From Scatophagus argus (lineage: Eukaryota > Chordata > Actinopteri > Scatophagidae), in NCBI RefSeq assembly GCF_020382885.2, contig NC_058499.1, forward strand, positions 2,316,001-2,380,000: a stretch of DNA of 64,000 nt, in the 5' to 3' direction. The position numbers were made by a program, and so were the translations under genes. Shown here in pieces: positions 1-64,000 of this stretch; within the stretch, counting starts at the first letter, position 1, and every line of letters starts with the position of its first letter. The notes below the pieces were generated by a model that did not search any database, was not told where the DNA came from, and saw nothing but the letters and a program-made list of their open reading frames with translations.

Positions 1-984
1 GTTTAACTTTAAGGATCTGTGACTGAAATGTTTAGAGTCAGTTTTAATGGGGGTGGGCGGGTGTGGGGACTCTCCCAGAAACTTGTATCTGTAGACAGAA
101 AAGTGTAAAGTAAATGTCCAACGTTGGATTTTATGGAAGTTATTAAAAGTTTTAAAAAAAATAAATATTTCCAGAGCAGGACGTTTGTGACGCAGCTTCT
201 CGTCAGACAGAAGAAGAAGTGTTGGAGGGTAACTTTTCCCATGTTTTTGTGTCTAATGGGATTGAGGGGACCAACAGGTCTTGAAGCTGGTCCAGAACTG
301 ATGGAAGCCACTGCAGGCAGCAGCTGTGAAACGGGCTGTGACGTGATCCTTCGGGGCAGTTCAGGAGGGTTTGTGTGGTTTACGATGATAGAAATGACTT
401 TTCCTGCAGAAGGAGTCTGGAATCTTTGGCGAGCGTCTGCTTCCGGGAAAACAAAAAGGGATCTGATTCGTTAACAGAAAGCTCTAACTTTGTAGGGATC
501 TTCTCCATAATGCTGCTGTCACCAGTGATCACAGTGTGATTGCTTTGCATCCCGATCGCAGCGTACTCACTCACTGTGGACCACTTTCAATTCTGTTTAC
601 CAATTTGTCAGTTTGAGTCCAACTTAAAAAAATACCAAATATATTTTCACTATAGTTTCATCTGTAAGTAACACAATAACAAACTGATGTGACAGTCTTT
701 CATTCAAAAGCGAAATTCTTGTCAGATGAGGGGGTCTGTTCAGGGGTCCCTGATGTGAACCTTTCAGGGATGAACAATCACAACACCAGCATAAAGATTA
801 GACTGAATTAATAAAATAAATCAGGTCATTTGACTGACGTCATACATTCATAATGTTTTTGGACACATCTTAAGGCTTCACTAAACAGGATCGGGACCAA
901 AAATCCTTGAAATATCAGCCCTGAAATAACAACCGAATTAAACAAATTTGAGAATTAAAGTTCTTAGTGACTCTCACAAACGTC

Positions 985-1170
985 TTTCAGTCAGTCTGTC
1001 CGTTAGTCAGTTAGTCTGTCTGTCTGTCAGTCTGTCAGTCAGCCTGTCTGTCTGTCTGTCTGTCAGTCTGTCAGTCAGTCAACTGTCTGTCTGTCTGTCA
1101 GTCAGTGTGTCTGTCTGTCTGTCAGTGAGTCTGTCTGTCTGTCAGTCTTTCTGTCTGTCAGTGAGTCTGT
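985..1170. repeat. (TCTG)n-type microsatellite with CAGT interruptions
   Basis: Tandem CTGT units mixed with CAGT units run for about 185 bases. The open frames over it, rich in SLSV on one strand and TDRQ on the other, are low-complexity artefacts and not genes. Confidence 0.9.
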
Positions 1171-1352
1171 CTGTTGTGCATTTCTGAGTCTTGACCCCCC
1201 ATCTCTGACAAACAACATGGATTGAGGTGTGAGGTCACCCAACCAAGAAACTGTTCTATTGCAAACCAGCTGGATCAGTTTCAGGTGTAAGAAGAGGAAT
1301 GACACCCAGTTTGAGGTCGCACAAAAGACGCAGAGACTGTGTGGCCAGACTC

Positions 1353-1381
1353 CCCAGGTGGCCCAGGTGGCCCAGGTGGCC
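1353..1381. repeat. short 9-bp tandem repeat
   Basis: The 9-mer CCCAGGTGG is present in about three direct copies. It lies in intergenic DNA and has no evident function. Confidence 0.75.
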
Positions 1382-2203
1382 ATTTCTCAAATGGGCCTCT
1401 GTCGACCCCTAGTGGTTTGTGTTAGTATTACAGGGAGTCCGTCATAGTTTTTGTATTAAGTATGTGTATGTGGCCTACTGAGCTTTTATTATTACATAGA
1501 TATAAATCAATTTATTTTGCTTATTAAAATGATCATTATTAGATTTCAAAAGGCGCAAAGCGTCTGAAATTGGTGTGGTGAGAGAAAACTTGAGCAACAC
1601 TTCATGCACAGCAGCTGTTGTACATCAGGAAATTTCCTGACAACTGGGCAAAGTTCATACACTGTTGAAATAAGAACGAAAGCTCCAAATATGAATGCCG
1701 TGGTGGGTTTTTTTGTTTGCTTTTTGGATTTTTTGTCAACTTCAGGCTTGTTTCTGTGTGAATGTGGCACAGAATGTTTTCTTAGCAAGTCTATTTTCTG
1801 TTAAACCTGTTTTATTTCTTTCTTTTTTTATTTTGTTTTCTTTATGTCCTTTTAAAGCAACAACAAAAAAGAACAGAATGAAGGAAAATTTAACCGACCA
1901 GTTTATAGAATATCAAACTTAAACTAAAGACCTTAAGAATACCCACACAATGCAACATTCCTGTTTTTGGAGTACTGAGATGTGGAATCACTGTTTATTT
2001 TTATCTTTTATGAATATCCTTTGAATTTTTGAATTTATTTCGGTTGCTAATTTAAAAGATGAACGACCCCCAAACTAAAAACTAAATAAATACAGTTTTG
2101 ATTTTGTATTGCTAAAATCAATAAGGCATTGCTGTAAATAAATTATAAATTAATATTTTTTATTGCTTTGTTTAAACCCAGAAATCAATTTTAAACTCTA
2201 TGG

Positions 2204-2302
2204 ACTACAATCCCCACAACTCTGCTCATCTCGTCGTCACACACTTTCAACCAATTGCGGAGCGCGTCTGAAACACGTGACCAGCAGCGCAGGAGATTTG
2301 AA
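2204..2302 (+). promoter_or_regulatory. gtse1 promoter: ACTACAA-CCC motif, CCAAT box and CHR element
   Basis: Three motifs are visible upstream of the first exon. ACTACAATCCCC (2204-2215) resembles the ZNF143-associated promoter element. A CCAAT box (2251-2255) could bind NF-Y. TTTGAA (2297-2302) matches the cell-cycle genes homology region (CHR) consensus. Spaced CCAAT boxes plus a CHR are the known signature of G2/M genes controlled by DREAM and MuvB complexes, and GTSE1 is a G2/M gene. Use of these sites here is inferred. I see no TATA box. Confidence 0.55.
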
Positions 2303-2689
2303 TCGTTTGGATGGTTGTGTTTTTCTTCTCGCATTTTGAGTGCGGATTATTAAAGAAGATTTGTGAGTTTTCAGAAGAACTTGAGGTTTGTAGTTTTTGT
2401 TTTAATTAAAGAGTGACTCTGTGTACGCCCCGCGAGCCGCCAAATGAACCAAACGTCATGTTGAAAACTCGTATGAGTGATCGTTTGCGTTAAGCTAGCC
2501 GATGAACAGGCTAACCTTAACGTTAGCATGTTGTTTGACGCTGTTCAAGTTCGCTTTCTCCGTTGTTTCTCAGAGTATTCGTGTAAAAAACCCAATTGCC
2601 TTTGTAGTTTAATGTCAGAGCCGAATGTCCCGCTGCAGGTCTGAACCGGATCCGATTGTTTCCCGTGGAGAAGAACCAACAGCAGCGGG

Positions 2690-5600
2690 ATGAACTGTCG
2701 AGCTAACAGCGGTAGGTTAACACTCACTGACCCCGTGTCAGTCACACGGTTAACGCCACGTTAACGCGGTTTATTAACTGATCTGTGAACCGCGGTTGTC
2801 TCTGTGAACAGATCTGTTCTTTCTGCCTGATGAGAAGTTCGACTTCGATGTTTCTCTGTCACCTGCCAGGTAGGAAACGCATGACAGTTTTTGCTGGCAT
2901 TCATACTCACATCAAACCTTCTTTTTATTTAAAAGCGCACATGCGACACGTTTATAATTAATCTGCTAAAAGTATCATCGACGGGTTGCTTTTGAGTACA
3001 TTTCTTCCAGTAACATCAAAAGGTGACATATCTACAGGCAATGTTTCCAGAAGCCCATTTTGTGCCTACACTTTTCAGTTTCAGCGTGACTTGTTACACC
3101 TGTTCACAGCAAAGGTATTTTGTCATCTCACCGATGTCTTTTGTCTGATGATGATGTCAGCGATTTCTCTCCTTGTTTTACAGCTTCAAAGGTGATGAAG
3201 ATGAAGACGAGGTGTTCATGGGTCCGCTCAGCCATAAAGAGAAGTGTGTCTCTGTTAACGTGGAGTCTCGGCATGAGGGCGGCGTACGGACGAGCTGGAG
3301 TCCACTGACCGGAGATCAGCTGGAGGCTGTGTGTCAGGAAGCCCACAGAATAGCCAATCAGCTGCAAAGCGGCGAACTGAGCCGGCCTCATAGTGAGGAT
3401 GATAAGACCAACAGCACGACCTCTGACCCCACAACTGACAGGGAAGAGTTTGTCCAGGATGCTGAGGCCAAACTGGGTGTGCTCGGTCAGACCGCCGGTG
3501 CGCTCAGCCCCATCAAACGCCAGACCTTCTGTGTGCAGGACAGTCCCATGAAGCAGCTGCCGCCGGCTATTCAATACCGCCTGCTGAGAGGAAGCAGCAC
3601 CCACGCAGCTTCATCCACCCGCGCTGCCAACACAAATTCATTAACTCGCCCAGCTGCATCCACCAGACTCAGCACCTCCAGCCCCGTGGCTGGAGCCAAG
3701 TCCCAGCCCAGGACGGGGCTGCGGGGGAAAGCCCCGCTGGGCGTCGTGCTGCCTAGCAAACCGGCTGCCCCAACAGCCTCCTGTTCAGCCACAAAGAGCA
3801 GAGTGGAGAAGACCAAACTGCAACCACCGAGCAAAGTATGAGAGGAGATTCTTTTTCACTTTTCAATTTTCAGGTGAAGCATTCAGTCTATTGGCACCAT
3901 CTGGTGTCAGCCGGTGAAAGCAGCTCTCTTGTAGGCATCCTTTTTCCTTTTCTTTTCTGGTTTTTGTCACTGCAGGAACTCACCAACTTGTAATGTGGTC
4001 CGCCCCAGAACCTCATGAGTCTTTGGTATGAGGCTCCTCTTTATATATCTGCTCTGTATTATCAAACCGGCCTGTGGCTCAACACTCCCGAATCAGTAAA
4101 TGAGGAGGTGCGGTGATGTAGCGTTTAGTTGCAACATGCGTGTCAGATATTGTGGCTCAGAATTTCACCTGCATGTTCACACACAGTCAAAAGGCAGAAC
4201 CAAAGACTCGTGACAGGTTAAGTTCTTGCAGTGAAAAGTGTGTTTATGTTTTATGATTTTGCTTTGTATGTGTTTGTGTTATCAACTTTTGAAAGCAGAA
4301 TTTGTCTGGACTAAATCTTAAAGCAGTCGATTTAGGGAAATACTCTGCGTCTCTTTCTTGTGGACAATTGGATAAGAAAAGTGACAGCACTCTTATGTCA
4401 GTATGGTAAATACTTCAGCTAGCAGCTTCACTTAGCACAGATACTCAAAACAAGGACAAACAGCCTGGAGTCTGTCACAGGGTCGTCTGCCTCCCACCAC
4501 CTCGAAAGCTGATTTCAAAACCAGAGCGTAAAAATCCAACAGTTTGCACTTTTACAAGGAGTTATGTGTACAGTCTGTCACTGGCAGAAGTTGCCAGGCC
4601 ACCAGGCGTCCCAGCCCACAGTTCAGGTGATACAGCGTTAAGCGATGAATGCAGATGCTGTGACGTCATCTCTTGGCTCTTTTTTTTTTTCTTGTTTCAG
4701 GTGGTGGGGGGTTGGAGGCGCAGCCCGACCTCTCGCCCCTCCAGCAGGGCAGAGTCCAGTGAGGATCTGCTCTCCGATTCTGCAAGTTTGGCTTCTGACA
4801 TCAGCGACTCGTCCCTCAACTCCAGTCTGCTGGGAAAACGCACCCTGGCTCCGCCCACCAAGGTAACACACCTGTCCAAAACTGCTACTGGTTGACTTAT
4901 CCTGGAATTCAAACAGCTCCACCTGCTGGTCAGCCACTGCAGGTCATATTGAGTATGTATTCATGTATATTATGATGAAAAGGTGTGGAGAAAAAAAACA
5001 TATATTTTTTTTCTCCTTCAGAGTGTCGTTAGGAACCTTTCAGGTGTGAAGGCTCCGCCCCTTCAGAGCAGGAGGGTGACGGATGGGAAGAACACGTCCT
5101 CGTCCTCGTCCTCAGTGTCCAGCTTCAACTCCAGCATGTCCCTGTCACCTGCTAAAGGTACGCTAACTGCTGTTACCAGTTAAGTGTTGGTAGTCAGTTT
5201 GGCTTCCATAAGAGCGGAGTTGCTTCAGCCACACGTTAGTGTGTATACTTCCTGTTCCTCGCACTGGCAACGCAAACACAAACCAACCTTCCACCTGCAG
5301 CAAACCCTAAATCAACTGTGTTTTCACCTGCTCAGACTAAAATGCCAATAAACCAGTTAAATTCACTACGGCAACCTGCTCTCATCATCCAATCAGAACA
5401 TGCTGCAGGACAGGTGTTTTCTCTCCTCACAGGTAAACTGAACTCTTCTTTGAACCGGAGTCTGAGCAGCTCCACTGCACCCGCCCCCAGCAGCATCACC
5501 AGACCGCGCCGCTCCACCGTCGACGCCACCACGCAGCCGTCGTCGTCCTCCGCCGCCGGGCGTCGCTCGCTGTGCGGCCGAGTCAGGAAGCTGCGTGAGG

Positions 5601-7749
5601 TGGAACCCGTCAAAGCCACAAGGTCCACACCGCTAAAGAGAGCTGAGGCCACGCCCCTCCAGATGACACCCGCCAAGAGAGTTTCGGAGAGGACCCCCTC
5701 GATCCCTGCGCCCGCCTCAGCTCGGCAGCAAAGCGGATTGAAGACTAAATCCAAACCCGAGGCCCTGGTCCCACCAACACCCAGCGGAGGAGTCAGGGGA
5801 CCCCCCCACGGAGGCGGCAAGTTTTACATCAGCTTGTTTCCACATTTATTCAGGAAAAACTGTTTGCCGATCAGAACTGAACTGAGCGGTTATTGAATTT
5901 ATATAAATTTAAATAATAAATATTGAATATTTATTTATTATTTAAATCTTTTGGTTTAAGCTGAAGTAAGTCTTCACTTTCTGTGATTGATTGTCTGCTA
6001 CACCTGCTATTTGTTTCTCACTCTGTCTGTCTGTCTGTCTGTCTGTCTGATCTCCAGACGTCTCAAAGACGTTGAAGCCAAAGAGGTTGACGTCAGTGAG
6101 CAGTGTGGACAGGTAGACACACACTCCACCTTCACAGTAAACATGTAGTCAGCATAACACACACGTATGGAAAAACCTCCCTTTGGACCTTACTGTTGAT
6201 AGGCTCTTATTTTAGACATTCAACCAACTGGAAAGTGAGAATACACTTTTATTTTATTTTCAATTAACATATTTTATGTATTTCACAGACACTGACTTGA
6301 AACAAAATGCAACTGATTATCTGCTCTGTTTTATCTCTCGGCCCATCACTGGTGATAACTTCACATACTGGGTTTTATTTCTAATATATGTAAGAGTCGT
6401 CCGGCTAAAACCACACCTGGAACACCTGTCCTGTTGCTCTGTGCTGTCTTGGATCTGAATTTGGTTCCGTCCTCTCCTGCAGTCTCCCTCAGAAACCTTC
6501 TGCTGCTCCTCTGACTCCCTCTGCTGGCAGCTGCAGGTCTCTGCAGGTGAAGGCTCGGCGTCCCTCTGCACTCCCCACCCCAGTGAGGCGCAGAATGTCC
6601 GCCATACCTGTCGCCACGCCCACCAACCAGACCCGGAGCACAAGGCCGCCACCTGCCTCTGACTCTGACCCCGCCCCCCTCCCCACCTCAGACAGGAGAG
6701 AGAGAAGGTGAAATGCTTTAACGATTTAGGGTGTTGCCCTGCTGCATCCGATCACCCATCTGTTACCATGACAACACCTGCAGAGGTCTGATTTTGTAAT
6801 TTATTGTGGTGTTGTTTTTTTTCTAGCCCCACCCCCTCAGGCACGCTGGAGGTGGAGCCTGATATCCAGCCCTTCTGCCTGGAGGTGGAGGGGTCTCCTG
6901 CTGCCCCACCCAGCACCCCTCCACAGCCTGACCAATCAGAGGTCATGGATCCTGGAGCGCCAAGTCAGGGCAAATCAGAGCCCAGCAGGAACCTGATGGA
7001 ACTGGAGGCTGCAGAGGAGAGCAACAACAAGACACAGGAGGTCACACACATCTGCTCATGATGTTTGCAACCCGACAAACAGATTCATTAAAACAGTTTT
7101 GCAAATTAATGTCCTGCAGATCAGCAAACCATAAAGGCTGGACTTTACGGTTTTCTGAGTTTTTGGCCTTATTGGAAGGACTGACGAACTTTCAGGTGTT
7201 CAGTTCAGTTTGTAAGATGTTTGGTGATGAACCTTCAACCAAAATCCTGAATCCAACAAGTTTGTTGCCCCATTAGAGTCTCGTTGGTCCTCATGTAAAG
7301 CCTTTACTGGTCCGACTCCTGGGCATGACGGTGTCCCTTTTGTCTCTTCATTGTAAATAAACTTTATGGAACAGATAGGGTGAACTGAGTCTGAACTGAA
7401 TGTTCTTCACTCTGACGTTCTCTCTGTTCTTTCTTCAGGTTCTCCTGCTGGATCTGCCAGCTCCAGCTCTGCAGCCTCAAGAGAAACTCCTCATCGACTT
7501 GACCAACACCCCCGACCTGATCCGGACCGGCAACAAGACCTGCACTACAACTCAGGTAGGTGACATGTGGTTACATCCACGACCTCAAAGGAGTGGATTT
7601 GTGTTTGTCGCAGAACATCTCTGCAGGGGATCTTTTACAAAAACCCTTTTTGGTTTCAGCAGCTGATTGACCTGAGCTCGCCGCTCATCAAGTGGAGTCC
7701 AGAAGACAAGAGGGAGAACAACGCTCCCCTCATCAACCTGTCCTTCTGA
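2690..7749 (+). CDS. gtse1: G2 and S phase-expressed protein 1 (GTSE1), 11 coding exons, 704 aa
   Basis: GTSE1 is a mitotic microtubule- and clathrin-associated protein that tracks plus ends through EB1 and restrains p53. Coding exons: 2690-2711, 2812-2869, 3184-3835, 4701-4862, 5022-5157, 5433-5816, 6058-6112, 6483-6707, 6827-7040, 7439-7555, 7660-7749. All phases agree. The N-terminus (DEKFDFDVSLSP, then an acidic DEDEDEVFMGP stretch) matches the family's N-terminal domain. The middle is Ser/Pro/Arg-rich and basic, with SxIP-type EB1-binding motifs SALP (518-521) and RRRMSAIP (SAIP 529-532). The C-terminus carries clathrin-box-like motifs: LLLDL (638-642), LLIDL (653-657), LIDL (677-680) and LINL (699-702). 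Length is close to the human protein (roughly 720-740 aa). A noncoding first exon probably ends near 2383 (donor gag|gtttgt), joining an acceptor at 2638. Intron 6 needs a GC donor. A (CTGT)n tract forms the pyrimidine stretch before exon 7. Confidence 0.93.
4325..4625 (+). repeat. degenerate teleost interspersed repeat in gtse1 intron 3
   Basis: The order of landmarks (GGAAATAC, then CTCTTATGTC, GTATGGTAAATA, a TTAGCAC stretch, and later a GAGTTATGTG segment) matches a repeat I recognise from many fish genomes. A second divergent copy lies at 61155-61500. The identification is from memory and the boundaries are approximate. Confidence 0.45.
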
Positions 7750-7919
7750 TCCAGATCCTCCTGAACACCTGGATCTGGTGGTTTCTGACTTAATTCAGTC
7801 AACTTAACCATAGAGTTTATGTCAGTGAAGTCCTTACGTGAAGCAGAGCGTTCTTGTTTTAAATGATGAAAATATTGTACTTTAACTCGTCTCCGTCTTG
7901 CTGCTCTTATTGATGTCTG

Positions 7920-7925
7920 AATAAA
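7920..7925 (+). terminator. gtse1 polyadenylation signal
   Basis: A canonical AATAAA lies about 170 bases after the gtse1 stop codon, giving a short 3' UTR. It is the first such hexamer after the stop. Confidence 0.8.
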
Positions 7926-8123
7926 TGTTGTTAATGTCAGTCCTGTACACGTGTCTTCGTGCGCTGCTGGCCTCAGTCCACCAACACGTGAACCCGACCG
8001 AACGTCTCTGAGCTCATTCCAGACCAGACTGAAAAGAAAGAAAAGTAAAATATTAGAGTGAATTTTTTTTTATGAATGGTAAAAAACAGATTGAAAGTCA
8101 AACGCTGACTGCAGCCAAAGTCC

Positions 8124-9296
8124 ACACAAAGCTGCCGATTGTGCAATAATGGAAGAAAAATCGGAGAAACAAGGCGTGTTTTTCCAATGAAATGCAACCT
8201 CATCGTTTCAGTTGTACCAGAGAGGCGAGTTCATGTTTCTTCATTGTTGGTTTCTTTATGGAACAGATTAAACAGCATTTGTAGTATTCACAAGATTCAT
8301 TTTAAAATGTCAAAATCGCACCAGCGGAGGTCAAATTTGTGCAGGCTGCATATGAACGAGCAGATGTATATAAACTAATGAATAAGTAACCATAAATATA
8401 TCACACAAATGAGCTTTTGATCGAGGCAGACTAATTATCTTCGGTCACTAATTTCCTTCTGTTTGCTGCCTTTGCCGTTTCACTGAGCACATCAGAGGTC
8501 TGACTGACATTCGGCCCACAGTTGTACAGTCTGATGTGCTTCATCACTTCCTTCTGCTCTGGATCTGCAGATTTCTGCTGTCTTACACTCCACATCTGCT
8601 GGAGAAGCGACCACCCTGTCGGACAGACGGCCTATCAGAATCGTAGCACATCATCCATCATTTCGGTTATCAGGTCTCAGTTTGAGTTTGTGCTGGAAGT
8701 CCACCAAACAAGAATTCATTCCCAATCAGAGGTCATGGATCCTGGAGCGCCAAGTCAGGGCAAGTCAGAGCCCAGCAGAAACCTGGTGGAACTGGAGGCT
8801 ACAGAGGAGAGCAACAACAAGACACCGCATGCTCTGGTGTTCTGTGGAAAGGATTTCAATATCCCAGCTGCCATGACTGAGAAACTTTCTTATCAGTTAC
8901 GTTTCTGTATTCCAGAATCAGGGAGCACCAGCAGCACCACCACACTATGGATGTCTTTCAGACCCCTGAACTCAACACTATTTGAAAAGCTCATTTGTGT
9001 GATATATTTATGGTTACTTATTTGTTAGTTTACATACGTCTGCTTGTTCGTGTGCAGCCTGTACAAAGTTGACCTCCGCTGGTGCGATTTTGACATTTTA
9101 AAATGAATCTTGTGAATACTACAAATGCTGTTTTCTGTTCCATAAAGAAACCAACAATGAAGAAACATGAACTCGCCTCTCTGGCACAACTGAAAATATG
9201 AGGTTGCATTTCATTGGAAAAACACGCCTTCTTCCTCTATTTTTTTCTTCCGTTGTTTTGCAATAATGCTTTATCTCCAATAGGAAGCTTTGTGTC
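8124..9296. mobile_element. foldback (long inverted-repeat) element carrying a captured gtse1 fragment
   Basis: The left arm (about 8124-8418) reads as the reverse complement of the right arm (about 8985-9296) over nearly 300 bases. By eye about nine bases in ten match, with small indels. Landmarks shared in inverted orientation include GGCGTGTTTTTCCAATGAAA, CACCAGCGGAGGTCAA and ACACAAATGAGCTTTT. The spacer (8419-8984) is non-repetitive and contains a near copy of part of gtse1 exon 9. I see no transposase, so this would be a non-autonomous foldback or MITE-like element. No clear target-site duplication was found, and the outer ends become ragged beyond about 8124 and 9296. A single-locus inverted duplication is the alternative. 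Confidence 0.75.
8722..8825 (+). pseudogene. captured fragment of gtse1 exon 9
   Basis: These 104 bases match gtse1 6932-7035 with four substitutions (two silent, one Met to Val, one Ala to Thr) and no indel. Only exon-internal sequence is copied and neither splice site is included. The local frame stays open within a 168-codon frame (8522-9028) made of unrelated element sequence, but nothing suggests this is translated. Strand and frame are the same as in the parent gene. Confidence 0.9.
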
Positions 9297-9362
9297 AGTA
9301 TTTCCTGTTGAGTTGCTGCATCACTGACGAATAAACGTTAATAACGTGTCAAAGTCTGTGCC

Positions 9363-9369
9363 TATAAAT
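9363..9369 (+). promoter_or_regulatory. TATA box of the ART-like gene
   Basis: TATAAAT lies 95 bases before the proposed start codon, which would put transcription start near 9393. It sits just outside the right arm of the foldback element, so that element lies directly upstream of the core promoter. Confidence 0.5.
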
Positions 9370-9457
9370 GTGAGCACCCAGCAGCAGTGCAGGACTCAGA
9401 CTTTCCTTTCAAGGCAGACACTTTATTACATTCTTGGCACAATAACTTGCTGTAAAG

Positions 9458-11798
9458 ATGATTGATAAAGATGTTGCCCTTGAAGCTTTGTGCACACTTT
9501 GCCATGCCAGTGTGACATCTGTTCAAAAGAGATCATCATGTGGTGCAAGCCGAGCACAGCAGCAGCTGCTCACCAGTCATTTCATCTCTACAATCTTGCA
9601 TGCAGATGACAGCAGGTAATTATTGAAGATGTTGTTTATTTATATATTGTTATGATAAGATATTTCTGACGTGAGAGAGTTTGTGAACTTACAGAAAACT
9701 GTTTCTGAAAGCAGGTTTAGACACATTAGCGCCTCCAGCACACGGTGGTGGCCATGATGAATTACTTTTAGTAAAAGCAAGAGTTTTCCTTCGTTCCAGT
9801 TAAATACAACACAATCATCCAAATGCTCTTTCAGCTGTTTGATCGTGGCCTCTGTTTGTCTCTTCTGCTCCCATCTGTGCAGAGATCAGACACAGATGTA
9901 ATTCAGATGTGACTGACAGTAAGATTAGGCTAATAATCTGTAATAATCTGCCTTGGCATTTCGTTTCCTTACTTTACATCACAGCCAGGTGTCAGGAAGG
10001 AACTTCTGCCGCCTCCAAAGCGCCTTGCAAGGTGTTGATGCCGTAGGAGGCTATGTGGTGAACGAGGTGGCCCCTCCTGCGGGACGAAATTTCATCATCG
10101 ACGAGGATGAATTTTTTGATCCAAAGTTTGACTATGATTTCACCAATCTGAAAGACACCGAGACTTATTACCGAGGCGGAGAGACATATGAGCGTCCATG
10201 TGGTTGGCAGCGTTTTGCAATCAAGGTAAACATGCTTTTACCCTAACCCTAACCCTAACCCCCACAACAACCAGAAGCCTTTAGTAGGTAACAAGTTGTA
10301 GGAAAGGAGGTAAGACTGTGAGAACTTGACTTTTTGCTTCACTTTTGGGGAGCTGTCCTGTCATCCAGCTCAACAATGTCAGTTTTGCTTTGCTTGCATA
10401 TTTTTCCTTCACAAATCTGCGAATGAAGCAGCGAAGCGGCAGGGTCCAACAAAACCATCTGATGTAAATATTTTGTCACAGGTGCTGAATAAGTACAGTG
10501 ATGGAAACACCTGGCTGGGAACCCGATACCGCAGCACAGAGTCAGTACCTGGAGAGTGGCCTGTGTCCTACCACGGCACATCGAAAGCAGGAGCTGCTGG
10601 CATCATCCATGATTTCTTCAAGGTTGGTTGGTTTGAGTCTATACGAATACCTGTTAACCCATTAGAACGTAATACCTTAGTCATCACGTGAGTGCATGAG
10701 CTACACTTAGTTATGGCATGACACATTGGGCAAACAAACACCACCCAAATGTCTGAGCTGTCAGAGCTTCCTGTTTTAGTCCTCCTCTAACTTAAATGGA
10801 GATTAAACGGTTTAATCGTGCACTTCTGCTAGACTTTTCAATTGTCATCAAACTGTGTGGATCAAATTCTGATACTGAAACGAGTTGTTTTGAGGGAGTT
10901 GTGATGCTGTATCCACCATTTTTCAGCCGTTTCTTCACAGCTAAGGGGAAAACTGGTCCGATGTACAACATATGACGATGTAATTACACGGTTTGGCCAC
11001 AGAACGTCCAAAACTTTATAGCTGCTGCTACTCTGGCAGTACAGCAAACAACTAAAGTCACTACTGCTTTTATATACTTCATTGTGTTGGACCTTTTAAA
11101 GAAGGTTTTCTGTTGGAAAGCAGCAGAACAGGCCTTTTGAAAAACAGTCCAAATCAGGAATAAGTCTAACAAATCCTGTGGGAGACTTATTCACCTGCTG
11201 ATGACTTTTCTTTTCAGTTCTGTGTAGGCCTTTTGAAACTCATGACAATCAGTGGAGGATGAAATGCTGATAAAAACAGGTTCAGTACAGATTTTCATGT
11301 CAACGTTTGTTTGCAATGATTGGATGAACAAAGTGTCAGGCTCATTGCACATTCACTGACATGCCTTTGCCATCCTGCAGAGCAACATATTACAACTACG
11401 GATTGAGGATTACATTTGTACTTCATTCGTTTCGAGTAACTTTTTTCGATAAATCTGCTTTTTAAATCTAATAAAATCACGGAGACCTTTTATCATAAAT
11501 ATTAAAGAATCCTAATTGTTTTTAACAGCCAGGCCCAGGTGCGCGATACGGCAGAGGGGTTTATTCTACTCCACTCATAGCTGAGGCGATCCACTACGCC
11601 AAAACATTCACCTACAACAAGACAGGCAAGAAGTACCAAGTTATTCTGCAGAATCGCATCAACCCCAAGTACAGGCAGAAACACTACGGAGGGAAGTACT
11701 GGCTGATTCCCATCCCTGCTGGGACATCGAAGGCTGAAGAGCAGAAGATGGTCGAGGAAGCCATCCGTCCTTATGGCCTTCTGCTGAGAGAGGTCTGA
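9458..11798 (+). CDS. PARP-like ADP-ribosyltransferase-fold protein, 4 exons, 269 aa
   Basis: Exons: 9458-9615, 9985-10225, 10482-10622, 11529-11798, all joining in phase with GT-AG introns. The first exon (54 codons, MIDKDVALEALC...) was placed by hand: its donor phase fits exon 2 exactly, and a TATA box precedes it. Exon 2 ends in an aromatic/Cys-rich segment (YYRGGETYERPCGWQRF). Exon 3 carries YHGTS and exon 4 GRGVYSTP, resembling the His and Tyr NAD-binding motifs of the PARP-type ADP-ribosyltransferase fold. The catalytic Glu of true PARPs is not evident; the likely final strand reads PYGLLLRE. There is no signal peptide or membrane segment, so it is probably intracellular. I cannot name the family with certainty. 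Fish Gig2-type interferon-induced proteins have similar motifs but a different overall sequence. Whether it is a mono-transferase or inactive is unknown. Confidence 0.8.
10241..10263 (+). repeat. interstitial telomere-like repeat (CCCTAA)3
   Basis: Three exact CCCTAA units plus a partial one lie 15 bases after the exon 2 donor of the ART-like gene. This equals the vertebrate telomere repeat on the opposite strand. Confidence 0.9.
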
Positions 11799-11983
11799 TT
11801 GGTGTCCTGAGCTTTATTTTGAAAATCCAGTGAGTCTGTTGTCCTTGTAGAAGAATCATTTCTTGTTTACACTTCTAAAAATGTTGCCCTCTTTGTTTTT
11901 CTTTCTTTTTTCACTCTTTTTTGTTATTTTCATCATTTCTCTCTGTGAATCAGTTCGTATTTTGTTTTGATAAATTCTCTCTC

Positions 11984-11989
11984 AATAAA
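11984..11989 (+). terminator. polyadenylation signal of the ART-like gene
   Basis: AATAAA lies 186 bases after the stop codon, preceded by T-rich 3' UTR sequence. Confidence 0.75.
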
Positions 11990-11994
11990 GTTTA

Positions 11995-13085
11995 TTATAA
12001 TCTTAACGACTGTTCCTACTGTGCTTCATTAAACAGCGCAGTAGAATGAACACAAATAGCTTAAGTTGCAGAGCAGGCAGATCTTATGTCTACTGACTGT
12101 CAAATAAATATGTAAAGTAAACTGGACACTGAAATGACAGAGAGATAAAATGGTGAAATGATGATAAAATGGCATTTTGAAGATTAAAAGAGAAATTGAT
12201 AAACCTGAAAATAAATAAGTAAATAAAGTGGATGTGGAGGCTCGAACTGAAAGCTTAAATTGAGAGGCTTTTCAGTTTGTGCAACAGAAAAACGTAATTA
12301 AAATGAAATTACAAAAACAATTAAAGATTCATACCTTGACACATAATTTAAAGTAAACTTTTCCACAGCGAGTCCCTCACTTTGTCTGTCACCAACCGAC
12401 CTGGAGACAAAATTTGTGTTCACCTGCATCACATTAAAAATTTTTTACTTTTGTGGGTTTGGAAGCCCTTTGAATTAAGCATTAACTTTAGTATTTTTCA
12501 GCCTGGACTCGTTTCACTTGTTCTTGTGTCTGAAGTGTCTGATCGGGACGAGACTCTCTGAAACTGGTCCAGTGCCGAGTGAGAGCTGCTGCAGCCCAAC
12601 AGGCTCCACATGTGTTTCTTCGAGACAGTGTGAACAGCACAAATCACATGGAATCTGGTCTGCTCAGGTCTGATCAGGGCCACTTTCATATGTGGGCACA
12701 ATGAGAGACAGATCAAACCAGTCGTATCTGAACTCACGAGACTCTCGAGGTCGACGTTTGTCATGATTCTGTGCTGAAAAATCAGCCTCCCTTTGTGTAG
12801 TCCCAGTTTTTGAGTTAAGGCCAAACAGAGTCCTCATTTTGTACCATAAACATGTAAATGTGAGCTGGTATGACAATAAAAGTTCCTTGAATCCTTTAAA
12901 AGACTGACCTGGTTTGTCCATCGTGCAGCTCAGGATCCAGCAGGTGTCTGGAGGGCCTTCAGTCTCACATGGTCAGAACAAGTTTTCACTACCACATTTT
13001 ATTTAACTTAGTTAAGGTGGGAATTGACAGCATGTTTTCAAGGCAATGGACATGTTATCACCGAGGGGGGTGTTTTTCACAAACT
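11995..13085. other. intergenic DNA between the ART-like gene and astacin A
   Basis: No supported gene is seen. The open frames here are short and lack splice context. The stretch ending near 12897 (TGACAATAAAAGTTCCTTGAATCC) resembles the 3' tail of a fish LINE, so part of 12500-12900 may be an old insertion on the plus strand. Confidence 0.45.
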
Positions 13086-13091
13086 GCAGGC

Positions 13092-13097
13092 TATAAA
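13092..13097 (+). promoter_or_regulatory. TATA box of astacin A
   Basis: TATAAA lies 60 bases before the start codon, which implies a very short 5' UTR starting near 13120. Confidence 0.65.
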
Positions 13098-13151
13098 CTC
13101 CGACTGCAGCAGGACTCAGGTGTTAACTCTGTGCACCTGCAGGCTGCCGAC

Positions 13152-16100
13152 ATGGTTTTCTTCAGGCTCAGTGTCCTCGTCCTGCTGCTGGTCTCCGACT
13201 GCTCCTGGGCTGACGACCAGGTGTGGAAGTTATACATAAAGATAAGTCAGGATGAAAGATTTCTTATTGGAGGAAAGAATTTAGTCGTCCTGTTTTTTGC
13301 TTTGTGACATCAAGATGATTCTGTCCCTTTAGTCTCTTGGTTGATATACATGCCCATATGCTATCATTATATTAATACATGCATGTCATTATCTGCTGTT
13401 TCTAAGTATTAATTAGCCTTTATTACTTGCTGATTACTGTGAGGTCAGAATATACAGTGATGTAAAACAGTGGAGAACATGTTATCATACTTTGAAGCAG
13501 ATTACGGGACAATTTAAGCAGAACAAAGAATATACAGCAGACTGTGCACACCAGCTTGCATAAATGCTAAGAGTGATGTCATGTCCCTGATCCAGGATCT
13601 GCCTGTGTCTGAGCTCCTGTGGAGGGCCAACAAAGATGTTGGTAAGACACCCAGCGTTTTGTATAACACCGACAGTGTAATTAATAAACAGCACTTTAAA
13701 ATTCATCTGTAGTCCCTGCACAGATTTATTAAAGTCTTCGCCATAAAGGAAGCTTGAAATGACAAGTTACTGTATGTTGTTTCAGTTTAATTCCCACATT
13801 AAGCTGCTGCTAACTTTAGCTAACAGCACCAGCAGTGATGGTAGAAATCCCTGCGAGATGTCGTCGCAGTGGTAGTAGTAGTAGATTCCAGTAGATTTCT
13901 GCAGGATGTCAATCCTAATCTGTTATAACTTTTAGCGCTCGAGAAGAGTATTAAATGTAAGCTACTGGAAGTTAAAGTATTGAAATGTGCTGTGGATGAT
14001 GTAAATATAATGCATGCATTCCGTACCACATTTCCGAGGGCTGCTGCCAGTTGATTAGCTGCTTTGTGCTTTATTAGTAAGCAAAATTGCTCCATTTAGC
14101 ATCCCTTTTAGGGATAAGCTACGCTAAAGCTAATGTTGTTAGCTTCTGCGGCGTTGTCTTAAAAGCTAAATTGACCCATCAGGGTTTTGTATGACCAGCA
14201 TGGGTGGTTTCCATTGCAATCCAATCAGAGAGAGGAACATGACTGATGTGGATCAGATGGAAAACAGATGAAATGCTAAATCTTATACTGATACATTTGG
14301 CCTTTAATGTCCTCCTTCCCGCAGTGCGCAGAGCGGACGAGCCGTTGGTCATTGATGACATTGCTTATGACAGCGAGAATGAGAGAAACGCTGACCCCTG
14401 CACCTCCTACAGCTGCATGTGGAGCAAATCGGCTGATGGAAGGGTCTACGTGCCCTACGTCATCGCCTCACATTACAGTAAGTACGTCAAATGGATGTCA
14501 TCAAAACAGGTTGACCAAAAGATCGGCTGCAATCTGGAGCCCAGTTTATAAACCCTGTATGTTTTGAAGGTCCCGTGTGTAGGATTTAGGAGGATTTGGG
14601 ATCGAGCCATAGGGTGTTTGTCCTTGTGCAAAACTGGGTTGTAGTATACAGTCGCCAGAAACTAATGTTGTTGTTTTCATTACCTTACATTTAAGCTTGT
14701 ACATCTACAGAGCGTGCAGGTCATCTTCCATAGAGTCGGCCATGTCGCAGCGCCATGTTTCTACAGGAGCCCAGAACAGACAAAACAAACACTGGCCTCC
14801 GAGAGCGACGGCCTTTCAGGTTTTAGCAGGCCCTGCAGGGGAGGGTGACACAAAGGGCACTAAACCCTCAGATGACTGACGAAACGTTGAACACTTTCAT
14901 CTTCATTGCTGTTCCTCAACTGTAGTCACGAGTTTGTTATTGCAGCCGTGATGATGAAGGTCCCCTCACTTAAATGAAGAAGGAATTTTCTTTCCCTGTC
15001 CGTGACGTTTTCCCAACCTTAACTAAGTAAAAGGATCTTGTTTTTGTGCCTAACCTTAAGCGTAGCGTCGTCGTCGTCCTCTTGAGGGTTTGTTGCCTGC
15101 AGGTGGATGTACGTGTTGTACACGTGTGTGTTGTCTTACCTGTACGTGTCTTCCCAGCTTCTCGTGAGCGCTCCATCATCGAGCGCGGCCTGCAGTCCTT
15201 CCATGACGTCTCCTGCATTCGCTTCACCCAGCGCACCGGCCAGAGGGACTACCTGTACATCCAGTCCGACAGCGGGTAACAGTTTACTGTGGGCAGGCTG
15301 CACGCAGCTCACCAACTCAAACCTCCAATTGAACTCTATGTGCTTTCCGTGAAAAATGTTGCTCAGCATGTATTTATGGCCGTCCCGTTAGCATATGTCT
15401 TATGTTCCATGGGTTTGAATAATTTCTACTGAATGTGAAGCTGTTATGAAATCAGAATTTGTTAAAATAAACTAAAATTAAAAAATAATTTTGTCATTCA
15501 ATACAATACATGCAAGTCACAGCTGTTTTCATCTTCAGAAGGTAAACCCTACATAAGTTCAAGTCTTTTCTTCAAATATTTCTTTAACATTTGAAATCGT
15601 GTCACTTCCACAGTCCCCGTAAATCTTAGAAATGAGTTATGATCTGTCCCTGCCTGCTTCAATTATTGATGTCTTTTATGTCATCGCTTCAATGCAGCTG
15701 TTACTCATACGTGGGCCGCCGTGGTAATTCCCAGACGTTGTCTCTGGACCGTCAGGGCTGCATCTACCACAACACCGTCCAGCACGAGCTGCTCCACGCC
15801 CTCGGCTTCAACCACGAACAGTGCCGCTCCGACAGGGACCAGTACATCCGGGTCCTGTGGGAGAACATCCAGTCTGGTCTGACCTGCACACACACACACA
15901 CACAGCATTTTAAATGATCAAACTAATCTGAGCTGCAGCTAACTATTATTTTATCTATTGGTTAATCTGCCAGTTCTTTTCTCAATTAACTAAATACTTG
16001 TTATGTGTTCCTGAAAACAGAAGTTAATGTAAATCACACAAAAACCGACAAAGTTAAAAACCTGTTGTTGCTTCAGAAATCTAAATTTTCAGCAAAATTA

Positions 16101-17141
16101 TCATTTATGAAAAACCTTGAGCAACTTTATCTGCTTTAAACTGTCCACCTGACCAGAAGAGATTAATGCACTAATCACAACAATCCTTATGCAAAACTTA
16201 CTTGCAAAGATCAAATGTTCTAAACAGACACACTAAAAGACGGTTTAACACATTTTCTTGTTTCTTTGCTGACTCTATGGGACTTTTTTCTGCTCAGGTT
16301 TGGCGTACGCCTTCGACAAGTTGAACACTCTGAACCTGAACACCCCCTACGACTACAACTCTGTCATGCAGTACCACAGGTCAATAATGCTACCATTCAT
16401 TTAGCAGCTTTTTGATTTAGCTAAACTCATTGACTGCATATAAAGATGGATGACATGAGAGCTCCCTAAAAGTGAACCCAGAACATCTGGATCGCCTCCT
16501 GGTGGCCAACTGCAGTACAGGACTGGTGATTGGGTCAGATGGACATGTGGGCGGGAACTCGATACTGTGGCTCCACCTCCCAATCGCCACTGGACAGACT
16601 CTGGTTCTAAATGACATCACCAGAACAAGATGGCAGGCCCCTCGTATCCAGGATATTTTGGCTTAACTTTACAGCGTACATTGGGAGGAATCTCACAGTA
16701 TTATAACCATTTCAGCCACGGAGCTGAATGAGCTAACACTCAGCAACGCTGTGGCTGCTGGCGGATTTGAGCTTCCCAATATTTTCTACCCCACCCCGAT
16801 TCTGCTTGATAAAAATAAATATGAATTAGATCAGATGATTTACGCCCCAATAATGTAAGTTCACAGATGTCCAAAGTAAGGACTATATAACAGTGATATA
16901 GTATCCATGTCAGGTGGTCATCTACACATAGGAAAAACTAGCTTACAATGCTTCAAACAGTACAAGTTTCTCTGATAAATATTTCAGCCTCTGTACTCTG
17001 TATGATTGCAGGTATGCCTTCTCCAAGAACGGTTTGCCCACAATGGAGCCTATCCCCAACCCCAATGTCGAATTCGGCACGGGCACCCAGATGAGCAGGA
17101 ATGACATCCTGAGACTGAATACTCTGTACAAATGTCACTAG
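13152..17141 (+). CDS. astacin A: secreted six-cysteine astacin metalloprotease, 7 exons, 258 aa
   Basis: This is a zinc endopeptidase of the astacin (M12A) family, resembling fish hatching enzymes (low choriolytic type) and nephrosin. Exons: 13152-13220, 13596-13641, 14325-14477, 15158-15275, 15698-15876, 16298-16379, 17012-17141. Residues 1-20 form a signal peptide. The propeptide carries IDDIAYD (48-54), in the place of the family's FxGD aspartate switch. The mature enzyme probably begins near Asn60 and has the extra N-terminal pair C64-x4-C69 of six-cysteine astacins. The zinc site is HELLHALGFNHE (H158, E159, H162, H168). The Met-turn is SVMQY (210-214), with Gln where His is usual and the zinc-ligand Tyr214 kept. 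No CUB or EGF domain follows, so it is a minimal protease. A seventh Cys (C171) follows the zinc motif. It is intact and looks functional. Hatching enzyme versus nephrosin-like paralogue cannot be settled by eye. Confidence 0.92.
14568..14870 (+). repeat. teleost interspersed repeat in astacin A intron 3
   Basis: The sequence starts AAGGTCCCGTGTGTAGGATT and later contains GGCCATGTCGCAGCGCCATG, TTTCTACAGGAGCCCAGAAC and AAACACTGGC. I recognise this order from a common fish non-autonomous repeat. The assignment is from memory and the boundaries are approximate. Confidence 0.5.
16430..16640 (+). repeat. teleost interspersed repeat in astacin A intron 6
   Basis: Landmarks are TTGACTGCATATAAAGATGG, GACATGAGAGCTCCCTAAAA, and ATCTGGATCGCCTCCTGGTG followed by GCCAACTGCAGTA. 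This matches a repeat frequent in fish genomes. A shorter copy in the opposite orientation lies at about 20930-21015 in astacin B. Confidence 0.5.
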
Positions 17142-17182
17142 CTTTAAAACACTGATGATGTTTTCTAAGCCTTTAATGTGAC

Positions 17183-17188
17183 AATAAA
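17183..17188 (+). terminator. astacin A polyadenylation signal
   Basis: AATAAA occurs 42 bases after the stop codon, giving a very short 3' UTR. Confidence 0.8.
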
Positions 17189-17289
17189 CCTTCGAACACA
17201 GAAGAAGCCTTGTCTGTTACTGTGCAGACACTTTTGTACCAAATGTTCCTCAACTGAAGTTCGTATAATGAAGGTCTAAATGCATTCAA

Positions 17290-17505
17290 CCTTAAGGAGT
17301 TTCCTCCGTAGGGTGTCTGGACTCAGTCTTAGAGACAGGATGAGGAGCTCAGAGTGGAGTCGCTAAAGGAGCCATCTGAGGTGGTTTTAGCATCCAGATA
17401 TGCCCAAGTAGGTGGAGACCCCTGGCGTAAACCCAGACCTCACTGGGGGGATTAGAGATCTGGCCTGTGAACAACCAAGGATCCCCCTGGAGGGATCCTT
17501 GGTTG
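17290..17505 (+). mobile_element. degenerate non-LTR retrotransposon fragment
   Basis: The stretch (GGGTGTCTGGACTCAGTCTT, AGAGACAGGATGAGGAGCTC, GAGCCATCTGAGGTGGTT, CCCCTGGCGTAAACCCAGAC, GGGGGATTAGAGATCTGGCC) resembles the 3' coding end of a fish LINE, frame-broken by substitutions and gaps. Conceptual pieces such as LSLRDRMRSSEW support this. It lies about 100 bases past the astacin A poly(A) signal and ends in a perfect 12-bp hairpin (17473-17504). Confidence 0.55.
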
Positions 17506-18660
17506 CAAACAAAAGCGTAAGCTGTGTGTTGTGATTGGTTAATATCTAACAAATTAAACAGGTTGAGTTTGAACCTTCACAGGGAGCCACACAAAATGTG
17601 ATAAATCACTTGAGTCAGTGTCAACCGTGACTCATGTAGGACAAAGTATTAGAACAGTTAATAGCTTCCTGTGTTTTCTTATTACAAACATGGAATGATA
17701 CTTAGAATCTGAGCCACATTGTTAAAATTAAGTCAATTAATGCAGATCAGTTTGTGGTTTGTTGTTTTTTTTCATGTAGCACCTCTACAAGTTTAATGCA
17801 CTCTCTCCGTTCGTCCACCTCTAACACGGACATCAGCCAATCACAAGTCAAGACTTTGGGGCTGCTGCAGCTGGGTTGGCCACTCATACGCTGTGTTTAT
17901 CTCTCTCCTGGAGACACCTGTCAGGTTCCTAAGCCAGGAACACACCACAAGATATAAAATGAAACATTGAGCTAGTTGGGTCTGGTCAGACTGAGTCAGA
18001 TGGCCTTGGCCAGCTGGAATCTGGACAAATCTGAATATGAGCCCACGCTCTGAGCTGCTTATCAACCGACGAGTGTTTACACAGTGTTGTCTGTTGGCTC
18101 TCAGCTTTAGTCTTTTTCATTGTAAGCTTAAACGTTCTTTGTCCATGAACGTCTTCAGTACAACCAGTTTCGTCCCCGTGAAAAACAAGCATCAGTAATT
18201 ACATTCCTAAAAAGATTATTCTAAATTGGACATTTAGCTTATTGAGTACTTTTACGAACTTGTGTGTGACAATGAAGTGAATCCATTCAAAAGTCAGAAA
18301 ACCAGATGACAAAATACAGCATGAGAAAAGTAAAGGAACAGCAAAGTGTACAAGAGAAAGAAATGATGTTCAGAAAGAAGAATTTTTTCCGGTGCAGTAG
18401 ATTATAAGTAGATTGATAAAGATTAAATGATACTGTGCTACTTATACAGTTTCAGTGAATCAGTTTTCCTTTATTTATTTATCCCCGAGGGGAAATTCTT
18501 TACTGAAATGATGACAGGAAACATTTGAGGCCAGGAATCTGGTCCAACTCAAACAGGATGAAAAAGGCTCTTGTTGTGGGATAAGGCAATGTGGCATCAA
18601 GGTGAAATATTCTTATCCAACGCTCACTTCTGTTTCCACTCCGTTTTCCCCCTCACCGTC
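17506..18660. other. intergenic DNA between astacin A and astacin B
   Basis: No gene is supported. A short TTTATTTATCCCCGAGGGGA segment (18471-18492) resembles a recurrent fish repeat end. An 18-bp block at 18592-18609 recurs upstream of the astacin pseudogene. Confidence 0.5.
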
Positions 18661-18671
18661 CAAAATATCCT

Positions 18672-18677
18672 TATAAG
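18672..18677 (+). promoter_or_regulatory. TATA box and probable 5' UTR exon of astacin B
   Basis: TATAAG at 18672 would start a 5' UTR exon near 18700. A good donor (ggca|gtaagt) begins at 18757 and an acceptor (gctgcag) ends at 18878, just before the coding start at 18891. Astacin C has the same arrangement of TATA box, short noncoding exon and small intron. Confidence 0.45.
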
Positions 18678-18890
18678 GATTTTATTCCGGTGCAGCCGAT
18701 GCTTTAAAATGTGATGCAGCGGCGATCACTGCATTTCTATCGCCTCAGGGGTGGCAGTAAGTATCATTCATACATCTTCACCCAAACTGTTTTAAACGCT
18801 CTTCTCAGGTTTCTGACGACAGGAAAACGAAGCCACTGATTAGATGGTTGGATGTTCTGCTGGTTTTCTTGCTGCAGGTTATTTGTTGAC

Positions 18891-21806
18891 ATGGAAGTAA
18901 AGTGCATTCTGGGACTTGTGGTCCTGCTGGCTGTGTCAGCTTGGGCTGAGGAGGAGGTGAGTTTTACTCCAAATATACAACATATGCACCGTTTCTTCTC
19001 TTACAAACATTTACTCAAGTGCTGTACTTTATTTTAGTCATTCCACTTTCCTGCTACTTCATACTTGCTTACTTGAAGAAAAGTAAAGAGAAGTAAAGTA
19101 AAGAGTGTTTTTACACTGTAGTATTGCTACTTTTACTTAAGTGAGTGATCCAGCTCTGGTCCAGCACTGATTAGAAGTATATAATAATAATAATAATAAA
19201 GATTTCTTAGTTTAATTTGTTTTCCTTCCTCCTTTTTGTCTTCATATGTAACATCTGGAAATCCCCCGATCCTGTAAGTTTGCTGTCTTTTATGTTTCAA
19301 ACACAATCCTGAGTGGTGTCAGCTGAAAATAACATGCACCATATGATATTAATGCTAAAAACATTGAACATCTCAACTGATTTCCTGTAGGTCGTTAAGC
19401 CTCTGCCAGCTTCAGTGCGGATTGAGAGAGTCAACAGGGATATCGGTAAGGATTTTTATAAAGTTTAGCTCAGGTTTTAACCAAAAAGGAGCTGTTTTTT
19501 ATTTGAAATATGTGAATGTGTTTTTCATGTTTAATTTGTTCGGATACTAAAATCTAAAAATGTTTGAGCCCAATCTATGAAATGTCCACCCTGTGTTTTT
19601 GTAGTCAGGAGATCACATTCTTAATCCTCAGATTCAGTCAAATCTTATTGACTGAATGACTCAGTAAAATGTTTTCCCCCCGTGTGCTGCAGTCCGTTCT
19701 CCTCTCGAGCCCTACGTAGAGGACGACATCGCCTACGACTTTCAGGATCAGAGAAACGCTGACCCCTGCACGTCCTCTAACTGCAAGTGGCCCAAGTCCT
19801 CCGACGGGAAGGTCTACGTCCCCTACATCCTCTCCAGCGCGTTCTGTGAGTTTCTCATACTGTCACTCTTAAAGGTCCAATCTGAGATTAAACCAGGAAG
19901 TGGAAGTGAATCCACAGACAGCAACTGTTTGTGTGTTTCCCAGCAGCACATTGAAAATGAAGGCTCATTTATGAACGTCAGTTGTAAGCAAATCTCTAAG
20001 AATACACAACAGCAATAAAACAATAAAACATAGATTTATTCTGTCATTGACTTTGCAGTCCCAGATATCATGCTGTCTTTGGCGCATCTTCATTCCTCAG
20101 ATGTTTGAGCTGCAGTCAAGCCGTTTTAACCCTCTTAAATTAACTTGCAAACACCTGGTTGTCCATTTGAGGCACTTAATTCAATGAATAAAACTAACAC
20201 ATAAAGCTATAAAAGACAGAGAAAAGACATCAACACTTTCATCCTTAGCCTTTCTTCCTGTATGTATAGCAATCAATTTTCATCCGCCATCTTGGTTAGT
20301 GAAGACTCACGAACCAGTGCAGAGAGGAAAAGTTTGGCCACACTAACAACAGGAAAAGATACAAACAAATGGACATGATGGCGGCTTTTGTGAAGCTTCT
20401 CGACAGCAGCTGTCCAGCTGTGTGTCAAAACAAATGACAGCAGAATCCAAAGCGCCCACTGACACTGTGTAAAAGAATCATACGTATTGTCATTATAAAA
20501 TGTCTTTTAGATTTTGTACATTTGGTCTCACAGGATCATGTTGGTCCGTCATCGAGCGCGGCCTGCAGTCCTTCCACAGTGTCTCTTGCATCCGCTTTGT
20601 GAGACGAACCAACCAGAGAGACTACCTGAACATCCAGTCCCTTAACGGGTCAGCGTGTATTCCAGGACGTGCAGAAAACACTCTGCATGTCATCCTGATT
20701 TGTTGTGGATTGCTTGTAGCAACCAAGCCAGAATATCCAGGATACAAGCAGCACTCAGCTGTCAGTCATGACGTTTCACCTGCTTGTTATCGCATCAAAT
20801 AGCTAATTAAAACTGAACAGAAAATTGAACACTTGAACAAACACCAGCGTGATAAGAGCTAGCTAAAATGACAAAAACCACCTTTGGGAAACATTTATTT
20901 GACTTGTACTTTGAGTTTTTATTTTGGCTCATATCCCATCTGCTAACATGAATGGGAGGATTTTATGAGCTGTACTGCAACCAGCCACCAGAGGGCGATA
21001 CAGATGAAACGACATAATCAACCATGCTGTCCTGAATTGTCACAGGTGCTACTCCTACATTGGTCGCCGTGGCAACGGGCAGGCCTTGTCCCTGCAGCGC
21101 TCGGGCTGTGTTTACCACGACACCGTCCAGCACGAGGTGCTCCACGCTCTGGGCTTCCACCACGAGCAGAAACGCTCTGACCGCGACCAGTACATCCGTG
21201 TGCTGCTGGAGAACGTCACCTCTGGTTTGTGATTTAATAATTTAATCACTCATTTGAAATGCTTTAATTTTGTGTACGAGGGGTGATTGATAAGTCAGTG
21301 GCCTAAGGATGGCAGCATCAGAATTAAACTGGAAATTTGCTTGTGATTAAAATACTATGTTTTGATCGTGTTTTGCTGCTCCCTAGCGATGATAATGTGA
21401 GCCCCACGTTCCACTTAGCTCATACGTGAATAATGAAAGCTGTTCTGTTTTCACCTCTTTAGGAATGGAGCACAACTTTGACAAAGTCAACACTCTGAAC
21501 CAGGGAACCTCCTACGACTACGGCTCCGTCATGCACTACTCCAAGTAGGCCACACACTGTGATGGAGAACATTTCAAAAGCAAGCAAGAAATTTGATCCA
21601 GGAAGTCCAGTTTCGGTCACAGATTTAGATATTCAAAGAGCATCAGCTCTCACTCATTGTTTTTTTCTTGTGCTTTCAGGTATGCTTTCTCGAAGAACAA
21701 CCAGCCCACCATGGTGGCCATCCCCAACTCCAGTGTCCAGTTTGGTACGGCCACCGAGATGAGCCAGAAGGACATCCTGAGGCTGAACAAGCTGTACCAG
21801 TGCTGA
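18891..21806 (+). CDS. astacin B: six-cysteine astacin metalloprotease, 7 exons, with a junction stop codon (possible pseudogene)
   Basis: Exons: 18891-18956, 19391-19445, 19693-19845, 20534-20648, 21046-21224, 21463-21544, 21680-21806. The layout and exon sizes match astacin A almost exactly (153, 179 and 82 nt shared; exon 4 one codon shorter). It has a signal peptide ending near SAWA, propeptide VEDDIAYD, the N-terminal pair PCTSSNC, zinc site HEVLHALGFHHE (159-170), Met-turn SVMHY and C-terminal LYQC. It lacks the extra cysteine of A and C (HEQKRSD here). The problem is exon 3 ending ...TTC T and exon 4 beginning GA TCA, which creates TGA at codon 92. No alternative donor or acceptor keeps the frame. 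All other exons and splice sites are intact, so this is a recent lesion, an allele or assembly error, or an unseen splice form. Confidence 0.8.
19011..19165 (+). repeat. teleost interspersed repeat in astacin B intron 1
   Basis: The sequence runs TTTACTCAAGTGCTGTACTT to CTACTTTTACTTAAGTGAGT. It belongs to a fish repeat with CTCAAGTACTGTACTT and ACTTTTACTTAAGTA landmarks. Related pieces lie at 25165-25310 (opposite strand) and 32955-33065. Confidence 0.55.
20930..21015 (-). repeat. partial copy of the astacin A intron 6 repeat, opposite orientation
   Basis: TGTACTGCAACCAGCCACCA followed by GAGGGCGATACAGATG is the reverse complement, with changes, of the ATCTGGATCGCC...TGGTGGCC...CTGCAGTA part of the 16430-16640 repeat. 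Confidence 0.45.
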
Positions 21807-22056
21807 ACAGGTGAACGCGTCCTTTCTTCACTTTCTCGTTGTCTTCATGTTGATCTGTGTGGTTTTTTCCATTGGTGCAGCAGCCAAATGAAAGATTAAT
21901 CTTCCTGCTTTTGACTCCTCTATGCAAATACGCTCATTAGATTAAGTAAATATGTGTATAAGTCAAACTTTGTTTATCCTTCTCTTATTAAACAGGTGTC
22001 AATGAGACGCCGCAGCACTTCAGAAAGAGAGTCCTCATCATCTTCTCTGTGTCAAC

Positions 22057-22062
22057 AATAAA
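22057..22062 (+). terminator. astacin B polyadenylation signal
   Basis: AATAAA lies 250 bases after the stop. A possible 3' UTR intron (donor cag|gtgaac near 21811, acceptor ending about 21996) may precede it. Confidence 0.6.
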
Positions 22063-23440
22063 TTCAAAATGATTTAATGAGCATCAATAAAAGTGGCATA
22101 AAGCTCATTTCAGTTTCACTCTTTTACTTGTGTATTTGCTTGGCGTCCCCACCAAAAGCAATCGATCACTTATCAGTACAACAGAGCAGGGGATCATGAC
22201 TCGTAGTCTTCAAAACAGCTTATCGTACAAACTAATGAACTAATCATTAAAATGTGTAAAATAAAGCTAAAATATATATATATATATATGTAGCTGAGAC
22301 TCAAAACTACACATCCTGAAGGAAGTTAATATGAATCTGATGCCAGTAAAAAAAAAATGATACGAAGTGATGATGATACTAATGATGTGGATAAAACATA
22401 TCAATAAAATATCAATATTATGTTGTTCTACAGTTTAAGTTCCTGTCCACATGTTAATAATCCCGCAGATCACGTCCTTTAGATTACACAGGACACAATG
22501 CAAACTGTGATATATGAAATAGAAGACAGATTAAGTGGAATATAATTTGAAATCAAAGAAAATTAAGTATGTTTAAAAATAACTTACAATTTCTTTTAAA
22601 AATATGTTAAATAATTGCTAATCCAGTGAATATGATTGTGGATTGCTTGAACCCTTTCGACACGTATTACATGTCTACATGCCAAATCTACTTGGTTGTC
22701 CATCATTTTATTCTTTGCGTGTAAATGGGATCATTTACTTTTCAGATTGTTTATAATTATGAATATGATTGTAAAAGAAAACCCCACAATATGTTCCAAA
22801 CTCTTTTGGGAAACAACATCACGGGAACGAGCATCTGGCATCAAGGTGAAATAATCAGTAATCAGCTTCGACAGCTTTATTGACATTTCCAATCATTTTT
22901 CTCCCCAAAGTTTGGAACCCAACACAAACCTGAAAGAGGAATCCAAACACTTCTGGTGGCCCATTTGTTGTTTTGTTTTGTTTTTGTAGTTTACCATTCA
23001 GAAACCTTTGTGAACACACCATTTTTTTATTTCAATGATAAAAACAACCTCAGGAAAAGTTTTAACCCCATAATCTTCACGTTGTTGTTCAGTACGATAA
23101 AGACGGTTACAAAACCCAGAGCCTCCATGTTCCAGCTGTGGTGGAACAGCTGACTGTGTCAACAAAAACAGTCTGCCGATAGAGCAGAGCGAGTTATTCT
23201 CACGGCACGGCTCAGTAACGAGCACATTTCATTTGCTCTAGCTGGTTTACAGCTCAAAGAAAGCTTTTAATGTGGCCGGCAGCAGGAGTCAGTAGATCAA
23301 GGCTGAAGTGTGAGGCCACAGAGAGTCGCACACACACACCTCGTGTGGTGGCGGAGGTTGGCTTTGGCCGTGGACGCAGTGGAAATACATGTGATCAAGG
23401 CTGGGCGCAGCTTAAAGCTGTGGAAACAGATCTATAGCCA
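22063..23440. other. intergenic DNA between astacin B and the astacin pseudogene
   Basis: AT-rich, with an (AT)n run at about 22272-22289 and no supported gene. An 18-base block at 22836-22853 is identical to 18592-18609 upstream of astacin B, which suggests a leftover promoter-proximal segment of the decayed paralogue. Confidence 0.5.
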
Positions 23441-23466
23441 CACTTAACTTGTTTGCTCTCCTCGCA

Positions 23467-23800
23467 GGCTGGGACCAACACTCTGAACTTGGCTACGCCC
23501 TCCGACTACGACTCTGCCACGCACCACAGCGAGTAAGTACAGAGACGCCATGCACAGTTTGTCTTCTTGACTTCTTCTCCTGCACACACACCACCACGTT
23601 TTTATACACCGTTTATCACCGGATGGTCTCAGCGAAGTGTCCTCCTGAGGGCTTTACAGAACCAACACTGCATTACACTGGAGTTATCGATGTGTTCCAC
23701 AGCATTCCAGCTATTGAGGCTCTGAGTCTGGCCCACGTTTAAATACAGGTGTGTCTTCTCCAACAACAACCAGCCCAGCATTACTGGCAGTCGGCCTCCA
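23467..23800 (+). pseudogene. astacin pseudogene relic (exons 6 and 7 only)
   Basis: Sequence 23467-23533 reads TNTLNLATPSDYDSATHHSE, matching the Met-turn exon of astacins A and B (TLNLNTPYDYNSVMQY). It ends at an intact phase-2 donor (agcga|gtaagt). The Met-turn SVMHY has become SATHH, losing the methionine and the tyrosine ligand. The next exon relic begins after ttaaatacag at 23749 and reads CVFSNNNQPSITGS, against YAFSKNNQPTMVAI in astacin B. Homology then fades into a CCTCCAGGTCGTCCTCCA-type repeat. No trace of exons 1-5 or the zinc motif was found, so the gene is dead. Confidence 0.85.
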
Positions 23801-23862
23801 GGTCGTCCTCCATGTTGTCCTCCAGGTCGTCCTCCAGGGCAGCTCCCTCTCTCTTGTTGTTC
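23785..23862. repeat. short imperfect tandem repeat
   Basis: GGTCGTCCTCCA / TGTTGTCCTCCA units are repeated three to four times directly after the pseudogene exon 7 relic. Confidence 0.6.
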
Positions 23863-24191
23863 CCCTGACCTTCCTCCAGCTCAGCTCTATCTGCCAGAGT
23901 CCAGACCTTCACCTTCCAGACCTGCTCCAACCATCGGTCCTGCCCCCAGGCTGTCCACTGAGGACATTTTTGGTTTTGTTTTTGAAGGGACATCTAAGAG
24001 CCATAGGTTAAATGAGTGCTTTATTTATTATGCTGAAGGTTTCACTCTCATGTCATATTCTGTCCTCCACTTCCTGTCACTGATAAGTTTCACCTGTCCC
24101 TGATTAGCCTCCTGTGTATTCAGTCCATGTGTTTTCCCTCCTTTGAGTGTATCAGTGTTGGCGTCCCTGTTGCAAAGACAACAGGACCAGC

Positions 24192-24480
24192 GAGGTAGGA
24201 CGAAAGTGTGAGTTTATTCATTCATTTAGTCTGTGATGGAGACCTGAAGGCAGAGTGAAATGGTGCCAGCCTGACTGGATCATCAGTCAGCCTCCATTTT
24301 CACTGGAGTTTTGGTACCCAGTGGCAAACAGAATGAAGTCAAAGTGAGGTTCATAGGGAGCCGGTCTAAACCCTGATGGTGTTTTTGTTTTATAGCCGTC
24401 CTATTGTGCAGTCAGCATTCACTTCATAATGAACACGTTAAAGTAAAAAGCGTCTACCGTCAGTTTAAAGGCATCTTTGA
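24192..24480. repeat. direct repeat copy 1 (3' flank of astacin C)
   Basis: This block aligns with 25347-25605 in the same orientation. Shared landmarks include GTGAGTTTATTCATTCATTT, TGAAATGGTGCCAG, CAGTGGCAAACAGAA against CAGTAGCAAACAGAA, and TTTAAAGG. The first part contains the likely poly(A) signal of astacin C, so this copy is probably its 3' UTR. Confidence 0.75.
24211..24216 (-). terminator. astacin C polyadenylation signal
   Basis: TTTATT on the plus strand is AATAAA on the minus strand, 408 bases past the stop codon. I noticed no closer hexamer. Confidence 0.5.
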
Positions 24481-24623
24481 AGGAGTAAGTGATCATCTGC
24501 GTAGCTCTTTTAAATGATTCATCGCAGTGTGGTGGCATCTTGTTGAACCCGCCGTGATAACAGATTTCTCCTACATACGTTCACAATATCGAATGAGTAC
24601 CGGTCAAAGAAGCTGAGGGAGGA

Positions 24624-27600
24624 CTAGTTTGTGCAGTACAGCAGGTTGATGCGGTCGATGTCGCTCTGGCTCATCTGCCTGGCCAAGCCGAACTTGATGT
24701 TGGGGTCTGGGACAGCCTCCATGGTGGGGCTGTGGCTGTCCTTGGAGAAAGCCAGTCTTCAAAACAAAGGATGACCAGAGTCAGTTATTTTAAATTGGAT
24801 TTTTTCCTGTTCAGGGAGTGATGTTATATACAGTACAGATGTTTAACAGTTCATCAGTTGATCCTCTTGATCTGCGGAAAATAGTCCCTGACAAATATAC
24901 TGACTCTGGAAAATAAACCAGGCTCTGTCGCCTATGAATCACAAAACAAGAATAAAGTTTACTTAGGCAACAAAATAATGTGTAGCATGAAATTATGGAT
25001 CACACAGTGTTGACAATTAAAGTGCTAACTGGAAAGAGAATTTTAAACAGATTAACTGGATTTCGCAGTCGAACTGACCTGCCGTAGTGCATTACAGAGC
25101 CATAGTCATATGGAGTCTCCTGGTTCAGAGTGCTGACCTTTCTGAAGTTGAATTCCTGACCTGCAGTGGTGGAAGAGTTACAAAGGTGTGATACCTGAGT
25201 AAAGGTAGCAGTGACACTGTGTAAAAATACTAATCACAAGTAGGAGTCCTGCATTTGTGACTAAACTTTGTGAGTTTTTGTGCATCAAAATGTACTTAAA
25301 GCGGAAAGAGACAAAGACGACCTGATCGCAGTGCGGCTGCTGCGAGCAACACAGGACAAAAATGTGAGTTTATTCATTCATTTAGTCCATGACTGAGGCA
25401 TGAAAGCAGACTGAAATGGTGCCAGGATCTCGATCACCAGTTAGCCTTCATTTCCTTCAAGATTTCAGACCCAGTAGCAAACAGAACTGCATAGTGAAAG
25501 GTTCAACTAAACCACCAATGTTGGAATGTATTTTATTTTATAAGTTGATCGTAAGGGGTTTTGTCAGAATCTCTAATGTAACTGCAGCTGCCATTTTAAA
25601 GGTATTCCTCACTCAATGTTTTAAAGAAGAAGTCGGCGACTGAAAGTCAGTGAATGAAGCAGCACAATGAGGACTGTGGTCGTCTTTATCACGGCTGATC
25701 ACAAGTCACAAATGCTGTTCACTGCACTGACGATTAGTGTAAAAACAGTCCCGACGTCCCGGCTGCAGCCTACCTTTGATGACGTTCTGCAGCTGGACCC
25801 GGATGTGCTGGTCCCTGTCGGAGCGGCAGTGCTCATGGTTGAATCCCAGGGCGTGGAGCAGCTCGTGCTGGACCATCCCATAGTGAACGCACCCCTGCCG
25901 ACTCAGAGAGACCGTCTGAAGGTTTCCCCGGCGGCCCACGTAGGAATAGCATCTGCACAGATGTTGGATTGGACAGTTCCTCAACAGGACACTTTTAAAC
26001 ACAACTGCTTCTTTACAGCATGTCGTTCCGGATACGACTGCCACTCACTGACGTGAATGAATGAATATGAATTGTATACGTTATTTGTATTATATTACAT
26101 CAACAGAACAGGCGTACCCATCCAGAGACTGGATGTAGAGGAAGTCCGTCTGGTTGGTGCGGGGGAAGAAGCGGATGCAGGTGGAGTAGGAGAAGGAGTT
26201 GAGGCCTCTTTTGATGACATCCAACTCCTGAGAAGCTGGAGGGGAAAACACAGAGATGGAAACCACACTTACACAGTACAGTACAGTACAATCCACACAA
26301 TGCAGTATCTTCCAGTTGTTTTCACATTTCCATCACATCTCCATCAAAAGTGAAGTACATTCCCAGACAGTGCAAGTAGAAGACTTCAGCAGGGAAACTG
26401 GCTGCTTTGCTTGTACCTTCCGCGTCTTTGTATAACAACAGCAGACAGCGAGGTGGGTGGGACTTTCACCCAGGTGGAGGACGGTCTAGTAGCTGAAGGA
26501 GGTGCTGTGTCAGAGGACCTGACCTGGACCACCAACACCTCCAGTCTTGTGAAGAAGGCTCACCAGTGCCTCTTTTTCCTGAGGACACTGAAGAAACACC
26601 ATCTGTCTTCAGCCATCCTGGTGAACTTTTACCGCTGTGCAATTGAAAGTATCCTGACCAGCTGTGTCACAGTATGGTATGGGAACTGCTCGGTTGCAGA
26701 CCACAAGGCGCTACAGCGAGTGGTGAAAACCGCCCAGCGCATCACAGGGACTCCACTTCCAGCCCTTGAAGACACCCAGAGGAAACGCTGTCTGCGTCGA
26801 GCTCGCAGCATCCTCAAGGACTCCTCCCACCCTGCTCGTGGTCTGTTTGCACTCTTGCCGCCTGGCAGGCGCTTCAGGAGCCTCAAGGCCAGGACCAGCA
26901 GGCTGAGCAACAGCTTCTTCCCCAGGGCTGTCTCCTGACTGAACTCAGCCCCCCACTAACACCCTCACCCTACACCACACTCCACTACTCCACCCCATCC
27001 TAACTGAGTACTACGTACTGAGTGTTGCACTAGTTCCTCCACCTCACTGTTAATATAGTTAGCCTACTGCCTATCGCTGTACACTCCATATTGTCCACTG
27101 CACTAGTGATTTATAGTTAATTTAACATCTGTAAATATCATTTGTAAATTGTGTTATAGTTTCCGCCTACACTGGATGCACATTTAAGCACATATCCATC
27201 TGTATAGTATGTTCATAGTACTTAGAAACCCTGTATATTATGACAACTACCTGTATATCATGTTTATAGTATATCTGTAGCATAGACACCTGTACATACC
27301 CTGTACATACTGTAAATGATTGTATACCTGGCACTTACTGCTTATTGCACTTCTGGTTAGATGCCAAACTGTGTTTCATTGCATTGTACTTGTACATGTG
27401 TAATGACAATACAGTTGAATCTAATCTAATCTAATCTAATATGGATAAATTACTTATGTAAAGGCGGAACCACTAAGGAGGCGTTTCAGCCAGAGGATAA
27501 CTGTGGACTTTGGACTTTTGTAGGAAGTTGAGCCTTTAGAGTTACTGCAACAGTTTACAAGGGAACACATGGATGTACTCACTGTAGTGCTTAGCGATGG

Positions 27601-28775
27601 CATAAGGAATGTAAACTTTGCCATCGGCAGCTTTAGGCCACATACAGTCACGCAGGACGCAGGGTTTGGTGTTCCTCGGAGTGCGGAGATGAGGCACAGC
27701 TACACCACCAGTTACCTCAGCGCTGTTCTGATCTGCAGAGAGTGCGAGGAGCAGTGACAACAAAGCCAATCAGAAGTTACATGTGACAGTTACACAGACA
27801 CTGGGTCTGTGCGGTCATTATTGGGCTTTAAAGCACAGAACAGAGCTTTGTTAAACGGTTCAGGCGTGCGTCTGAAAGTCAGAATACTGATCAGCCTTCC
27901 TCTGTGGATTTTAAGACATGTTGACATACCAGGGAAGGAAAAGCACAGGTGTGAAGGACAAACCTGACGGCTGAATTCCATTTAGCCGCAGCAGTTTCAC
28001 TGGGAACAGTCCAGGTTTATACAGCTGTGACTTGAGAAAGGTCACGCAGCTCCACCACATGCAGTGAAGTCGAGCTGGAAGAAGCTGTAGTTTGTTGTGG
28101 TTCCTTACAAGCTAGCAGTGACCCACTGATATTTTCATAGTCTGTGTGGTTTGAGTGAGTATGATGCATTCACTGTGCCTTACCTGGATTGTTGTTGTTG
28201 TTTTTCTCCAGCTTCTGTGCGACCTTCAGGTCTCCGTCATCTTCATCGTTATCGTCACTACTCACTTTCTTCACAACCTGCAAACAGAGAGTGACGGCAT
28301 GTCTGTCACGTCAGGAGACGACCAGCAGAGGAGGAAAATATTCCTGACAGGTGAGGGGAGTGTGTATGAACTGGAGGTTAGATGATTATGTCCTACGAGT
28401 ACTGATATGATATTTGTCTAAATGTGTTTATTTTCGTATTATCAGATATTTGTGACTTTCAAAAATATTGCAAAAATAATGAAATATGTCTATGAGACTG
28501 TTTTGTCAACTTTAAACAAGGTCAACAATGAGCTTTTAACCCCAACTTTAAGCCAGCGTGGATGACAAACATAATTTCAATCCCATCAGCACTCAGCAAA
28601 GATCATGTGGCGAAGCTCATCGACTTTCTGCTAATATGTCTGCAGCCAAAGTTTCCTGCTGAAATCACTCTTAACGTGTTAGCGGAGAGATAAGGAGACC
28701 AGTCGTGGTACTTACCCCGGACTCGGTCCAGGCTGAGACTGAAAGCAGGACCAGGAGACTCAGACCGCACTTCAT
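24624..28775 (-). CDS. astacin C: secreted six-cysteine astacin metalloprotease, 7 exons, 271 aa
   Basis: Exons in transcript order: 28775-28716, 28277-28184, 27732-27583, 26235-26118, 25952-25774, 25160-25079, 24756-24624. All junctions are in phase. It has a signal peptide (MKCGLSLLVLLSVSAWTES) and an N-terminal pair C76-x4-C81. The zinc site is HELLHALGFNHE (170-181), with H182 and an extra C183. The Met-turn is SVMHY (222-226). The C-terminus is LLYCTN. The catalytic domain appears intact. The propeptide is unusual: acidic (SSDDNDEDDGD, 26-36), then poly-Asn (46-50), and without the DDIAYD motif that A and B carry before the mature enzyme. Intron 3 holds a LINE fragment. Intron 5 holds a copy of the gene's own 3' flank. 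The gene faces A and B tail-to-tail. It is a hatching-enzyme or nephrosin-type paralogue; the substrate is unknown. Confidence 0.92.
25165..25310 (-). repeat. teleost interspersed repeat in astacin C intron 5
   Basis: GTGGTGGAAGAGTTACAAAG, GTGTAAAAATACTAATCACA, AGTAGGAGTCCTGCATTTGT and GCATCAAAATGTACTTAAAG match, on the opposite strand, the repeat family seen at 19011-19165. Confidence 0.55.
25347..25605. repeat. direct repeat copy 2 (inside astacin C intron 5)
   Basis: Same-orientation copy of 24192-24480. It keeps TTTATT at the equivalent place, so on the minus strand an AATAAA lies within the intron between exons 5 and 6. Divergence from copy 1 is considerable, so the duplication is old. 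Confidence 0.75.
26440..27441 (+). mobile_element. 5'-truncated LINE (L2/CR1-like) 3' end in astacin C intron 3
   Basis: An open frame ending at 26938 encodes the last part of a reverse transcriptase polyprotein. Landmarks are LTWTTNTSSLVKKAHQ, LFFLRTLKKHHLS, NFYRCAIESIL, VWYGNC, ALQRVVKTAQRITG and SHPARGLFALLPPGRR. An untranslated tail follows and ends in TGACAATACAGTTGAAT plus four CTAAT units, typical of a LINE 3' end. The reverse transcriptase core is missing, so it is dead. It lies antisense to the host gene. Confidence 0.85.
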
Positions 28776-28852
28776 CGCTGCAGCCCGAAACAAAAGACCA
28801 GTCAGAGCAAAGCACAAAGCAGCTTTAACGTAAACGGTGTGAGGAGCTTACG

Positions 28853-28919
28853 TCTTCATGTCAGGTGGGACAGTGAAGGCACAAAACCTACAGAGTCCCA
28901 CCTTCAGCAGAAGCTTATA
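28853..28919 (-). promoter_or_regulatory. astacin C TATA box and noncoding first exon
   Basis: On the minus strand TATAAG (28919-28914) precedes a probable 5' UTR exon ending at 28853 with donor gaagac|gtaagc. The matching acceptor (ctgcag) ends at 28778, three bases before the coding start. The noncoding exon contains an out-of-frame ATG near its end. Confidence 0.45.
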
Positions 28920-29415
28920 TGCAGGCCGTTGCCTCCTTAATCCTGCAAACAGGGAGAATGTTTACCTTGTTAAACCTTGATAAACTTCAAGTTAATTTTT
29001 CTCCTTGTATTGAGGTCCACCCTTAGCAGATAAGGTACGGTACTAATCCAGGGAAACCAGGACGTTGTTTAAGTGTTTAATTGACATTAATCTTGACAGA
29101 GTGCCCTAACTGCTGTGAGAAGTGTTCACTCCCTGGAGAACATATAGAAGTCTGGTCACAGTTGCTTGAGAAGAATTGTTGAAGGCTGACAGCAGGATGT
29201 TGTCTGGAGAAAGACGGCCAGCAGGTCCATGAAAAGACTGAAACCAACAATCAGGTCCCTCTTAAGTATGTCACAGTTTCATCTAAGGAAAAGCCTCAAA
29301 CAAAGACCATCTGTTAGGATGCAGAGTGTGTGTAAATACAAATGAAGGAACATGTGTGAACGGTGTGGCTCGCCGGTTGTGTTTTTAACAGTTTTAGGAC
29401 AACGATAGAGCTGAC

Positions 29416-29517
29416 CTGACACCCAGCAGCAAACAGGACTCTGGTGGTTCTGTCCACCACCTCCTCCGGTGAAGACATCAGAAAGGTTTGTTCATCTCCG
29501 TTCTCCATGAGCTCCAT
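29416..29517 (-). CDS. weak candidate coding exon, unknown gene
   Basis: On the minus strand an ATG at 29517 opens 34 codons (MELMENGDEQTFLMSSP..., ending AAGCQ) with plausible codon usage, followed by a possible donor cag|gtcagc. I do not recognise the protein and found no partner exon, so this may be chance. Confidence 0.15.
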
Positions 29518-30529
29518 CGTACCAAACCATCAGAGTACGACTGCACTACGAAGTATGCGGAATTTGAGGTTCAACGGGGAACTTCAGGTTTGTTTTCAGG
29601 GGCGCATCGACGTGACAACACAAGCTGCTCCAGTTAATGGAAACAAAATACAATTTAGTTTGATTGTTTCCCAGGCCTTGAAATAAACTGCTGGAAATGC
29701 TGGACAAACTTCTGCCCATTAACCAGGAACAAAAACCTCTACACACTCTGCATGTCAGAAATATAAATAATAGATCAGACCCCTCAGATTTTCTTATATG
29801 TTTTTGTTTTTTCTCTACCATTTAATCACCTTCACCTTCAGAACTCCAGTCTGAGATTTTGAAAACACACACCCCTCCCCTCCACCCTGCAGGAGAGCGT
29901 TTGTTTTTCCTCACCAGCTGCTTTTATTTCCTCTGAAACCATCGCAAATATGACAAGAGTGGGCGGAGGGTTATGGACATGCTCTGCCACGCTGAGATCC
30001 ACTTACCTCGGAGCCTCCTGGGGGCCGTGCAGTATCAGTTACATGGACACTGACAGCTTTGGGCCCATAACGTGTTCTGCTGGAACAGACTGTGATCACA
30101 AACAAAGTAATGCTACCATGCAATCCAGAGTAATTACACCATCACATCATGATGTAAAGATAAGGCTTGTCTCTGTCAGGTGTGTGAATTTATGGCTGCA
30201 CTGAAATACCAAAATCACTCATATGTGTGTGTGTGAGAGAGAAATTTTGAACTGCTGCTGCCTAAATGTCCCTCCTTGCCACTAGGGGGCGATGCATCAT
30301 CACATAAAACACTTTACAGGCTGGTGGAAGCAGGCGTTTCTCTTCAGCCTCTTCAAAGCTTGCTTGCAGTAGTTCTACACTGCTGCTTTGTTAAGTCAAA
30401 TCTCTCAGCACTTCTTGTGATGAAGACTCCTGAAACAGTTCGACTGCACTGAAAACGTGCGATGGTTCCTCCTCTCGGCCTGTTACATCATTTCTTTAAA
30501 AGGCCGTAGTTTTAAGACGAAAAATGGCG

Positions 30530-30553
30530 TCTCTCTCTCTCTCTCTCTCTCTC
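30530..30553. repeat. (TC)n microsatellite
   Basis: About 12 CT units, followed by interrupted CTCG units. Confidence 0.9.
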
Positions 30554-32954
30554 GCTCTCGCTGTCACCTGATGTCCCCTCGTCCTGAACTGGATCTCCAA
30601 GATTCTTCACTGACTGAAGCTGTGACTGACAGGCCTTCTGAAATCAATGGCCGCCTGTCACTGTGGCAGAGCTGACGGTGCCCTGAGGCATGAAGTGTCA
30701 CGTCAGGAGTTTTACTGAGAGGAAGCGAGGATTATTTGCAGAGTAAACAATGTAAACCTGCCAGAACTGTTAGTGTTGTGTTACTGTGGCAGCAGATAGC
30801 AGGCTGCCATGTTGTGTGTGCAGCAAGGAGAGACGTGCTGACCCGCCTTTAATCACACACAGGATGCATGACATTTAGAAAATAGCAAGATACTTCCAGC
30901 AGTCTTAGAATTGGTTAGGATTCCCACAAACTAACTGCTGTCACCTTTTGCCCTCATGTCAGTCTCGGGCCCCCGGGCAGTTGGCTGCTCTTCTGCGATG
31001 GTGAACCAACCTTGTAGTACAGCAACAAAGTGAACAGACTCAGCAGTTAGTTAGTAATTAGTGGGCAGTTTGCCAGTGGCTGTTACAAGATGTTCCTGTT
31101 GATTATAAATTACCTGAAGAGTCTCTATATGAATAAGAGCAGCCAAGGCGACACGTTGGCAGAACACTTTGGGAAGCGGAGAGCGCCGAGGGGGATGACA
31201 GCTCCATCAAACGCTGAAGTCGTCAAGTTTAAGGATGACTCATCTTGGCATCTGAAGTCGGAGCAGGTTGCTCTACCTGCCGAGTATCGGGGAGGTGAGC
31301 CCGACCACATGCTGATTGTTGTGTCAGTGTTGCTGTTATTCTCTCACTTTCACTCCTTCTCTCTTATGCCATTTTACATTCCTCAAATGTTTAACATCCC
31401 TTTTTCAGATACGTAAAATGTCAAGGTGGCTGTCTGGAGTGCCGGCTACATCAGTGAGCATTCTGGCCGTTCTTCTGACGTGAACACAAGAGATGCCACA
31501 GAGAAGGACAAGAAGAAACAGATTCCTCAGCGCACTGTGGTGGGTTTGTGCTATCGCTGCTTCAAATCTCCGAGAACAAGGAGATTATCAGGTTAAACAC
31601 TAAGACAGAAAACAGACACACAATTTAGATCTTAGCTCTTATGCACGAATGAAGTAGTCATTTATAAAAGCTCACGCAGACGTGGAAACGATCTGATTCC
31701 TGAGCGGAGCGTAGACTTGTTGTACGTGGTTCTCCTGCTGGTTATGTAGAAGTGCTGCGGTATGGATGCACATGTGAACAAGCCTGTGGTGAACTTTGCA
31801 TGAGCTTTATGAGCGACGTGATCTGAATAGTTAATCATGAGGAGCCCGTCTTCATTCACTGTAGTGAGGACACACTCCCGACTTTGTCTTTGTCTATCAA
31901 CCCACTTTATGATCCACTGAACAATATGTGTTGCATCCTCAGCTTCTGTTCACTGGAAGCTTCCAGTTTCCACCTCAGACTTGTGTAATGCTCATGCTCA
32001 TATGCATACGTGTTAAAGTGAGACTCAAAGTGACAACAACCTTCTGGTGTCAAGTGTCCTCATTCAGCTTAAACATTAAGCAAAAACTCTTCCAAGTGGA
32101 GGTGCAGGACATGACCTCGATGAGGTCACTCACTGACAAGCGTTGGTGCTTCTTCCCTCTTCTTCTGTCACTGAGTGGATCCTTGAATTTTGGACGCAAA
32201 GCAGCGAAAGCAGCCTTTCACTATTTAGTCGAAGCACCTGCTGCCTCCATTCCACAGCTGAGACAGAGAGAGACAGTGTGAGGGGGAAAGTGGAGGGACG
32301 GCATGGAGCTAAACTGAGAGATCAGAGCTGACTTCAGATCAGCAGGGATGGTGACTGAACAGAGGTCTGGTTCAGCTACTGGCAGCCACCCCCCAGGGAC
32401 AATCAGACAGAGATGTGGCCCAGATCCCGGCTCTCCTCCTCCTCCTCTTCCTCCAGCTCCATTTCCTCCCTCTCTGTCAGTGGAGTCACTATCTGGACCT
32501 TCCATGCCCTCCCATTTGAAGCTCTGGCCAGGATATGGGATCCGGGGCTCGCTGTTTAACTCTTGTTATTTCCTTCCTGTCAGCGTGCTGGCTGACTCGG
32601 CACACTGGACCCACTGACTCTCAGTCCGCTGTGCCCTCGATGGCAAAATAGGAGTCATTGTGCCCGCTGCGTGTCCCAACAATGAGCGAGTTAATACGAG
32701 CCAAGTATTCCCACAGGGCTGAGGCCTGGGTGGTGCTGGTGGTGGGGGGGGACTCTGGCTGAAGGACCCTGCCGCTGCTCCCCGACTCCAGCCTCATCCG
32801 TCAGTGTCTGTTCTGTCGTCTCTGGTTGCTTTCTCTGGGACCTCCTCTGATGGGTACCATGTGAGCTGCTGGCCTGACCTCCCTGCAGTAGACCCTCTGG
32901 ACAGGGTCTGTGGGTCACCTACTACATGTAGGGTAAAATATTCCCAGTGACTCC

Positions 32955-33065
32955 CTGTAACATTAAGTACAATTTCAAGGTCCTTGTATAAGTACAGCAC
33001 TTGAGGATTTTAATTTTAATGCTGCTTTGTATGTCTACTCCACAATGTTTCGCTTATTTTGAAGG
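32955..33065 (+). repeat. teleost interspersed repeat fragment
   Basis: CATTAAGTACAATTTCAAGG, TTGTATAAGTACAGCACTTG and TGTCTACTCCACAATGTTTC match the forward part of the repeat family seen at 19011-19165 and 25165-25310. Confidence 0.45.
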
Positions 33066-35610
33066 CTCGGGTGTTGCATAAAAACATGTGATCAGTTTAA
33101 AAAATCTGATGCGCTGTTACGGAGTGAAGCTGAGCAACGTAATATCAAATCATGCAAATGAAATGAGAAAACATTTTGTTTGTGCCCTCCTGAGCGACAC
33201 AAGGAAGCCTTTTCCGATCTGTTTGCAGCACAGCTCTGCTTGTCCCTCACATTAGCTTTCACATGCTTTCACAAGCCACAGATGTTCCTCAGGTCCTGAC
33301 ATCATTTCAGATGGTTTACCCAGAAATGCTCTGCCTCATATCAATAGTTTCCCCTGTGCCTGCCCAGAACCTCCGCCCTTTAAGCGCCGGTCAGGCCAAT
33401 TACAGCAAATCTGATTAGTCACGTTGGTGTTCTGTTAGATCAAGTGAGCTGGAACAGAAGATCCCCTCAGCTGCTCGTAAACAATTCATCTGCATCCCGG
33501 GTTCACGCAGAGTACGGGACAGATCAAAAGGTCGCCGACAGAGCGCCGTGATGCTGACAACGGAAGGACACTGTAAGAGAGGAGAGTGACGGACAGCTCA
33601 GGAGGTTCAGCGTTAAAGGAAAATCTTTCAGCGAATGAAGAGAACAAACCCAACAACGTGTTGGCTCAGCTTCTCTGGGAGGCTGCAGCTGAGGGACTTT
33701 TACCTGTAAAGAAGGTCAGTTATGACTCTTTCTACCATGAAGTTTTGACCCACGCAGGTTTTACGTTTGGAAAACAATTATAAAAACTTTGGACATCAAC
33801 ACAGTGTGGACCAGCGGGAGAAACATTACTGCACACGTTCAGTGGTCTGCATAACCGCAACGTAAAACCAGGAGATGCGAAACCTTCTTGGCGCCTTTTC
33901 AGGCAACCAGTTCTCACTGGTCTCAATGGGTGCCATCTCTGGAACCAGTATCTAGTTCTTCTGTACAAAACTATGCCCCAGACCAGTTTTTTGTTCACTG
34001 TACTTCGACACACCAGCATGGAGTTACAGGAGAAAACATGAGACGGATGTCAGACGATGAAGTCCACTTCTTATGCCGAGCAAAAACTGATTTGTCTGAT
34101 CTTCACAGGTTCACCATCGGAGACTAACATCAGTTTGAATCCATCAATCTAAGGACTGAATCTTTAAACATAATCTGCATGTTTACCAGAAGGTTTTTCC
34201 GCCGTTCATCACGCGTTTACACAAATCATTTTATAAACGGCTGCTGTGGAAAACAATGAAAAAACGCACTTTGATGTTCACACATGAGGACTTGTTGTCA
34301 TGTTTACATGCTGAGATATTCACAGTGAAACAACCGAAGAGTTTGACTGGGGAAATGATGTTCATGTGCTGATATCAGTTCCAGTGTTCAAGTTCACAGT
34401 CGCAGAACAGGCCTGGTCGGAGATCAGTTTCTGCACGCCTCCTGCCACCTCCTCCCACCTCAGGATAATAAGCCCACCAGAAGGTCCTGAAACCCACTGA
34501 ATGACAGGATCTCATGCAGGGAGAAACTTTTTCTTTTAAGGTCACAGCCAGCTCCAGCTGAGGGGAGGCGGAGGAGGTATGGGGGAGGTTGTTGTTTCCA
34601 AGCCACATCTCCGGAGTCCCCCCCACGCCACCCGCCCGCCGTAATCACTGGCTAATGACAAGCTTCCTTTCAGAGGGTGAGATTATCTCCACATGACAGC
34701 TCCATCGCCGCCGATCTGCCTCACATTCAGACACGAGTTTGGGATTTGACACATGACAAGACAGTAAGAAAAGCAGATCTCTGTGGGAAAGTCGGGAACT
34801 CACATCTGAAATTCCCCACGTGGATAACAGAAAAAGTGAGTGACAGCCTTGTGCAGATATGAGCCTAAAGCGTGTTGGATCAAGTAAACGTGTAGAGCAG
34901 AGAGAACACCTCAGAAGAAAGCATCGCGGAGTGGAAAAATCTCATATTATCTCTCATTAGTGAGCTGTTTACACTTCAGGGACTTTTTTAACGTGTGTGT
35001 GTGTGTGCGTAGTTTTCTAAATCTTTTTGATTTCTTCCTAAATACAGCAGTTGGTGGCTGAAACTCTTGCAGGTCAGGGATGTTCAGCAGGGTCTGAAAC
35101 ATATACCTGAGCGTAAATGTTGAAAAATGTTTTAATTAACACCCAGAAAGTCGTGTAATTCATTTAAGCTTTAAAAAAAGGTATATTTTTGTGCAACATA
35201 ATCACATGCCACCACTACACATCTCATAAGTCCTCACACGCTCGGTTATGTTCTTCCATTGTGAATGTCGATGGTGCAACATTTGACCTAAATAGGGACT
35301 TAATAACCTCATTCTGGACGACCAGGCTGGATCAGCGTCCGTTAATCCTAAACGGCACATCTGGGAGCCCAGAGTCCCGATCCTCTCTCTGCTTCTCTGG
35401 GATAAACAGACGCAGAGCTGAGATATCTGAACCCTGAGCTTCCACTCGTCTAACATTAACATTTGGCTTTTGGTTTTGAATCCTCTGCGTTCTGGTTTCA
35501 GTTTATAGCCGTCACATAAAACTACCTGCAATGTGAGTTTATGTTGCAACGAGACATCTTGTGTTGTATGCATAATGTGCAGCCAAACCTTAAGATCTGA
35601 AGGCGTTTGA

Positions 35611-35639
35611 CCACATTAGACCCATTCGGTCTAATGTGG
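35611..35639. repeat. perfect 11-bp inverted repeat (hairpin)
   Basis: CCACATTAGAC, a 7-base loop (CCATTCG), then GTCTAATGTGG. It lies immediately before the repeat element at 35640. Confidence 0.85.
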
Positions 35640-36215
35640 AGTCGTGCTTCCCCAACGTTTTCACATCAAGGACCCTGAAAATGACATAAATTACACCACA
35701 GGCGCCCCATTTGGTAAGATTTTGCCCAAGTTACTAATGGATGAAATTAGTAAAAATAAAGGATTCCTCTTTTTGCTGGGGACCCTGGAACCCCCTCAGG
35801 GACCCCACTTAGAGAACCACTTGTTTAGAGGTTCTGTGAAGGCTCCTCAGCAATAGTAAACCAATATAACATAGACATGATACTTTATTATAATCTAATA
35901 TTATTATAATATATTATTATAATATGATGCTGACATGTGATTGTATTGGACTATTTTTTTATTTTGTATCTCAGCCAGCAGCTTGTTTTGGGGGATCACA
36001 TTTCCAAAATTCTGGCTGCGACCTTTCATGATTTTATACTTGCTTAAATAAGAAAAATGAAATAAAATAAGTGGGATTTGGTGAAAGTGAAAGGATCCAA
36101 GAAATTTCAAAATGGCTCTTAAATAAGCATTTTTCCCATCTTTTATTCACGTGTCTCGTGCCTTTAATGCACCGGAGCCCTGAAGGTCCCTGAGCCCCAG
36201 TTTGGAAACCACTCA
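35640..36215. mobile_element. degenerate teleost repeat with inverted ends
   Basis: The left end (CTTCCCCAACGTTTTCACAT, CAAGGACCCTGAAAATGACA) and the right end (GGTCCCTGAGCCCC, AGTTTGGAAACCACTCA) are imperfect inverted complements. The middle includes GGATTCCTCTTTTTGCTGGG and CCCCTCAGGGACCCCACTTA. I recognise the family from other fish genomes as a non-autonomous element. No coding capacity is seen. Confidence 0.5.
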
Positions 36216-36279
36216 CCGGTTTATTTTACAGCCACAGAGGCCAGCAAATGCTGTTGTCAATCAGTCAGTCGAGACGCAC

Positions 36280-36990
36280 CTCCTTTCCAGTTGGGAGCGC
36301 ACCGCGGCTTCGCATCTGGATTTTACGCGTCGGTCGGTCCACGCCTACAAGACTGCCCGCCTCCCCCGCTGCAGCCCGCACACTCGGCTGTGGGCTTTTC
36401 GCGGCGGAGACCTGTCGTCCTCTCACCCTTCACGGCTCCTCCAATTTGTCAGATCTCGTCTCTCTTTCCTTTCCAATGGCCGTCCGTGGCGTGATTTGCA
36501 TTCAGCAGCGCAATAGTTAATGAGTGCCGGATGCGCCCTCACTCCAGCAGACCGCTACAGTACGAAGATGGCGTCGGAGGGAGCCAGCGGGGAGCACCCT
36601 CCTCCGGTACAAACACTGGCAGCCGCCGTGCTGGGAAGTGTCGACACGGTAAGACACGAGGGCTCGACTACGTTCGGGGGCCACACGGGTGTTTCGCTTT
36701 CTTCTTATCGGCGTGGCGTTGAGGTAGCCTCGGGAAAAGAGGGAGACGTGCAGTGCGCATCTTTTCCGCACAGGCTCGTGAAGCAACAGCGGTGGCCAGC
36801 GGGAGCCTCGCGACGGCGTCTGGAGAAAAACGAGGGTTTCGTGTTGGTTTTCTTTAGGGTGATAGACGGCTCTCAGATGCTCTCGGTGCGGGCTCAGTGG
36901 TTTGTCCTCTTCAGTGTGGACGACTCGGTCAATTCCGTTTGCTCTCTCGCCTCTCGCTCGCCGGCTGCTGGGAACAGACACCCCGCCGTC
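36280..36990 (+). promoter_or_regulatory. CpG-rich promoter and first-exon region of the cttnbp2-type gene
   Basis: CpG dinucleotides are much denser here than in flanking DNA, around the start codon at 36568 and into intron 1. No TATA box is apparent. This fits a CpG-island promoter of a broadly or neuronally expressed gene. The transcription start cannot be placed by eye. Confidence 0.6.
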
Positions 36991-39900
36991 GTAACGTTAT
37001 CCTCAGTACCCTGCGCCTGGCCGTCGCTGCCTACACACACTGTAGCTCATGGAGCATAACACGGTGAATGGGTTAATACGCAGAGACTTAAAGCGAGCTG
37101 ACCGGCTGGCTGCAGGAGAGTTAAATCAGAAAATGTCTCAGGGCTGGTGATTGATTTGTTATTCCGATTGACAATCACCTGGCCCGTGGAGCTGATTGTG
37201 GCCTGAAAAGTGTTATTTACTGAAGTGGTCCTTCACCAGTCAGGCGTAGGCGACATGGATCCTCACGGGCTTGTGTAGGTTGTAGCAGCTCACCTTACAA
37301 AGCACCGAGTCCCTCCACAGGTTTATTGTCAGGCGGGAGGACTGACTCGAGACAGTCAGACCAGGCAGTAAGTATTTTGTTAAAAGTGGTCCCTTGTTGT
37401 TACTAACTGGGGTCGAGCTTCACTTGTTTGCACGCACCCAGTTGTGATTTCTCACACTTGCCCCTTTTACAGGTTTGCAGTTTATGTGCCGGGCAGACGC
37501 TCCTCTGTTGCCCCGCTTTTCCTTTTCCCTTCTCTTAGTCGGCTCCATGAAGAAACCTGTCACGCTGTTGTTATCAACCCATCGGCTAAAGCAAAATGGA
37601 CAGCAAGGCTTTTGCCACTCGAGCTTTTGTCCTCATTTCGTTTTAGAGAACTCAGCCTTTGTGCCGCATCCAGTGAAATAACAACAACCACAAAAACCGC
37701 TTCTTTGGATGTGAGTTTGAAGAGGAAGGCTGGTGCAAATGTGTGCTGGAATAGAAAGCAGCCATGGTCCCTGAGCCGGGTGGGTGGTAGTGTGGAGGTG
37801 GAGGTGGGGGTGGGTTTGTGCGGCGAGCTGAGGAGATGGTAGAGAAAGAGGTGGGAGAGGAGCTGCTGCGGGGGTGGATGGAGGGCAGAGGCAGCCCGGT
37901 GGAGGAGGGGGTGGAGGCCTTGTTCACCAGACACCTTTCTAAATTGGTCTTAATTTCAGTGACTCAGCTGGCATAGCTGGGAGTACCGTGTCAGCCAGCC
38001 CCCCTTTCTGAGCGTGCTCAGAACTGCCTCGAGGCTACTTTACATTTAGCGTTGAGGTGAACAGGTGCTCCAGAGACATGGGAGCCGCAGCCTCCTCAGC
38101 TCACTCGTTGCTCTGCCAGCACACTGGTTCTTCTCCGGGAGGCTCCCGAATCCATGCCCTCCTCCCCCACAGCACCACCACCAGCACCAGCACCACCAGC
38201 ACCATCATGCCTGCTGTGGTTAAATAAAGCACTTTGCTCTTTGCTCACCCCTGGCAGATTCTGTTGTTGGCCTGAGGTGGGGGAAGTTTCTCGTTTGTGA
38301 GGACTCTGAAGGACTGGCCCTCACGGTCCAGGGAGAGTTCAGAGGTCAACGAAAGGCACGGCGCTGGTCACCTCCCACCCATTTACCATAATGCATGTTA
38401 CTGTGGCACACAGCAGGTTTACAGCCTTTTCTGTTGAAGATAAAGGGAAACAGTAGTAGTAGTAGTTCTTATTTATTTTCCCTTTGAGTCCATGAGAAAC
38501 ACGAGCCAGTCAGGGATGGAGCTCTGTCATTTTGTCAGGTTTAAAAACAGGTTGGAACGTGAAACCTTTTGAATCAGCTTTCAGATTTTATTTGATTAAC
38601 CTTTTAGTGTTTACCAAGAGATGCAGGCTGAAACAACTACTTTAAGTCAAAGATGTCCAATCACCTTTCGGGCTTCGTCCACATCTTCGTGTGATTAGCC
38701 AGTTGGGGAAGTTGTTGTTGGGGATAACGTTGCTTTTTTCATTGCATTGGTTTCACTTTAGCATTTTTCTATTAGTGCTAGCCAACACGTAGGTACTGGT
38801 TGTGCAGGAAATTGTTTTTACCAGCACGCTATTTAGTGTGCTAAAATAGTATGTGAAACGGGGCAGGCCACCATTGGGTACTGAATTCCAGGTACCCGTA
38901 ACGGTTCATATGTGAGCCATCTGTATTTTATCAGCCACAAATACTGAAGGTCCAGCTTCAGAACGGTGAAGATGAACCGGAAGAATCTTATTTCTCTTAA
39001 GAAGAGTTGAACTACAGAACCACAGGTTCCCCCTGGCTGTTCCACATCTTTGTCTGAGCACACACACACCGGCTGCAGAGAGCACATTGACAAGACAACA
39101 GGCCATCTTTTCATTTTAGCTGCTACAGAATGAATGCTAATTATCTGCTGCTGATCTAATCTCCTGCTGCTGATGTCTGTCATTTGAAGCAGTGATAGTT
39201 AAAAATGAGAAGCTGCTACCTCTTTGTTTTCCACCGGAGACAAACGGTTTGATTTGATGTTTTGGCATCAGAGCTTAATGAATCCATGTATTCTGCAGAT
39301 CTGAAATGGAACCAGCTGTCGTAACTCATCCGCAGTGTTAGCAGCCACCTACTTTAGCCCCCTTTAGGTTAGTACATCACACTGTGATCAAATGTTGGTT
39401 TCAGTCTCTCATTATAAAGAGAAATTGAATGCACACAACTGCAGTGCAGCAGGTCATGTTAGTTTATCCACGCAAGGTTGGTAAAACTGGTCTGATTGTC
39501 TGACTGTTTTTTGTTCTTTGTCCTGTTATACTCACACTTTAAGTTCACAAGGAAAATGTTATGACAACAGATATGAGTGATGGGCGAAACTACAAAAATA
39601 AGACCCGGGTTCTGCCATTTAAATGTCGCCCAGCTTCCTGTTCAGCTCCATCTTCAGACCTCAGTGTCTGGCAGGACTATTGTGTAATGGAGAGAGTGTT
39701 CACCGGTGGCTATGTGGGACGTGCTGCCATGTTGGAGGAGTGCCATTAGCATGAGTGGCTGTAATGTCATCGCTTCTTATTCCTGACAACAACATTTCTT
39801 GGCCACATACCCGCGGGGGCTCAAATGACCCGGTAAACAACTCGGAGAGGTCATCCGACAAGATTTAGTATGATTGAACAATCTCTTGAAGGGTCAGTTA

Positions 39901-42900
39901 AATCACATTATAGAATATATGTGTTTCTTCTGATTAAATGAATCAGGTATCGATTGTGATGTGACCGATCAGTTAGTCATGCAGGAGGAAGTGAATGGGA
40001 CAGTATATCTTATCTTAACTGAACCTTTTACAGTTCACGCCCCCACCCGCCAACTTGGAGGCATTTTTCTTGCAACCATTGGTAACCCCTCACAGGCGTC
40101 TATTCACAGGCTGTCATTTTGAGCCTGCAGGAACAGAACCTGCGCCCCTGAGAAACCTGCACACCTAAGAAAACTTTTGCCAGCAGAACACTGTGGAAGA
40201 TGTCTTCCCTTGCGACTCAGAGTGAAATGACACAGGCCTCATTAAGTGGACCAGGGCTAACGGCGAGCCTCAGAGTGCTGGCCAGGCTGCTCGTGCCCTT
40301 GGCTCAAAGCACACGGCTCATGGAACAAATTAGTGTTCGCTCGTCTCACCTGCTCACTGTGCAGAAATGCCAGAGAGGAGCAGCCCTCCGACCCCCCCAC
40401 CCTCAACTCACCCACCACTCGAGGCCCCCTGACAGCTCAGGGCTCAGGGCAGCCGTCCATCAAGGCTCCCTGAGTCGTCCAGATCCTGAGCGGTGAAATT
40501 GCTGCCGGGAAACGGGGCGCTCGGGGATTGATTAGAAGGCTTGATGCGAATGAATCAATCCCTTGGAATATCTCCTGCTTTTATTTCACTGCTTGCCCTG
40601 ATGGCATCAGAATAAAAACGTGGTCTGACTAAACTGAAACATGTGATTGACGCAACACTTTCCAGCTCGTCGTTCTGAAGAGAAAAGGGTCCAGATGCAA
40701 ATCTTCCTTTGTTTAAAAACTGATTTCTTGATAAAACTTGGCGTTTTTTTTTTGTTCAGCACTCGTCTTGAAAAGGCCTTCCTGGCTAAAATGTCAAAGC
40801 TTTTAAAGGAGAGACATTTGGCCTGTTTATCCATAAGGATTTATGGCCTCTGTTGCCATTGTCTGAGTGTGAACTTTTACCCCCTTATTGTGAACGAGTG
40901 TATAAAGAACACGTAGAAGGCAGCAGAGTGTTCAAACACATGCTGTGTGCGAGGGACCTCTGGAGACATGTGGCACTCCTTGATGAAATGGAACAATCTT
41001 GGCTGAGGTTTTGATGTAGACTTGTAAATCAGAGCTAAACGGCTGCCTGTCGAGTGAACGGAGCGAGCAGGTACCAATCTGGCTGGTGTGCAGCGGAGGC
41101 CGAGCTGCTCTTCACCTCCGTTTGACTCTACCGTCTTTGGTTTGTTACAGTCTTATTGAATAAATAGCCTGGTGAAAAGCTTCCAGATATTGGTAATGCA
41201 GCTGGATGTGGCTTTCTCAGCAGATGGCTGCAGCAGTCGCCAACATGGTAATTGGGGGAAAAAAAAGTCATCTTTCATCGGGCTCCAGTGTTTATCTTTT
41301 GGCTCCTCCGTGTGACGTTACATCATTTTTTTTCTTTGACTGCCAATAATTCAAGTCATTTTCCTGACTTAGGTTTTGCCTTGAATGAATGCAGTCCTTT
41401 TCAAGGTCCCTGAACACAACAATTTGACGCTAGGCTCAGGAATGTTGAGTAACCAGATGCTGTTGTGATGTTCAGGGATGTGACCTGGAGAAAAGCTGTT
41501 TCACTCTAAGGACTCACATTGTCCCAAAGTCATGACAGCTTGAGAAAAATCACCTCTTGGTTTATTGTTGAATTTTACATTTTAACTCTAGAAAGGTCAA
41601 ACTTGTGTCACATTTCTTATATTCTGAGTCACTAAGCTGTCATTGACTCCATGTTAGTGCTACTTGTGCTTAGATGCACAAGTAACAATAACAGCACATT
41701 ACAAAATGTGACTGTAAGTAAAAAAATATTATCAAAATTCATAAAATTTGCTGCTCAGGTAGACTTTGTTTCTATTCTGTATATTCACACTGCAAATAAT
41801 AATTTGTTACTGATTAATCTCCCAGTTCTTTTCGAATAATAATCATCTGTCATTTAATAATAAACTTATTAGTCTTAAAAATGTAAGTAACCTCCCAAAT
41901 GGGTACAAAACTGTCCCGAGAACTGCAAATCTTCAATTTGCAGAGAGAAAATTAGCAGATTTATGAATCCAGAGTTTATTTTTGTTTGACAAATGACTAA
42001 TCAGTTGGCTTTATCAAAATAATTGTTTCAGGTGTACGGATACCATATACTGATTAATTTTTACTGTTATGCTGATAAATTAACATTGAAGCAGCATTTT
42101 AAAGCTGAAGCTGGTCTTAAAAGTGCAGGTTCCCCCTGCTTTTATATATTTTGGGTGAATGAAATTATGATTTGATTTTATATTTGCTATGTAAAATCCT
42201 TCATCTGCAAAACAGCTAGTGACTTTAATAGTCATATGTGTTTACAGACAACCTTGGCACCCACAGGAGATGGAGATGACTGGACATGATTTTACTCGAG
42301 TCAGGCCTTCGTCCTATCAAAACACAAGACAGTGGCAGCACACAGCCGTTTGGCTTTAAGTAGACCGAAAAAAGCTTTTAACTGATATGAGGGGAAGCAT
42401 GAAGTGGTCTGGTCATTCCCAATTACAGTCATCTCCTCCTGTTAGCCCTGCGGTCGCTACTGACCAAATAGGTGCTTAATGACCTAGCTAAATGTAATTA
42501 GACCTTAATAGCTCTGAGATATGCCTGGACATCTAGCCTAATCTGAGGGCTGCACTTAATGAGACCAGTTGGAAACTGGAAGTAAATGGTGCATGGTTTT
42601 CATGATTTCATTCTTTTCATAAATTTTGTCTCACATGTTTAATATTTTACTTATCTTTATTTTTACTATACGGGTTATCGTGTATTTGTATTGCGTTTTC
42701 TATTGTGTTATTGCACATGTGTTTGTATCGTGTCTCTTGTTGTGTTGGCCAAATATGTCAGATAAGCAACTTTATTTCTGCATGCACAACATAGCTGCAG
42801 TGTTGCTACTGTCATAGCTGGTTAGAAGTTTTTACATTTTGGACTCAAGCTGAAAAAGAAGATGATCTCCTGACTTTCCATTGAGAGCCACCAGTCATTC

Positions 42901-43881
42901 AAACGTCACCTTGTACCTTGAAGTGGACACACAGTCTGAACTGTGTTTAGAGAGAAGTGCTAACATGCTGTGATGTCATGTTAGCATGTTTATATGGGTC
43001 TTTTGTGTGATATCAGCAGACTCATTTTTGATTTCATTGATAATAATAATAATAATAACAATTAAAGCATGTTGCCTCCTGCAATGAGGATGAGCTCAAG
43101 TGGCTGCTGTATTGATGAAGAAACAGTTCGCTAATATGCTACATGTTCACATGCTTGATCTCAGTCATTTAAGAAGCATTAAATAAAATTAATAAAACTA
43201 GCAGTACAAAATATGCCATAATTAGTTAACCCCAACTAGTCTTTTTATTTATTAAACAAACCTAATCAACCATCCAGCAGTGATGCTGCAGGCTAACGTT
43301 AGCACGTTCTGATCCTAAAACCTGGATACTTCAGAAGGGATGCAGGACAGACAACAGAACAGACACTGGAGGCATACATGTGTCATTCGTGCTGCGTGAG
43401 TGCAGATACTACACGTCAGAACATATGCAAAGAAACATAATGAAACTCAAATATCTGCACATATTTACATGCTAACATTAGCATACAGACGAGCTAAAGG
43501 TCAGCATGACACCAGAGCTGCTAGTTAGTTGATGAGATGATTGAAAAGAAATTAGTTGCTGAGTATTTAGTTATTGATTACTTGTTTTCCATCATTTTTC
43601 AAGCAAAAATGTCAACAAACATTTGCCGGTTTCATCTTCAGTTTATGATACTCGTTATCATGAAAACAGTTTGATTTAAGAAGTGTCGGGATCTGATACC
43701 AAGCACCAACTTGAAAGTGAACTGTTGATTTTGTTGTAAGACTCTGACATGTTATTTCTGGCTTGTGTTGCAGAAATGTGAGTTCAACATGGATAACCTG
43801 AGCAAGCCAGAGCTGCTCACCCTGCTGAGTATCATGGAGGGAGAGCTGGAGGCCCGCGACCTGGTCATCGAGGCCCTGAGG
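36568..43881 (+). CDS. cttnbp2: cortactin-binding protein 2-type gene, first two coding exons (gene continues past the window)
   Basis: Exon 1 is 36568-36648 (27 codons, [13 protein letters not shown]...) and exon 2 is 43774-43881 (36 codons), joined in phase 0. Both splice pairs are canonical. Exon 2 reads [20 protein letters not shown] followed by DLVIEALR, the hallmark start of the CortBP2 coiled-coil domain. CTTNBP2 is a neuronal scaffold that binds cortactin and the STRIPAK complex and stabilises dendritic spines; CTTNBP2NL is the shorter actin-associated paralogue. MASEGASGE resembles the CTTNBP2 start, while LSKPELLTL resembles CTTNBP2NL, so the symbol is probable but not certain. An in-frame Met at codon 33 ([10 protein letters not shown]) could give a CTTNBP2NL-like N-terminus. 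The rest of the coiled coil is not found up to 64000, so intron 2 exceeds 20 kb. Confidence 0.75.
36649..43773 (+). other. intron 1 of the cttnbp2-type gene
   Basis: About 7.1 kb between matching phase-0 splice sites. The first 350 bases remain CpG-rich. I see no further exon. An AT-rich homeodomain-type stretch at about 42415-42565 (AATTACAG, GTAATTAGAC, TTAATAG) could be regulatory. An (AAT)n run lies at 43039-43057. Confidence 0.6.
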
Positions 43882-45141
43882 GTGAGTCCAGTCAGCACAC
43901 TAACGAACACACTCTTCTGCTCGTTAGCTAAGCCTCCGTCGTCTTGGCCTTTGTCTGAGTTAAGTCGAACACAACCTGTTTTGAGCAGATTGTCGTTGTC
44001 AAAGGCTTCAGATGAGATGATTAGCTGTAATTGTGACTCAGGATTGAGGTGGTATCATTTTCTTATTATATGCGAGACGAATGCTGCTAAATGAATGCGA
44101 TATCACAAAATGTGAATTGGAGGCTTTTTGCCAGAAATGTGCAGAACACTTGTGTGATCACAGTGAAAGACTCTGCCCGACTGTTTCTGTTTTTCTTTTG
44201 TAATCACCCACTGATAGGCACGGTCTCTAATTGCCTTGGTTGAATGGGAGCTGGCTGAGCTACTGGGTAGCATTTAGTTTCTTGCCAGAAAGGCCGGCAT
44301 GATCAGATCCATGCGTCCACCCAGCACCACCTGCTTAGCTAGCAGTAATAAATAGATGATTGTAGTCACTGGTCCTGGCTCTGGTTGTTCCTCAGTGACT
44401 ATTAGAAACTAATTAGAAAGGTGGTGCTTGAGTAAAAGGTGGGACAGTTTTTATTTGCTGTGGAAATATTCTGCCCGGCACCGTCTCTTGACTGATCACT
44501 GCTAAACTATTTGTGTCAGGTGGACAAGAGACGGATGGGTAAAGTGTACCTTTTTATCCAAGGACTACATTTATTTTTTTTGTGACAGGCCGGGTTTTTG
44601 TTTCTAAGTGTTTCTTTCTGTCACAGTAGCTTGAAGGTGTTTGCAGAACATTGTAAGCTCCTTGAACTACAGCAGATGACTGATGAAATGTCTTTACATT
44701 TAGCCCTATTCAGCACACCCGGTCACATAATTAACTAAAACAGACTGATGTTTAACTCGACGTCTTCGTTAAGGACACCAATCAGGAATCCTGCAGTGAA
44801 GCTGTGAGACAGTTAAGAAACTGAAGCAGAGGGAGTGAAAACAGGTTCCAGTGGTCACACATGGCAGAACAGTACATGTGTTTGGACCAAAGCTTAAACG
44901 CTGTTGAACTCAGCAGCTTACAGTGTGCAGGGGAACTACCTCTCATTATACTGTAGTCTGCTCTGTCTGGTGACTCTGTGTGTATATTTTGTACGACGCA
45001 CATCGTGGAAGAGCGATGGGTTTAGTTGGATGATGCGTTGATCTGTGGTTACTCTGTGGCGCCCTGGCGAACCTGTCTCACCCTCACGTTAGCGGTCACT
45101 TGTTCTCCGAGTTATTTCCCAACAAACTCTCGCATGTCCCC

Positions 45142-45166
45142 CTCTCTCGCTCTCTCTCTCTCTCTG
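45142..45166. repeat. (CT)n microsatellite
   Basis: CTCTCTCGCTCTCTCTCTCT-type tract, interrupted once by CG. Confidence 0.8.
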
Positions 45167-45359
45167 CAGTTCTGTATTTAGGTCAGGATCTGCGCCTCAG
45201 TTTGTCCACGCTCCACTTTAAGGCTGTCCTCTCAGGCTTTTTTGATAGGCTGTTAATGTGCAAGTCATTCACAGTGTTGGGACTACAGCGAGATGTTCTT
45301 ATCAGACGTGTCATGTTAAGTTTTAAGAATTGTGGGTGATTCTCTGAAGCAACAAGGAG

Positions 45360-45450
45360 TGCCTTGATGTCTTGCTTCGCTGCACTTTAAACATGCTGCA
45401 GGGATCGAACCGGTGACCTTTCTTTTGCAGCCTTCTGTTGCTGTTGTGCT
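45360..45450 (-). mobile_element. possible tRNA-derived SINE remnant
   Basis: On the minus strand GGTCACCGGTTCGATCCCTG contains a polymerase III B-box (GGTTCGATCCC), and AGCAAGACATCAAGGCAC downstream resembles fish tRNA-SINE bodies. No complete tRNA cloverleaf or A-box could be placed, so this is not a tRNA gene. Confidence 0.3.
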
Positions 45451-47639
45451 GTTGGAAAGCAGTTCAGTCTGATTTTAGTTCAGTTTTCCTGATACTGATC
45501 CACTGGGCGTGTTTACAGACATCGACCCTGCTGATATTGAACAGCCCTTTTCTTTCTACCTCACTCAACATCGCAGCATTGGCTTAAAATCTTTCATTCA
45601 CCCCTTCATAGTCTACCGTTTCTGCTGCTTCCTCTTCTTTGAATTTGGGACAGTCTGTGGCCCCATGTCACCTCCTTCCTGTCTCTTTGTGTTTCTGGTT
45701 ATTGGTAGTTATGTCTGTTCCGTCCTCACCGCCACCTCACCCATGTTTTCTGCTGGCATTAGGAATCCCTGTAGGCTCCATCTCCCCTGTGAATGGACAT
45801 CCTATCCAGGTTTCAAAGAAATAAGCCTCCTCTCTGTGCCCTGTCTGCTCTCGCGAAACACAATGAGACCGTTTGTTCTGATGCTGATAAGCCCTATCTG
45901 ATGGAGGAAGAGAGAGAGAGACAGGAGGGGAGAGAAATAAAAAAAGGAGGCACAGTTAAAGGAGAGACATCTCGATTGAGAAGCCCAGATTGTCAGTTCG
46001 AATCAGAGCGAGGAAGACGGAGGGCGGGTGAGATGCAGGAAGAGAGTGGGGGGAAAATGGAGGCCTGATATCGTCTCTGACAAAGCGGGACAGTGTGACA
46101 GAGAGGATTAAGCCTACTCCCCCATCCACTCGCTTTTCGGTTCTCTAACCACCCCCCCCTCCCCCTCAAAATAGCCAAAAAGAGAACCATCATCTGGCCA
46201 CCAGCTGCAGGGCTCTCAATGTCACTGCACAAAGCAATCGCTGTTTCAAAAATCAAACCACAAATCAAGCTAACTGACCTTCTTACTCAGCATTTCCAAA
46301 GCACCTTGCAGGGAACTGAAGCCCGACAGTTTTAACGCAGGTCCCCTATCTACATACATCCAATTCCCCCCGCCATACCACTTCCCTGCTCCCACAGCGA
46401 AAGCTTGGCCCAAACTTCCATGGCTTGGCACGACTACAGCGATTGTTTGTGGTGTTGGGGTATTATTAGGAGGCTTTGGTGCCGCAGATTAATTAGCGTG
46501 TGGCTAAAGCTGGCTGAGCTACCATATCAGGTTTCATCCTGGAGAAAAAGAAAGGAGGCCGTAAGCAGATTAGCCAAACGACAGAGATATCACATGATTA
46601 CCGTGGCCGACGGCTACACAAGTCTCCCATTCTTCTGAGCCGAGAGCTTTCAGAGGGCATTTGGAGACTACATCTTTACCCAGTTCTCAGAACAGCAGTT
46701 AAATCAGTTTTGTTTGTCTCTGCATTTCCAAAATGACGTAGCTGTTTTCACCGTGTTACGAATAGTAGATTTTGGGAGTGACGGCTGAGTCAAAGTGGAT
46801 AAAATCCCCAGCCAGAACCAGCCAGCTGGCTGATGGCCAACTGTAATTTCCCCACTTAAAAAGAAATAGTTTTACAAAGGCGCAATGTGTAAGGTCTCTT
46901 CAGTGTTGATGTTATGCAGAGAATACAAGGAGAAAATTCCAAGCTCATTAAAGTTCTTTTCTGTGTCCTTGATATATTGAAGACCCTCTTCCATTCCCAC
47001 AATGACAAGGAGTTAATGTTTGGAAGCTGCGGGACAAGACTGGCAAACAGTTTGCAAAGTAATGATTGATGAACAGCAGATGATGTGATTCCTCCTCTTT
47101 TAGCTCTTGTTTGCTCTCCACCAAATGCTGAGTTAAAGATTTGTCCTTTTTAGCTTCTAGATGTTTGCATCGTTTGCTTTTGTTATCTGCCTTGTCGTTG
47201 CGGGGCAGATGGGGGCGGGCTGAGAGCTTTGAGATTCACTCGTACATGCCTGAGTGGAGACGGAAAGCCAAGACAATGAGCTAATAGAAGCTAAACCACA
47301 CTAAAAACCACACAGGCCTGCAGAGTTTGGTGTTAAGTTACAAGTTATATCTGATTACATGGCCAGTATGTGAGTTACAAATCAGTGACTTGGACAGGGC
47401 AGAGTTTTAAAGAAGCAGAAACTCAAACACACACAGACATCCTGGCCAGTTGGACAGTTTGTCGAACAGTTTCTGACTGTCAGGCAGTTCTGTTCTCAGG
47501 GCTCAGCAGGAGGGACGAGCTGTACAGGCGGAGGTGTCCAGACTGGACGTCTGTGCTTTTGTGAAAATGACTTGATGGGATGATGGCGAGTGATCAATGG
47601 AAGGCCAGTGAAACGCATCATAGCACATGTCAATTGTAT

Positions 47640-47738
47640 TTTTGCACAGTTGTTAAAAGGAGTGTTGTTTTTTCATTTCACTGTGGATGCACATCCACAT
47701 GTGACAAATAAAGAATTCTGATTCTGATTCTGATTCAT
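47640..47738 (+). mobile_element. LINE 3' tail remnant
   Basis: TGTGACAAATAAAGAATTCT followed by repeated GATTCT units is a typical 3' end of a fish LINE of the L2 type. Upstream coding sequence is absent. Confidence 0.5.
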
Positions 47739-48626
47739 AGCGACGAGCACCGAGTATCACTGTGTGTCGACACACGAAGAGGCAGCCTCTTACCTCGTGA
47801 GCTCGAAGCTTTGTTTTATTTACTGTTTTTTTTAAATAAAGCTTTGCATTATTTATTCGCTGATTTACATGAATTACTGGCACGTGGTGGCGTAGTTAAA
47901 TCCACTGTATGTAGATTCTGTTGCTAGTTGTCTTCTGACTTGATGAGTCTCCTGGACGTTTAAAGGACAGGTGACCAAATGATGTCTGGATAAAGTTACA
48001 GATTTTGAACTTTGTTGGAAACATTTGGCATAATGCAAGGACACAACTCAGCAAAATATATCCTGAAGTCTCGTCATTCCTTCACTCACATTGGAAGACA
48101 TTGCTCACCTTTTGTTTGATGCCGGTTACGCACTTGAGGGGCTTCTCTCTAAGGAGGGTTTATACGAGCATAGCCGGTATTTGCTGCATGTTTTCAGGTG
48201 TGTGACTGTTGCATTTTCAGTACATCAGTGTTCTTGTTCAGCTTGAGGCGTAGCAATAAGCAATTTTGCACATTTAAGCTGCTATAAACATTCAGTGCTA
48301 TAAACATTTTCTCTGTCACAAAGACAGAGTGCTGTTCTTGATGTGGAAACATCCCCGCAGACGGCGGTGTTCGGGAATCCAGATGGGCGGTCGGCGTTCC
48401 TGCCCACCAGCGTCCGGCCTCATGCGAGCAGGCCTCCTCGGGAGGTCATGTGATCTGCCATATGACTAAGAGAGCCCATGGAGCTGCTGCCAGCGCTGGG
48501 CTTGTACATGCTTAGCACAACACAACACATGCCCCGAGCCATCAGGCTTTCTCCAGCGTCACGTTATCTCCGACCATCTAGCTATTTAAGGCATGCCCTG
48601 TTGCTGGGCTTTTCCAGCTCTCCTCA

Positions 48627-48669
<43 letters not shown>
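48627..48669. repeat. (AC)n microsatellite
   Basis: About 20 uninterrupted AC units. Confidence 0.95.
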
Positions 48670-48675
<6 letters not shown>

Positions 48676-50426
48676 GTTTGCCTTCTTCTGTATCTCTGTT
48701 CATCTCCTTTTGTTCCTGTAAGTCTTTGTTTTTCACTCAGTGTTGCTCTCCATCCCTTGCAGCTTCTTTTGTTTCTCTGTGTCGTCTTATCGCTTTGGGC
48801 AGACAGTGTGGCAGCTCATTGCTCATCATTACTGTCTCTCTCGCAGTCCCTCTCTCTGTTCATATAAATCTGTGAATGTCTGTCCTTCTCTTGCTGTGTC
48901 TCTCCCTCTCTCTGGCTTGTGCAGCTAATCCGAAATATATTAAAACTCACTGCCTGAACTAGCAGAAGCTGCTTTGGAAAGCTTCGCTCAGTGAGTTCAC
49001 TTCTGTGCTGTGCAAAATTCGAGAGCCCTACAGATGAAGGGAAATAATCTTTTCATTTTATTCAAACTGAACAAAATACTGAGCAATATTATCATCATCT
49101 ACACCTGACCTATCTTTTTTGGGCAGGTTTTGTAGATACTGGAAATGAAATTGGGATGAGAAAGCCCTTCAGCCAAGAAAAGTAATTTTTTTTTCTGCTG
49201 GCATCTGTCAGTGTTGACGTGGTTTTTATTCAAAACCAGTGTTGCTAAGGTAGTTTGCCAAGTAAATTTTTTACCGTTCAACAATTTGAAAGCCCCACAC
49301 AAAGTGCATGTAATAACTAATATCTGTAAAGTCCAAATGTGCAAATATAATGGAAAATACATAAAGGTTTGTACATTTGTGTGCGTTTTTGTACATCGGA
49401 GTTAACCCTCTCTCCTGACACACAACCCAATCAGCATCCTGCTCTGATTGGCTGGCTGCCTAGCAACCAGCACCCCCCTCCACCGTCCTTACCGACCTGG
49501 ACCCTCCTTCACGAGCTCCCAGGCTCGTGTTTCGCTGCCACCCACTGACATGACACTTAGGAATGAGGCTACAAAGACTCAGAGAGTCAGTCTTAAGCCG
49601 TTTTTGCTCAGCCTGTTCGCGGCGGGAATGTGCGTCGTTATTCTGCCTCACGTCTCTGCGTAAAAGGTACAAACACAGAACGGAGGAGGGTGGAGGTTAC
49701 TCCACCATGAAGCCACGGCAGAGGTAGTCATGAAGTTCAGCTGAGGGTGTGCAGGCAGGACGTGTGCAGCTTCCTGAGCACCAGCATCACACACTTCAGA
49801 GTAATGATGGGTAAATCCATAATGTTATGTTATGGTTATTCATCTGTTTTCCCATGTTGAAAACATTTGGTTTGGGGAATCTGTCGACCAATCATAAGCT
49901 GTGTTCCTAACTAGGCTCCGATCTGTGTGTGTGTGTGTGTGTTCGGGGGGGTGTGTCATTCAAATTTTTTTTGGAATGACTAATGACGGGTCTTTTTCAC
50001 AGCAGTATTTCAGGAACTCACAAGCTTTTCTCTCAACCCTGAACCCCCCCCCTTTTAAGGAGAAGTGGTACGACCCAGGAGTGGTACGACCCACGTCCCT
50101 GGAGAGCCAGTTTCTTATGGCTCTTCTTTTTGGTGGGCTGGTTTTTGAAGTGCTGTCAGTCAGCACAGAAGACGCGATGAGTCCCGGTGGGGGGGTTGGA
50201 CTGTCTCTGAGTTGAAAGAGCATGTCTGAGTGTATGTGTGTTTATGTGCATGTATAATGCATGCAGGGCTGCAGCTGAGGATTACTTTCGTGTGGATGAA
50301 TCTGTTGGTAAATTTTGATGAATCAATTAAGCGTTTAATAGAGCCCAAGGTGACATACTGGATTTATTTGGCATTTATGCTCGAGTAAATGTCAAAATAA
50401 TTGATTCATTTCCTGTGAGTGTTTGA

Positions 50427-50430
<4 letters not shown>

Positions 50431-50461
<31 letters not shown>
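50431..50461. repeat. (GT)n microsatellite
   Basis: About 15 GT units. Confidence 0.95.
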
Positions 50462-52791
50462 GGTGTGGGGTTATCTGGAGAAAAAAAGTCTGACCCTCCT
50501 CTGCAAAACGATTCATCCCTCAGGGTGCTGCAATGGCCAGTAAAAAGATCATTTCATTTGATTGGTCAGCACAGCACACGGCAGCCTGTGGGTTGGGGGG
50601 AATTTGACGGTGGCGCAAATAAAGAATCAGAAATGGAAATACGCGAGCCGAGTGTGCCGCCGCCGCCGCCATCAGCCTGAGCGCAAGCATGCAGTTTGAA
50701 GCAGAGCAGAGCAGTTTGAGTGTGAGGGCAGGACTTTGAGGGGAAATATTAAGAAATCTGTGCGTGAAGCCAGTGAGTCATCTTCTCACACTGGAAGACC
50801 TCTTGAATAAATAAAAAAGGCTCATTAGAAACCCCGACTGCCTCCGCACATCCAGGTTTGAATGAGGACATAAATTACCGCAGTAGCTGTACCTGTTTAT
50901 ATCACATCATATAGCACATCAGCTGGATTTATTACAATGCTGGTTGTGTTAATGTGTCGATAACCTCGCGTATCAGCTGTGATCCATCTGCTTTAATTAT
51001 CTGACATTTTAAACCGTAATTACGTGCGGCTGAATAAAAACTTTGACATAATTTAGCTTTTCTGCTCGCTCTGCTTTAGGGCACCTGAGGAACACTTTTT
51101 TTACCTTCCACCCTGTGATTCTCTCTTTTTTTTTTCTTTTTCACCTTGAAGAGCAGTCAGGGCTGAAGAATTTGTCCAAATATTATCGAAAGAGCAACAT
51201 CCAAATGGCAGCAGCTGCAGTTTTGTGGGTACGAGGCGAAATGTGCTGCAGTGATGCTCCGACCTTCAAACCGCTTTCTCCACGCTGAAGGTGGAACTCG
51301 ACCCCGGAAAGAAACTCACATCCTCATCGCTTTGTGCATTTTTCATTGAAAGTGAAATGCAGATATTATCATACCCACTAAAATCACGACTTTCTGCTCC
51401 TCATGTGACATATGAAGCACGTCTTCGTGTGCGTGCGTGCGTGTGTTCACTGTGTGTGTCTTGTGCACACAGAAATCTTCGCTGTTAAACGAAGCGATTG
51501 GTGAAGTGCTCAGGAAGTAGGTCATAGCAGCCGTCCCGCTCTCTTAAGCCTCCCTCCCCGACTGTAAGCCCCTCCCCCCTCCTCTCACACGGGCCCATAT
51601 TTCACTCCTCAGCCTCCCTCATCTCTCCACTCTCCACATAATTATATAACATATGCTGTCAGATGGAGGCTTTTATCTAAAGTGCCTCACGGTCTGTACC
51701 ATGAGGTGGCCCCCGGCGGGAAAGCGAACCCGAAGACCCTCCCCGTCCCCGGCGGCGATCGGGAATGTGGGACGTTCATGCGAAGTCGGACACCTGACTG
51801 AGTGTTTTTGTGTTTCTGGGGCAGAAATAAATTCAAGCGTGATAGGAATGAAATGTGGTGTTTTTCTGGTTGTTTGCTGTGCGTGGCAGTGCAGCCATTT
51901 ATCCAGTTAAGCCATCAGTCACGTTCAGTGTGGTGATTATTATTGGAGTTAATTGATGAATTGTTTAATTTATTAGTGAGAATGCTGAAAACAAGTTCCC
52001 AGAACAGAAAGTTGATATCTTCAACAACAAGTGATAAATTCTGTCCTGTGTTGAGTAGCTGATGGAGAAGAAGGAGGTGAGACCCTGCAGACAGTGTGGC
52101 GTGACAATACGCTCAGCCGAGCTTTGACAGTCAGGCCTCCCAAACGTTGGACTGATGTTGAGTTTCATCATAATGTTCATCCTGTACAGTAAATGTAGTA
52201 TATTGTACATGATGTGCATTAATATGCAGGGTTCACACAGAGCGAAAGCCTGGAAAATACTTGCTTTGAAGTGTTATGTTATGTTTTTAAGATTTTTGAA
52301 TTCCAAATGTGATGAATGAAAAATGTTTGGAGACCCACTGGATTTAGTTGGCACTTCAGCAACCTGCCAGGAACATCCGGTAATTCCGACATGACGATGA
52401 AAGCCGCGGCAGCGTGGAGGGTTAGTTTGGGTACCCGTCAGGGTGTGTGAATTTGACTTGAATCCGAAAATTGGATTTCATTTCATTTCATTTGGTGTTG
52501 AATCGTCCGTGACGATTGGACGGTTTGTCTCCCCCCTTTGCTGCAATCTGTTTCCGTATTATTGTACAGTATATTAAACATCAGATGGACTTTATCTCTG
52601 CTCAGCCCGTCCTCCGCAGTTTCCTCCCTTTATGTGTATTTTTTTTTAATTTTCTTTTATATTCAAGTGCTTCATGGAGCAGTTCAGTCCTAAATCTTCC
52701 TGTTCCTGTAACTCCTTCTCCCTCTCAGAGTCTCTCGGGCAGTTGAGTTGATGACATGGCTGCTGTTTGATGTGGACTGAAAGTGTCATGA

Positions 52792-52815
52792 ACACACACA
52801 CACACACACACACAC
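52792..52815. repeat. (AC)n microsatellite
   Basis: About 12 AC units, only about 155 bases before an oppositely oriented (GT)n tract. Confidence 0.95.
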
Positions 52816-52969
52816 TCTGCAGCTCCACGTGATGAGGGTGGAAATGAAACGAGAGATGGTGACACAAACACAGAAATAGTCAACTCCGTTCACCTTACTC
52901 AGTCCTGCACGAAGGAATTACTGAAGCAAAATCTCAGAGTGGTTGGAAATGGAGTTTGGGTTTGTAACA

Positions 52970-52971
<2 letters not shown>

Positions 52972-53006
<35 letters not shown>
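52972..53006. repeat. (GT)n microsatellite
   Basis: About 17 GT units. With the AC tract at 52792 it forms a potential long inverted repeat. Confidence 0.95.
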
Positions 53007-53007
<1 letters not shown>

Positions 53008-53359
53008 CGAGGCCTGTGTGTTTGTCTGGTGTGAGAGGCGTGAAGCTGAACTGGGAAGACCTGACCTGACTTCTCTGTTTGGTTGGTCTGTCGGGAGTTG
53101 AAGTAGCAAAATGCAAAGTAAAAGCTTTTGGAAAAGCTTGGATTTGTGTCTAAAAATGTTCTGTTATAATGCAGCTCATTTCAGGGTGACAGTATAAATC
53201 ACAGGACTGATGTCCTGTTTCGGCTGGGAAGCGGTTTGTTAACAGACGGGAAGGAGTTCGGCCAATCCGGTGAGCTGGATGTCCGTGTGGTGTGTATGGG
53301 AAACAAAATGGTAGACGTTAAGATAACTTAATGCACACATTCTCATTGTCACTGTTTCA

Positions 53360-53399
53360 CTCTCTCTCACTCTCTCTCTCTCTCACACACACACACACA
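53360..53399. repeat. compound (CT)n(CA)n microsatellite
   Basis: A CT-rich stretch passes directly into CA units. Confidence 0.9.
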
Positions 53400-54189
53400 G
53401 TGCCTTTAGGTGTGTGTGTGTTTAATGTGGTGTGGGTGTTCAGCTGGAGTCGAATGAGAGCAGCAGCTGCGAGTGTCCAGAGGAAGAGAGGAGCACTAAA
53501 AATATTGTTCAGTTTTTTTATTCTCTCTTATTTTCCGTCCATGAATCCATCGCTGTGGTTATCTGCTGGGCGTGTGAACCTGCCGCGGCCGCCGTCGCCG
53601 ATGTAGCCGGGGGCGGCAGCAGAGCAGCGTGGGAGGTTTTCCAGCTGCAGCAGGAGGAGCTCAGCGCGAACACGGCAGATGAAACTTCACCTCCGTTAGC
53701 TGTGGCAGGAGTTAGAGCAGATGCAGTTAACGCAGAATCACAAACCAGCACAAACGCGGAGTGTGTGGTGGTGTCACCAGTGACGCTCTGAAGGACGTTT
53801 AATGCACCCAAAATGCTGTGCGACCTTCCGTCTAATCGAATCTGTTCTGCTCCTCAGCGGCTCGGCATCACTTTTCCAAACGCAATCCCAGATGATTTGA
53901 AGGGTTTGTCTGAACAATATTAAACAGCCGTCATTGGCTCATCTCTATATATCAGCGTGTGTGTTCTCTGTTCTTTGTCTTTTTCAGCCTCTACTCTGCA
54001 TATTTGTTGCAAGCTGCCATCTTGAATCTCTGTATTGCTTCAGGGCACAGAACAGGAAGAAGAAGCCTTTACTTCTTATTCCTTCTTATTCTTATACCTT
54101 ATTCACGTTTTTGTCTTTTAATCAGCAACGTTTGTTGTGCTGTTGAGCCACAAAGTAGTCAGGAAGAAGGAAGAAACGGGTTTAAATGT

Positions 54190-54240
54190 TCAGGCTCACA
54201 CCTCCTGAAGTGCCCTTGAGCAAAACGAGCTGAACCACCC
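54190..54240 (+). mobile_element. possible SINE remnant
   Basis: GAAGTGCCCTTGAGCAAAAC followed by GAGCTGAACCACC resembles the body of a common fish tRNA-derived SINE. It is too short to be sure. Confidence 0.25.
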
Positions 54241-54268
54241 ACCTGGTAGTAGTCAGGTGAGTGTACTC

Positions 54269-54269
<1 letters not shown>

Positions 54270-54316
<47 letters not shown>
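54270..54316. repeat. (TG)n microsatellite
   Basis: About 23 uninterrupted TG units. Confidence 0.95.
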
Positions 54317-54317
<1 letters not shown>

Positions 54318-57300
54318 CACTGAGGGGTTTGTCAAGAAGCAGATTCGCTGAGCTCGATGGTGGGAGAAAGATGGCGACTGAGCCTCAACATGCGTGAAGT
54401 GACGGGAGGAGAGGAGGTGTGTGAGAGGCTCTAATCGAAATGTCAAGCAACGGCTCTGAATCGGTGCAGAATGGAGGCAGTCGGTGGTGTGGGACTGTGG
54501 GCTGAAGCCGAGCGAGCACAGGATGTTGATTGGACGCTTTCAGATCCATCGCTTTGGCCCAGACTGAAATAAACCAGCAGATGTGTTGTTGAGATCTGAC
54601 AGACATGTTCCCCAGAGGATGACACGTTTTACTCGGATTACTGAGTATTTCTCCAGGTTTATATCATATTTGATCCAATTCCAAAACTCTTTAGGTTACT
54701 TCCAGTATTTGTCGTAGGGTCCTCATGTTTGTTGTGTTATTTGTTAAAGCGGTTGGTTCGGTGCCTCCAAAATCTGCTGTTTGAACCTCCATATTTTGCT
54801 GCTTGTTTTAATATTCAATATTTGTCTGTTTGCATTACTCACCACCATTTGTAATTGGTTATAATCCACACATTTATGATGGCAGCACCAAATCCCATCC
54901 ACTGACCTCCCGTTTGGTACTCTGACCCCAGTTGTTATTTGTTGTAGTGCCAAAGTGTACCAATCTGTTCCACTGCCGAACTGGAACAAATAGCATAAAT
55001 AGCAAAAAGCCAATGGCTTGATAGAGGTTTCAGTTGAGTCAGTGTGGGAATCAGGGCCACCTTCTCCGTCTCAGCCATTAATCGATTACGCCTCCTTCCA
55101 CCTCGGCTTACTCCCTCCCTGCTGGCTTCTCTGTAATGCATTGTAGCGAAAGCAATTAAATTTACAAGCACTCAGCAGCGACTACAGCACTCCATCTGCG
55201 TTTCTTTCTTTTTCTTTTTTTTTGCTCTCATACTGGCCATTCCTCTCCAAGGCAACGGCAATAACAAACACCCGGCCCTCCTCTCCATCTCTGCCGCTGT
55301 GTTCTTCACGGTGCGATGCTCCTGCTGTTCTGTTCAGGCCGAACCCGAGCGCTTTGCCCTGCGAGTGGGCTGCAGGTCGTGACTCGTGTGGGTGCAGAAA
55401 GTGCAGTCGAGGGGCTTGTGAGTCCCGCTCGAGCACAGCCGCTGCTTTGTCTAGACCGTCGTGTTCCTGAGGAACACTGGCTGCTCTGTTCTGCAATTTG
55501 TGCTCAGATTGTCGGGGGAAGAAAAGGCTTCTGTGAGGGGGGGAAGCACTCTTACACATCTGCTGCTTCTCATCGTGAGATGTTTTGTATGCGAAAAGAC
55601 AGCAGGTCACACCTGTTGGACGAGACAGACGAGCTTTGGTTTCGTTTTCATCTGAAACCACAGAAATTGAGATGTTTTTGACTAAGTGAGAAACACAAAC
55701 ACATGCTGGTGCAGAGTGATGCTTCACATATGGCAGCCTTACTAGTTAATCACATCAAACACCTGGAATTAGAAGTTTGTTTAGTGCAGTGTTAACTGTG
55801 GATGCAACTGTCGTAGTCATTTTGTCATTTTCACTGTTATTTTTCAGTTCTTTATCTTTAAACCGTCCAAACATCAAAAATTCAGTGGAATCAGTGAAAG
55901 GTGCTCAGCTCTTTGGAAGGTTGTTGAAATCCTGCTGATCGACTCATGTTGACAAACAGAAGATGCTGGTGGACTTGAGGCTGAATTCTGCAAATCTGAG
56001 ACATTCGTGCAAAATCATACAACCCTGATGCTCCAGTTCTTTGAGGCAGCAGTCCTGGTGTCACTGAGGCCTGACTGCATGCAGGCTTTTATTCCACTCA
56101 GCTCTAATTAGTTCTCCCTCCCTGGATGAGGACGTGCTAATCAGCAGAGTCAGCCACTGTGCTGGTTTGTTGGAATGAAAACCTGCAGACTCCGGAGCCT
56201 TGGTGGCGCAGAGTAACTGTTTTGCGTTTTGAGTGCCAGCTCTCCTCTGAACGACAGTCGAGTCGAGGGCGTACCTGCTGCTTCGGCGCTGCCTCGCTGC
56301 CAATGACCCTCCGTTTCACACCAGAGCTGGTTCTCGCCTCGCCATCGGGCCACGTGGCAGGACCGGACTGTGCCAGAGTTGTTTGGACGTCCAGGTGAAA
56401 GGAGCTCCGTCCTACAGAAAGTGTTTCTCTGCATCAGCACATGGTGACAAATGAAACACATAATATTCAACAAAAAACAGGTTTCAATTGAAAAATGTTT
56501 AACGACGCTGTAAGAGACTCGTTGGCAGAAAAACAAGTAGGAAGTGCACCTTGTGTGCATCACCTCAGGACTTTTGCTGACACTCTTGGATATAAGATGG
56601 TCCGTATTTTGATAATTGCTGCTGGCATTAAAGGCTTCATTCTTAATGGAACGGCTGGCATCAGCGATCACGTAGCAGTACAGGAGACGTCTGTGACAAC
56701 ATCCTGTGTGTCACTGGGAGCAGAAGAGGTTAAAGCTCCAGATGAGCACAGAACTTATCTGAAATGTTTTCAGTTTTACATTGACTAAATCTTTGGATTT
56801 TGGATTGCTAGTTGGAATGTCACTTCGGTCTGTGGGAAGCTGTAAAGGGCATTCCTCTTATTTTTTTAAACTAATTGCTTTAACTAATCAACAGATTAAC
56901 CCACGAAGAATGTTAAAGTTTCTTGCAGCCATGCAGCAAAGGCCTCATTATACCCATTCAAAACAAAGCCAGAATCAAATGCTCGTGAGTCCGCAAACCC
57001 AGATTTAATAAAACCGTTTTCCACGATTATTGTTTCCCATTAAGCTGAGTACCGGTGGAGACGTTTAAAGCCAGTTTATGGGCAGGCCAACGCCTTTTAC
57101 TGCCGCGTTTACACCGCAAGCCTTCATCGCTGGGGTTGGTTTTATTCTGCTCCTCCCAGGCTGTTTTAATTCAGCTCTGTGAGATGGTTTTAGCAGTGCT
57201 AGGCGGCACCGCGTCATTACGCCGTGGTCTCTTTATGGGAAGCCCTGGTATGTACATTAGAGGCTTTATGAGGGGAGGGGGTCACCAGGGGTTGTCCTCT

Positions 57301-59988
57301 GCAGGTATTTCTACCTTTTGAGGACCGGTTTAGGTTTCAGGCGGCAGAGTGAAGACGTTTTTGCAAACTGATGGAAGTGAAGTTAGGATCGGGTTGAGAC
57401 ACATACTGCAGCGTTAAGTTGTGAGCGCCGAGAGCGAGTCCTCAGAGGAACACACTGATTCAGTGTGTGTTGGCAGCGTTCCCTTCGCTTTCCCTGAATA
57501 TGATGCACTTTACTGAATGCATTTAACCCTCATTTGACCTCTTTCACATGCGACTCCTCGCACAAGCCGGCATTTCATCACTTCTGCTTCTAAAGCACAG
57601 CATTACATACATAGAAACGTTCCTATTAATGTTCCCAGGTGTCATGGAAAGGTCATTAACAATAAACAAAATTCCCGTCCTGCTTGAGGCCGGCCGTTTT
57701 TCTGTTTGGACGATATTGAAGCCCGGTTGGATGACATGCGTTGACCGATTCAGATGGTGTCACGTAGCCCATTTACACTTCGACTTCTCCTTTTACATGC
57801 CACTTCATACAGCAGATTGGATTCCTGTGCACTTTTGAAAAAGGGACACTCTGGCGTCTTGATGAAATAAGCTCTCCCCAGGTTCTCCAAAGTAAATACA
57901 GATTTTTCTATCTGGACTTGTCTGGAATGTGTTTGGGTTTACAAAGATTTGCATCTCGTGGCGGATAATCCAAGATGGATGCAGGCAGGTTTCTCATCTG
58001 TCTGACGGAGCTGAATATGAAACGTGGATGCCAGTTTATTTGGAGCTGCTGCTGCTTTGAAAGTGTGAAGATCTAATGAATGATGGGGGATGCAGCAAGC
58101 AGGTGAGGAAAACATAGTTGAATGAAGTAACTGAATTCCATTTTAACTTAGAAGGTGTCACAACCCCACAGTCACTGCTGAGCATTCATTCAGTTTTTTA
58201 TCTCCTTTTGTGCTGCTCTCAGATTTCGGCTCAGTCGCATCAGCTAAACCTTTTCAGGTCCTCGACAGGACGGGAGAACCGGACTGAGAACAGAACCATT
58301 CCTCCGTCCTCACTCTTCGCGGCGTGAGCTTTTTGTCTGCCGCTCACAGGCCGAGATTGTTCACAGAAAAGATGCCTACAGAGGCTGACCTTCTAGTCAA
58401 AGAGTCAGATCTTTTTTGTTTGATCAGGAAGACAAGTCTGGTTCTGAAATCTCCAGGGAGGTGATTAGTTGTGTTTGTTTCCTTAACTACATTGTTGAAA
58501 TCAGCTAAAAACTGACATAATTTAACGTTACTTTGATTGCAGTCATTGAAGGTGAGCTGATCTACTTAACTGCCTCCTAAACTTTTGGTAAGTTTGAATC
58601 ATTTACACACCAGAATATGTAAATCTAAGACCCCGGTTTAAGAGCACCAGGTTTCTCTCCAACAGGCAGCATAGTGATCCTTCGGCAGGACTGATTTTAT
58701 TTCATTTCCAAAAGGCCTAACAGCTCAAAACTCTCCTGAGCCCCTAATCTGTATCCTTTCCCTCCTCCTTCTCCTTGCGAGTCACTTTAAATAAAAGCAA
58801 TGAAGTAGCCAAAATGCAGAAGGCTGGTGGATAATCCCGTCAGCCCACATGAGAGCAGGCCGGGTCTGCTCTGGGCTGCCTGTCAGCGGGATCCCACACC
58901 ATCACGGCTAATAACGGCGAGCGACAGATCCCGACTCTCTTTTTCTGTCTTCTTCCTACTCCACAGTTCGCGACTCTGAGCCTGAAAGCCTCTCGTTTCG
59001 CTTCTGCGTTGGATGGTCCTCACCTGGTGGAGGCTGCACCTTCTTCCCTTCACTCGGGTCTCTACCCGCCAACATTTCCGCGTCAACATTATGTTCATAT
59101 TTGGACGTTTTATCGGTCAGAGCGACTGCGCTGAGCAATGAGCGACTAAGCTTCAGAGTTTAGATCGCTGACTGTGACGGTCTCTTTTAGTTGACCCGTC
59201 CACATTTGTGTTTGTCCCGTTGTTGTTTGTTGTTGTGATTTAATGAATTCATTAATGAAGTCATTCATTCACTCTTCAACCCCTTGGTAACAAAACAACA
59301 CTGTCTGACTATACGTTTTCATTTCATAATCTTTCTGTAATAAAAGAGACTGAGGACAAAAAGTTGAGGAGTTGCCGTCAGAAGTAGTCTGGGAACCTGT
59401 GGCACTGGGACATTTTTTATTCTTTAAATTTTCTGGTATTTAAGTCCAGATGAAACGTGATTTCGAGAGTGTGAAACGGGACACGCCGTGTTACATAATG
59501 TTATTTGAACAATTACGTTTTGGGGAAACCGAACACACCAACACGCAGCGAGTCTTAGCTCTGCAGCTTATAGCTGAGGGCGTCGTGAAAAGGAAGAAAA
59601 GATTCATTTGGGAAAGGATTTTTTTGTATTTTATAAATCAGACGTAATACAAATATCCTTGTGATATTTGCTGCTGCAGACACATTTCAGTCGGTGAGTC
59701 GAAAGCTGATGTTTGTCGTCCTCCTGCTGGGAATGTGAACACACAGCCGTCTTTCCCAGGGTGACAAGTGACCACCAGCCACAACCCAAATGCTCTATAA
59801 AAAGAGGTTGGTTGTGGCTGCGGCATTTGGTCGTTCCCGCTCGCCTCTTTGGCGGGCAACCCGTCATTCAGACGCCCCCGCTTTCCTGGTGTCATTTCTG
59901 GTAAAACAGTGAAACTGGCTACTGCGGCCTGTCGACAAACAATTTCATTTCCTGCCTGGAGCATCATGGTGTTGTTTTCCTGTCTATA

Positions 59989-59990
<2 letters not shown>

Positions 59991-60022
<32 letters not shown>

Positions 60023-60025
60023 TGT
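59991..60025. repeat. (TG)n microsatellite
   Basis: TG units with one TT interruption near the end. Confidence 0.9.
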
Positions 60026-60207
60026 GGTCAGGTATCCAGGCTTGCTGAGCGCTGTGATTTTTAACTGATGTGTGATATCAGAGGAGCTGCTGGATACGAG
60101 CCCTTTGGCTTGTAGCTCAGCCTTTTTCATCTGCCCTCTCTTGCCAAGCCGGTGGTAATACACACATTCAGGTTCAGTGTGCGAGTGTTTACATGAGGTG
60201 CTTTGAG

Positions 60208-60400
60208 GTGTGTGTGTGTGTGTGTGTCTGTGTGGGCATGTATCTATCTGTTTACCCACAAACCAGCCATAAAACCTTCCCTCGATTTTTGGTTTTGTCC
60301 AATTACTGCGTGTGTTTGTGTGTGTGTGTGTGGGTGTGTCCATGCTGGCAGGGGGTATCCTCACTTTAGAGTCATGTACTCATGTCAGTGTGTGTGTGTG
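60208..60400. repeat. cluster of short (GT)n tracts
   Basis: Three GT runs (near 60209, 60309 and 60389) within 200 bases. Confidence 0.85.
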
Positions 60401-60514
60401 TGTCCATTTTTATGCTTGCAGGATTTTTTTTTCAGCACAGGGTTAAATCAGCCGGATATAAAGTGCTGATACACATTTAATCAGAAAAATAGATATGCAT
60501 TCGCATGACTGCAT

Positions 60515-60548
60515 CACACACAAACACACACACACACACACACACACA
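60515..60548. repeat. (CA)n microsatellite
   Basis: CA units with one CAAA interruption. Confidence 0.9.
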
Positions 60549-60732
60549 GTATGTAATAAACACACTTGCAGCCCTATCAGATGTTGGGGGGCTTTTTGTG
60601 CTTCTGCCCACAGGGACTGTGAGGTTTAATCAAGCAGCAGGCCTGTGTTGGTTTACTGTGGCATTAAGGATAAAAATAGGCTGCAAGGAGCTGACTCTAC
60701 AGGGCAGCACAGCCACACAGCTGCAAGTCATG

Positions 60733-60733
<1 letters not shown>

Positions 60734-60771
<38 letters not shown>
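60734..60771. repeat. (GT)n microsatellite
   Basis: About 19 GT units. It lies opposite in sense to the CA tract 190 bases upstream. Confidence 0.95.
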
Positions 60772-60772
<1 letters not shown>

Positions 60773-61154
60773 ACCCAGCAACTTAAATACATACGTCTGT
60801 CTGCTTGTTCTGAAGCGGTAGACCTCAGTACATTTCGTCTTCTTCCCTGCATTATGTTTTTCAAAACAACATTTGCATATCGCTGAGGGATTGAAAAGTT
60901 CTTAGTGTGTGTGTGTGTGTGCGTGCGTGTGTGTGTGCGTGTTTAGGACTGTGTTTGTGTGGGTGGTTTGTCGTAGAGCCTGAACGGCAGATATGCATAA
61001 ACAGATTTATAATCTTTATCGTGACTCTGATTTGTTTGAGTATAATTTAAAGTTCAGTGTTGCTGTCATATTTCCTGTCACTGTCGTCTTTCATAAGTAG
61101 ATCTGAGGACCGTTTGAAGCTGTTTGATAGCTCTCCTAATATGCTTGTGTGTTG

Positions 61155-61500
61155 AAGCATTAGTTCTCTGTTTTGAGAAATACACTTCTGAGACTGAGAT
61201 GACAAGACTGATATCAGTCTCATGCCTGTGACTCAGGTACAAGGCTGCAGTCTGGACTTGTTTAGCATAAAGCCTGACAGCAGTGCTAAACTACTGCCTG
61301 GCCTCCGTCCAAAGTTCAAAAGCACGTCTGCCGACAACCTTAAAGCTCAAACAAACATGTTGGTTTGGAGCTGCTGGAGAGCCAGGAAAGCTTTTTACCA
61401 AATTCATGTTATGCTAAGCTAAGCTAAGCTAAAAGTCTCAAGCTCCATAGTTAAGGATACAGATGGTGTCTATCTTCTCATCTCACGGAGTGAAAGATGG
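61155..61500 (+). repeat. degenerate teleost interspersed repeat with internal symmetry
   Basis: GAGAAATACACTTCTGAGAC, ATCAGTCTCATGCCTGTG and TTTAGCATAAAGCC form one half. ATGCTAAGCTAAGCTAAGCT and ATGGTGTCTATCTTCTCATC form an inverted second half. This is the same family as 4325-4625, here with both ends visible. Identification is from memory. Confidence 0.5.
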
Positions 61501-62596
61501 AGCAGCAGATCATTATCCAAACTGTGTCATTAGCCAAGCTAACGGTAGCACCGGTGCCAGTCCTGGAAAGTCCCAGGAGCAGCATTCAGACCACCACGGG
61601 TCACTCGAGACAATAAGTTTCAGGTCCTCTTGAGCTGTGGTGAAGGAGGAACCTCCATCTTTGCCTGAGTGTGTGTGTGTGTGAGCGACAGATGGGAGGG
61701 TTGCGAAGCCCTGGGAATGTTGACTCATGATTCTGTCCTGTGTGGGACAGAGAGGGACTCGGTGCATCAGGATTACTTATCATTTCAACGTAAGCCACTT
61801 TCTCACAGCAGATAACTCAGCTGTGAGAAAGTGGACTTACAGTGTGTGTGTGTTTGTATTGGGCTGTTTTCTCGTGTGTGTGTGTGTGTGTGCAGTATCT
61901 GGGGCTTCATTAAACTTTCATTGAGGCTGTCAGCTGTGCTCATTAAACATGAGTGGAGGAAGCCGTCACCGCGTGGGATTCTGGGTAAAAATATCAGCAC
62001 GTTAGGCCTCCTTCAGCCTCTCGTCTGCATAGCAACACACGTGTTTAGTGTGATCTGACAAGCTGGAGGCATTTCAGCTCCAGCGTCGTCCACGTTGAGG
62101 ACGTGTGGCTGTTTGGAAAAGGATTTTTAAATTTTATGGTGAAATTGTCTCATTTTTTTAAGTGACCTCCTTTCTTTGTTAAGAAATGACTCATCATGGG
62201 TGGATCGGCAGTAAGTCTGCTAAACTGATTGTGTCTGAGAAATGATCAGTTATCCTTTAATTACCATCTTGATCCTGCTTGTAATTCTTCAACACACGTT
62301 TTGTTGTTGACACCCTTCCTGTCCTGTTTGTTGGTTATGTAACTGTGCCCCGGCCTCCAGCCAACCACAGAAACCACAAAGATAAATGACTGATGGATTT
62401 TGGAATCGCAGCCTCGAGTGGAGCCGTTCGAGTTGAATAGTTTGCAGCCGCGACGCCGCCGGCAGGCACTGAGCTTTGGGTTTGTACAGTACGAACACAG
62501 AAAACCAGTCCGACTTCTGGCTTTAGACAGCCCGGATAAACTCTCTGTTTGTGAATCCAGCCACACAAAGAGCTGCCTCCTAACACCTGAGCATCT

Positions 62597-62598
<2 letters not shown>

Positions 62599-62661
<63 letters not shown>
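62599..62661. repeat. (CA)n microsatellite, longest in the window
   Basis: About 31 uninterrupted CA units. Open frames crossing it on either strand are artefacts. Confidence 0.97.
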
Positions 62662-62663
<2 letters not shown>

Positions 62664-63573
62664 GGTTCCTGAAAGGTGGCACACTCGTCGGCGATCCATC
62701 AGTACCAGTTTTCTGCTGCAGCCGAGAGCGTTTGGTGATTCCCTGACGACACGCTGGCCCGATCCTCTGCATTCGCTCCAAGAGTTTACCCATCCGGTTT
62801 AATCTAAGGCTGTGACTGCTGCTTCTGTGATCATTCAAGCCAGTTTTGGGGGAGGGGGAAGGTGCAGCGTGGGAGAGCAGCAGAGCGTTTTTCCACCACA
62901 TGATTATTTATTTGTACTGGGAAGCGGGTGAAGGAGGTTGTGATTGTACAGTACCTACTGTAGTATCTGAAGTGAACTCCAGTGTTTTTATATGATGCTG
63001 GGTTTCATGTGGCGCAGCAGCAAGTGCCTTCATTATGTTCTGGTTCTGATCTGATGTGACTCCGAACCAGAGCGGCCATAAGTTGGCACTGACGACAGCA
63101 GCATGACGGATTATTTTGACAGATGGGAATCATTTTTGCGCTGAAATTAAAAAAAAGATGAAGGTTTTCTTACAGCCTCCTTACATCTTCTCAATGCTCA
63201 GTTTGCTTCTGGTAAGCAACATTTTGGAGCCTCTGGTGGACATTTTTCCCCTTTGACGATATAAAAGGTGATGAGGCCCTCGGATCTCGACCGGCGCTTC
63301 TCCCGCCAAATGAAATGAAACCCGATCTCTGTTTCTGGACCAGTTTTGGGTGCTAAAAAGATGATAGCGTTCGGGCTCGGTGACGCTTTGAACCATCCAC
63401 ACGTTGCGTAACTGTGAGGGGGTCGTAGCTTTGTGTGTAGGCGGAAACCGTCTGTTGGGCTCCGTCTCGTCTTTCATCCCCCCCTTCCATAACTCTCTCT
63501 CTCTGAAAGGCTCGTTTCTCTCCTCTTTTTCCCTCTGAACCTCCACTCTTCCCTTTTATCTCAGTCTAATTTA

Positions 63574-63625
63574 TCCTCCCCCTCCTCCCCCTCCTCCCCC
63601 TCCTCCCCCTCCTGCTCCTCCTCCC
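63574..63625. repeat. (TCCTCCCCC)n minisatellite
   Basis: A 9-bp pyrimidine-only unit is repeated four to five times, followed by interrupted units. Pure polypyrimidine mirror-like tracts can form triplex DNA. Confidence 0.9.
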
Positions 63626-64000
63626 GTGTCCGAACTGTAGCTCACGCTCTGTTATCCGCTTCTCTTTCTCAAATCAAATCCTTTTGCTCGTATTGATCCC
63701 TCCGGCAAAGTGAAATCCCTCGTGATCGCAGGTCATCGAGTGTCTGCTGGGATGGAGATGTGATTCAGCGGTGGAGTAACCGCCGTCCGTCACCTCTCTC
63801 TTTCACAGTTAAAAACACATCGCTGTTAAATAACAATTTGAAAAACAGAAAAAGAATATTTGCATCTGCATGTAACCGGGATGGTATGTGGGCTGTCTGT
63901 TCCCTTAGAGAGAGTCAAATGCTTGGTTAAAAGAGTGGGATTGACCAGTCTGTCAGATTAAAGCCCAGACTGGCTGAAGTGGTGGAGGTGAGATGGTGCG

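Follow-up and report, generated by a model that had tools for sequence, protein, structure and literature searches.

Downstream of gtse1 in Scatophagus argus, two long inverted arms enclose a loop that contains a piece of a gtse1 coding exon. Is this locus a mobile element that picked up a gene fragment, or was it put together in place from neighboring DNA? The initial annotation took the former view and described a mobile foldback element of the Pack type. We analyzed the locus within its 64-kb window (C7:2316001-2380000, the whole stretch of DNA considered here, whose numbering is used throughout) and searched the window's own assembly, which comprises 570,666,677 bases (570.7 Mb) in 48 contigs.

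Inverted arms and the gtse1 exon copy

The left arm (8124-8418, + strand) and the right arm (8985-9295, − strand) are mutual inverted copies with 92% identity over 275 aligned columns in a gapped BLASTN alignment, and they are separated by a loop of 566 bp. A repeat search found a longer ungapped inverted block at 8270-8418/8985-9133 (149 nt, 94%), a second one at 8156-8267/9134-9245 (112 nt, 93%), and an outer block of 23 nt (78%). Both methods thus agree with the initial description of two ~300-bp inverted arms around a 566-bp loop; of the interval given there, 8124 to 9296, the left end stands, while the outer end of the right arm is placed at 9295. The arms remain homologous as far as ACACAAAGCT (8124 and 9295); the outermost ~40 bp match less well and contain indels, which in the outer part amount to about 17 bp. 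Besides the indels, 19 aligned bases distinguish the arms, which makes an assembly palindrome artefact unlikely. Their longest shared identical run, 65 nt, is not unusual (permutation P 0.08). The inner-arm substitutions are clustered, with 9 of 15 inside 46 bp (8335-8380 and 9023-9068; P 0.0064). Eight of the nine clustered substitutions are transitions, seven of which leave the + strand with a G-U pair; when the 13 transitions of the whole arms are counted, the preference for + strand wobble (10 versus 3) is not significant (P 0.09).

Within the loop, positions 8722-8825 (+ strand) are a 104-bp templated copy of 6932-7035 on the same strand, identical at 100 of 104 positions; the copy was recovered by the repeat search, BLASTN, and the genome search, with a genome-wide E value of 4e-41, far beyond chance. 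By eye, all four differences are A/G transitions, two of them synonymous and two residue-changing (M to V, A to T). The parent gene is gtse1, as indicated by a Pfam GTSE1_N match in an upstream exon (E 1e-34), and the reading frame together with GT/AG signals places the parental exon at ~6827-7040, with the copied segment in its interior. Copy and source are 1.7 kb apart. The gtse1 stop codon ends at 7749, leaving 972 bp between stop and copy. The 104-bp exon-interior copy with four substitutions, ~970 bp past the parent stop codon, had been correctly recognized in the initial annotation, as had its lack of introns. As the copy was taken from within a single exon, however, the absence of introns cannot separate DNA copying from RNA copying.

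The K2P distance between the arms is 0.062 in their inner part (15 of 255 sites) and rises to 0.069 when all 292 aligned sites are counted; between the copy and its gtse1 parent it is 0.040 (4 of 104 sites). The parent coding exon is probably under constraint; if it is, the divergences of arms and copy fit a similar age or a single episode, and they are also compatible with two events.

Genome-wide copy number and signs of transposition

The left arm, used as a query against the whole genome, had two matches, both of them the arms of the gtse1-adjacent locus. The parts of the loop to the left (8419-8721) and right (8826-8984) of the gtse1 piece are single-copy DNA, each matching only itself, and the gtse1 piece had two genome-wide matches, the copy and the parent. 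The search scores the best candidates only, passing over very common words, and it returned no identity lower than 92%, so that diverged copies could be missed. As a positive control we used the segment at 26354-26935, which by eye we take to be a LINE-like reverse-transcriptase tail. It gave 336 first-look candidates, and the 40 of these that were scored had 92 to 98% identity, apart from the tail itself; this tail is a member of a large and similar family. In the window, a sequence model built from both arms found nothing further at E values up to 10, and BLASTN found no copies of arms or loop besides the gtse1 parent. An exact 28-base arm pattern had no match in viral and prokaryote contigs, nor did BLAST of 8100-9310 against phages yield one, both as expected for fish DNA. 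A weak match between the arms and a gtse1 intron (7341-7376) reached a score that was also attained by 21 of 400 shuffles, and an intronic origin of the arms was rejected.

Like Pack-type elements, the locus has an internal region bounded by inverted terminal repeats and a host-gene fragment between them. Dispersed copies of the terminal repeats, a further mark of such elements, were not found: only the two arms were recovered in 570.7 Mb, at a sensitivity at which diverged copies could be missed. The initial annotation had proposed separate genome searches of arms and loop and had named confinement of the arms to this locus as an argument for a local rearrangement; at search sensitivity, confined to the locus is what they are. 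It had also suggested looking in relatives for target-site duplications. At the locus itself, no exact direct match of at least 2 bp abuts the arm ends in register (8050-8174 versus 9230-9344); the scan considered exact matches, so that a duplication that has acquired several mismatches would escape it. The best direct match near the arm ends, TGCAATAATG at 8142-8151 and 9259-9268, is out of register and has both its copies within the arm alignment, and on these grounds it was rejected as a target-site duplication. Exact direct 9-mers near the arm ends, likewise out of register, numbered 2 versus a mean of 0.3 in random paired regions, an excess that we put down to this single match. With left arm and loop restricted to a single locus in the genome search and with no target-site duplication detected, the proposal of a mobile Pack-type foldback element did not hold up.

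The junctions were inspected for microhomology and inverted repeats. If the right arm is taken as 8985-9292 and removed, TTTG (4 bp) is present at both flanks (8981-8984 and 9289-9292); this end lies three bases short of the end of similarity, and with 9296 the match is 0 or 1 bp. The joint left by removal of the right arm is straddled by a 9-bp inverted repeat, whose halves are AACTCAACA at 8969-8977 and TGTTGAGTT at 9306-9314. Among 2,919 joints drawn at random from the window, 20 had a straddling inverted repeat of at least 9 bp, as did 28 of 2,000 contiguous sites. Three distinct joints were examined (in four versions), which brings the corrected P to about 0.02; the other two joints had chance-like inverted repeats of 4 and 5 bp. 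At the gtse1 patch each junction showed a 1-bp match, and at the left-arm joint there was none. TTTG and the 9-bp inverted repeat weakly hint that the right arm is the inserted inverted copy and the left arm possibly the original.

Transcription, coding potential, and neighboring repeats

Downstream of the gtse1 stop codon, the nearest poly(A) signal is AATAAA at 7920, about 200 bp before the start of the locus; later signals are found inside and beyond it (ATTAAA at 8267 and AATAAA at 9330). Because the AATAAA at 7920 precedes the arms, the hairpin probably lies outside the main gtse1 mRNA, while a longer transcript is conceivable. If transcribed, a 1,201-nt RNA from the locus is predicted to fold into a nearly continuous stem, with an MFE of −619.9 kcal/mol (computed without a shuffle control). 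For silencing of gtse1 by small RNA, the stem itself would offer no antisense source, since the gtse1 copy occupies the loop in sense orientation. Judging from the sequence, we propose no function for the locus.

A 174-amino-acid open frame (8504-9025) spans the loop in the gtse1 reading frame. It has no Pfam match at E values up to 1, and the open run of the loop (160 codons) was equally long in 5% of simulated loops; for these reasons a coding loop was rejected. A Pfam scan of 20 of the 46 listed stop-to-stop frames gave nothing past the cut-off (best E value, 0.01), PDB searches with two frames gave no match, and an Rfam search of the whole window gave no match at the gathering score. Elsewhere in the window, 14338-25957 contains diverged direct and inverted repeats of 73 to 187 nt with 71 to 86% identity. 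A frame at 25709-26044 (− strand) contains HELLHALGFNHEH, which looks to us like an astacin-type protease. Together these features suggest local gene duplicates in both orientations.

Origin of the locus

Both duplications and their orientation are observed, and at the sensitivity of the search the assembly contains no further match to arms or loop. We consider it likely that the locus is not a mobile element but a complex local rearrangement that arose by template switching, either in replication or in the repair of a break. All duplicated pieces derive from nearby, within 2.4 kb. Given this proximity, the lack of a detected family, and the lack of a clean target-site duplication, local copying is the simplest account; the shared strand and the 1.7-kb spacing of parent and copy are as expected of in-place copying. 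An inverted copy of a ~300-bp segment downstream of gtse1 would have been placed ~566 bp from the original, and the present loop would have received a 104-bp patch whose template was the gtse1 exon ~1.7 kb upstream, with polymerase template switching (MMBIR or gap filling) as the presumed maker of both duplications. The joint weakly suggests that, at a small hairpin, synthesis from a fork or break jumped to an inverted template, the left arm, and copied it. Patch and inverted copy may have arisen in one episode or in two, the new hairpin in the latter case having provoked the break that was patched.

The anatomy of the locus is covered by MMBIR (Hastings et al. 2009, PMC2621351) together with template-switch hairpins (Monttinen and Loytynoja 2022, PMC8794818), as these are described in the two sources. 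MMBIR is reported to yield inverted duplications with junction microhomology of 2 to 5 bp, and the gtse1 locus resembles it in combining an inverted duplication with a nearby templated insertion and in the possible short microhomology at one junction. Unlike in that description, where most switches span tens to hundreds of kilobases, everything here lies within 2.4 kb, and the gtse1-patch junctions are nearly blunt. Like the template-switch hairpins, the locus has a reverse-complement copy adjoining its source to form a hairpin, whereas the stems of RNA genes described in PMC8794818 are far shorter than these ~300-bp arms with their 566-bp loop. The patch is also similar to class 2 templated sequence insertion polymorphisms, in which DNA from elsewhere is copied into a break (PMC5110952); in contrast to those described there, its source is 1.7 kb away and the patch lies inside an inverted repeat.

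Tan et al. (2021, PMC8277862) surveyed 100 animal genomes and reported 370 Pack-TIRs, spread over 55 of these genomes, with 8 Pack-TIRs in zebrafish. The remark of the initial annotation that gene capture has been reported far less often for vertebrates than for plants is fair, but such capture is documented in animals. Of the 281 unique Pack-TIRs in that report, 160 were no more than 15 kb from their parent, most of them less than 5 kb away, and single-copy Pack-TIRs were attributed to transposition-independent gap filling. The gtse1 locus works like these in that its gene piece would have been copied in cis by gap filling, and it shares with them a gene piece between inverted repeats, proximity to the parent, and a single copy; it departs from the Pack-TIRs placed there in recognized TIR transposon families in that its arms have no detected family. 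We have not filed it as a Pack-TIR, since neither dispersed copies of the arms nor a target-site duplication was found at the sensitivity of the searches.

A related reading, in which the locus is the last surviving or strongly diverged member of a long-TIR DNA transposon family whose internal gap was filled from nearby gtse1, fits the geometry, the cis bias and gap filling attributed to single-copy Pack-TIRs in PMC8277862, and the surplus of direct 8- and 9-mers around the ends of the arms. We nevertheless regard it as improbable: the left arm is confined to the locus, while the control repeat gave hundreds of candidates, and no clean target-site duplication was seen, one degraded by several mutations being liable to escape the scan. 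Moreover, the arms are least alike at their outer ends, whereas transposon ends are expected to be conserved. The multicopy mobile foldback element of the initial annotation, which would have transduplicated the gtse1 piece, shares the geometry of inverted repeats enclosing a gene fragment, but it was rejected and has next to nothing left of its probability, contradicted as it is by the genome searches at their sensitivity, in which left arm and loop had no other match, and by the sequence model of the arms, which had none in the window. That two unrelated accidents occurred, the inverted duplication coming first and a break being patched later with RNA- or DNA-derived gtse1 sequence, would agree with the greater divergence of the arms (0.062) than of the copy (0.040) and with the class 2 templated insertions known in people (PMC5110952). 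Constraint on the parent exon alone could explain the lower divergence of the copy, and the patch has no poly(A) tail (by eye) and 1-bp matches at its ends; we hold this reading to be very unlikely.

Local template switching may be extended by a more speculative proposal, to which we give a low, though not negligible, probability: that the new inverted repeat was a fragile hairpin and that its repair in place patched the loop with a neighboring gtse1 exon piece, providing a transposon-free route to Pack-like structures. If this were true, the locus would be a nascent long-hairpin locus adjoining its gene donor. As it stands, the gtse1 locus is a small, clean example of a gene-capturing foldback look-alike at a single locus that is better explained by local template switching, and it warns that geometry alone is insufficient for calling Pack-type elements.
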